DNA of 34,612 nt from a virus: positions 1 to 34,612 of the IMG/VR virus record IMGVR_UViG_3300009170_000014; one strand, given 5' to 3'. A program made the translations under genes and the position numbers. Under the pieces are notes generated by a model, which saw only the letters and a program-made list of their open reading frames with translations, was not told the DNA's origin and searched no databases. This document shows positions 1-34,612 of this stretch, piece after piece; within the stretch, counting starts at the first letter, position 1, and every line of letters begins with the position of its first letter.

Positions 1-960
1 ACTGAAGAACAATACTCTCAATATATTGATAGTATATTTCCTGATAGTCAAGTAAAAGATATTTTAAAACATACTACATCAGCATCTGTAAATAAATTTA
101 AAAAAGGTACTGGTAGATTAGGAGAAGGTGTTTATTTAGCTGCTCCAGATTATAAAATGTATGATAAAGCTGGACCTAATGTATATAGAGCTGTTGTAAA
201 TATATTTAATGTTAAAAGATATGATACAGGACAGTTTAATATTGCAGCTACTAATCAATTTCCTACACAAGATGAATATAGTAAAGAGTCTCAAAGAAAA
301 TTACAAGAACAAGATAAGGCTCAAGGTGTAAATGCTTATATTTCTACAGCTAAAACTGGTACTGAATATAATATTTTTGAACCAGAACAAATACATATAT
401 TAGGTACTAAACAAGATATAGAAGGATTTAAAAAGTTTATAGGTAAAAGTTTAATTACTGCCCCTGTTCAGGTTGATGAAGATTTAAACTCTTATATTTC
501 TAATGAGCTGTTTAAAAAGTTTGGTGTCATGGTGCCAACTGTAGACAATGAAAACCTTATTGATGATGGTGCTGTAGCTGCTTTTAATAATACAGTAGCT
601 ATGAATAATGGTATATTACCAGCTCAGTACTATAATGGTGTGAATAATACACATAAGTGGATTCTCAATAAGAAGCAATTATATGATCTAGTAGATAAAG
701 ACACCTCTGAAGTATACTTAAGGGATGTAAACCTAACAACTGGAGTACATGAAGAAAAACTTACTTACTCTCCTATCAATGAAGAAGAAAGAGATGCTAC
801 CATTAATTCATTAAATGATGCTGTTAAAGATTACAGGATTGATGAAATTTTAGCTGAAAAAGGTTATGATGTAAATGATATTATTAGTAACTTAGAGGCT
901 GCAACAACTCAAGAAGAATTAGATAAAATTATTAACAAACTATTAAGAATGATATGCTAG
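1..960 (+). CDS. ADP-ribosyltransferase-like domain of a polyvalent phage protein (5' end outside window)
   Basis: The reading frame is open from the first base, so the start lies upstream of the window; the first in-window ATG (157) falls inside the conserved domain and is not the start. Counting from base 1, the frame shows H24 (LKHTTS), a glycine-rich stretch ending in GEGVYLA with Y45, a beta-rich segment (YRAVVNIFNV) and NIFEPEQIHILG at residues 124-135. This order matches the ART-PolyVal fold found in phage polyvalent proteins, where H, Y and a late E or Q bind NAD. Such domains are often co-injected and modify host proteins; that role is inferred here. About 180 further residues have no recognised domain. 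It ends in TAG and overlaps the next gene by 7 nt. Family moderately sure, target unknown. Confidence 0.68.
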   Translation, partial: TEEQYSQYIDSIFPDSQVKDILKHTTSASVNKFKKGTGRLGEGVYLAAPDYKMYDKAGPNVYRAVVNIFNVKRYDTGQFNIAATNQFPTQDEYSKESQRKLQEQDKAQGVNAYISTAKTGTEYNIFEPEQIHILGTKQDIEGFKKFIGKSLITAPVQVDEDLNSYISNELFKKFGVMVPTVDNENLIDDGAVAAFNNTVAMNNGILPAQYYNGVNNTHKWILNKKQLYDLVDKDTSEVYLRDVNLTTGVHEEKLTYSPINEEERDATINSLNDAVKDYRIDEILAEKGYDVNDIISNLEAATTQEELDKIINKLLRMIC

Positions 961-3900
961 CCTGTCCAATTGAATCAAGTGATGAGTGGAAAAAAACATT
1001 AGCAGCAGCTAATGGTAATAGAGAAGAAGCTCTTGCTGAATGGAGAAAAGTTGATGGTTTTGGTTCACAAAAAGAACTTAACTTAGAAGTTGATGCTGAA
1101 ACTTTTGAAGCAGAAAGACCTGGGCCAACAGAACCCTTAGAGCCTGAAGCAAAAAATGACCCTTTTTCTAAGTTGATAGATGATATTAAGGTATACCTTA
1201 CTACACAATACACTATCTTAACTAAAAAGAAAGTTGCTGATCAACCATCAAAACAAGCTAGATTAAAAAAAGTTATTGATGACTTTTCTGCTCTTGAAGG
1301 AGTTGAGTCTATAACAATGTTTATTGATGATGCTTATAAAAAATCTATATTATCTAAAGATAGATTTGCTGCTATTATTGCTAATGAAAAAAACTTAACA
1401 AGTAGAGAATTAATGCAAGAGTTATCTGCTGTTAATGAGTTTGCTAATGGTTATTCTATACTTAATGAGATTAGAAAAAAGGATATTTGGGAATTTTTTA
1501 GTACAAAAGTAGATCCTTCTATTCCAGAATCACAACTTACTCCTGCACAAAAACTTTCAAGAGCTATTGAAATAAGAGATGAAGTAAATGAAAAGTTTAT
1601 TGAAATTGGTAAACCTTTAATAGCTGAATTCCTACTAGACTATACAACAGAAGATATTACAGAAAAAATAATGCCTGAAGTAACTAAACTTCAAGGACAA
1701 ATTGATGATATTAAAAAAGATACTTCTAAAACTGATGATGAAAAACTTAAATCTATAGACAAGTTGCAAAAAAGAATGGATAAGTTTAAATCCTTTGTGC
1801 TTGATAAAGATTCAATGATACAGCTTTTAACTGAAGCTACAGCTGATGAAAGTGTTCTTTCTTATCTTATTGATCCTTTAATTAGTTCTAAAGATGCTGC
1901 TTTAGGTTTATTTGCTAAAGCTATTAAAAGTAAACTTACTGAAGCTACTGTAAAAAATATTGAACTTAAAAATGAATGGGCAGAATACTTTTTAAACTAT
2001 GCAAATTCTACTTCAATTAGTAGAAATGATAAAGCAGAGTTTAATGATGGTATATATGAGTTTGTAGAGCGTACTTATACTGATAAAGAAACAGGAGAAG
2101 TTGTTACTAAAAGAGTTCCTCATTTTGTACAAAAAGATGATATGACTGCTTATAATAAAGCAAAAAGAGCTTTTGTAAAAACACTTGGTTTAGCTCCTGT
2201 TTTAAGTCAAAATCCTACAACTTATGAACAAAAAAAACTTGATAAGTATAATGAAAAATTAGGCAAATGGCATTCTGAAAATAAAAAAGCTAGACCTATT
2301 GGAGAAATAGAAAAAATTATTGCTGATAAGAAAAAAGATTTAGAAAAAAACTTAATTAGTCAAAAAGAATATGATGAATGGGAAAGTTCTAGAATTTTTA
2401 AAACTAAAAATGGTACTATTCAATATAGATATGAGTTAACACAACCAGCAGATAAGTATCTTAATCCAAAATGGTCAGCTCTTTATGATATAAATGGTAA
2501 ACCTATTGGAGCAAAAGGAGAATTACATCAATTTTACTTAGAAACTTATTTTGAATCTCAAGATCTTCTTCCTGAATCACAAAAGTTAGGCTACAGGTTA
2601 CCTGATATTCCTAAAGAAAATTTTGAAAGAATTGATACTAATGGTCTTCTTGATACAGCTGTTGAAAATATTAAAGATGCTACACAAATTAGAGCTCAAG
2701 ATTCACAACAATATGGTGTAGCTAATGCATCAAATTTACCTGTTAAGTTTATACCTGTTCATTATACTCAAAAAAGCTTAGCTCCTGAAGATATCAGTCT
2801 TGACTTAGGTAGATCTGTATTACTATTTGCTGCAATGGCTAATAGATTTCATGCATTAAATGAAGTAAATGCTGAGATATCTTTATTTAAAACAGTTATT
2901 GGAGCAAGAAAAGTTAATGAAACTAACAGTAGTGGTGAATCTATGATGAATCAGCTTGCTAATAAACAAAATATTGTAAGATTTATACAAAAAAATGGAG
3001 AAAGTTATTCTCAAAAACATGTTGATGAATTTATCAATATGATTGTATATGGTGAGACACAAGCTGCTGAAGAATTATTTGGTATATCAATGAGTAAAGT
3101 TACAAATACAGCTAGTGCTGTATCTGCTATAACATCTCTTTCATTAGATGCATTAAAAGGTATGGCCAATAACTTACAAGGTAATATCCAAATGATTATT
3201 GAAGCTAACTCTGGAGAGTTTTTTGCTAAGTCTAATTTAGCTAATGGTAAAGGTTTTTATTGGAAATCTGTACCTTCTATGCTTTCTGATTTTGGTCAAC
3301 CAACTCCAACTAGTTTATTAGGACAACTTGCTGAATTTTATGATGCCATACAAGGAGAGTTTATGGACCAGTATGGTAATAAAGTAACAGGAACTGCAGC
3401 TTTAAAGTTAATGAGTTTAGATACTATATTCTTTAACCAATCTTTTGCTGAACATGAAATTCAAGTATCCGGTATGTGTGCTTTAATGGATGCTACTATG
3501 GTTACTGATAAAAATACAGGAGAAGTAATAAGTCTTTTACAAGCTCACATTCTTTATGGAGCTTATAAAGTTTCAGAAAATACTAATTTTACTGAGAAAA
3601 AAAGACAAAACTTTCAAAATACATTACATGCTTTAAATAAAAGAATGCATGGTGTCTATAATGAGTTTGATAAAGGTACATCTCAAAAATATTCTGTAAG
3701 TAGATTAGCTGTAATGTATAGAAAACATTTAGTACCAGGGTACAACAGAAGATTTAAAGATTTATCAATGGATCAAGAACTTGGTACATTTACTGAAGGT
3801 TATTATAGAACTTTTTGGGATTTATTTGCTAAAGACTTACTAACTTTTAAATGGAACATGATTGAAGGATGGTCTACATATACTCCTTTTCAAAAAGCTC

Positions 3901-4325
3901 AAATGAAAAGAGTTATAGCTGAACTTTCAATTATAGTAACAAGTACTGCTCTAATATCTATACTTAAATCATTACCAGATGATGATGATGATGAACTAAA
4001 AGATAATTATGCATACAATTTTATGTTGTATGAAATGGTAAGGATGAAGAGTGAAACAGCTTCATATATATGGCTTCCTGATGCCTATAGAGTTGTTAGA
4101 TCTCCTACAGCAATGACTGGTACATTAGATAGGGTTATTAAATTTACTAACCAATTTTTCTTTACTTGGGATCCAGATGAGTTATCATATAAAAGAGATC
4201 AAGGTGTATGGAATAAAGGTGATAATAAATCATGGGCTTACTTCTTAAAGATGATTGGTTACTCTGGATATAACATTAAACCAGGAGAGGCAGTTGAATC
4301 ATTTGAAGGAACATTAAAGAAATAA
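954..4325 (+). CDS. Giant polyvalent/virion-associated protein, C-terminal part (1123 aa)
   Basis: I do not recognise a catalytic domain. The protein opens with CPIESSDEWKKTLAAANG, a segment that looks like the short linker module seen between domains of phage polyvalent proteins rather than a native N-terminus. Residues 70-500 are lysine/glutamate-rich and probably helical. The last 450 residues are more ordered, with a hydrophobic stretch at about 987-1006, an acidic run DDDDDE at 1009-1014 and an aromatic tail. crAss-like phages carry giant proteins of this style at the end of their virion/transcription module, thought to be packaged and injected. There is no DxDxD RNA polymerase signature here. 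The ATG at 954 overlaps the upstream TAG (ATGCTAG), which suggests translational coupling or an ancestral single gene now split. Confidence 0.6.
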   Translation: MLACPIESSDEWKKTLAAANGNREEALAEWRKVDGFGSQKELNLEVDAETFEAERPGPTEPLEPEAKNDPFSKLIDDIKVYLTTQYTILTKKKVADQPSKQARLKKVIDDFSALEGVESITMFIDDAYKKSILSKDRFAAIIANEKNLTSRELMQELSAVNEFANGYSILNEIRKKDIWEFFSTKVDPSIPESQLTPAQKLSRAIEIRDEVNEKFIEIGKPLIAEFLLDYTTEDITEKIMPEVTKLQGQIDDIKKDTSKTDDEKLKSIDKLQKRMDKFKSFVLDKDSMIQLLTEATADESVLSYLIDPLISSKDAALGLFAKAIKSKLTEATVKNIELKNEWAEYFLNYANSTSISRNDKAEFNDGIYEFVERTYTDKETGEVVTKRVPHFVQKDDMTAYNKAKRAFVKTLGLAPVLSQNPTTYEQKKLDKYNEKLGKWHSENKKARPIGEIEKIIADKKKDLEKNLISQKEYDEWESSRIFKTKNGTIQYRYELTQPADKYLNPKWSALYDINGKPIGAKGELHQFYLETYFESQDLLPESQKLGYRLPDIPKENFERIDTNGLLDTAVENIKDATQIRAQDSQQYGVANASNLPVKFIPVHYTQKSLAPEDISLDLGRSVLLFAAMANRFHALNEVNAEISLFKTVIGARKVNETNSSGESMMNQLANKQNIVRFIQKNGESYSQKHVDEFINMIVYGETQAAEELFGISMSKVTNTASAVSAITSLSLDALKGMANNLQGNIQMIIEANSGEFFAKSNLANGKGFYWKSVPSMLSDFGQPTPTSLLGQLAEFYDAIQGEFMDQYGNKVTGTAALKLMSLDTIFFNQSFAEHEIQVSGMCALMDATMVTDKNTGEVISLLQAHILYGAYKVSENTNFTEKKRQNFQNTLHALNKRMHGVYNEFDKGTSQKYSVSRLAVMYRKHLVPGYNRRFKDLSMDQELGTFTEGYYRTFWDLFAKDLLTFKWNMIEGWSTYTPFQKAQMKRVIAELSIIVTSTALISILKSLPDDDDDELKDNYAYNFMLYEMVRMKSETASYIWLPDAYRVVRSPTAMTGTLDRVIKFTNQFFFTWDPDELSYKRDQGVWNKGDNKSWAYFLKMIGYSGYNIKPGEAVESFEGTLKK

Positions 4326-4326
4326 T

Positions 4327-5019
4327 ATGAAGGTAATAATTCTTGTACAGTCAATAGATAAGCCAGATTATATAAAACTAAGAGAGGCTCAACAAAGTAC
4401 CTGGGATAGTATTAATCATCCTAATGTTGAGACTATTTACTACAAACCTGATGGTCAACATGAAAATCTTGTTGGTAATATCTTAAATACTCCTGAAAAC
4501 TGGAGTTGGGTGGATATGTACAAATCTTTTGCAAAATCATTAAGACTATTATTAAAACAAGATTGGGATTATGTATTTAAAACTGATAACTCTACTTACA
4601 TAAATAAAGAAGTTTTATATAATTTACTAGCCACTAAACCTAGAACTGAATATTTTGGAGGAATGCTTTATCCTTATTCTTTAGATAATAAATTTGTATG
4701 GGGAGATGGCTATGCTATTTCAAGAGATCTTGCAAAGTATATTGTTACTGAATTTAATAAAGCTCCTTTTAAACTTAATGGAGTAGATGATGAAGTAATA
4801 ACTAAAATACTTGAAAATAAAGCAGTTCTTGATAATACTTTAAAAGTATATGAAATTAGAAGTACTGATAAAATAGAACTTGGACATCATCTCTATAGAG
4901 TAAGAATGTCTGACACTGGACTATCTCCAGCTGTACAACAACCTGATAATTTATCATCTATAATAGATGAAGATATAAAACAAATGTATAACATTCATAA
5001 TTTAATAACAAATGGCTAA
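4327..5019 (+). CDS. Glycosyltransferase, GT31/fringe-like (putative galactosyltransferase)
   Basis: The 230-aa protein has the layout of beta-1,3-galactosyltransferase-like enzymes: an N-terminal strand MKVIILVQS, an arginine/tryptophan segment REAQQSTWDS at 19-28, a DWDYVFKTDNSTYIN segment at 79-93 in the place of the metal-binding DxD region, GDGYAISRDLA at 127-136, and VDDEVITKIL at 153-162 in the place of the catalytic E/DDV motif. The usual DDD is TDN here, so metal binding may differ. It would transfer a sugar from a nucleotide-sugar donor; the acceptor (virion protein, host glycan or DNA) cannot be told. It starts one base after the giant protein's stop and overlaps the following microprotein by 8 nt, so it belongs to the same transcript. 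Confidence 0.55.
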   Translation: MKVIILVQSIDKPDYIKLREAQQSTWDSINHPNVETIYYKPDGQHENLVGNILNTPENWSWVDMYKSFAKSLRLLLKQDWDYVFKTDNSTYINKEVLYNLLATKPRTEYFGGMLYPYSLDNKFVWGDGYAISRDLAKYIVTEFNKAPFKLNGVDDEVITKILENKAVLDNTLKVYEIRSTDKIELGHHLYRVRMSDTGLSPAVQQPDNLSSIIDEDIKQMYNIHNLITNG

Positions 5020-5146
5020 GGTACAAGTATCAATAACAATGGCAGCTAAGCCAAAGATTACAAGAAAAGGAGTAGTAGCAAAAAGCAAAACTTCTAAGAA
5101 CAAAAATAGCAAAAATTATAAGAAAAGGAATGTAGGGCAAGGATAA
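5012..5146 (+). CDS. Lysine-rich 44-aa microprotein
   Basis: The ATG at 5012 lies inside the last codons of the glycosyltransferase (ATGGCTAA) and the frame runs to TAA at 5144-5146. The product is very basic: residues 18-40 are dominated by K, R, S and N (for example SKNKNSKNYKKRN) and it ends in VGQG. Such a composition suits binding to nucleic acid or packing in a capsid, but no family is recognised. The tight coupled start and the strong terminator directly after the stop support it being a real last gene of the plus-strand operon. Confidence 0.55.
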   Translation: MAKVQVSITMAAKPKITRKGVVAKSKTSKNKNSKNYKKRNVGQG

Positions 5147-5153
5147 AAAAAAT

Positions 5154-5175
5154 AGGCTACCCCGAAGGATAGCCT
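5154..5175. terminator. Bidirectional intrinsic terminator between convergent operons
   Basis: AGGCTA at 5154-5159 pairs with TAGCCT at 5170-5175, with a further CC/GG pair inside and a short CGAA loop. An A-run lies on the left (5146-5152) and a T-rich stretch on the right (5177-5187), so the hairpin can end transcription from both strands. It sits in the 34-nt gap between the stop of the microprotein and the stop of the MazG-like gene. Confidence 0.85.
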
Positions 5176-5180
5176 GTATT

Positions 5181-5564
5181 TTATTTGTTTAGTATTCTCT
5201 CAAGATTTGGTGGATAGTATCCATTACTTTTCTTGATTTTTCCATCTTCTCTGAACAATGGTTCACCATTCTTATCAAGTTTGGACATGTTAGATTCATG
5301 TATTTCATTAAATACTTCTTCAATTATATGTTGCATACCATGTTTTAATATAGTACCACAAAGGATATATAATTGATCTCCTAAAGCATCTGCTACTTCT
5401 ACTAAGTCATCTTGCAAACAAGCTTCTAAATATTCTGTATTTTCTTCAGCCATAAGTCTGTGTCTTAATAAGAAATCATCTTCTTTTACTAGTTGAGGTT
5501 CAGTACCATCTATTTGTTTAAATACTCTGTGGAATTTAGCCACCTTGTTTAACTGTTCTTGCAT
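5181..5564 (-). CDS. MazG-like nucleotide pyrophosphohydrolase
   Basis: The 127-aa protein carries the all-alpha NTP pyrophosphohydrolase signature: MAEENTEYLEA with E40, E41 and E44, then VEVADALGDQLYILCG with E56, D59 and D63, which matches the ExxE...ExxD metal site of the MazG/PRA-PH superfamily. These enzymes hydrolyse (d)NTPs to NMPs and pyrophosphate. The tail (SKLDKNGEPLFREDGK, then YYPPNL) is typical of phage and bacterial single-domain members. It is the last gene of the long minus-strand operon, next to a dNMP kinase, so a role in adjusting the nucleotide pool or alarmone level during infection is a fair inference. Confidence 0.85.
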   Translation of the reverse strand: MQEQLNKVAKFHRVFKQIDGTEPQLVKEDDFLLRHRLMAEENTEYLEACLQDDLVEVADALGDQLYILCGTILKHGMQHIIEEVFNEIHESNMSKLDKNGEPLFREDGKIKKSNGYYPPNLERILNK

Positions 5565-5565
5565 A

Positions 5566-6186
5566 TTAGATTATTTGATTTTGGGTTAATATTTCTCTTA
5601 CTTTAGTTATCAAATCTGACATACTACCAGTGTTGTTTATCACATGATCAAATTGATGATTGTCAAGAGCATTTTCTGAAGAATGTGCATTAACATCAAT
5701 AGCTTTTGTTTGGTCATCTCTATTGACTCTAATAGTAATACCATTTCTAGATTTTACAGCATCAAACTCATTAGGAAATCTCATGTCTGTGATAATCCAG
5801 TTAGGATACTCTAATTCTAAAGGATAAGTTTTACCATCATCAATAAACTTATGATTTTCAGATATTTTACCTTTATAATCAGCATATAAAGCATTGACCC
5901 ATACATTTTCATGTAAACCATTTCTCATAGCTTCTGTACCAAGTTTTTGAAGTAACTCTCTATAAGTCATTCCCCAATCAGAACCTATTTGTAATTTCTT
6001 AAACTCTTGATTTTCAAGTTGTTCTAAAGTACATCCAGTTAATATACAAGCAATCTCTTTGAGTTTGCCTGCATATTTTTTTATTTCCCAATTGACTGTT
6101 GGATCATTAGATACTGCTAACATTTGTATAATATTACCTACAGTGTCTTTTCCTGAGCCAATGCGGCCTGAAATAGCCAAAATCAT
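5566..6186 (-). CDS. Deoxynucleoside monophosphate kinase
   Basis: The N-terminus MILAISGRIGSGKDTVGNII holds the P-loop GSGKDT (10-15). WIITDMRFPNEFDAV near residues 131-145 is the conserved DxRfpnE segment of T4 gp1-type dNMP kinases, and the tail ends with a DHVINN motif. The length of 206 aa is normal. The enzyme phosphorylates dNMPs to dNDPs and so feeds phage DNA synthesis. It lies one base upstream of the MazG-like gene and shares TAATG with the 73-aa gene upstream, so the three are translationally coupled. Confidence 0.85.
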   Translation of the reverse strand: MILAISGRIGSGKDTVGNIIQMLAVSNDPTVNWEIKKYAGKLKEIACILTGCTLEQLENQEFKKLQIGSDWGMTYRELLQKLGTEAMRNGLHENVWVNALYADYKGKISENHKFIDDGKTYPLELEYPNWIITDMRFPNEFDAVKSRNGITIRVNRDDQTKAIDVNAHSSENALDNHQFDHVINNTGSMSDLITKVREILTQNQII

Positions 6187-6407
6187 TAGTTTACAGTTTT
6201 AGCTTTGATTAAACCTTCATTAATTAAATCTGTAGCTGTTCTTCCAAACCAGCCTTGTAATTTCCATGCTAAGCCTGTATCAACTAAGTGTTGCCAAGCT
6301 TTTAACATGTCTTCTTGAGAGTCACACTCAAGAAAGCCTTCAGCAATTCCTACTGCTGTAAAATCATCAAATGTTTGTTCACTTGTTTGTGCATTAAGTG
6401 TTTTCAT
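6186..6407 (-). CDS. Small conserved phage protein (WKLQGWFGRTA family)
   Basis: The 73-aa protein contains IAEGFLECDSQEDMLKAWQH, then LVDTGLAWKLQGWFGRTATD and LINEGL. This pattern is familiar from short proteins of many unrelated tailed phages; no function is established to my knowledge. It overlaps the dNMP kinase start by one base (TAATG). Its own ATG is preceded by an A/T-only leader (6408-6427) with long A runs on the coding strand. Confidence 0.7.
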   Translation of the reverse strand: MKTLNAQTSEQTFDDFTAVGIAEGFLECDSQEDMLKAWQHLVDTGLAWKLQGWFGRTATDLINEGLIKAKTVN

Positions 6408-6416
6408 ATATTTTTT

Positions 6417-6590
6417 TTATTTTTTTTGTTTTTCTTGAGCTTCTTCCTCTTCTATTATCTTGATTAAATCTTCAAGATCAAGTTGGGCTCCTACTTTGAA
6501 TTGTACTTCTGTAGGTTTTATACCTGTAACCTTATTATGCTCATTCTCTTGTGCACTAAATAAGTTTTCTGTGGTTTTATTTTCTATCAT
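6417..6590 (-). CDS. Acidic 57-aa hypothetical protein downstream of DNA polymerase
   Basis: The frame starts at ATG 6590-6588, which overlaps the polymerase stop as TAATG, and ends at TAA 6419-6417. The C-terminal half is a charged helix (LEDLIKIIEEEEAQEKQKK), likely coiled coil; the N-terminal half is polar. No family is recognised. The coupled start and the fact that it fills the gap between two genes exactly support it as real. Confidence 0.6.
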   Translation of the reverse strand: MIENKTTENLFSAQENEHNKVTGIKPTEVQFKVGAQLDLEDLIKIIEEEEAQEKQKK

Positions 6591-8494
6591 TAGAATAAAG
6601 TTAATTGTGTTATTTTGGGTAATATATTATCAATTTCTCTATATATTTTATCTATATAATAAGAGTCATCAATGTTATAATCTTCCCAAGGTTTTTCTTC
6701 ATAAGTATTAAAGAGTTCTTGCATCCACTTCCCAGCTTCAACTTGTATCTCTCTTTTATCATGTTTGTTTACTTTATAGATCTTACAGCCTCCTGTAGAG
6801 ATATAATATCTTAAAGTTTTTTGTAAAGGTTTTTTATGTATGCCTTCTTTGTCTACACAAATTTGTTGGAACTCCCAATCTCCTTTAATTTTTACACCAG
6901 AGCAATAGTCAAATATGTTTCTATTGTCTTGTAAAAATTGTTCAGGTAATTTGTTTTCAATAAAGAATGCATAGATTGCTTTAGGTATAATTAAGTTACT
7001 CTTGTTTTTATGAAGAGCAAGATTGTTAAACTCAAATCTACCTTTACATTTAGATTTGCCAGCCATGTTAACTGCAATGTAATTATTTACATCACCTATT
7101 ACCATTTTGCTGTATTGATCATGCTCAAGTTGTAATTGAGTGATATCTTCCCATTTTTTGCAAATATCCAAGTATGTATCTTTATAACTTGCAGGGATTA
7201 TCATCTCAAGACCATCTGTATTTTGCATTAATGGTTGACAGTCTGGTATAGCTTCAGCTAACATTTCATATAGCATCATTAGAGACAGTTGACCATTGAT
7301 TGTAATTCTCATTGTGAATTCAGGATCATATAGAAAACTATTTGCATCATTACTTAAGCCATAAGTTGAATTAAGAATAATCTTGTATACATAATTTTTA
7401 GGATCACTTTTAGGAAGCTTTTTTCTTTCTTCAAAGAACCATTCATATTTGTTACAAAATATATCTCTATCTAGATGTGCCGGTGACCACTTATTCCTAA
7501 TGGCCAGATTTGGATAAAAACTAGTTACATCTGATGACATAATAATCATATCATCTTTTGCTTCATAAACTCCACTTCTTATACAACCATGAACTCCACC
7601 TAAGCCAAAGTCTGTCTTTACACCTTTATATTTAAAGCTGTATTTAAAGCCTCCTTTGGTGTCTCTTGCATTTATTATTAAATCATTGAAGTTATATAGT
7701 AAATCTTTAAAAGTGTCTGTAGTGAAGCTTGTGTAAGGCAGGATGATATCCTTTATCTTTATGTTATCTCTACTAGTTCTTAAATTTCTAAGATTATACT
7801 TACTTACATTCATTTCTTCACTTAAGAATGTTAAGAATAACTCTTTGGATATCCTTGGTTCTGATGCACTAAATAAAGGAAGATTGTACTCTTGAGTTAA
7901 AGTTTTTCTAAGATTAATCTGTTCCTTGCTCAGGTTCATAATCTGCTTAGTAGACTTAACATCATTTATACAATAACTTATAATTGTATCAAGTTGTTCT
8001 TGAGTTGTAATACTAGTACTGTGATGAATAGGCATATCTAATAGATTGTGCCAGTCCATAGAGTATTGTATCCATTTTAAGCTGGATCTTTTTGCTGGAT
8101 TATCCCAATGGTTAAGCTTGAATACATCAATCTGCCTAATAGATAAGTCTTTCTCACTAAATTCTGAAAACTCTTTCATATTTTGTCTTTCAATGATATC
8201 TTGTGCTTTCCCATGGACCATACCAGCTATAGTTGGCCCATCTAGTTTTACTAATGACTTTTTATTTCTTAATATATATTCTGAAATTTGAGAGTCAAAA
8301 GCTAAGCCATTAAAGGATATGTGCCATTCTCCCTTTACACTGTTGCTTACAAGAAAGTCAATAAGTTCTTTTATTTCATTTTTTAGATGACCTATAACAA
8401 AGATCTTTTGTTCTGTTCCTGTATAGTGTTCTGCTACTAAGGTAGTACAATCAACTAGTGTTTCATAGTCAATTACCCAATGGTTTTTTGCCAT
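6590..8494 (-). CDS. Family B DNA polymerase with 3'-5' exonuclease
   Basis: The 634-aa replicative polymerase shows all expected motifs. Exonuclease: VIDYET (D9, E11), FNGLAFD (N62, D67) and YCIND (Y174, D178). Polymerase: motif A DVTSFYPNL (D322, Y327), motif B KIILNSTYG (K371, N375, Y378, G379) and motif C QNTDGL (D427). In motif C the usual first Asp of DTD is Asn, a variant I associate with compact phage PolBs; the essential second Asp is kept. There is no sign of a terminal-protein-priming domain, which fits the separate primase and helicase. A terminator lies 48 nt upstream, so the gene needs read-through or its own promoter in 8495-8541. Crassvirales use either PolA or PolB; this one has PolB. 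Confidence 0.93.
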   Translation of the reverse strand: MAKNHWVIDYETLVDCTTLVAEHYTGTEQKIFVIGHLKNEIKELIDFLVSNSVKGEWHISFNGLAFDSQISEYILRNKKSLVKLDGPTIAGMVHGKAQDIIERQNMKEFSEFSEKDLSIRQIDVFKLNHWDNPAKRSSLKWIQYSMDWHNLLDMPIHHSTSITTQEQLDTIISYCINDVKSTKQIMNLSKEQINLRKTLTQEYNLPLFSASEPRISKELFLTFLSEEMNVSKYNLRNLRTSRDNIKIKDIILPYTSFTTDTFKDLLYNFNDLIINARDTKGGFKYSFKYKGVKTDFGLGGVHGCIRSGVYEAKDDMIIMSSDVTSFYPNLAIRNKWSPAHLDRDIFCNKYEWFFEERKKLPKSDPKNYVYKIILNSTYGLSNDANSFLYDPEFTMRITINGQLSLMMLYEMLAEAIPDCQPLMQNTDGLEMIIPASYKDTYLDICKKWEDITQLQLEHDQYSKMVIGDVNNYIAVNMAGKSKCKGRFEFNNLALHKNKSNLIIPKAIYAFFIENKLPEQFLQDNRNIFDYCSGVKIKGDWEFQQICVDKEGIHKKPLQKTLRYYISTGGCKIYKVNKHDKREIQVEAGKWMQELFNTYEEKPWEDYNIDDSYYIDKIYREIDNILPKITQLTLF

Positions 8495-8541
8495 ATTATT
8501 TATATTCAGTTTAGCTGTCTCCCCTTATAGTGTAAAAAAAA

Positions 8542-8563
8542 GGGAGCAGATTTCTCTACTCCC
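8542..8563 (-). terminator. Intrinsic terminator after the 141-aa gene
   Basis: On the minus strand, GGGAGTAGA and TCTGCTCCC form a 9-bp stem with one G-U pair around a GAAA tetraloop, followed by eight T residues (8541 down to 8534). It lies 24 nt after the stop of the 141-aa gene and 48 nt before the polymerase ATG. Confidence 0.92.
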
Positions 8564-8586
8564 TATAGGTTAACCTAATATTACTA

Positions 8587-9012
8587 TTAAGGCATAATGA
8601 TAGAAGGCTTAGGAGCCTCAACAACAGCACCAATAAAGTGCTGCATATAATCAACTTTATCTGCATTTACTGCAAAGAACTGTACAAAAGCAATGATTTC
8701 TGCTTGATCTAAGATGAAATATTTCTGAAGTTGTTCAGCAAGTTTTCTTTCTTGCTTGATAACAGTTTTTTCACCAGTCTCAGGATCTTCCTTTGGAGAT
8801 TTTCTTAATTCTGGATCACCATTTTCATTAACTTTAGCAAACATAGCATACTCATTTCTCTTATATGTAGAAGTAATTTCTAAAGCTTTTTTGTCTTTAT
8901 TATACACTACATCTAAGTAAGGAGAATCATTACTTGCTGGAATCATTCTGAAAGTATTTTCATCAGGTGACCAGGGAGCTGTTACTAACAGCATTGTTTT
9001 TAAGTTTGTCAT
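8587..9012 (-). CDS. Conserved hypothetical protein (141 aa), probably highly expressed
   Basis: I do not recognise a domain. The protein begins MTNLKTMLLVTAPWSPDEN, has a central strand-rich part (YLDVVYNKDKKALEITSTYK), a charged lysine-rich loop (residues 65-85) and a helical, hydrophobic C-terminal part (AEIIAFVQFFAVNADKVDYM) that ends APKPSIIMP. It has a strong terminator directly after it and a candidate host-type promoter directly before it, so it can be made as a single-gene message. Sitting between polymerase and exonuclease, it may be a processivity or DNA-binding factor, but nothing in the sequence proves this. Confidence 0.75.
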   Translation of the reverse strand: MTNLKTMLLVTAPWSPDENTFRMIPASNDSPYLDVVYNKDKKALEITSTYKRNEYAMFAKVNENGDPELRKSPKEDPETGEKTVIKQERKLAEQLQKYFILDQAEIIAFVQFFAVNADKVDYMQHFIGAVVEAPKPSIIMP

Positions 9013-9035
9013 TTTCTAGTTGGTTTTAATTTTCA

Positions 9036-9067
9036 CAAATTAAGTCAATTTTGAGTTAAATTCCAAA
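9036..9067 (-). promoter_or_regulatory. Candidate Bacteroidota-type promoter for the 141-aa gene
   Basis: Reading the minus strand, TTTG (9067-9064) is followed after 20 nt by TTAATTTG (9043-9036). The Bacteroidota housekeeping consensus is TTTG, 19-21 nt, TAnnTTTG, so only one base of the -7 box differs. The predicted start would lie about 15 nt before the ATG at 9012. It overlaps the end of the upstream gene. AT-rich DNA makes chance matches possible. Confidence 0.45.
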
Positions 9068-9606
9068 TTTTTTATACAAGTTTTAAGAGTTTCTGTATTA
9101 AAGTTCACATGAGAACATAATTCTCCTACTTCCATTAACAAGGATTCTTTTACTCCCATCATCTCTGAATACATTTTGTAATACTTTTCAGGATTCATAT
9201 AACTTTCAATATAAGCAAAGTTTGAGTCCTTTTTACCATAAAAGTTTTCTATTTTTCTCTTATAGTTAGGACTAAGCTTTGAATATTTGCCAGCTCTTAT
9301 GTTATCCCAGTCTTCTGCATGAGGATTAAAGTCAAATACATAAACTCCTTTATTATCTTCAACTTGTTTGAAGTCATAAAAGAGCTTGTTACCTAACAAT
9401 TTTTCTTTTTCAAAAACTGTAAACTCTGAATCATCTCTAAGATGATAATGACAGATTAATTTTCTGTCACATAAACTATACTGGTTTTCCCAGCTCAGAT
9501 AAGTTTCAATAGGGGTAACACTTGCTCCCCTCTTTATTTCCAGGATAGGATACATAAATATCCTACTCTTCTGAAAATAGTCTTTATACAATGATGTTAT
9601 GGCCAT
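9040..9606 (-). CDS. Conserved hypothetical protein (188 aa)
   Basis: The N-terminal half reads as a compact globular domain with segments such as SRIFMYPILEIKRGASVTP, YLSWENQYSLCDRKLICHYH and KLFYDFKQVEDNKGVYVFDF. The C-terminal half is helical and charged (YSKLSPNYKRKIENFYGK). I recall similar proteins in crAss-like and related Bacteroidota phages, always beside replication genes, without known function. It lies 12 nt downstream of the PD-(D/E)XK nuclease. No membrane segment or catalytic motif is visible. Confidence 0.75.
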   Translation of the reverse strand: MAITSLYKDYFQKSRIFMYPILEIKRGASVTPIETYLSWENQYSLCDRKLICHYHLRDDSEFTVFEKEKLLGNKLFYDFKQVEDNKGVYVFDFNPHAEDWDNIRAGKYSKLSPNYKRKIENFYGKKDSNFAYIESYMNPEKYYKMYSEMMGVKESLLMEVGELCSHVNFNTETLKTCIKNLEFNSKLT

Positions 9607-9618
9607 ATAATTATAAAT

Positions 9619-10647
9619 TTACAAAATTACTTGACTTGCTGCAAATTTGTATGGTAAACTATAATTATTATTCTTGTAGTGCCAGTTAGCTTCAATTAAT
9701 TTATCAACTAATACAGTATCCCATAAGGCCAGTGTTTCAGAAGATACTTCAAAACAATACACTTGATTATATTTATCAATAACAATAAAGTTAAAGATAA
9801 CTTTCCAATCAGAAGTAATAATATGTTTATATACATCTTTGACAAGTCGGGTGTAAATAGCTGCTTGGACATTGTAGTTGTAGAACTGTATTGTTTCTGG
9901 GAAGTCTGTAATAGTCTTACCAGTTGTCTTTAAGTCATTGATGTAAATAATTTTCTTATCATTATTGATTTGAATACTATCTGCAATTCCCTTTAGACCA
10001 ATGTTTTCTATTCCTGCAGTGTCTGAAGACAAAGCTATTTCATTAAACATGTCTATGTTTTCCATCTCTGTGTTATATAACCCTAGTAATTCACAAACCT
10101 TTTTGTCTGCTCTTAGTAAAGTTACTGCCTCATTGCATCTTTGTAATGTTTCACTATCTATTAGGTCCCTATTCCCTTTAGATTTTAAAAATTCAAAGTA
10201 GCTGATTGTTTCCTCTGTGATGATTTTTGATAACCTCTGGTCATCAGTCTTTAAGGATTGGTGTAAGTTGATCTCTTTGAGTATTTCTAAAACTTCTGCA
10301 CCTAAATCAGCTAGTGTAAGTTCTGTAGCTGGCTGTGGATCCATAGATTTTAAAATGCTATGTACTTTATCTATAACTATTCTTGAGTTGCCTGTTGGGA
10401 GATTTGATGGTAAAAGTACAAAATTATCTTCAAACTCATGATTATTTAATATCAAACAGTGAATAACTTTTCCATCAATAAGATGTGAGTCAATTCTATC
10501 TTCTCTTTGATTGAGAACATAGTGATTATAATACATCTTTGGAGAGAATAAAAGCTTATTTAAGCCTGAATAACTTAATACAAAAGGCTTTTCATAAAAC
10601 TCTTTCTCTAACTCAGCAATTGTTTTTTTAGATTTAGTATCTATCAT
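9619..10647 (-). CDS. PD-(D/E)XK exonuclease, RecE/Cas4-like
   Basis: The 342-aa protein shows the RecB-like nuclease core: SYSGLNKLLFSPKMYYNHY at 25-43, a conserved GKVIHCLIL with H63, GIADSIQ with D223, YINDLKTTG with D238 and K240 (the DxK motif), and QAAIYTRL with Q261 and Y265 (QxxxY). This set of H, D, DxK and QxxxY marks phage exodeoxyribonuclease VIII-like enzymes, which resect double-stranded ends to leave single strands. The RecT-like annealing protein at 18160-18789 is the natural partner. The start overlaps the upstream gene's stop by 4 nt (ATGA type), so the two are coupled. Confidence 0.82.
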   Translation of the reverse strand: MIDTKSKKTIAELEKEFYEKPFVLSYSGLNKLLFSPKMYYNHYVLNQREDRIDSHLIDGKVIHCLILNNHEFEDNFVLLPSNLPTGNSRIVIDKVHSILKSMDPQPATELTLADLGAEVLEILKEINLHQSLKTDDQRLSKIITEETISYFEFLKSKGNRDLIDSETLQRCNEAVTLLRADKKVCELLGLYNTEMENIDMFNEIALSSDTAGIENIGLKGIADSIQINNDKKIIYINDLKTTGKTITDFPETIQFYNYNVQAAIYTRLVKDVYKHIITSDWKVIFNFIVIDKYNQVYCFEVSSETLALWDTVLVDKLIEANWHYKNNNYSLPYKFAASQVIL

Positions 10648-11828
10648 AGGTCTGTTATTGGTTTTTCTTCAATTAATTCTGGTACAACAATTTGAGCCTG
10701 CTTATTAAACTCCATTAACTTCTTAATGTCATCTGCAGGTTCTACATTAGTCATTTTAAAGTATGTGCTATCACCATGATCATTAACATATTCTATAGCT
10801 TCAGGTAAAATTAAAGCCATATTTTCATATGTCATTATATTTTTATCTACAAGTTTATATACAATATCATCATAAGATACTTCACTATAATTTATATTAA
10901 CATCAAAAAACTTTAATAAACTTTTAAAGTTTATATGATTTTTCATATCTGAGTTAGCCATATGTCTTCTATGCTCTTTCATTAGTAGTAATAAATAAAC
11001 AGCTGATTTTAAATAATTACAATTGGCCATTGATTCCATAGCTACTTTATGATTATCCCTATCAGAACTTTCAAATAAGTTTTTTACACCTTCATAGATT
11101 TCTTGATCCATTATAAGTTCAGCATTTAATAAAGATGCTAAAGCAGATTCATCATATACATTACCATGAGTCAGTAAGTTATTATAAAGAACCTCTTTTT
11201 CAGGACTTTCAAACTCATAAAGAGTCATATCAAAAGCTTCAACTAATTCTTTCTGATCATCAGTAAGAGGTAAGTCATCACCATTAGCATCTTCTCTAAC
11301 AAGATCTTGTTCATCCATAAAATCATATACAGGGCCATTAAAAGCACCAGCTGATTTTATAGCACTTTTTACACTATAAGATGTTATAACAAAATCAGCT
11401 TCTGTACTTTCAATATCTTCAATTAATTTAATAATTTGCTGTAAATGCTCACTAGAACATCTTACTTTAGTTGCAGCAAGATACTTTAACATTGCTTTTT
11501 TTGTAATACAGTCTGTATTATAAAGTTTTTCAATAAGCTCTGTGTCTATATTTTCTTTATTAGTAAACCAGATATTAGCTTTTTCTTTAAACTTTACTAC
11601 AGCTGTATCAGTAGATTCACAAAAAGATTTTACTTTAAATCTTGGAATATTACAATTAGGAAATATAAAAAGCTTATCCTTAGCTGCAGGAACATAAAGT
11701 CCTTTAAGAATACTTAAAGGTGAATAAGTACTAAATACTCCTCTAATATCATATTTTAACTCTGAATTATAACTACTATTTTTTATTGGCAGTCTTTCTA
11801 TACAGACTGCTGTTTGTTTATTTACCAT
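10644..11828 (-). CDS. Conserved hypothetical replication-region protein (394 aa)
   Basis: No known domain is recognised. The first 150 residues are mixed strands and helices (for example LKGLYVPAAKDKLFIFPNCN); the middle (170-260) is acidic with repeated D and E clusters; the last part is helical (KSAVYLLLLMKEHRRHM at about 280-296), ending in a proline- and glutamate-containing tail. It overlaps the 160-aa gene by 11 nt upstream and the nuclease by 4 nt downstream. Sitting between the MoxR/VWA pair and the nuclease, it may work with one of them, which is inference only. Confidence 0.75.
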   Translation of the reverse strand: MVNKQTAVCIERLPIKNSSYNSELKYDIRGVFSTYSPLSILKGLYVPAAKDKLFIFPNCNIPRFKVKSFCESTDTAVVKFKEKANIWFTNKENIDTELIEKLYNTDCITKKAMLKYLAATKVRCSSEHLQQIIKLIEDIESTEADFVITSYSVKSAIKSAGAFNGPVYDFMDEQDLVREDANGDDLPLTDDQKELVEAFDMTLYEFESPEKEVLYNNLLTHGNVYDESALASLLNAELIMDQEIYEGVKNLFESSDRDNHKVAMESMANCNYLKSAVYLLLLMKEHRRHMANSDMKNHINFKSLLKFFDVNINYSEVSYDDIVYKLVDKNIMTYENMALILPEAIEYVNDHGDSTYFKMTNVEPADDIKKLMEFNKQAQIVVPELIEEKPITDL

Positions 11829-12300
11829 AGGTTTCTATATTAATTGGTTCAACATTTAAAGCTAAGTGCTTGTATTCTTCTTTTATTGTCAATGTTACAT
11901 TATAGTATTTATTTCTACATTGGCCAATAGTTCCAGAAATTATATCTTTTTCTAATTTTTGAAAAATTTCAGGAGTATTCCATCCTTGAGTAGTTAAGAA
12001 CTCAGAAAAAGTTCTTGATCCTTTTTGACTAATAAAGAATAATCTTGATTGGTCTCTAAAGTTTCTACTAGCTTTTGTTCTTAAATTTACCATTAAACTT
12101 GGATATACAGATCTAGCTAATTGCCAGATATAATAAATTGATTTTTCTACATCACAAGTGTTTAATATTAACTGACCCATCTTATGATCAGCTGTATCAT
12201 TACTTTTAAACATTTTGTATAGTACTTTTGTAGATTCTTCATCTAATATAACAGCCTCCCCATTTGTAGGAGAAGCTGTCATTGTTTGTGTGTTGTCCAT
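11818..12300 (-). CDS. Hypothetical protein (160 aa) downstream of the MoxR gene
   Basis: The protein has a polar N-terminus, then a helical core (STKVLYKMFKSNDTADHKMG, SIYYIWQLARSVYPSLMVNL) and a basic segment RTKASRNFRDQSRLFFIS that could bind nucleic acid. No family is recognised. Its leader (12301-12314) is identical over 14 nt to the leader of the MoxR gene, so both may be translated with the same strength. It overlaps the 394-aa gene downstream by 11 nt. Confidence 0.72.
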   Translation of the reverse strand: MDNTQTMTASPTNGEAVILDEESTKVLYKMFKSNDTADHKMGQLILNTCDVEKSIYYIWQLARSVYPSLMVNLRTKASRNFRDQSRLFFISQKGSRTFSEFLTTQGWNTPEIFQKLEKDIISGTIGQCRNKYYNVTLTIKEEYKHLALNVEPINIETYGK

Positions 12301-12314
12301 ATATTTTTATTTTG
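12301..12314 (-). promoter_or_regulatory. A/T-rich translation leader, copy 1
   Basis: On the coding strand the 14 nt directly before the ATG read CAAAATAAAAATAT. The same 14 nt precede the MoxR gene (13504-13517). There is no GGAGG; an A-rich leader of this sort is normal for Bacteroidota genes, where Shine-Dalgarno pairing is weak. Confidence 0.5.
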
Positions 12315-12315
12315 C

Positions 12316-13503
12316 CTACTTCATTGCCATCTTGACAACTTCTGCATTAAGCATTAACTTTTGAAATTTAGCTTTATTGCTATTGATTACTTTCTTTACA
12401 ATGATATATTTCAAGTCATTAGTAAATACTTCACCAGTACAAAACTTGATTAATCTTTCTGTAACTGCCGGGGTAATTGTGTTACCTTCTGCATAGTTAC
12501 AAGTAAAGTTAATTAACCTTGTTACTAATACACTTGCAATATCAGCTCTATAGTCATTACCTACACCAATACAACCATTTAATTCACCAATGATATGAGA
12601 TTCATTTTGGTGTAATAACATGTCTTTAGGAGTTACTAACTTATCTAATTTATTATTAATAAATGTAGTAAAGAAAGTACTAAAAGTTGGATTAGTAGTA
12701 GCCTCACCTAATTGTTGAATCAATGGTAATTGATCAGCAAAATTATCAATAGACATTAAAGAGTTAAAGAACATAGTTACAGTTCTTGCATTGATATCTT
12801 CAGCATCCATTAACTCTGGGTGTAATAACAAGAAGTTGATACATCTTGAATCAATACCAGTTTTCTCTGCATATCTAGCCCATACATTAACATCAAACTT
12901 ATAGTTTACATTAATTACACGAGTCTTTTGAGCACCATCCATTGCTGATACAGAATAGTTTCCATTATCAGGATTAGAAGTTAAGATGATCATAGATCCT
13001 ACAGGTAAACACCAGTTATTATAACATTGAGTTTCTAATAAAGTCATAGTAGCTTGAATAAACTTTTCACTTGCTCTAGAATAATCATCTAATAATAAGA
13101 TCATTGGTTGTTCTTTACCATTAATCCATTCTGGAGAAGCATGAGTCATTCTGATCTTTCCTGATGGTTTAAGACCTGCAGTAATATATTGAGGAATTGC
13201 TCCTTCTACTACCCAGCGGTTAGTACCATCTTTAGCAATCATTTCATGTTCTTTACATGGATATCCTACTAGATCTGACACATCTTCTAACTCTGCTAAA
13301 TTCTTTCTAACTAATTCCATTCCTAGTTCATTAGCTAATTGTAAAATAGTAGAAGTCTTACCTCCACCAGCTTCACCTTCAATGTTTACTGCTTGTACAG
13401 CTAAACCTTTTTCAGATAATACTTTGTTATTGTTATAAATATAAGTTAAGAATGATTTTAATTCTTCTGAGTTTAAGCTAATTTTATTACTTGTTGTTGA
13501 CAT
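12316..13503 (-). CDS. MoxR-family AAA+ ATPase
   Basis: The 395-aa protein has a Walker A GEAGGGKT at 43-50, Walker B MILLLDDYSRAS with D139 and D140, a sensor-1 TSNPDN with N177, and ELEDVSDLVGYP at 71-82 typical of MoxR-type ATPases. The Walker B second acid is Asp instead of the usual Glu, so hydrolysis may be slow or altered. MoxR ATPases act as chaperones that remodel a partner carrying a VWA domain, and that partner is encoded 18 nt upstream (13522-14736). The ATPase reads as the second gene of the pair. It ends in TAG. Its role in a phage replication operon is unknown; maturation of a replication or virion complex is possible. Confidence 0.87.
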   Translation of the reverse strand: MSTTSNKISLNSEELKSFLTYIYNNNKVLSEKGLAVQAVNIEGEAGGGKTSTILQLANELGMELVRKNLAELEDVSDLVGYPCKEHEMIAKDGTNRWVVEGAIPQYITAGLKPSGKIRMTHASPEWINGKEQPMILLLDDYSRASEKFIQATMTLLETQCYNNWCLPVGSMIILTSNPDNGNYSVSAMDGAQKTRVINVNYKFDVNVWARYAEKTGIDSRCINFLLLHPELMDAEDINARTVTMFFNSLMSIDNFADQLPLIQQLGEATTNPTFSTFFTTFINNKLDKLVTPKDMLLHQNESHIIGELNGCIGVGNDYRADIASVLVTRLINFTCNYAEGNTITPAVTERLIKFCTGEVFTNDLKYIIVKKVINSNKAKFQKLMLNAEVVKMAMK

Positions 13504-13517
13504 ATATTTTTATTTTG
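13504..13517 (-). promoter_or_regulatory. A/T-rich translation leader, copy 2
   Basis: The 14 nt before the MoxR ATG are CAAAATAAAAATAT on the coding strand, identical to the leader of the 160-aa gene downstream at 12301-12314. No Shine-Dalgarno sequence is visible. Confidence 0.5.
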
Positions 13518-13521
13518 AATA

Positions 13522-14736
13522 TTAATTTAATTTAATTTGTAGACCTTTTAAGTCTGAATTAAGCTCAGACTGAGATGATATAACCCATAATACAGGACCT
13601 CTACACTTTTCTGGTGCAGGTGCTTCTCCATCAGTAAGATAGATCAAGCAGTTATATTTCTTTTTGTTTGCATCATAGTAATCTGTTACTGGATGAAAAC
13701 TGGTACCACCTCTACCATGAATTTCAAAATCCTTCTTAGGATCAAATTTCCCTATATGAGAAATTGCAGTATCACATTGTACAATAGTTACTTCTGTACC
13801 AGATCTACTAATGTGATGTATTTCATGCAAAAATTCTATAAGTTCATTTGTGCTTACTGAACCTGATGTATCTACAGCTACTAGGATATGTCTTTTTTCT
13901 TTATGCTTTAATCCTGGATTTTCAATAAATCTAAAATTAGGCTTTTGTCTTGACATCTTAGTAAATGTCTTAACTGATCCACCAACAAATCTTCTTACAT
14001 AAGCTCTCCAATTAAACTTTGGAGGATTAAGTTTAGAAATTTTATCAATGATTTCAGCCATTTCACCAGGAATAACTCCTCTGGATTTTGTTACTTGATC
14101 TACAACTTCTTTCAGTATATGCTCTGTTTGTGTTTTAATCAACTTCTTAGTTGCTTCATCTAGATTGTCAAACTCTTCCCATGTTCCATGATCAGGTAAT
14201 TTAACTTCAACTTCTCCTTGTCCATTAATAGATACAGTGATTCCACCTTCTCCTTTTTCATTACATTCAATCATCTTATCCAAATTAGGACATGTACCTG
14301 GATTCTCTTTAGCTTCTATCAACTTATCATAATAATACTTAGTACCTTTCTTAAGTTCTAAGTTTAATTCTGGATATACTTCAGGAAGTTGTGGCCCAGG
14401 TGGTAAGAAGATACTATCAATATATTGATTAATCTCAATATCCATAGCAATATTAGCTATCATTTTATCACTTAAGTGATCATAATCTGTGACATGAAAG
14501 AAAGCAATATGTAAAATCTCATGCTTTAATAATCCTATTCTTTGATCTGGAGTTAGTTTATCCCAGAATTCTTCATTGAGATATAATTGATAGTTAATTC
14601 CTAGTCTACTTACACCAGCTGTAGGTACTTTTGTACTCCATTGCTTATTAAGCATAATAAGAAAGAGACCATAAAAGGCCTCCTTTAACATCAAATCTTT
14701 ACTAGCCTTAGCTAGTTCTTCACTTTTGTTTTTCAT
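13522..14736 (-). CDS. Zincin-like metallopeptidase plus VWA domain protein (MoxR partner)
   Basis: The 404-aa protein joins two parts. At the N-terminus LLKHEILHIAFFHVT holds a zinc-type HExxH (H72, E73, H76), followed by NIAMDIEINQYI, the layout of the DUF2201 putative metallopeptidase domain. At the C-terminus there is a VWA domain with an intact MIDAS: ILVAVDTSGSVS (D289, S291, S293), GRGGTSF (T345) and YLTDGEAP (D369). Such proteins occur in bacteria next to MoxR ATPases, as here. The VWA part binds a divalent metal and a protein partner; whether the HExxH part cleaves anything is not established. It overlaps the 151-aa gene upstream by 17 nt. Confidence 0.85.
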   Translation of the reverse strand: MKNKSEELAKASKDLMLKEAFYGLFLIMLNKQWSTKVPTAGVSRLGINYQLYLNEEFWDKLTPDQRIGLLKHEILHIAFFHVTDYDHLSDKMIANIAMDIEINQYIDSIFLPPGPQLPEVYPELNLELKKGTKYYYDKLIEAKENPGTCPNLDKMIECNEKGEGGITVSINGQGEVEVKLPDHGTWEEFDNLDEATKKLIKTQTEHILKEVVDQVTKSRGVIPGEMAEIIDKISKLNPPKFNWRAYVRRFVGGSVKTFTKMSRQKPNFRFIENPGLKHKEKRHILVAVDTSGSVSTNELIEFLHEIHHISRSGTEVTIVQCDTAISHIGKFDPKKDFEIHGRGGTSFHPVTDYYDANKKKYNCLIYLTDGEAPAPEKCRGPVLWVISSQSELNSDLKGLQIKLN

Positions 14737-15175
14737 CTTTTTTCTTTAAGGTTATTTCAATTTGTATATCATCAATAAATTCAAAATGAGTAGTAGACAT
14801 GCTATCTTTAAGAAATCTAGCAAAGTCTTTCATAAAAACTTTTAGATTTTCTTCTTTATTGTTTTGCTCTTTCATGATTCTCATTATATCATTATATCTA
14901 ATACTATTACTATCTTTAGAAATACCTAAAGATGCATGATATTTTAATACTTTAGAACAGTGTCCATGCCATAATCCAAAAGTTTTTAGATTATTCTTTC
15001 TTAAGAATAAAGTATAAATTAATGATTTTTTTTGGTCCATATTATTGATACACTCTAGTGCAACTACTTGATCTTCTTCTGTACCTTGTAACATTTCTGT
15101 TAAATTATCATAAGCTTCAGAATCAATAACTAATTTTTCTTTTAGTCTTCTATTTTTAGTGTTTTTATCATCCAT
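14720..15175 (-). CDS. Hypothetical protein (151 aa)
   Basis: A charged, mostly helical protein with a hydrophobic core segment (KSLIYTLFLRKNNLKTFGLW) and a lysine-rich end (EITLKKKDEKQK). I see no known motif. It overlaps the DUF6915-like gene by 34 nt at its start and the VWA gene by 17 nt at its end, so it is locked into the same operon. It could be a third member of the MoxR/VWA group, judged only from position. Confidence 0.68.
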   Translation of the reverse strand: MDDKNTKNRRLKEKLVIDSEAYDNLTEMLQGTEEDQVVALECINNMDQKKSLIYTLFLRKNNLKTFGLWHGHCSKVLKYHASLGISKDSNSIRYNDIMRIMKEQNNKEENLKVFMKDFARFLKDSMSTTHFEFIDDIQIEITLKKKDEKQK

Positions 15176-15489
15176 AAGGGTGTTGTTTTGTTTGATATAT
15201 TATCCAGCCATTCTTTAGCTGAAGGTATGTGATTGTTGCAATCTTCTTTGACATGTTGTTCTCCAATATATCTTATATATACTCTTTTGCCTATAGAGTT
15301 AATCATGAACTTTCCAAAGATTTCTTCTAATTGAAAGATACCTTCTGAGTGATGTCTAAACATTCTGTGATAAGAGTGACCTACCCAAGCTTTAGTTTCA
15401 TCAAACCATTCATGATATTGTAAATACTCTTCAGGTTCCCCTCCCCACTTTTTAGCAGAGGAGCGGCTATGGTCATATGGATGTGACAT
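15142..15489 (-). CDS. DUF6915-like conserved protein (115 aa)
   Basis: The protein reads SHPYDHSRSSAKKWGGEPEE, then YLQYHEWFDETKAWVGHSYH, RMFRHHSEGIFQLEEIFG, and near the end VYIRYIGEQHVKEDCNNHIP and AKEWLD. This series of conserved histidines, WFDE and RYIGEQHV matches the family I know as DUF6915, small proteins in phages and bacteria without proven function. The His-rich pattern suggests metal binding or an enzymatic fold. The start overlaps the preceding stop by one base (TAATG). Confidence 0.78.
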   Translation of the reverse strand: MSHPYDHSRSSAKKWGGEPEEYLQYHEWFDETKAWVGHSYHRMFRHHSEGIFQLEEIFGKFMINSIGKRVYIRYIGEQHVKEDCNNHIPSAKEWLDNISNKTTPLWMIKTLKIED

Positions 15490-15842
15490 TAATCTTCAAT
15501 TATATTACCTTCATGATTATGTGTACTATAACTTCTATATTCAATATTAACATCTATTTCATATTCTCCAGTTTTAGTATTTATACTTAAAGTACCATGT
15601 CCACCATCATTATTATACCAATCTTCTATCTTTCCTCCTTGAATTAAAGTATAACAATAATCATCTACATCACTATGAAGTTCTTTATTCTCTACAGCAA
15701 ATATATTATTAATTGTACAATCTGATACATGATAATTAATATTATCAATAGCTCCACTATCACCTCCACCAGAAAATTCTGCATATATGCTTACTATACC
15801 AAGATCTCTTAATCTTAGCATCAATTCTAATCCTGTTGCCAT
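15489..15842 (-). CDS. Conserved hypothetical protein (117 aa), DUF6878-like
   Basis: The N-terminal part has IYAEFSGGGDSGAIDNI, and the C-terminal part DWYNNDGGHGTLSINTKTG followed by a strand ending EYRSYS. The GDSG...WxNNDGGxGT pattern resembles DUF6878 proteins of phages and plasmids; no function is known to me. It shares a base with both neighbours (15489 and 15842), so translation is coupled across three genes. Confidence 0.65.
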   Translation of the reverse strand: MATGLELMLRLRDLGIVSIYAEFSGGGDSGAIDNINYHVSDCTINNIFAVENKELHSDVDDYCYTLIQGGKIEDWYNNDGGHGTLSINTKTGEYEIDVNIEYRSYSTHNHEGNIIED

Positions 15843-16264
15843 TATTTCTTTTGTTTGTAAAATCTGCCTAATATGTTGCCATTCAAGTACATATCATTTT
15901 CTAATACACCTAGTTCAAACTGATGTTTAACTTCTTGATAAGTTAATTCAGTTTTACTAAAGCATATCTTAAGGATAGTTCTTTGAATAAGCATACCATC
16001 TTTATGTGCTTTTTTGAGTACATCATTACTACTATAGTAGTTTTGATAAGCAGATTTGGTTACTACTTTGTATTTTTTAAGTCTCTTGTCTGTAGAGATA
16101 GCTTTCTTAGCAAGTTTGGTTTTAGTATTAGAAAAAAAGTTCTTCTTACCTATATAAGAATAAGATTTACCATCAAGTATAACAGACATTTGGTATATGA
16201 AACCTATTCCATTTTCTGGAATGTCATTATCTTCAAATACTCTTCCTTTATATATCCAACTCAT
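15842..16264 (-). CDS. GIY-YIG / Seg-like homing endonuclease
   Basis: The protein contains GIGFIYQMSV (19-28) and KSYSYIGKKNFFS (33-45), the paired strand motifs of GIY-YIG nucleases, followed by DKRLKKYKVVTKSAYQNYYS and NGNILGRFY at the end. This layout matches Seg-like free-standing endonucleases known from T4-like and crAss-like phages. In those, the enzyme nicks or cuts related phage DNA and promotes its own spread. The host position, directly downstream of the primase, and the length of 140 aa are usual. It overlaps the 45-aa gene by 4 nt (ATGA). Confidence 0.75.
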   Translation of the reverse strand: MSWIYKGRVFEDNDIPENGIGFIYQMSVILDGKSYSYIGKKNFFSNTKTKLAKKAISTDKRLKKYKVVTKSAYQNYYSSNDVLKKAHKDGMLIQRTILKICFSKTELTYQEVKHQFELGVLENDMYLNGNILGRFYKQKK

Positions 16265-16398
16265 GCTTTTAAGTTTTTTAACATTATTATTAGTTCTTTA
16301 TTAATAAGTCCATCTAGCTTTGAAAGTATTTCCATTTTAAGTTCATTGGTTAAGTCTTGTTGTTCTAATGTCATTAACCAATCTTGAAACTCATCCAT
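16261..16398 (-). CDS. 45-aa microprotein downstream of primase
   Basis: ATG at 16398-16396 lies inside the end of the primase gene (8-nt overlap) and the TGA at 16263-16261 overlaps the ATG of the endonuclease. The product is an amphipathic helical peptide (DEFQDWLMTLEQQDLTNELK, EILSKLDGLINKELIIMLK). No family is recognised. It fills the gap between two sure genes with coupled junctions at both ends, which is the main support. Confidence 0.6.
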   Translation of the reverse strand: MDEFQDWLMTLEQQDLTNELKMEILSKLDGLINKELIIMLKNLKA

Positions 16399-17377
16399 TT
16401 AACTTATCTTTTAATAAAGGGGTTAACTGGTCTTTAACTTTATGAATGCCATGATCTCTTACAGAATCAGATAAATCTTTTGACATATCAAGAATAACAT
16501 ATGGTATACCATACTTATCTTTATATTTCTTCATAGATTCTTTTCCTGCATTATCATTGTCAAATAAAGTACAGATACCTTTATATTTATGTTTATATGC
16601 TGTGATAGCATGTTCTGGTATCAAAACATTTTCACTATCCGGGGCTATTGCCTCAGCATTCTTATATCCAAGTTTAGTAAAAGCCATTATATCTTTCAAT
16701 GAACTACAGATAACTAGATATGGTAATTCCATAGTTAATTGGTCTGAGCCTTGAGTATAATCTTTTATCTTAATAAATTTATGATCCTTTGTATAGGGAT
16801 GATAAATTTTATACAACAAACCATCTTTTCTAAAATAACCATACATATTAGTGCCTTTAATAGTAAGTTCTTTTATTTCACCTTCTTCTTCTTTTGAAAG
16901 TATATACTCTGCTAAAGGCATTACATTATAAAACTCTAAAAGTTTAGAGCTTATGTGGAATTTACCCCAGAATTTACTATCTAGGTTAGTCCATGTTCTT
17001 GTAGCAAAATTTGTTACTTTGAATTTAGTTTGTCTTTTAAATTCTCTTATACTATAATCTTCCTTATTGGTAAGAGTATAAGTATTGTAATCTTCAATTA
17101 TCTTATAAGCAGTCTCTCCACGAGTACTTAAAGTAAACATCTGCTGTATTAAATCTAAAGCATCTCCTGTTTTACCAGTAGAAAAGTCTTTATATCTATA
17201 AGTTGTGTTCTTTGAATAATATATATACATTGATGGAGTTTTGTCATTAGGATTAAATACTGATTTAATCTTTATGTCTTGTCCACTCAGCTTTTCTGTT
17301 AAGTTTAAATAATGTTCATAGACCCATTCTCTAGGAACTTCACTTATACTTGTAATCAATGATTTTATTCTTAACAT
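16391..17377 (-). CDS. DnaG-type primase with TOPRIM domain
   Basis: The N-terminal part (FNPNDKTPSMYIYY, YRYKDFSTGKTGDALDLIQ) follows the DnaG/CHC2 layout but lacks the zinc-binding cysteines. The TOPRIM part has PYLVICSSLKDIMAFTKLGY, GICTLFDNDNAGKES with the DxD, and ILDMSKDLSDSV. The glutamate normally found in the first TOPRIM strand (EGxxD) is replaced by serine (SSLKD), as I recall for other phage primases of this group. The enzyme would make RNA primers for the PolB and helicase encoded nearby. A strong terminator ends 14 nt before its ATG, so its expression depends on read-through. Confidence 0.85.
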   Translation of the reverse strand: MLRIKSLITSISEVPREWVYEHYLNLTEKLSGQDIKIKSVFNPNDKTPSMYIYYSKNTTYRYKDFSTGKTGDALDLIQQMFTLSTRGETAYKIIEDYNTYTLTNKEDYSIREFKRQTKFKVTNFATRTWTNLDSKFWGKFHISSKLLEFYNVMPLAEYILSKEEEGEIKELTIKGTNMYGYFRKDGLLYKIYHPYTKDHKFIKIKDYTQGSDQLTMELPYLVICSSLKDIMAFTKLGYKNAEAIAPDSENVLIPEHAITAYKHKYKGICTLFDNDNAGKESMKKYKDKYGIPYVILDMSKDLSDSVRDHGIHKVKDQLTPLLKDKLNG

Positions 17378-17390
17378 AGTTTTAGTATAA

Positions 17391-17413
17391 AAGGGGAGTT
17401 ATTAGCTCCCCTT
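17391..17413 (-). terminator. Intrinsic terminator between the SSB candidate and primase
   Basis: On the minus strand GGGGAG and CTCCCC (plus flanking AA/TT) form an 8-bp stem around CTAATAA, followed by TTTTAT. It begins 8 nt after the stop of the 236-aa gene and ends 14 nt before the primase ATG, too close for a separate primase promoter, so it likely acts as an attenuator. Confidence 0.9.
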
Positions 17414-17420
17414 GTTAATA

Positions 17421-18131
17421 TTAAAGATCAAAGTCTGATCCTGAATTTGTGATAAGACCACCTGATGCATCTAATGTATCAGTAGCATCTCCAAATTCAC
17501 TAACAGCTGTAACTGCTTTTCTTTTAATGTGAGTACCTTCTGCAAACTTTATAAGTTTACTTGGTTCAGCAGCTAAAGCTTCAACAGGTACACCATCTTT
17601 GCTATATTTTGGTAAATACAAATCATAGCTGTTATATCCAGCTTTGTTTTGATATTCTTTACCTGCAATACAGAAATTAAATAAAGTGTCTTTGTAAGGT
17701 TTGTCTTTACCAAAAGCAGCAAACAATGATTCAACTGTATCATGTTTATTGTCTTGCTTATCTAACCAAGAATCACAACCTAAGCTAATACACAATTGTT
17801 TAAGAGCTTTTAATAATTCTTTATCTCTGCTTACAGCAATACCAGATTTAGTTTCACCATCAGCAAAAGCCCATTCAGTTAATTTAACTGTACCTACTTT
17901 TCCAGCATGTCTACCTAATTCAGGCTTGTCTTTGTTAATAAAGAAGCCTTCAAATGCATCACCCATTGATTCACTTTCTAAACTTAATAAAACATTATAG
18001 GCACCTTCCTTGTATTTAAACTCTTCAAGGGCTACATTGTTAATTTTACATTTTTGAGATCCTGGTTCTAATGTTTTAGCAACTCCTTCTCCACCAACTT
18101 TGATGTCTTTTGTACTTAATTTTCCGCTCAT
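17421..18131 (-). CDS. Probable single-stranded DNA-binding protein (236 aa)
   Basis: No SSB signature can be proven by eye, but several features point to it. The protein has a strand-rich domain with an early KCKINNVALEEFKYKEGAYN-type segment, an FNFCIAGKEYQNKAGYNSYD segment, a basic stretch (HIKRKAVTAV) and a low-complexity tail ending SGSDFDL, like the acidic aromatic tips of phage ssDNA-binding proteins. It sits between the primase and a RecT-like protein and is followed directly by a strong terminator, as expected for a product needed in large amounts. Alternative: a conserved phage replication protein of another type. Confidence 0.5.
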   Translation of the reverse strand: MSGKLSTKDIKVGGEGVAKTLEPGSQKCKINNVALEEFKYKEGAYNVLLSLESESMGDAFEGFFINKDKPELGRHAGKVGTVKLTEWAFADGETKSGIAVSRDKELLKALKQLCISLGCDSWLDKQDNKHDTVESLFAAFGKDKPYKDTLFNFCIAGKEYQNKAGYNSYDLYLPKYSKDGVPVEALAAEPSKLIKFAEGTHIKRKAVTAVSEFGDATDTLDASGGLITNSGSDFDL

Positions 18132-18159
18132 GTTATTTATTTTTTATGTTATTATGTTA

Positions 18160-18789
18160 TTATTTAACTTCTGTATAATTTGTATCTACTACTTCTGAGA
18201 TTGTACCATCATCATTTCTTTTAACTTGTTCTTCTTTTAAGAAAGTATCAGCAAGTTCTTCTGCAGTATACAAACCTAGTAACATATCAGCACCAATTCT
18301 ATTAGCACCTTTAGCAAGACATCTAGCATAAAGCATTTCTCTTGGCATTCTTGTCCAGTTATCTTTACTAGTTAAACCTTGAAGAGTAGCATCTTTCCAT
18401 GTAAATGAACATGTTTCATTCATACCATCTCTAGTAAAAACAATTGTAGTTCTTCTATCAGTTGGTTTAGTACCATCAGGTTTTGGTGATATAATATCTG
18501 TAGATCCATCAGGATAAACATATACACCATCTTCTTTAGTATAAAACTTTATATTACCTCTTCTTAGTAATGCACCAATTGCTTTAGCACTTAAACTTAA
18601 TCTACCTTGAATAGGTATGATATAGTGAAATGCTTGCATTGTTGGAAAGCCTAATTCTTTACCCATTTGAGCAATAGTAAAAGCTTCTTCTACAGTTTTA
18701 ATATGAGAAGGTAACTTCTTTGAGTCAATTAAGGTATTCAGAAACTTACTTAAGTCTGCTTCTGTTTTGATTACTTCATTATTTTCCAT
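18160..18789 (-). CDS. RecT-like single-strand annealing protein
   Basis: The 209-aa protein shows FTIAQMGKELGFPTMQAFHY, IIPIQGRLSLSAKAIGALL, a DRRTTIVFTRDG strand, CSFTWKDATLQGL, and PREMLYARCLAKGANRIGAD followed by LGLYTAEEL. This order (large-scale screening helices, IQGRxxLSAK, MLxARxxxxGAxR, GxYTxEEL) is that of RecT-like annealing proteins annotated in many prophages. Such proteins pair complementary single strands made by an exonuclease, here probably the PD-(D/E)XK enzyme at 9619-10647. It shares TAATG with the 192-aa gene upstream. Confidence 0.65.
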   Translation of the reverse strand: MENNEVIKTEADLSKFLNTLIDSKKLPSHIKTVEEAFTIAQMGKELGFPTMQAFHYIIPIQGRLSLSAKAIGALLRRGNIKFYTKEDGVYVYPDGSTDIISPKPDGTKPTDRRTTIVFTRDGMNETCSFTWKDATLQGLTSKDNWTRMPREMLYARCLAKGANRIGADMLLGLYTAEELADTFLKEEQVKRNDDGTISEVVDTNYTEVK

Positions 18790-19367
18790 TATTTATTTTT
18801 TATTATGTTATTAAGCCATTCTTTTTTACTAACTGGTTTGTTCAATAATATTGCTGCAAGATCTAGCATAGTCATCTCATTAATAGGAGGGTCTAAGCTT
18901 AAATCTGGCAAGTCAAAGTCAGTTTCAATAGTCTTTGTCTCTATCTTTTTTGTCTTAACTGGAGGAGCAATAGGGGCTTCTTCAATAGGTTCAGAAATAC
19001 TATATCTCTTAATTACTTTTAACTCATCTACAGGTACAAGATATCTTATGTGACCTGTTCCTGCAGCTGGTTCTGTTTTCTCATACTCCTCATCAAAATG
19101 AGGGTTGAATCTCCATAAATATAAAGTTCTCTCCATATCTTCTGGAACATTGTCTCTGTTTGTGAACTCAATATAAAGATCTTGTCCTCTACTAATTTCA
19201 CTGTGAAAAAAACTGATATATATTTCAGTCTTTCCTGTAGGCCTATAGGCCATTTTTGGTATAATAATGCTATCAGCATCACCATTTTGTACCATTGCTT
19301 TACTATGAAAATCTTTAATTAACTTAAGATTTTCCTTTTTGTCTAATCCAAAGGTTGTTGTTATCAT
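18789..19367 (-). CDS. Conserved hypothetical protein (192 aa) between helicase and RecT-like gene
   Basis: The first 120 residues look globular and strand-rich (GKTEIYISFFHSEISRGQDL, YLWRFNPHFDEEYE, GHIRYLVPVDELKVI). A low-complexity linker follows (PIEEAPIAPPVKTKKIETKT), and the last 40 residues form a helix pair around LDLAAILLNKPVSKKEWLN. The linker plus short C-terminal domain suggests a tethered partner-binding element. It overlaps the helicase by 4 nt upstream and the RecT-like gene by one base. Known in related phages without function, as far as I recall. Confidence 0.72.
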   Translation of the reverse strand: MITTTFGLDKKENLKLIKDFHSKAMVQNGDADSIIIPKMAYRPTGKTEIYISFFHSEISRGQDLYIEFTNRDNVPEDMERTLYLWRFNPHFDEEYEKTEPAAGTGHIRYLVPVDELKVIKRYSISEPIEEAPIAPPVKTKKIETKTIETDFDLPDLSLDPPINEMTMLDLAAILLNKPVSKKEWLNNIIKNK

Positions 19368-20353
19368 ATTCTTACTTTTCTTACTTGTTGTGGTGGTGTT
19401 GGGATTTCAGTTATACTCATTCTTTCAAACTCAGTTCTAAAGAAAGCTACACCTGTTTCACCATTTCTTGACTTAAGAAAATGCATAGCTAATATGGTTT
19501 TATCTCCATTTATAATATATCTTTCTACACCATAATAAGTAATTTTTTGCTTACCAGGTCTATTAAGTCCTATTAATGTATCTGCATGTTGAAGCAAAGC
19601 ATCTGCTCCAAATAAATCAGATTCTAAAATAAAGTTACCATACTTTCCATCTTCATTTCTTTCAGGGCTATCAATATTTCTATTGAGTTGACTAACTATT
19701 ATAAAAGCAATTGGGTATCTTCTCTTAAGAGTTGTTACCATTTCTCCTAATGAATATAAAGTGTCATAAACATCTTTTTCAAAAGGAGCTCTTTTTAGTA
19801 AAATAGAGTGATCTAATGTGACAATAGTATTTTTATAAATTCTTTTACCATCTTTATCTAAACTAGAATGTTCAATCATATATTCTTCAATGATTTCTTT
19901 AAATTCTAAGATATTACAGGGTTCATCTACTATGTCAATAGGATACTTTATTTGTTCTTTAGCAAAGGCTTTGCAACTTTCAAAGTCTGCATCACTTAAT
20001 CTTTCATCAGCACTACAAAGTTGTTTATAACTTTTTCCTGTATGTCCTGAATATTTTCTAATTGCAGATACCCTACCTACCATCTCAAACTGAAATTCTA
20101 AAACTCTAAAAGACATTGAAGGATTACATTTAAATGCTCCAGCTATTAGTAAATCTTTAATAATAGTTTTACCTGTAGCTGGTCTAGCTCCAATAACAGT
20201 AGTAGAATGCCATTCTATACCATTAACTGTTGCTTCATTAAAAGAATTCCAAGGAGTTTTAATACTGGTAATCTTCCCATGCATCCTGCCTTGTAAATAA
20301 GTCAAGGATTCCACAAAGCCCTCTTTCTGAGTCTTCCATTTAACTTTTGCCAT
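19364..20353 (-). CDS. DnaB-like replicative helicase (RecA-fold only)
   Basis: The 329-aa protein has a Walker A GARPATGKT at 55-63, LEFQFEM at 85-91 in the place of the DnaB H2 region, a Walker B NTIVTLDHS with D181, VSQLNRNID at 220-228 (H3) and a late LAMHFLKSRNGETGVAFF that carries the arginine-finger region. It lacks the N-terminal primase-interaction domain of bacterial DnaB, so it is the short form seen in crAss-like phages. It unwinds the fork ahead of PolB. A good Bacteroidota-type promoter lies 35 nt upstream of its ATG, so it probably opens the main replication transcript. Confidence 0.9.
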   Translation of the reverse strand: MAKVKWKTQKEGFVESLTYLQGRMHGKITSIKTPWNSFNEATVNGIEWHSTTVIGARPATGKTIIKDLLIAGAFKCNPSMSFRVLEFQFEMVGRVSAIRKYSGHTGKSYKQLCSADERLSDADFESCKAFAKEQIKYPIDIVDEPCNILEFKEIIEEYMIEHSSLDKDGKRIYKNTIVTLDHSILLKRAPFEKDVYDTLYSLGEMVTTLKRRYPIAFIIVSQLNRNIDSPERNEDGKYGNFILESDLFGADALLQHADTLIGLNRPGKQKITYYGVERYIINGDKTILAMHFLKSRNGETGVAFFRTEFERMSITEIPTPPQQVRKVRI

Positions 20354-20387
20354 GTATTTTGATTATTTGTTGGTTTTTTTCTTTAAG

Positions 20388-20418
20388 CAAACTTACTTAA
20401 AAACTTTAATATTTCAAA
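20388..20418 (-). promoter_or_regulatory. Bacteroidota-type promoter ahead of the helicase operon
   Basis: On the minus strand TTTG (20418-20415) is followed by 19 nt and then TAAGTTTG (20395-20388), a full match to the Bacteroidota housekeeping consensus TTTG, 19-21 nt, TAnnTTTG. It lies in a 98-nt gap, the longest non-coding stretch in the replication half, and points to the DnaB-like gene whose ATG is 35 nt downstream. Confidence 0.72.
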
Positions 20419-20451
20419 TACTTTTTCACAAGTAGTTGATAATCAATTGTA

Positions 20452-21030
20452 TTATTTACCAAATACTTTTTCAGTAAAAGTTGGTTGCTTAAACTCTTCA
20501 CCATTAAGTACTAAATCACAATAAGCAGCTAAATCAGATGACCATGACTTATCAGATTCTTGTTTTCTAATAAAATATTTAGAAGTTCTGGTATATTTAT
20601 ACCCTTTAGCTTCTTCAGCCTCAAGATATAATTCAGTTGCATCTAATATTACATCCCAAGCATAGTCATGCTCTGTAAAGAACCATCTAAAAGAAGTAAT
20701 AATTTCTTTGATTGGAGCTCTGGCTGGTTTATTACTACCAAGTTTCATTCTAGGAAATAAAGTATTATACTTCTCTGCATTAACATCAAAATCATCACCC
20801 ATAATTGAGTTATCAGACTTCTTAAGTTGTACTGCAAAATAAGATTCCATCTTACTGATTAAACTCATACTTTTAGGTTCTAAAAGATAAAGTTTATCAT
20901 TTTGTGTAAGCCAGGCATCTTGTATTAATAATCTTAGCTCTTGATGAACATTGATATTAGGAGGAGCTATACTATAATGAATGCAATAAAGTAGGTAAAA
21001 TTGGTTAGGAGTTAGTTTCTCCTCTGTCAT
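20452..21030 (-). CDS. Conserved replication-region protein, possible helicase loader (192 aa)
   Basis: I chose the ATG at 21030 (MTEEKLTPNQFYLLYCIHYS) because the upstream ATG at 21075 would overlap the DnaA-like gene by 71 nt and adds a sequence unlike the rest. The N-terminal third looks like a winged helix (TPNQFYLLYCIHY, LLIQDAWL). The C-terminal part has ARAPIKEIITSFRWFF, YAWDVILDATELYLEAEE and TSKYFIRKQESDKSWSSDLA, well conserved in Bacteroidota phages in my memory. Position between a DnaA-like protein and DnaB fits a loader or initiator, as with DnaD-like proteins; this is inference. Confidence 0.65.
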   Translation of the reverse strand: MTEEKLTPNQFYLLYCIHYSIAPPNINVHQELRLLIQDAWLTQNDKLYLLEPKSMSLISKMESYFAVQLKKSDNSIMGDDFDVNAEKYNTLFPRMKLGSNKPARAPIKEIITSFRWFFTEHDYAWDVILDATELYLEAEEAKGYKYTRTSKYFIRKQESDKSWSSDLAAYCDLVLNGEEFKQPTFTEKVFGK

Positions 21031-21484
21031 GTTGTTGAACAATATCAACAAGTTCATCTGTTTCTTTAAAGCCATCTTCTATTTCTTTTAGTATTGTTAA
21101 GGTTGTTTCTTCTTTAATTTCAATAAAGTTTTTTATTTTGTTTATACCATGTAAAACATTTGAATGATTAAATCCAAAATATTTACTAATACCTACTAAA
21201 GTATAGCCCATATTGTGAAGATGATAAAACATAGCTTGTCTGTAACATATTAAATCTCTATCTCTAACTCTTTGTTTTACTGTATAAACATCACCAAACT
21301 TCTTATACATTACAAAATTAACAATTTTCTCAACATCTTGTAGGGATAGAGGTCTGAGTTTGTTATTTCTATTTAAATAAAGCACTTTAGGTTGTGTTCC
21401 ATACTTTGAATAAAAGTTATCACAAAAAATTTTTACATCTTCCTCTTGCTCTTTTTCAAGTTTTTTCATTTCATTTGTTACCAT
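21005..21484 (-). CDS. DnaA domain IV-like DNA-binding protein
   Basis: Residues 74-120 contain RDRDLICYRQAMFYHLHNMG, then TLVGISKYFGFNHSNVLHGI, which follows the DnaA C-terminal helix-turn-helix with its signature (DnaA: RDHSTVLHA; here FNHSNVLHG). No AAA+ domain is present, and the N-terminal 70 residues are charged with no P-loop. It should bind a DnaA-box-like site. It may mark the phage origin, recruit the neighbour protein and DnaB, or compete with host DnaA. It overlaps the uracil-DNA glycosylase gene by 7 nt and the possible loader by 26 nt. Confidence 0.82.
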   Translation of the reverse strand: MVTNEMKKLEKEQEEDVKIFCDNFYSKYGTQPKVLYLNRNNKLRPLSLQDVEKIVNFVMYKKFGDVYTVKQRVRDRDLICYRQAMFYHLHNMGYTLVGISKYFGFNHSNVLHGINKIKNFIEIKEETTLTILKEIEDGFKETDELVDIVQQHDRGETNS

Positions 21485-22194
21485 GTTATTTCTTGGTTAA
21501 ATTGTTTTTTTGTAAGCATATTTACTTTATTAAATACATCATTACAGTCCCAAGATAATAATTCTTTGTAAGCTGCTGATGCTGGGTGACTTGTAAATAT
21601 CTTCTCTGAATATTCCGGTGCTGATTCTGCCCATTCTTGAGCTTTCTTACCCATAAATACATAGATTAAGTTAGGGTTATTAACACTAAGAAAATCAAAT
21701 AAGAATGTTAAGAAAGGTCTCCAAAGTTCATAGTGAGTTCCTGTTTTATGAATTGTAGTTGTTAAAGCACAATTCAACATAAGTACTCCTTGATTAGACC
21801 ATCTTGCCAAGTCAGCATCTCCTGTATAAGTTTCATGATATACTGTTTCTTCTAAAGCTTTAAACATATATCTCAATGATGCTTCAGGTTTACCAATATT
21901 ACTACATGAAAATGCTATACCATCAGCTACATATATTTGAGGATAAGGGTCCTGTCCTATTACTACAACTTTTAACTTGTCTAATGGACATTCCTCAAAT
22001 GCTCTAAACATCTGCTTTACTGGTGGTGTGAATCTTTTGCCGGCTCTTGCCTCTGCTAGTAATGTATTAAGAATCTTATCATATTCACTACTAAGAATAA
22101 AAGTTTTTAACTTATCTCCCCAGCCTGAATTTTTTAAGTTCTCATACAATTTTGTTTTTACTTCTTCTAAATTTACTGAATCTAGTGTGCTCAT
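21478..22194 (-). CDS. ung: Uracil-DNA glycosylase (family 1)
   Basis: The 238-aa enzyme shows VVVIGQDPYPQ with the catalytic D82 in GQDPYP (80-85), DGIAFS at 91-96, GVLMLNCALTT at 136-146 and SHPASA with H203. All are hallmarks of family 1 UDG; the usual HPSP loop is HPAS, and GQDPYH is GQDPYP, both seen in phage members. It removes uracil from DNA. UDG is a conserved gene of crAss-like phages and sits, as here, in the replication block. It is the first minus-strand gene after the lone plus-strand gene and is divergent from it by 25 nt. Confidence 0.95.
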   Translation of the reverse strand: MSTLDSVNLEEVKTKLYENLKNSGWGDKLKTFILSSEYDKILNTLLAEARAGKRFTPPVKQMFRAFEECPLDKLKVVVIGQDPYPQIYVADGIAFSCSNIGKPEASLRYMFKALEETVYHETYTGDADLARWSNQGVLMLNCALTTTIHKTGTHYELWRPFLTFLFDFLSVNNPNLIYVFMGKKAQEWAESAPEYSEKIFTSHPASAAYKELLSWDCNDVFNKVNMLTKKQFNQEITW

Positions 22195-22219
22195 ATTATT
22201 TTTTTTGTATATTTGCTGT

Positions 22220-22525
22220 ATGGAAGAAACTATTAAATATAAAACATTACCTTTTGATGCTCTTGTTGATGTACAGATATCAGGTACTTTTTACAAAAAA
22301 CTTGTTGATTTATTATCAGCATTAGCAGATTCAGTTACAGCTGAAGAATTTCAAACTGTAGTTGAAAAATTAAAAACTGATGATGCACCTAAAGATATTT
22401 TTGAAATCAATGTACATTTAATATTAGCTTTAATATTTGAGATTGAAACTAAAGGTGTAGCTCAAAACAAAGTAAAAGAAGTTGAAATTAATGCTGAAAC
22501 AGGAAAGCCTGTTACCGAAAGTTAA
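22220..22525 (+). CDS. Lone plus-strand conserved hypothetical gene (101 aa)
   Basis: The protein starts MEETIKYKTLPFDALVDVQI, continues SGTFYKKLVDLLSALADSVT, has a charged middle and ends in an acidic tail (EVEINAETGKPVTES). I recall similar short proteins in crAss-like phages, with no function. A longer open frame runs upstream, but it is antisense to ung, and the ATG at 22220 gives the conserved-looking start. It is the only plus-strand gene within 29 kb of minus-strand genes: divergent from ung and overlapping the next minus-strand gene tail to tail by 14 nt. A TATATTTG (22208-22215) lies 4 nt before the ATG and could be a -7 element giving a leaderless message. Confidence 0.72.
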   Translation: MEETIKYKTLPFDALVDVQISGTFYKKLVDLLSALADSVTAEEFQTVVEKLKTDDAPKDIFEINVHLILALIFEIETKGVAQNKVKEVEINAETGKPVTES

Positions 22526-22901
22526 TATTAACAAAATCTCCTCTTTGTATTAAAGTCTGTATTGTTAGACTTAGCTCATCTTTAGAGCAATCTGCAAATG
22601 ATTTATATTCTATTTCACCATTTACTTCTGATGATAAGCCACTAGCTGTCTTTATATCTCTTTCTACATCTTCAAATGTGTCACCTATTTCTTTAGCTAA
22701 TTCTCTGATACACACTTTAATTTTAGAAATTTGTGTATATGTACCATCTGTTAGATTAGCCTCAAAGAATACTTGAACTAGGTGATCTTCTGACAAACTG
22801 TTTAAAAATAATTTATACAAGCCTTCATCAGTATTATTTCTATAAACAAGTTTGTTTCCAGACTTCTTTAATATTACACTGTGGATAGCTTCTTGACTCA
22901 T
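22512..22901 (-). CDS. Conserved hypothetical protein (129 aa)
   Basis: The C-terminal half holds KIKVCIRELAKEIGDTFEDV, an SGLSSEV segment and YKSFADCSKDELSLTIQTLI. This helix-rich pattern ending in a conserved SFxDCSKDEL motif recurs in Bacteroidota phages and reminds me loosely of NinB-type recombination proteins, but I cannot confirm that. Its stop region overlaps the plus-strand gene by 14 nt, and its start overlaps the 38-aa gene upstream by 4 nt (ATGA). Confidence 0.68.
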   Translation of the reverse strand: MSQEAIHSVILKKSGNKLVYRNNTDEGLYKLFLNSLSEDHLVQVFFEANLTDGTYTQISKIKVCIRELAKEIGDTFEDVERDIKTASGLSSEVNGEIEYKSFADCSKDELSLTIQTLIQRGDFVNINFR

Positions 22902-23014
22902 TTTGTATTAGGATTTGCTTTTTTCCATGCTGACTTTGCTGCTTTTAAAGCTGCTTTTTCTTCTTTAGTTTTCTTATAGATTTCTCCACCTCTTGTTACT
23001 GTTGATTCTGACAT
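22898..23014 (-). CDS. Basic 38-aa microprotein
   Basis: The frame runs from ATG 23014-23012 to TGA 22900-22898, which overlaps the start of the 129-aa gene (ATGA). The peptide is a lysine- and alanine-rich helix (YKKTKEEKAALKAAKSAWKK) after a short polar head. It may bind nucleic acid or a protein partner. Support comes from the coupled junction and from filling the gap exactly. Confidence 0.5.
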   Translation of the reverse strand: MSESTVTRGGEIYKKTKEEKAALKAAKSAWKKANPNTK

Positions 23015-23024
23015 TTTATTTGTT

Positions 23025-23651
23025 TTAAATTGTTAATATAATATTGACATAATTTCTAAATAATTCTTTAAGCCCAAACTTTTCTGCATGCTTGATATAT
23101 TTTTCTATTTCTATACCATTATGTTCTATACATAAGCATTTACAGTTTACTGCTTTAAGATCAATCTGTTCTAATATAGCATAATCAGTTCCTTCAGTAT
23201 CACAGCTTATAAAATGCCATTCTGGACAAAAAGCTTTTTCTTTAAAACTATCAAATGTGAGAGTTTCAATTTCATACTGACTATATCTCATGCCATAAGT
23301 CATAAATTTTTTCTTTTCTTCTTCTACTATTGTAGAAAGTAACCCTGAATCAGCTTGTGTATAAAAACTAGAACTTTCATAAAACATAGTTGTTCCATTC
23401 TCAGCACTAATAGCAAATTCATGTAATCTTACATTATTGTTTTCATTATAAACTTTTTTAAGCTTTCTAAAAGGAATTGCTGCTGGCTCTACTAAATCAC
23501 CACACCAACCTTTTTCAAGCAAAGCTCTACTATTAGATAAGAATATGCCATCATTGGCACCTATATCTAAGAGATTTCCTTTATAATCAACACCATAATT
23601 ATCATTAAAATATTTAATGACTATGTCATCTTCTCCAAATTGTGAATACAT
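23025..23651 (-). CDS. FkbM-type SAM-dependent methyltransferase
   Basis: The 208-aa protein opens with MYSQFGEDDIVIKYF, then NLLDIGANDGIFLSNSRALL (SAM motif I at 28-35), LVEPAAIPFRKLKK and FISCDTEGTDYAILEQID. These are the marks of the FkbM methyltransferase family, which mostly O-methylates sugars and natural products. The length fits a minimal form. Together with the glycosyltransferase at 4327-5019 it may act on a glycan of virion or host surface; this link is inference. It is 10 nt upstream of the 38-aa gene. Confidence 0.82.
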   Translation of the reverse strand: MYSQFGEDDIVIKYFNDNYGVDYKGNLLDIGANDGIFLSNSRALLEKGWCGDLVEPAAIPFRKLKKVYNENNNVRLHEFAISAENGTTMFYESSSFYTQADSGLLSTIVEEEKKKFMTYGMRYSQYEIETLTFDSFKEKAFCPEWHFISCDTEGTDYAILEQIDLKAVNCKCLCIEHNGIEIEKYIKHAEKFGLKELFRNYVNIILTI

Positions 23652-23670
23652 ACTTAATTATAATTGATTA

Positions 23671-23925
23671 TTACATACCCCAATAACCTCTTGGAGCTTC
23701 TTCAATTAAGGTATCTTTGGTTGCATAATCCCAACCCCAAGATCCTTCATCATTTTCATAAGAATTTTCAATCCACTTTTGTAAAGATTCTATATCTTTA
23801 AATGATGTATTGTTAGCAGCACTACAGCCATCACAATCAGTAGACCAATAGTTAATATATATTATACCATTAGCTAACAATTGTTTTAAGCCTTCATTTT
23901 CTGCTTGTAAACTTAAATTTTTCAT
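23671..23925 (-). CDS. Small hypothetical protein (84 aa)
   Basis: Starts with a short helix (SLQAENEGLKQLLANG) and then IYINYWSTDCDGCSAANNTS with a CxxC pair, followed by tryptophan- and acid-rich segments (WIENSYENDEGSWGWDYA) and an end GYWGM. The single CxxC could bind metal with a partner or act in redox, but no family is recognised. It sits one base after the stop of the 83-aa gene upstream. Confidence 0.65.
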   Translation of the reverse strand: MKNLSLQAENEGLKQLLANGIIYINYWSTDCDGCSAANNTSFKDIESLQKWIENSYENDEGSWGWDYATKDTLIEEAPRGYWGM

Positions 23926-23926
23926 A

Positions 23927-24178
23927 TTAATAGTTTTCTTCTCTATTTGTGAATACTAACATCTTATTTTTTTCCTTGATAGCTTCTAATCTTTCTTTAT
24001 CAAGTTCTAAGATGCATTCTCCACCTAGTTCTAAGTCTGTTTCTATTTCATCTCTTTCAATGATTAAGGTTCTTATTGTCCTAGACAAACCTTTTGTTTC
24101 TGACTGATTAGCCAAAACTCTTTCTACATGCTTTAAGAACAATGTATCCTTAGCATAATCTTTTAAATTGATTTTCAT
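23927..24178 (-). CDS. Small helical hypothetical protein (83 aa)
   Basis: A charged helical protein with KHVERVLANQSETKGLSRTI and a glutamate-rich second half (RDEIETDLELGGECILELDK). No family is recognised. It overlaps the 105-aa gene upstream by 4 nt (ATGA), which supports the chosen start. Confidence 0.62.
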   Translation of the reverse strand: MKINLKDYAKDTLFLKHVERVLANQSETKGLSRTIRTLIIERDEIETDLELGGECILELDKERLEAIKEKNKMLVFTNREENY

Positions 24179-24492
24179 TCTGAGTAGTATTCATTAAGTT
24201 CATGTACTTCTTCTTTAGCTTCCTTTAGAATTTTTTCTAAAGCTGCTTCTATGTCCCAGCCTTGAGTTACCGGTAAGCCAAATCTATTGGCTGCAAAAAA
24301 TTGATAAGGAAAGTATGAGTCAATATTAAGTTCTTCTAACTTAAAACCTACCATACCACCTTGAATCAATAATTTTGCTACTTTAGTTACTGTGTATGTC
24401 TGCCCTTCTACTAACCATTTAGAGTTAGGAATATCATTGGGCTTACTCTTGTTGTCCAAGCATATCACTTGGAAGGGTGTCTTCATTTCCAT
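24175..24492 (-). CDS. Conserved small phage protein (105 aa)
   Basis: The protein has PFQVICLDNKSKPNDIPNSK, WLVEGQTYTVTKVAKLL, GGMVGFKLEEL and YFPYQFFAANRFGL, then a helical acidic tail. The pattern of a small beta-barrel reading VICxD...P.SKWxxxGxxYTV and FKLxE...YFAANRFG is common in Bacteroidota phages as I recall; function unknown. Its start overlaps the 110-aa gene by about 44-50 nt, depending on whether M1 or M3 (MKTPFQ) is used. Confidence 0.66.
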   Translation of the reverse strand: MEMKTPFQVICLDNKSKPNDIPNSKWLVEGQTYTVTKVAKLLIQGGMVGFKLEELNIDSYFPYQFFAANRFGLPVTQGWDIEAALEKILKEAKEEVHELNEYYSE

Positions 24493-24775
24493 CTTCTTCT
24501 GGTTCTATATAGTTAGGGTTCCATTGTGGGTCTGTTGACTCTTCAGGTACATAATGACCTTTTTCAGTTGCTTGTAATCTTAAAGTTCTATGATATGTTT
24601 CTTCATCATCTTCATGTAGACTATGAGAAGACTGTCCTGTAGGAATAAAGTCCTCATCACACTGATATAAAGTAATATCTAAGAATTGTTTTACACCCTC
24701 ATCATTAGTTAAGTGTGCAGGTAGAGTCATAAACTTCATTTTTATGTCACCTATTTGTATTGCTGTTGTTGCCAT
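24443..24775 (-). CDS. Hypothetical acidic protein (110 aa)
   Basis: The N-terminal half is strand-like (AIQIGDIKMKFMTLPAHL); the rest is acidic and low in hydrophobic residues (EDDEETYHRTLRLQ, NYIEPEEDGNEDT), probably disordered. The ATG is preceded by TATATTTG plus 4 nt, the same spacing seen before the plus-strand gene at 22220. No family is recognised. Confidence 0.6.
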   Translation of the reverse strand: MATTAIQIGDIKMKFMTLPAHLTNDEGVKQFLDITLYQCDEDFIPTGQSSHSLHEDDEETYHRTLRLQATEKGHYVPEESTDPQWNPNYIEPEEDGNEDTLPSDMLGQQE

Positions 24776-24787
24776 GTTGCAAATATA

Positions 24788-25039
24788 TTAAAATCTTTTA
24801 ATTGTTACCTTATAAAATTTAATATTTGCTATTGGGCTTAAATCAACTTCAATAGCTTCAATTAATTTATGAGGATAAGGTTGTTTTGTTAATGTTTTAA
24901 ATGTAGTTTCATTAAGATTACTCTTGTAATCCCATGATCCATGCCACTTAATAGTTGTACCCCGGTTGATGGGAGTTTCTATTGTTCTTAGTTCTGAGTT
25001 TTGCATTAAGATATGCTCATCAAGTTTAGGTAAATCCAT
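24788..25039 (-). CDS. Small hypothetical protein (83 aa)
   Basis: A polar small protein with TTIKWHGSWDYKSNLNETTF in the middle and strand-like LIEAIEVDLSPIANIKFYKV at the end. No family is recognised. It lies one base after the stop of the 50-aa gene, inside the coupled accessory operon. Confidence 0.58.
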   Translation of the reverse strand: MDLPKLDEHILMQNSELRTIETPINRGTTIKWHGSWDYKSNLNETTFKTLTKQPYPHKLIEAIEVDLSPIANIKFYKVTIKRF

Positions 25040-25040
25040 A

Positions 25041-25193
25041 TTATTTTAATTTTGTAATATATAGTTTAATGCATAAAAAATAATAACATGTTCTAACTAG
25101 ATCATATTCTCCTCCGTAATATGGTAACACATCCATTGAAGGTATAACATGCCATTCAACTAAGTTTACTATAATTTTTACTTGTTTTTTCAT
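25041..25193 (-). CDS. 50-aa microprotein downstream of clpS-like gene
   Basis: ATG 25193-25191 overlaps the ClpS-like gene's stop as TAATG, and TAA is at 25043-25041, one base before the next ATG. The peptide has a strand-like start (KKQVKIIVNLVEWHVIPS) and a tyrosine-rich, hydrophobic end (CYYFLCIKLYITKLK). It might associate with membranes. Support is the tight fit between its neighbours. Confidence 0.55.
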   Translation of the reverse strand: MKKQVKIIVNLVEWHVIPSMDVLPYYGGEYDLVRTCYYFLCIKLYITKLK

Positions 25194-25483
25194 TATTCTA
25201 TTTTTACTGATAAGTGATTCTCTTGTAATGCTTCATAAATAGGTTTAAGTTTTTTCTGACTACCATGTTTAATATCACATTTACCATTATTGTGTACAAT
25301 AGATGCTACTTGTTCAGCTTGTTCAATAGAATGATTACAGTATAATATTAAACATTCAATAACATGTTCAAATGAATTTACATCATCATTGTAAAGAATT
25401 ATAGCCTTACTAGGTTCAGTCATCTCTTTAATTTCAGCTTCAAGCTGTTTCTCCACTATTGGGTCCAGGGTTATTGTTTCCAT
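25193..25483 (-). CDS. ClpS-like N-degron adaptor protein
   Basis: Residues 27-96 align with ClpS without gaps up to the central histidine: AIILYNDDVNSFEHVIECL, then SIEQAEQVASIVHNNGKCDI. The residues that hold the N-terminal amino group are kept (N32, D33, D34 and H64, matching E. coli N34, D35, D36 and H66). Two pocket residues differ: F38 stands for Met40 and A60 for Met62, so the bound N-terminal residue may differ from the usual Leu/Phe/Trp/Tyr. ClpS delivers substrates to ClpAP. The phage copy might redirect or block host ClpAP/ClpCP; this is inference. M21 (25423) is an alternative start that avoids the 44-nt overlap with the upstream gene. Confidence 0.85.
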   Translation of the reverse strand: METITLDPIVEKQLEAEIKEMTEPSKAIILYNDDVNSFEHVIECLILYCNHSIEQAEQVASIVHNNGKCDIKHGSQKKLKPIYEALQENHLSVKIE

Positions 25484-25769
25484 TTCTTGATTTTTTAATT
25501 ACTTGATCTCTTACATCATAAGTTAAGTCCATTAACAAGTCATATATTTCTTGCTGTTCCATTGAAGTAGTACTACCTTCTTTATAGTTGGTAAGTTTGT
25601 TCAAAGCTTCTTCATATTCTTTTACAGTAGAAAACAGTTTTTTAAAATAATGTTTAAACTGAAACCTATGCTCTGGTAAGGTATGAATTAATTCTGATAA
25701 ACATCTAACATGTGCAAGCATTAATGTGATGTTAAGGGCATCATCTTGTTTTAAATTTTGGTGGCTCAT
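25440..25769 (-). CDS. Hypothetical helical protein (109 aa) next to ClpS-like gene
   Basis: Helical throughout: NITLMLAHVRCLSELIHTLP, KHYFKKLFSTVKEYEEALNK and QEIYDLLMDLTYDVRDQVIK, with a polar tail. No family is recognised. It overlaps the helicase start region by 4 nt on its upstream side and the ClpS-like gene by 44 nt on its downstream side, and could be a partner or substrate of the adaptor by position. Confidence 0.62.
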   Translation of the reverse strand: MSHQNLKQDDALNITLMLAHVRCLSELIHTLPEHRFQFKHYFKKLFSTVKEYEEALNKLTNYKEGSTTSMEQQEIYDLLMDLTYDVRDQVIKKSRNGNNNPGPNSGETA

Positions 25770-26854
25770 ATCCAGGTTATTTTTGTTTGGTCATAATCTT
25801 CTAAAGCTTTGATTACCCAATCTTCATCTATAGTATTTATATAACATAATACATGTATTGTAGATTTATCATTTGGGTTTAATCTTAAAAGCCTACCTAT
25901 TCTTTGACTAGCTTTTCTTTCATTACCATAAGCATGCATAATTATACCTATTTTAAGATTAGGAATATTAATACCTTCTGATAATTGTAAGACACAGCTT
26001 AGTTCATCAATCTTTCCAGCTTTAAAATCTTGTAGATTGTATTCAGAATTAGGATTACCACTATGATAACTATTATCACAAAGTCTATCAGCTTGTTCTT
26101 GAGTATTAGCAAACAATAAAGTTTTCTCAGTAGTAGACATTAACAAATTTTTAGCATAAGCTTCCTTAGTAGGAAAGTTCATTATGGCTTTCATTCTCAT
26201 GATTCTCATCATATGAATTTCTTTATCACTACTAGCTCTATGACATCTACCAGTCCAATATTTGTAATTAGCTGATTCTGATGTGTAAAAGAACTTTGGT
26301 GCTTTGCCTGCTTTCATGTTTTGTTTTGTGTCTAGTTCTAAGGTGTGCACTATAATTTTATAATCATTAAGAATATTATCTTCTATTGCAGTATCTGTTT
26401 CATATTTGTATACTACTGGAATAAATTGCTTAAACATCTTTCCTTTTTCTGATTGTTCAATTTTTGGTGGTGTACCTGTTAATCCTATTAAGATGCCTTG
26501 ATAATCATTTAACCACAATGAATGTGATTTTAACAAAGAATGAGCCTCATCTAAATATACTGCTTGATAATCTATATCTTGATTTATAAGTGATAAATAA
26601 GTACTAAAAGTAATATGAGATATTAAATACTCCATATCAAACTTTTTAGCATCATCTTTCCATGATTGAAATATGGAAATTTTTGGAGCAACTACAAGAA
26701 AGAAAGCATTATCATGATACAAAGAAGCCATATGTTTTAATCCTACTAATGTTTTACCAGTTCCTACTGACATAGCCACAGTTCCTCTTTTTACTTTACT
26801 TAAAGCTTTTAATGCTTCTGTTTGTATTTGATCTTTAGTTTTTTTCATTAACAT
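25766..26854 (-). CDS. Superfamily 2 helicase (SNF2/DEAD-like)
   Basis: The 362-aa protein has motif I SVGTGKT (29-35), LVVAPKIS (Ia, 53-60), motif II LDEAHS (101-106), motif III TGTPP (126-130), a motif V-like LSEGINIPNL and motif VI QRIGRLLRL near the end. The two RecA-like domains are complete but there is little extra sequence, which is the compact phage form. It may remodel forks, aid recombination or unwind RNA. crAss-like genomes carry a similar gene. M3 is an equally possible start. The gene overlaps the 70-aa gene by 20 nt. Confidence 0.9.
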   Translation of the reverse strand: MLMKKTKDQIQTEALKALSKVKRGTVAMSVGTGKTLVGLKHMASLYHDNAFFLVVAPKISIFQSWKDDAKKFDMEYLISHITFSTYLSLINQDIDYQAVYLDEAHSLLKSHSLWLNDYQGILIGLTGTPPKIEQSEKGKMFKQFIPVVYKYETDTAIEDNILNDYKIIVHTLELDTKQNMKAGKAPKFFYTSESANYKYWTGRCHRASSDKEIHMMRIMRMKAIMNFPTKEAYAKNLLMSTTEKTLLFANTQEQADRLCDNSYHSGNPNSEYNLQDFKAGKIDELSCVLQLSEGINIPNLKIGIIMHAYGNERKASQRIGRLLRLNPNDKSTIHVLCYINTIDEDWVIKALEDYDQTKITWI

Positions 26855-27047
26855 TCATTTTTATTGTATTGTTTTTACATAAAGTTACATCATTACTATT
26901 GTAATGTTTAATAACACCAGTTTGTTCAAGAGCTACAACAAATATTGTGTTTTCATGTACACCATAGTCCATAAGAAATAGAACTTGTCCATCTCCATGA
27001 GGTGTAGTAACCCACATTATTTGCTGTAATTCATGAATAACTGTCAT
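26835..27047 (-). CDS. Small conserved protein (70 aa)
   Basis: The sequence IMWVTTPHGDGQVLFLMDYG, followed by HENTIFVVALEQTG and IKHYNSNDV, looks like a small beta-barrel. I have seen this pattern (WVxTPHGxGxVLFxxDYGxxxNTxWVV) as a short conserved protein of Bacteroidota phages and mobile elements. Function unknown. It lies 5 nt downstream of the 183-aa gene. Confidence 0.65.
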   Translation of the reverse strand: MTVIHELQQIMWVTTPHGDGQVLFLMDYGVHENTIFVVALEQTGVIKHYNSNDVTLCKNNTIKMNVNEKN

Positions 27048-27052
27048 AATAT

Positions 27053-27604
27053 TTAGTCTGTTGTAAAGTTAGGAATAATCTCTGTAAAACCAATAGGAGG
27101 CTCTTTCATGACACTTATTCTGTCTCTTGCCCAAGTTCCTATTAATTCCATACTATTTCCATGATAGTCTCCACCACCTCTTCCATTTCCTTCTGCTGTT
27201 AGTAAAGGTAAAGGATGAACCCTCATCTCATCTGTATTCCAATTTCCATTTATAGGTTTACATTTAGTTTTATCTACAAACTCTTGTCTGTCCCAGTTAA
27301 CTAAATAATGATAATTTGGTGGTATAGCTTCAATAAGCATTGTAAGTGCATTTTTTTCTTGAGATGATTCATATAAAGTCTCACCTTCCTTTGCTTCAGG
27401 ATCAGCATAATCTCCAGCCCATACTATTCTTTTGCCAGACCATCTTGCTTTATCTGTACCATTATCTAATAATAAAAACTCTACAGATTCTACAAATAGA
27501 TTACCTATGTAAGAATGTTCCATAAGTTTAGCTCCATTTCCAGATTCATGTGGAGAAACCCATTCCATTGTATCACTGTTTATTGCTATGTAGTATTGAC
27601 CCAT
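27053..27604 (-). CDS. MGQYY-family conserved protein (183 aa)
   Basis: The protein starts MGQYYIAINSDTMEWVSPHE, then GNGAKLMEHSYIGNLFVESV, RIVWAGDYADPE and YHYLVNWDRQEFVD, ending HPLPLLTAEGNGRGGGDYHG and ELIGTWARD. This family is widespread in phages and bacteria and has no proven function in my knowledge; the pattern of conserved tryptophan, asparagine and glycine suggests an enzyme or sugar-binding fold. It begins close to the two-helix membrane gene upstream (27606), with one base between. Confidence 0.72.
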   Translation of the reverse strand: MGQYYIAINSDTMEWVSPHESGNGAKLMEHSYIGNLFVESVEFLLLDNGTDKARWSGKRIVWAGDYADPEAKEGETLYESSQEKNALTMLIEAIPPNYHYLVNWDRQEFVDKTKCKPINGNWNTDEMRVHPLPLLTAEGNGRGGGDYHGNSMELIGTWARDRISVMKEPPIGFTEIIPNFTTD

Positions 27605-27605
27605 A

Positions 27606-27773
27606 TTACATAAAGAATGGCCACAATAAGCCTTTAAATTCTGCTACAAAGGGTCCTATAAATATAGTATTCATAAGTCCATGATTTTGTGCCCATTCAT
27701 ACCAAAAGACAATAGTCATTATTTGTGATATAATAAAGTATAGCCAAGCTAAAACATATAATATTGATTGCAT
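27606..27773 (-). CDS. 55-aa membrane protein
   Basis: ATG 27773-27771 to TAA 27608-27606, one base before the next ATG. Residues 4-24 (ILYVLAWLYFIISQIMTIVF) form a clear membrane helix; the rest (LMNTIFIGPFVAEFKGLLWP) may form a second, weaker one. Small phage membrane proteins of this size include holins and superinfection factors; nothing here decides between them. Confidence 0.65.
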   Translation of the reverse strand: MQSILYVLAWLYFIISQIMTIVFWYEWAQNHGLMNTIFIGPFVAEFKGLLWPFFM

Positions 27774-27797
27774 AATTTGTTTTTTTAAAGTTTATAA

Positions 27798-27953
27798 TTA
27801 TTTTTTGTTTAAATACTGCTTTTCTATTAAAGCAATAACTTCTAATACCATCATTCTTGCAGTAAAGCTAGGTTTTTCTTGTTTTAAAGAATGTTCTGCT
27901 ATTTTTAAAGTAGTTAGTATTGTTTCTAAATCTTTTTTGTCTATACTAAGCAT
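27798..27953 (-). CDS. 51-aa helical microprotein
   Basis: ATG 27953-27951 overlaps the zinc-binding gene's TAG by 8 nt; TAA is at 27800-27798. The peptide is one long amphipathic run (DKKDLETILTTLKIAEHSLK, FTARMMVLEVIALIEKQYLN), probably two helices. No family is recognised; coupling to the upstream gene supports it. Confidence 0.52.
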   Translation of the reverse strand: MLSIDKKDLETILTTLKIAEHSLKQEKPSFTARMMVLEVIALIEKQYLNKK

Positions 27954-28251
27954 CAAAATTAATATTAGGTAAGTCTAGTTCTTTAGCAACATTAATGTCA
28001 ATAAAAGATACTCCTGATGGTGGTGCAGGATTAGGAGCAAATAAAGTATCTGCTACTGACTGTGCAACTACCCATAAATTCCCACTCCGGTAAGGACTTG
28101 TTACATCTACTGTTTTTGTTTCAACAGCTCCTATTAATACAAAGCCTTTAGACATAAGTTCTGTACAGTCATCACAAGGCTTCTTAGCCCATTCAACTGA
28201 TTTAGAACTGTCTGCATTCTTTGCACATATTGGACATATTTTATTTTCCAT
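27946..28251 (-). CDS. Zinc-binding small protein (101 aa)
   Basis: The N-terminus has CPICAKNADS (CxxC) and, after 14 residues, KPCDDCTELM (CxxC), a zinc-ribbon pair. MSKGFVLIGAVE, a short SPYRSGNLWVV and a C-terminal helix FIDINVAKELDL follow. The layout CxxC...CxxCxxxMxxGxxLIxV...PYRxG recurs in Gram-negative phages, function unknown. It ends in TAG and overlaps the 51-aa gene by 8 nt; it starts one base after the ParB-like gene's stop. Confidence 0.7.
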   Translation of the reverse strand: MENKICPICAKNADSSKSVEWAKKPCDDCTELMSKGFVLIGAVETKTVDVTSPYRSGNLWVVAQSVADTLFAPNPAPPSGVSFIDINVAKELDLPNINFDA

Positions 28252-28252
28252 A

Positions 28253-28966
28253 TTATTTATATAATTCTTCTAACATGTTTTTCATAGCTGCCTCATCATG
28301 AACTAACTTCATACTTGCTTTATTTTGAGCTAATTTTTGCATAAATGTAGTATGATTGTAACTTATGCTAGGAGATCTTCTGAATTTAACAAAAGATTTC
28401 ATGAATTTAGAATTGTTTGTTCCTAAAAATGATATTACATCTATTAAATCTGAAGTAACTTTATCAGCATCTTTAGATGTTGCTTTAAATGTACCATTTT
28501 TAATAACATTATGGTTACTTTCTCCTAAAATTATAGAAGAAATTGCATAATTTAAACCTGTTGCTAATTTATGTGCTCTTAATTTTTCATATTCTTTATT
28601 ACATAACATAGCATATGCATTAACATAGTCATCAAGTATCCATTTTAAGCTAGAATTATTAAGACTAGCCATTGTGTTTACAATAAAAGGAATATCTTCT
28701 GTTGTAACAACTATACATTCAACAGTTTTCCAATTTACTTTGTTAAGAGCTGCTATCATATGTTGACCATCCATTATATAATAACCTATTTTATTACCAT
28801 TAAGTTTTGTCTTTGCTAAAACAGGTGTTCTTAAAATACCATAATTAAACATAGAAGTAAGTATTTTATCTGATTGATTCATATTAATTTTTCTATTAAA
28901 AGGTATAACTGTAAGATCTTTTGTCTGCATTTTTTCAATTGGGTGTTGTACAATAATATTTTTCAT
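28253..28966 (-). CDS. ParB/sulfiredoxin-like domain protein
   Basis: The N-terminal domain has DLTVIPFNRKINMNQ (17-31), GILRTPVLAK, and GYYIMDGQHMIAALNK (61-76), the ParB-like nucleotide-binding box where chromosomal ParB has GExR. The C-terminal part is helical and basic (MKSFVKFRRSPSISYNH) with no clear helix-turn-helix. Phage proteins with this domain are often called ParB-like nucleases; here DNA or CTP binding is a fair guess. The length, 237 aa, is short of full ParB. A truncated copy of its first 45 residues sits directly upstream (29003-29137). Confidence 0.78.
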   Translation of the reverse strand: MKNIIVQHPIEKMQTKDLTVIPFNRKINMNQSDKILTSMFNYGILRTPVLAKTKLNGNKIGYYIMDGQHMIAALNKVNWKTVECIVVTTEDIPFIVNTMASLNNSSLKWILDDYVNAYAMLCNKEYEKLRAHKLATGLNYAISSIILGESNHNVIKNGTFKATSKDADKVTSDLIDVISFLGTNNSKFMKSFVKFRRSPSISYNHTTFMQKLAQNKASMKLVHDEAAMKNMLEELYK

Positions 28967-29002
28967 GTCTCTGTCTTTTTAAGTTTTTAATTAATTTTTA
29001 TA

Positions 29003-29137
29003 TTATTTTTTATATAAGTCTAGTGTTTTCATAAAAACATCTACCTGTTTCATATTTAACTTCTTTTTATTAAAAGGTAAGATTACAAGATCATTTGGGT
29101 TTATTGAATGCACTGTGTATTTTTTAGTATTTTTCAT
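29003..29137 (-). CDS. Truncated paralogue of the ParB-like gene (44 aa)
   Basis: The peptide reads MKNTKKYTVHSINPNDLVIL, then PFNKKKLNMKQVDVFMKTL, and stops. It matches the start of the ParB-like protein downstream: DLVILPFNKKKLNMKQ against DLTVIPFNRK-INMNQ, both at residues 16-31 and both starting MKN. The nucleotide-binding box is missing. It is either a decayed duplicate or a short regulator that mimics the domain edge. It ends in TAA 37 nt before the ParB-like ATG, in a very AT-rich gap. Confidence 0.6.
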   Translation of the reverse strand: MKNTKKYTVHSINPNDLVILPFNKKKLNMKQVDVFMKTLDLYKK

Positions 29138-29152
29138 TTTTTAAAGTTTTAA

Positions 29153-29437
29153 TTAAATTGTTTCTAGTGGTTCATTATCAGTGTCTATTGCTTCAATAAT
29201 TGATTCAAGTACTTTCCAATTTTCTTCATCTGGAGAGTGAACCAGTCTTATAAAATTTTGATATTCTTCTGTAGTTATATCATTAGATAAAGTCAATGTA
29301 TACAAAGCTTTAGCTATGCTATCTCTTGAAGTATACCAGTCTTTATTATGTGCAAATCTACCATAATGATCATTATTTGGAGAATATGTTTGATCATAAT
29401 ACTTTTTCCAATATTCTAATACTATTTTACCATTCAT
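29153..29437 (-). CDS. Hypothetical protein (94 aa)
   Basis: A tyrosine-rich, helical small protein (MNGKIVLEYWKKYYDQTYSP, KDWYTSRDSIAKALYTLTLS) with an acidic C-terminal helix (EENWKVLESIIEAID). No family is recognised. It lies 36 nt downstream of the 267-aa gene and 15 nt upstream of the ParB fragment. Confidence 0.6.
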   Translation of the reverse strand: MNGKIVLEYWKKYYDQTYSPNNDHYGRFAHNKDWYTSRDSIAKALYTLTLSNDITTEEYQNFIRLVHSPDEENWKVLESIIEAIDTDNEPLETI

Positions 29438-29473
29438 GTTATTCTTTTTATACTAAATCCTTTTTCCATAGTT

Positions 29474-30277
29474 TTAGCTCTGTTGTTGGGTTAACTTTCT
29501 TGCTGGAGCTGTATATCCTTCTTTCTCAAAAGAATCTATCCATATAAGTTCTTTAGTCCATACTCCATCTTTTTTCTTAGGTTGTAATCTAAAATGACCA
29601 CTTACTAAAAATCCATCTGATTTTACAAGAGTAGTAAACCACTTACTATCTAGATAAGTTATATTTTTTGAGGTTTCATTAAGATATTTCCCTGTAGAAT
29701 CTTTGATTTTTATTTTAGGTAGTAACTCTTTAGTTTCTACTTGGGCATAAGTAGCAAACATTGCCACAAATATAACATTTATCACATGTTGCTGAATTAA
29801 TTTTTGTGCATATTCTGTACTTTTTCCACTAGCATAAGCCTGACTGAGCCATCCTTCTTGATAAATTTTTTGACTTGCACTATCATGATAATAAAATAAA
29901 GGAATACCTTTCTTATCAAATGCAAAAAGACAAAGTTCCATATCTTGAGTTCCTTGTTTAGTAGTATAAGACATCATATAAACAAACTGATTAATTAAGA
30001 AGGTGCCTTTAACCTCAAAGTCAGAGATATCATTGATCATGATATCTTCTAAGATTCCTAGTAGTTTATCTTGAGCCTTTTCTTTAGCCTCCATAAAGGC
30101 TGGACTAACTGCATGAATTTTTACATTGAAATCTTCCCTGTAAGTTTTCCAAGTTTCTACAAACTTTTTAGAAGTTTCACCCATAAAAGCTTCATCCTCT
30201 TTAAAAATAGGCAATACACCTAAACTCTTTTCTTGAAGCTTTTTCAAGATAGGATAGTTCTCATAGTTTATTCTCAT
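29474..30277 (-). CDS. Conserved hypothetical protein (267 aa)
   Basis: I chose the ATG at 30277 (MRINYENYPILKKLQEKSLG): the one at 30337 would run 41 nt into the HNH gene and add residues that look out of frame. The middle has two hydrophobic segments (FLINQFVYMMSYTT, HVINVIFVAMFATYAQVE), and the end reads WFTTLVKSDGFLVSGHFRLQ followed by LIWIDSFEKEGY. The GHFRLQPxxxxGxxxxxLIWID ending recurs in diverse phage proteins, in my memory without known function. No catalytic motif is evident. Confidence 0.65.
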   Translation of the reverse strand: MRINYENYPILKKLQEKSLGVLPIFKEDEAFMGETSKKFVETWKTYREDFNVKIHAVSPAFMEAKEKAQDKLLGILEDIMINDISDFEVKGTFLINQFVYMMSYTTKQGTQDMELCLFAFDKKGIPLFYYHDSASQKIYQEGWLSQAYASGKSTEYAQKLIQQHVINVIFVAMFATYAQVETKELLPKIKIKDSTGKYLNETSKNITYLDSKWFTTLVKSDGFLVSGHFRLQPKKKDGVWTKELIWIDSFEKEGYTAPARKLTQQQS

Positions 30278-30296
30278 AATTAATGTTTTTAATTGT

Positions 30297-30707
30297 TTAG
30301 GTAATTCTTTTAATGCTATATCCTTTTTCCATTGCAAACTCTCTGTGGTTCTCTACATACTCATGACAACTATGGCATAATGCTAACCAATTAGTCTCAT
30401 CAAGTAAATCATTTCCAATCCTACCTTTCTTATGATGAACTTCTGTAGCCTGACCTTTACATACTCCTTGAATATTAGCTTGACACATAGGGAAGTCTAA
30501 TAAGAACAATACTCTTTTAGCAGAGTATAGTTTTTCTTCTTTAGATCTTTTCTGGGACCGGGGAGCAATAGGCTTTGCTTTAATTGTTGGTTTTTTCATG
30601 TCAACTCCAGTAGTTGAACATTTTTTACAAAGCTTCTTACCTCCCCGGTTAGTCCAGATATAAGATTCAAGATTGCAATTACTGCATATCTTTTTCTTCT
30701 GTATCAT
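30297..30707 (-). CDS. HNH endonuclease (NinG-like layout)
   Basis: I chose the ATG at 30707 (MIQKKKICSNCNLESYIWTN) because the upstream ATG (30770) only adds residues lying within the overlapping 81-aa gene. A zinc ribbon (CSNC and CKKC) opens the protein, then a basic stretch (PIAPRSQKRSKEEKLYSAKR), and the HNH part: CQANIQGVCKG, ATEVHHKKGRIGND, NWLALCHSCHEYVE. The HH pair and the two CxxC pairs give the metal site. It may nick DNA in recombination or packaging, or act as a homing enzyme; NinG-like recombination nucleases share the SxKRxxE...HHKKGR pattern. Confidence 0.83.
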   Translation of the reverse strand: MIQKKKICSNCNLESYIWTNRGGKKLCKKCSTTGVDMKKPTIKAKPIAPRSQKRSKEEKLYSAKRVLFLLDFPMCQANIQGVCKGQATEVHHKKGRIGNDLLDETNWLALCHSCHEYVENHREFAMEKGYSIKRIT

Positions 30708-30924
30708 TTTCAGGTGCTTTAGTCTCAAGTACTTCTCTTGTTGCTGATTTCCTACAAATAAGAACACCATTTCTAAAAGTTTTACTAAGAACTGTTACAG
30801 CTGATCTAATTTCATTAAGGTCATTGTCTTGCTTCATCATTTGCTTTAATAAAGCTTCTTCAGCTTCATTCTCTGGAGCAAAGAGCAAGGATACTCCACC
30901 ATTTACTATAAATTCTACTTGCAT
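30679..30924 (-). CDS. Hypothetical protein (81 aa)
   Basis: A short protein starting MQVEFIVNGGVSLLFAPENE, then helical (EEALLKQMMKQDNDLNEIRS) and a basic-then-acidic tail. No family is recognised, though similar MQxEFxVxxGVSLxxxPE starts occur in Bacteroidota phage microproteins in my memory. It overlaps the HNH gene by 29 nt and the 139-aa gene by 10 nt. Confidence 0.62.
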   Translation of the reverse strand: MQVEFIVNGGVSLLFAPENEAEEALLKQMMKQDNDLNEIRSAVTVLSKTFRNGVLICRKSATREVLETKAPENDTEEKDMQ

Positions 30925-31334
30925 AATTCTGTTGGGGTTAGTTGGTTAAAATTCTTAGGTAATACTTTTCTTTCAATAAGTCTTGCTATTACTAATGGTT
31001 TGTTAATCTTAAGCATCTTAAATGACATGTTGTTTACATGCTCAGGATGACCTTCAGTACCAAAATAATTTACTAAACTGTTTGTTATCTCCATTCCAGG
31101 AAATATTCTTACAAAAAATTCATTAGCAAGTTGATTAGTTACTTCTTGTTTAAGTAAATTTACAACAACTTGACATTTTTTATAAGACTTGTTAATTCTT
31201 TTTTTCTTTTCTATACTCATCTTTGAGATCTCATCCTGTGAATATATACTCAAGCCAAATAAAGCTCTATTGTATAAAAAATTCTGATAAGAATTGTAGG
31301 GATCTTTTTCAAATCTACTTGGTTTTGTTTGCAT
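30915..31334 (-). CDS. Conserved hypothetical protein (139 aa)
   Basis: Basic helical protein: YQNFLYNRALFGLSIYSQDE, KKKRINKSYKKCQVVVNLLK, EFFVRIFPGMEITNSLVNYF, ending in FKMLKINKPLVIARLIERKV. The strongly basic segment KKKRINKSYKK suggests nucleic acid contact. No domain is recognised. It lies just downstream of the terminator at 31361-31388, so it needs read-through or its own start in the 26-nt gap. Confidence 0.65.
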   Translation of the reverse strand: MQTKPSRFEKDPYNSYQNFLYNRALFGLSIYSQDEISKMSIEKKKRINKSYKKCQVVVNLLKQEVTNQLANEFFVRIFPGMEITNSLVNYFGTEGHPEHVNNMSFKMLKINKPLVIARLIERKVLPKNFNQLTPTELCK

Positions 31335-31360
31335 GTTACTGGAGTTTAAAGGTTAAAAAA

Positions 31361-31388
31361 AAGGAGTAAGATTACTATCCTACTCCTT
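31361..31388 (-). terminator. Intrinsic terminator after the 153-aa gene
   Basis: On the minus strand AAGGAGTA and TACTCCTT form an 8-bp stem, with inner GAT/ATC pairs, followed by a run of eight T residues (31362-31355). It lies 23 nt after the stop of the 153-aa gene. Confidence 0.9.
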
Positions 31389-31411
31389 ATTATTTGTTTA
31401 TTTATTTACAA

Positions 31412-31873
31412 TTATAGATCAGTTAAATCTGATGCTACTCCTTCAGATAAATTAGCATAAGCTGCTTTAATATCTTCTGTATTGTTATGCATAATTGAAA
31501 CATCTTCAGCTGAAGTATTTAATGTATACAAAGTTTTTCTATAAATTGGTTGTCCATCTAAACAACATACAATACCTGTTTTACCAGCTATTTTGTAGTC
31601 ACGAGCAGGATCTTTAACATTAAAAGGCTCTAAGCTTTCTTTAAATGTAATTTTACCAGGTAATTCTTTATTAGCTATCCAGTTAAATGATTTTAAATCT
31701 TCTATTGTACCGTGTACTAAAGCACTAATAGGCTTTTTTCTTACAAAGCCATTGTCATCAAATACTGATTTTACTTGTTGTAATCTAATGTGTCCCCAAT
31801 TTGGGCTGTTTTTAGAAGTGATTACTATTGCTCCTGTTGCTTCATCTGCTGTTACTGTTACTTTTGAGTTCAT
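31412..31873 (-). CDS. Conserved hypothetical protein (153 aa), isolated transcription unit
   Basis: The protein reads SKVTVTADEATGAIVITSKN, HIRLQQVKSVFDDNGFVRKK, ISALVHGTIEDL, KELPGKITFKESLEPFN, DYKIAGKTGIVCCLDGQPIY and ends in an acidic SDLTDL. I recall close relatives in Bacteroidota phages, always without function. It is strand-rich and soluble, with the ends charged. It is the only gene flanked by terminators on both sides (31361-31388 behind, 31943-31960 ahead) and has a 121-nt upstream gap, so it is likely a highly expressed single-gene unit. A ssDNA- or RNA-binding or structural role is possible; nothing proves it. Confidence 0.78.
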   Translation of the reverse strand: MNSKVTVTADEATGAIVITSKNSPNWGHIRLQQVKSVFDDNGFVRKKPISALVHGTIEDLKSFNWIANKELPGKITFKESLEPFNVKDPARDYKIAGKTGIVCCLDGQPIYRKTLYTLNTSAEDVSIMHNNTEDIKAAYANLSEGVASDLTDL

Positions 31874-31895
31874 GATTTTTGGTTTTTGATTGTTA

Positions 31896-31910
31896 ATTGA
31901 TTGATTGATT
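31896..31910 (-). repeat. Tandem 4-nt repeat in the leader of the 153-aa gene
   Basis: On the plus strand ATTG occurs three times in a row (31896-31907), followed by ATT. On the coding strand this gives AATCAATCAATCAAT, 23 nt before the ATG, in an unstructured leader. It could aid translation or be slippage-prone; no other copy stands out in the window. Confidence 0.5.
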
Positions 31911-31942
31911 TGTGAGTCAGGGTTTATTATAAATGCAAAAAA

Positions 31943-31960
31943 CCAGGAGACTCATCCTGG
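31943..31960 (-). terminator. Intrinsic terminator after the 100-aa gene
   Basis: On the minus strand CCAGGA and TCCTGG form a 6-bp stem (extended by the flanking AAG side) around TGAGTC, followed by TTTTTTG. It lies 34 nt after the stop of the 100-aa gene and upstream of the 153-aa gene. Confidence 0.88.
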
Positions 31961-31994
31961 CTTCAACATATTAATACTATTGTGCACATAGTAT

Positions 31995-32297
31995 TTAATC
32001 TGGGTCTTCTGATACATCTTCTATATTAACTATAGTTTCTATATCATCTACTGTTAGAGTATTAATTGATATATCTAATGAGGAGATCATCTCTTCACTA
32101 TCTGGATCATAATCTAAAGTAATTTCTTTTTCTTTGATAACTTTGGTTTCTTTTTTAATTGATGAATCATGCCAATGAGAAGTGGGGTAACTCCCTATAT
32201 TCATACCATTCAAATCTTGTAGATCTGTATCTGACAAGCTAAGGTATTCTTCTATTGATAAATGGACTACCTTTCCATTTGGCATTTGAATTATCAT
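31995..32297 (-). CDS. Small conserved phage protein (100 aa)
   Basis: The start IQMPNGKVVHLSIEEYLSLS, with DLQDLNGMNIG after it, resembles short phage proteins that begin M(I/L)xQMPxGxxxxxSxxxYLxxxD, in my memory of unknown function. The C-terminal half is acidic and probably flexible (EKEITLDYDPDSEEMISSLD). It is followed by a strong terminator and lies 3 nt after the stop of the 77-aa membrane gene. Confidence 0.66.
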   Translation of the reverse strand: MIIQMPNGKVVHLSIEEYLSLSDTDLQDLNGMNIGSYPTSHWHDSSIKKETKVIKEKEITLDYDPDSEEMISSLDISINTLTVDDIETIVNIEDVSEDPD

Positions 32298-32300
32298 TGT

Positions 32301-32534
32301 CTATAAGTAACTAATAATTAATCCTAGAATAATTGATGCAACTACAATAGCCCAAGCCAACATAGTTGTAATTTTATTTAAAGAAGCTATATCTTTTCTT
32401 AAAGAATCAGTTGTTTCTTCATACTTTTCTAAGTATACATATTTTCTCTTTTTCTTAAAAGAGCTTTTTTCTTCATTAAAGCCTAGATCTGGGTTTGACC
32501 AGCTAGCTTTTTGTTTTTCATCTTGTGGGGCCAT
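32301..32534 (-). CDS. Tail-anchored 77-aa membrane protein
   Basis: The first half is polar and basic (FKKKRKYVYLEKYEETTDSL), then a helix (LRKDIASLNKITTML) leads into one C-terminal membrane segment (AWAIVVASIILGLIISYL, about 60-77). This is the layout of a tail-anchored inner-membrane protein with a cytoplasmic head. No family is recognised. Candidate roles include holin-like or host-membrane modification. A TATATTTG-type element lies at 32556-32549 on this strand, without a good -33 box. Confidence 0.65.
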   Translation of the reverse strand: MAPQDEKQKASWSNPDLGFNEEKSSFKKKRKYVYLEKYEETTDSLRKDIASLNKITTMLAWAIVVASIILGLIISYL

Positions 32535-32566
32535 AATAATTTTTTTAACAAATATACAAATTATTT

Positions 32567-33058
32567 TTAAGATGCTATATCTTCATTATTTATTTGCATT
32601 TCTTCTATCTCATCTAATATATCTACTAGATTTTCTACTTTTTTAACTATATATTTTCCTTCTACATAATAAGTTTCATCTAAAACTTCTTCTGTATCTT
32701 TTTTTACATATTTAAAACTGATATTATAAGGAGCTGCATTATATGCATCAACACTAGTTATTTCACATGGTATACATTGACCTAAAGTACCTGGTAATTT
32801 TAAAGTAGAATCTTTATTCATTCTCCAAGATGTTAGATTAGAAATATCTATGTATACCCAGTCACCTTCTTTGTAGTTAAATTCAGGATACATTCCTAGT
32901 AAACCTTTATAAATTTGTTCTAAAGCTATATTACTTTTAGAAAGATGACCTACTATTAGTTCAGAAAACTTTTGTTTATCTTTTATAACTAAATGTTTTT
33001 CTAGTAATTGCTCTATGTCTTCTATTGTTATTTCTACACTTATTGATTTTATTGCCAT
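32567..33058 (-). CDS. Hypothetical protein (163 aa)
   Basis: An N-terminal helical part (TIEDIEQLLEKHLVIKDKQK) is followed by FNYKEGDWVYIDISNLTSWR, a KLPGTLGQCIPCEITSVDA segment and YNISFKYVKKDTEEVLDETY, which looks like a small beta-barrel, and an acidic tail. No family is recognised. It shares one base with the 93-aa gene upstream (TAATG). Confidence 0.62.
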   Translation of the reverse strand: MAIKSISVEITIEDIEQLLEKHLVIKDKQKFSELIVGHLSKSNIALEQIYKGLLGMYPEFNYKEGDWVYIDISNLTSWRMNKDSTLKLPGTLGQCIPCEITSVDAYNAAPYNISFKYVKKDTEEVLDETYYVEGKYIVKKVENLVDILDEIEEMQINNEDIAS

Positions 33059-33339
33059 TAGTCTAGTATTGATCCTTCAAATTTGTTTATATAAGCTTTT
33101 ACTTCCTCTAAAAACTTATAAGTGCTTGTCTCTTCTATAGAAGATTTGGTTACACCACTGGCCACTAATTTTTTATGAGATATAATTAACTGTTTATACA
33201 AGAACTTAGTTGTTATCAAAGCATGCTGCTTAGCATTGCTCATATCATAATCAGCATAAGTCTTATAGTTCTCAATATAATGCTGTCTCATTAACTCTTT
33301 AGCTGTTTCTTCAGCTGTTAGTACCTTATTTAGTTCCAT
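33058..33339 (-). CDS. Helical hypothetical protein (93 aa)
   Basis: All-helical: AEETAKELMRQHYIENYKTY, DMSNAKQHALITTKFLYKQL, TYKFLEEVKAYINKFEGSIL. No family is recognised. It is coupled to the 163-aa gene by TAATG and lies 5 nt after the 73-aa gene. Confidence 0.62.
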   Translation of the reverse strand: MELNKVLTAEETAKELMRQHYIENYKTYADYDMSNAKQHALITTKFLYKQLIISHKKLVASGVTKSSIEETSTYKFLEEVKAYINKFEGSILD

Positions 33340-33344
33340 AATTT

Positions 33345-33566
33345 TTAGTCTTCTGTTTTATCATCAACATATTTAGTTATGTTAAATAGTATATCATTAA
33401 ATAATATATAATCTTCTTCACTTATATGTCTCCAATTAAGTAAAGCTCCATAAGAAGGATTTCTTCTAAATTTTGTTATTACTATAAAAGGATGTTCAGT
33501 AACTGCTGAGTCAATAATCATGTCTCCCATCTGAAAAGACATCCAATAATATTTCTTATCTTCCAT
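33345..33566 (-). CDS. Hypothetical protein (73 aa)
   Basis: A short strand-rich protein with KKYYWMSFQMGDMIIDSAVT, HPFIVITKFRRNP and LLNWRHISEEDYILFND. No family is recognised, though the pattern of WxSFxxGxxxIxxxxTxxHPF with NWxxIxEEDY suggests a conserved fold. It shares one base with the 71-aa gene. Confidence 0.62.
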   Translation of the reverse strand: MEDKKYYWMSFQMGDMIIDSAVTEHPFIVITKFRRNPSYGALLNWRHISEEDYILFNDILFNITKYVDDKTED

Positions 33567-33781
33567 TATAATTTAGCTTTTTGTTTAAAATGATTAAATA
33601 CTCCTGGTATATGTTTCTTGTAATAAGGTTGTGTATCCATACACCATTTCTTAAGTTCTTCCTTAGATTGAAAAGGTTTTTTCCAAGATCCACCAGCCAT
33701 TACTAGTTGAAACATAGGTTCTAGATCATCTATAAAATTCTGTACTGTCCAACCTTCCCATACATGTTTGTTATTATCCAT
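33566..33781 (-). CDS. Conserved small phage protein (71 aa, VWEGWTV type)
   Basis: The sequence VWEGWTVQNFIDDLEPMFQL, SWKKPFQSKEELKKWCMDTQ and PYYKKHIPGVFNHF matches a small protein family that I recall in many Bacteroidota phages and mobile elements (WEGWTVxxFIxxLEP...KWCxxxQPYYKK). No function is known to me. It overlaps the 64-aa gene by 8 nt. Confidence 0.68.
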   Translation of the reverse strand: MDNNKHVWEGWTVQNFIDDLEPMFQLVMAGGSWKKPFQSKEELKKWCMDTQPYYKKHIPGVFNHFKQKAKL

Positions 33782-33968
33782 AGTTTAATATTTCTACTTT
33801 AATGTTTTCCATATTCTTTATTCTTTCTTTCCAAATAGGACCTTTACTCTTTTTTATTTCTGCAATAATAGAGTCAACATGATCTGCTGCAGCTTCTACT
33901 GGATTTTCTTTATCAGCAAACTTAAAAATCATATCATTAACTGTTTGCATTATTTTTTCATCTACCAT
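33774..33968 (-). CDS. Helical hypothetical protein (64 aa)
   Basis: Helical and charged (DEKIMQTVNDMIFKFADKEN, DSIIAEIKKSKGPIWKERIK). No family is recognised. It overlaps the 71-aa gene by 8 nt, which supports the frame. Confidence 0.58.
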   Translation of the reverse strand: MVDEKIMQTVNDMIFKFADKENPVEAAADHVDSIIAEIKKSKGPIWKERIKNMENIKVEILNYG

Positions 33969-34012
33969 ATTAGTATTGTTTTTTAGTTAATTCTCAATTC
34001 GCAAATTGCAAA

Positions 34013-34153
34013 TTACTTATTTTTCAACTGCTCTTTTATATTATTCCATATATCAGGAAGCATTTTAAACCATACAACATACAAACCTGCTAAAGTTAGT
34101 AGTCCTAATGTTATAAGTAATGACACTTCTAATATTCCTAGTATTATTTTCAT
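34013..34153 (-). CDS. 46-aa single-pass membrane protein
   Basis: ATG 34153-34151, TAA 34015-34013. Residues 2-29 (ILGILEVSLLITLGLLTLAG and on to YVVWF) form one membrane helix, followed by a short charged tail (NNIKEQLKNK). The A/T-rich leader matches other genes here. Possibly a holin-like or accessory membrane factor; no family is recognised. Confidence 0.6.
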   Translation of the reverse strand: MKIILGILEVSLLITLGLLTLAGLYVVWFKMLPDIWNNIKEQLKNK

Positions 34154-34161
34154 ATTAATTT

Positions 34162-34612
34162 TTATTTTTTTGGTAAGTAAATAAAGTGTTCTTTGTACTT
34201 TCTTTGGTCTTCTAGGTATGTCTCAAATGTAATAAAGTAATCATTTTCACTACCTTTAGTATTTCTTTCAAGCTTTACTATTACATAAGTATTTTTATCT
34301 AAACTATACTCCCAAAGTTCATCTTTTCTAGTGACTTTATATTGTTCATTATATGTCAATATTAAAGAAGGTAGTCTAAACTTGTGATACTTAAACATAC
34401 AGGTTGTAATTGTTTCTAAGGAATCAGTTAAGTAATAATATTCTTGAAATCCAAAGTCTGCATTAAAATATCTGATGTTAGGCTGTAATGAGTCTTCCCA
34501 TTCATAAACTCTATAAAATGTAACATCTGGATATTTCTCACTTAATGTAGCCATTTTAATACCTAAGTCTGTTTGAGAAAATATACTTAAGTTACTGATT
34601 ATCAGTAGTATA
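34162..34612 (-). CDS. Exported protein with Bacteroidota-type signal peptide (5' end outside window)
   Basis: The frame is open to the right edge. Upstream of the in-frame ATG at 34554 it reads ILLIISNLSIFSQTDLGIK, a hydrophobic core ending in SIFSQ, which is the shape of Bacteroidota signal peptides cut after SQ. The true start is therefore beyond 34612, and the ATG at 34554 is internal. The mature part (VTFYRVYEWEDSLQPNIRYF, YYLTDSLETITTCMFKYHKF, a C-terminal DYFITFETYLED) is strand-rich and tyrosine-rich. No family is recognised. Export of a phage product points to the periplasm or cell surface, for example superinfection exclusion; this is inference. Confidence 0.7.
   Translation of the reverse strand, partial: ILLIISNLSIFSQTDLGIKMATLSEKYPDVTFYRVYEWEDSLQPNIRYFNADFGFQEYYYLTDSLETITTCMFKYHKFRLPSLILTYNEQYKVTRKDELWEYSLDKNTYVIVKLERNTKGSENDYFITFETYLEDQRKYKEHFIYLPKK

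Follow-up and report, generated by a model that had tools for sequence, protein, structure and literature searches.

The window, that is, the whole viral stretch of 34,612 bases analysed here, carries on its minus strand a genuine clpS gene (Table 1). It is probable that the tailed phage in question, most likely infecting Bacteroidota, carries this clpS, of the Bacteroidota type, as an established member of its helicase/replication region, and that a working adaptor made from it would raise the dose of ClpS and steer the host Clp unfoldase to N-degron substrates. Likely Bacteroidota phages repeatedly carry such a host-type ClpS behind a helicase and may in this way steer regulated proteolysis. 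The first-pass annotation had described a phage-encoded ClpS with a changed N-degron pocket; that the protein is a ClpS and that a phage carries it are both borne out, and the alteration of the pocket by the phage is not, Phe at position 40 with Ala, Ser or Thr at position 62 (E. coli numbering) being what chromosomal Bacteroidota ClpS normally have.

Table 1 Features of the clpS region of the window
Feature	Position	Strand	Evidence
clpS, 96-aa ClpS adaptor	25193..25483	-	ORF list, sequence, PF02617 (5.8e-15), fold match
N-terminal extension (residues 1-25, with EPS at the junction)	25409..25483	-	pLDDT, junction comparison, dN/dS 0.27 against L097
ClpS core domain, residues 26-96	25196..25408	-	pLDDT 93-97 from residue 31; Z 14.8 to 9ayo_B
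NDD motif (N32 D33 D34), N-degron pocket	25382..25390	-	sequence; 72-row alignment
F38 codon (E. coli Met40)	25370..25372	-	sequence, alignment counts
A60 codon (E. coli Met62)	25304..25306	-	sequence, alignment counts
H64 codon (E. coli His66)	25292..25294	-	sequence; invariant in 72-row alignment
109-aa ORF between helicase and clpS	25440..25769	-	overlaps clpS by 44 bases
SF2/ResIII-type helicase, upstream of clpS	25766..26854	-	ResIII 2.2e-12, phrog_16 4.5e-37

The gene starts with ATG, runs for 96 codons from 25483 to 25193 and lies in a tightly packed gene array, its TAA stop (25195-25193) overlapping the ATG with which the next ORF opens at 25193. ClpS is the sole Pfam family matched by the product at E ≤ 0.1, and its score of 55.3 bits exceeds the cut-off of 23, so the NDD and His matches are not accidental, and there is a weaker match to the PHROGs 'ATP-dependent protease' family (3.8e-6). 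In NCBIfam the protein stays below the cut-offs of the ClpS equivalogs (the best is NF009563, with 37.8 bits against 117), these cut-offs having been applied to the window protein alone. The residues N32, D33, D34, F38, A60 and H64 are all present as had been claimed, and in an alignment of 72 ClpS rows N32, D33 and H64 are invariant and D34 is nearly so. Since the spacing from N32 to H64 equals that from N34 to H66 of E. coli (32 residues, gapless), F38 and A60 occupy the places of Met40 and Met62.

The AlphaFold model, built on the 72-row alignment, has a mean pLDDT of 86.6; averaged by blocks, the values are 57-58 over residues 1-20 and reach 93-97 from residue 31 onwards. The first core strand is placed at residues 26-31 and is preceded by an extension of about 25 residues, which is the normal length for ClpS, with a low-confidence helix at residues 8-22. 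Ranks 1-25 of the VIA-align search are all ClpS or ClpS-containing chains with Z of 12.7-14.8, the top match being 9ayo_B (rmsd 0.9 over 73 residues), and portions of yeast Ubr1 and ribosomal L7/L12 come next with Z of 10-11. The extension ends in the junction EPS, and a junction EPS, EPT or EPA is also seen in L002, L097, L098, L100 and L102. The junction proline is found in 20 of 39 non-redundant phage rows against 5 of 47 non-redundant rows of close hosts (absent in 42); as a phage hallmark it was rejected, since in the wider phylum sample it is shared by 30 of 52 rows.

The proper yardstick for the pocket is the ClpS of Bacteroidota rather than that of E. coli. Among close chromosomal relatives, which bear Bacteroidota titles (many of them Flavobacteriales) save for one titled Verrucomicrobia, all 79 unique cores have Phe at position 40, while position 62 is Ala in 54, Ser in 16 and Thr in 9. 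These close hosts (L015-L094) are the top 80 among 535 confirmed stretches, chosen by likeness to the query with two search patterns that leave positions 40 and 62 free. The Pfam profile, which finds a ClpS match in 195 of 198 genomes of the phylum, was used for a wider sample consisting of the 30 best-scoring loci and 40 more spread down the listed places, with the weakest matches lying outside the listing; one of the 70 loci (L212) had no ORF passing the profile and was dropped, leaving 69 loci with 68 unique cores. Here position 40 is Phe in 67 cores and Tyr in one, and position 62 is Thr in 38, Ala in 17 and Ser in 13. Ala, Ser or Thr is thus found at position 62 in all 147 Bacteroidota cores, and no Met was found at position 40 or 62 among the 79 close and 68 wider ones. 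The 56 unique viral cores, from 93 loci (L002-L014 and L095-L174, excluding the later L255-L292), have Phe at position 40 in every case and Ala (49), Thr (5) or Ser (2) at position 62; the pattern NDDVNSF used for the viral set fixes Phe for a part of it, and 30 of the 56 cores are without Val37 and were thus found otherwise.

The comparison was extended to ten pocket positions (E. coli 32, 33, 34, 35, 38, 40, 43, 62, 65 and 66), derived with an offset of 13 from the Caulobacter positions given in the excerpted text of PMC12493166, from which an eleventh, Leu112, was omitted because its placement is unsafe. The string of the window protein, LYNDNFVAVH, recurs exactly in 44 of the 79 close chromosomal cores, in 1 of the 68 of the wider sample and in 12 of 50 viral cores with an extension. 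Measured against chromosomal Bacteroidota ClpS, a pocket altered by the phage was rejected, and the residues that it was tempting to call changed are to be corrected to the phylum norm. As Phe40 with Ala, Ser or Thr62 is normal in Bacteroidota, the F/A pair gives no ground for expecting the phage copy to read N-termini of another class than the ClpS of its likely host, and since the neighbouring helicase points to Bacteroidota phages, in whose hosts these residues are normal, the pocket looks host-like by its sequence.

The chromosomal Bacteroidota ClpS share with the window protein the NDD motif, the His, Phe40, Ala, Ser or Thr62 and an extension of similar length; that of a Flavobacteriales MAG (L015) is 63% identical to it over residues 25-96, and that of Flavobacterium endophyticum (L055) 54% over residues 13-95. 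Besides the junction proline, the window protein differs from the close hosts at E. coli position 39 (Ser against Thr in 78 of 79) and at position 61 (Val against Cys in 78 of 79). The ClpS of E. coli (3o2b, 1mbu) and Caulobacter (3dnj) have the core fold, the NDD motif, the His and an extension in common with it but possess Met40 and Met62 instead of Phe and Ala, with 22-25% identity over the aligned core, and the C-terminal part also differs from that of E. coli ClpS. An aromatic/small pair is not unique to the window protein, for Leptospira ClpS1 has Tyr36 at the place of Met40 and Ala58 at that of Met62, although this is a chromosomal rather than a phage protein in which Asp replaces the conserved His (PMC12493166, in the part available).

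Phage-borne ClpS have already been published, and the window gene adds another such case that is ordinary for its kind. According to the available part of a 2021 comparison (PMC7824862), several jumbo phages carry ClpS, which were proposed to bring target proteins to the host ClpAP, and an excerpt of PMC6102473 lists ClpS (gp708) among seven Clp-like proteins of Atu_ph07. The phage ClpS printed in these portions of the two papers belong to jumbo phages, whereas the window is a 34.6 kb record with a 101.9 kb near-twin. The protein A0A8D9CC24 from an uncultured marine phage, 52% identical to that of the window in the aligned part, is already named ClpS.

The host is likely to be a member of Bacteroidota, which is suggested by the helicase encoded next to clpS. 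It matches 81 phage records, namely Flavobacterium (29), Bacteroides (27), uncultured (16), Cellulophaga (2) and Bacteriophage (2) ones and five singles, the latter including the crAss-like genera Kehishuvirus and Kolpuevirus. The 947 records matched by the DNA polymerase are headed by Vibrio phages at about 35%, and Cellulophaga phage phi14:2 is one of the 25 matches listed; these matches say little on the host. A search of the phage collection for distant relatives of the DNA of 24000-27200 gave no match. The near-twin contig of 101,922 bases encodes a ClpS 99% identical to that of the window. The 109-aa ORF between helicase and clpS has no Pfam family above cut-off, and its relatives are present in L002, L003, L097 and L112. 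The window proteins were searched for in 103 loci from the viral and phage collections, and in 24 of these the helicase gene is found upstream of clpS and on its strand. The 24 loci correspond to 21 contigs (three were fetched twice) and to about 15 kinds when near-identical ones are merged by eye; helicase identities are 46-98%, and the gaps range from some 25 bases to over 1 kb.

In one scan 260 viral stretches encoding relatives were confirmed, 80 of which were kept. In the phage collection of 50,697 records, clear relatives were detected only in three uncultured genomes of 635-642 kb (37-46%, E 1e-14 to 1e-18), and 13 further records match at E 0.1 or worse. The clpS gene is under purifying selection, its dN/dS being 0.04 against L002 and 0.09 against L003, both near-twins, and 0.30 against L097, whose ClpS is 79% identical to that of the window; in the last comparison the constraint is similar for extension (0.27) and core (0.31). 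Purifying selection, the conserved helicase-clpS order and the E-P-S/T/A junctions are marks of a gene in use. A tree of 128 rows (45 phage, 83 host) and 74 columns, with good support for 29 of its 125 inner branches, has seven label changes, at least two of them forced by well-supported branches. A single origin of phage ClpS was not upheld, the phage proteins being scattered over more than one clade of this 128-row tree, and no source can be named from it. One record filed as 'Acinetobacter phage MD-2021a' (CAKLQH020000043.1, L252) contains argC, clpS and clpA and appears to be host chromosome; no relatives of this Acinetobacter ClpS were found by search.

In E. coli, as described in the accessible part of PMC9663308, the ClpS core docks on the N-domain of ClpA with the N-degron held in the pocket, and the disordered extension enters the ClpA pore, by which ClpS is remodelled and the substrate handed on. 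As far as sequence and model show, the elements of this delivery design are present in the window protein. Clp_N domains were found in all three Bacteroidota genomes tested, in ORFs of 847-886 aa (ClpC or ClpB), and in none of seven phage records including the window, the latter count being weak as several of these records may be fragments; a host unfoldase is therefore the likely partner. The phage ClpS would be produced together with the helicase and bind the N-domain of a host unfoldase of the ClpC/ClpA type, its extension would be inserted into the unfoldase pore if the E. coli mechanism applies, and the proteins delivered would bear the same N-degrons as those of the host ClpS. A higher dose of ClpS would then push the host Clp protease to N-degron substrates and away from others, and the phage might gain from the removal of host proteins, from the sparing of its own proteins or from the amino acids freed.

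Several other explanations have to be weighed against such a working adaptor. The protein might be a phage protein with the fold of the L7/L12 C-terminal domain and no ClpS at all, given that the fold matches ranking next include L7/L12 (1ctf, Z 10.3; E 7.3e-3). We regard this as extremely improbable, for ClpS structures outrank L7/L12 in the fold searches, no L7/L12 family is among the Pfam matches of the window protein at E ≤ 0.1, where ClpS is the one family, and the pocket residues N32, D33 and H64 do not vary in the alignment. It is also quite improbable that clpS is a passenger of host derivation, kept by chance and without present use: clear matches (E 1e-14 or better) in only three of the 50,697 phage records would agree with a gene of this kind, but the dN/dS values are well under 1, the same gene order recurs in 21 contigs at helicase identities of 46-98%, and the confirmed viral stretches number 260.

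The first-pass annotation had further suggested that the phage copy, through F38 and A60, feeds to the protease a class of host proteins unlike that fed by the host ClpS, or that it occupies the protease and so protects phage proteins. The former is very improbable. In E. coli Met40 is said to act as the gatekeeper, and for Leptospira ClpS1 a change of specificity through the aromatic residue at this place was proposed (both in the excerpted text of PMC12493166), but the chromosomal ClpS of Bacteroidota have the same Phe40, replaced once by Tyr, with Ala, Ser or Thr62 in all 147 cores and Met in none. A more far-reaching proposal, which we consider rather doubtful, is that the Phe40 and Ala/Ser/Thr62 pocket of Bacteroidota as such reads N-termini unlike those read by E. 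coli ClpS (for instance, aromatics better and Leu worse), and that phages of the phylum carry the adaptor beside the replication helicase, directing this phylum-specific N-degron pathway against selected host proteins at an early stage of infection; a limited literature search met no measurement of the N-terminus preference of the Bacteroidota-type pocket, from which no absence of such data is claimed. Occupation of the protease is possible as an effect of dose, to which the two residues add no support. In its pure form, with the excess phage ClpS sitting on the N-domain of host ClpC and shielding phage proteins without any delivery, it is unlikely, though not far-fetched: E. coli ClpS inhibits the degradation of ssrA-tagged proteins by ClpAP (PMC9663308, same part), a surplus of ClpS may do likewise, and ClpS-like proteins of other phages lack the extension (14 of 34 loci) or have a decayed pocket, but in the window protein the extension is retained and the pocket is intact, both parts being alike constrained against L097, and a pure decoy needs neither. 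The presence of the extension favours delivery over blocking.

Such variants of other phages merit more attention than the clpS of the window itself. Mini-ClpS of about 73-76 aa without the N-terminal extension account for the 14 of 34 loci of one scan (L008-L014 and L259-L272, on partly shared contigs, e.g. L010:4995-5213). The Met with which they begin stands six residues ahead of NDD and is preceded, one codon upstream, by a stop codon, so no N-terminal extension is encoded, and they retain NDD (NDN in L263), Phe and His, one of them giving a Pfam match of 2.5e-9. Going by the mechanism in E. coli, it is a fair guess that mini-ClpS might bind without delivering and act as a natural Clp inhibitor.

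The ClpS-like proteins of the Serratia phage BF type, from jumbo phages, are 173-177 aa long owing to an extra N-terminal part (L253:2806-3327, L256-L258), and a search with the BF protein gave four loci, all of the BF kind. BF (L253) and L256 retain N-D with F40/A62, NDD is lost in L257 and L258 and the His in L258, and the three tested (L253, L256, L258) are still above the ClpS cut-off. E. coli and Serratia belong to the same order, and E. coli ClpS has Met at both positions, unlike BF; by these sequences, a pocket altered by the phage is a live idea for the BF kin. Two BFVD entries annotated as bL12 C-terminal domain, A0A7M1RVW0 and A0A7M1RYT6 from the uncultured phages cr50_1 and cr126_1, weakly match the ClpS model (E about 0.01), and some such proteins may be diverged ClpS-like ones.

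Elsewhere on the minus strand of the window, a protein with an AAA match below cut-off (0.0084, 17 bits against 21.2) stands beside a DUF2201 VWA-like/putative metallopeptidase protein (1.1e-18, 1.2e-16) at 12316-13503 and 13522-14736, a pair which is possibly a second proteolysis or remodelling module of the same phage. On the same strand, an ORF at 21005-21484, between the genes for uracil-DNA glycosylase and a DnaB-type helicase, has a DnaA C-terminal-like helix-turn-helix just below cut-off (30.9 against 31.5 bits), and the ORF at 23025-23651 contains an FkbM-type methyltransferase domain (5.9e-13).
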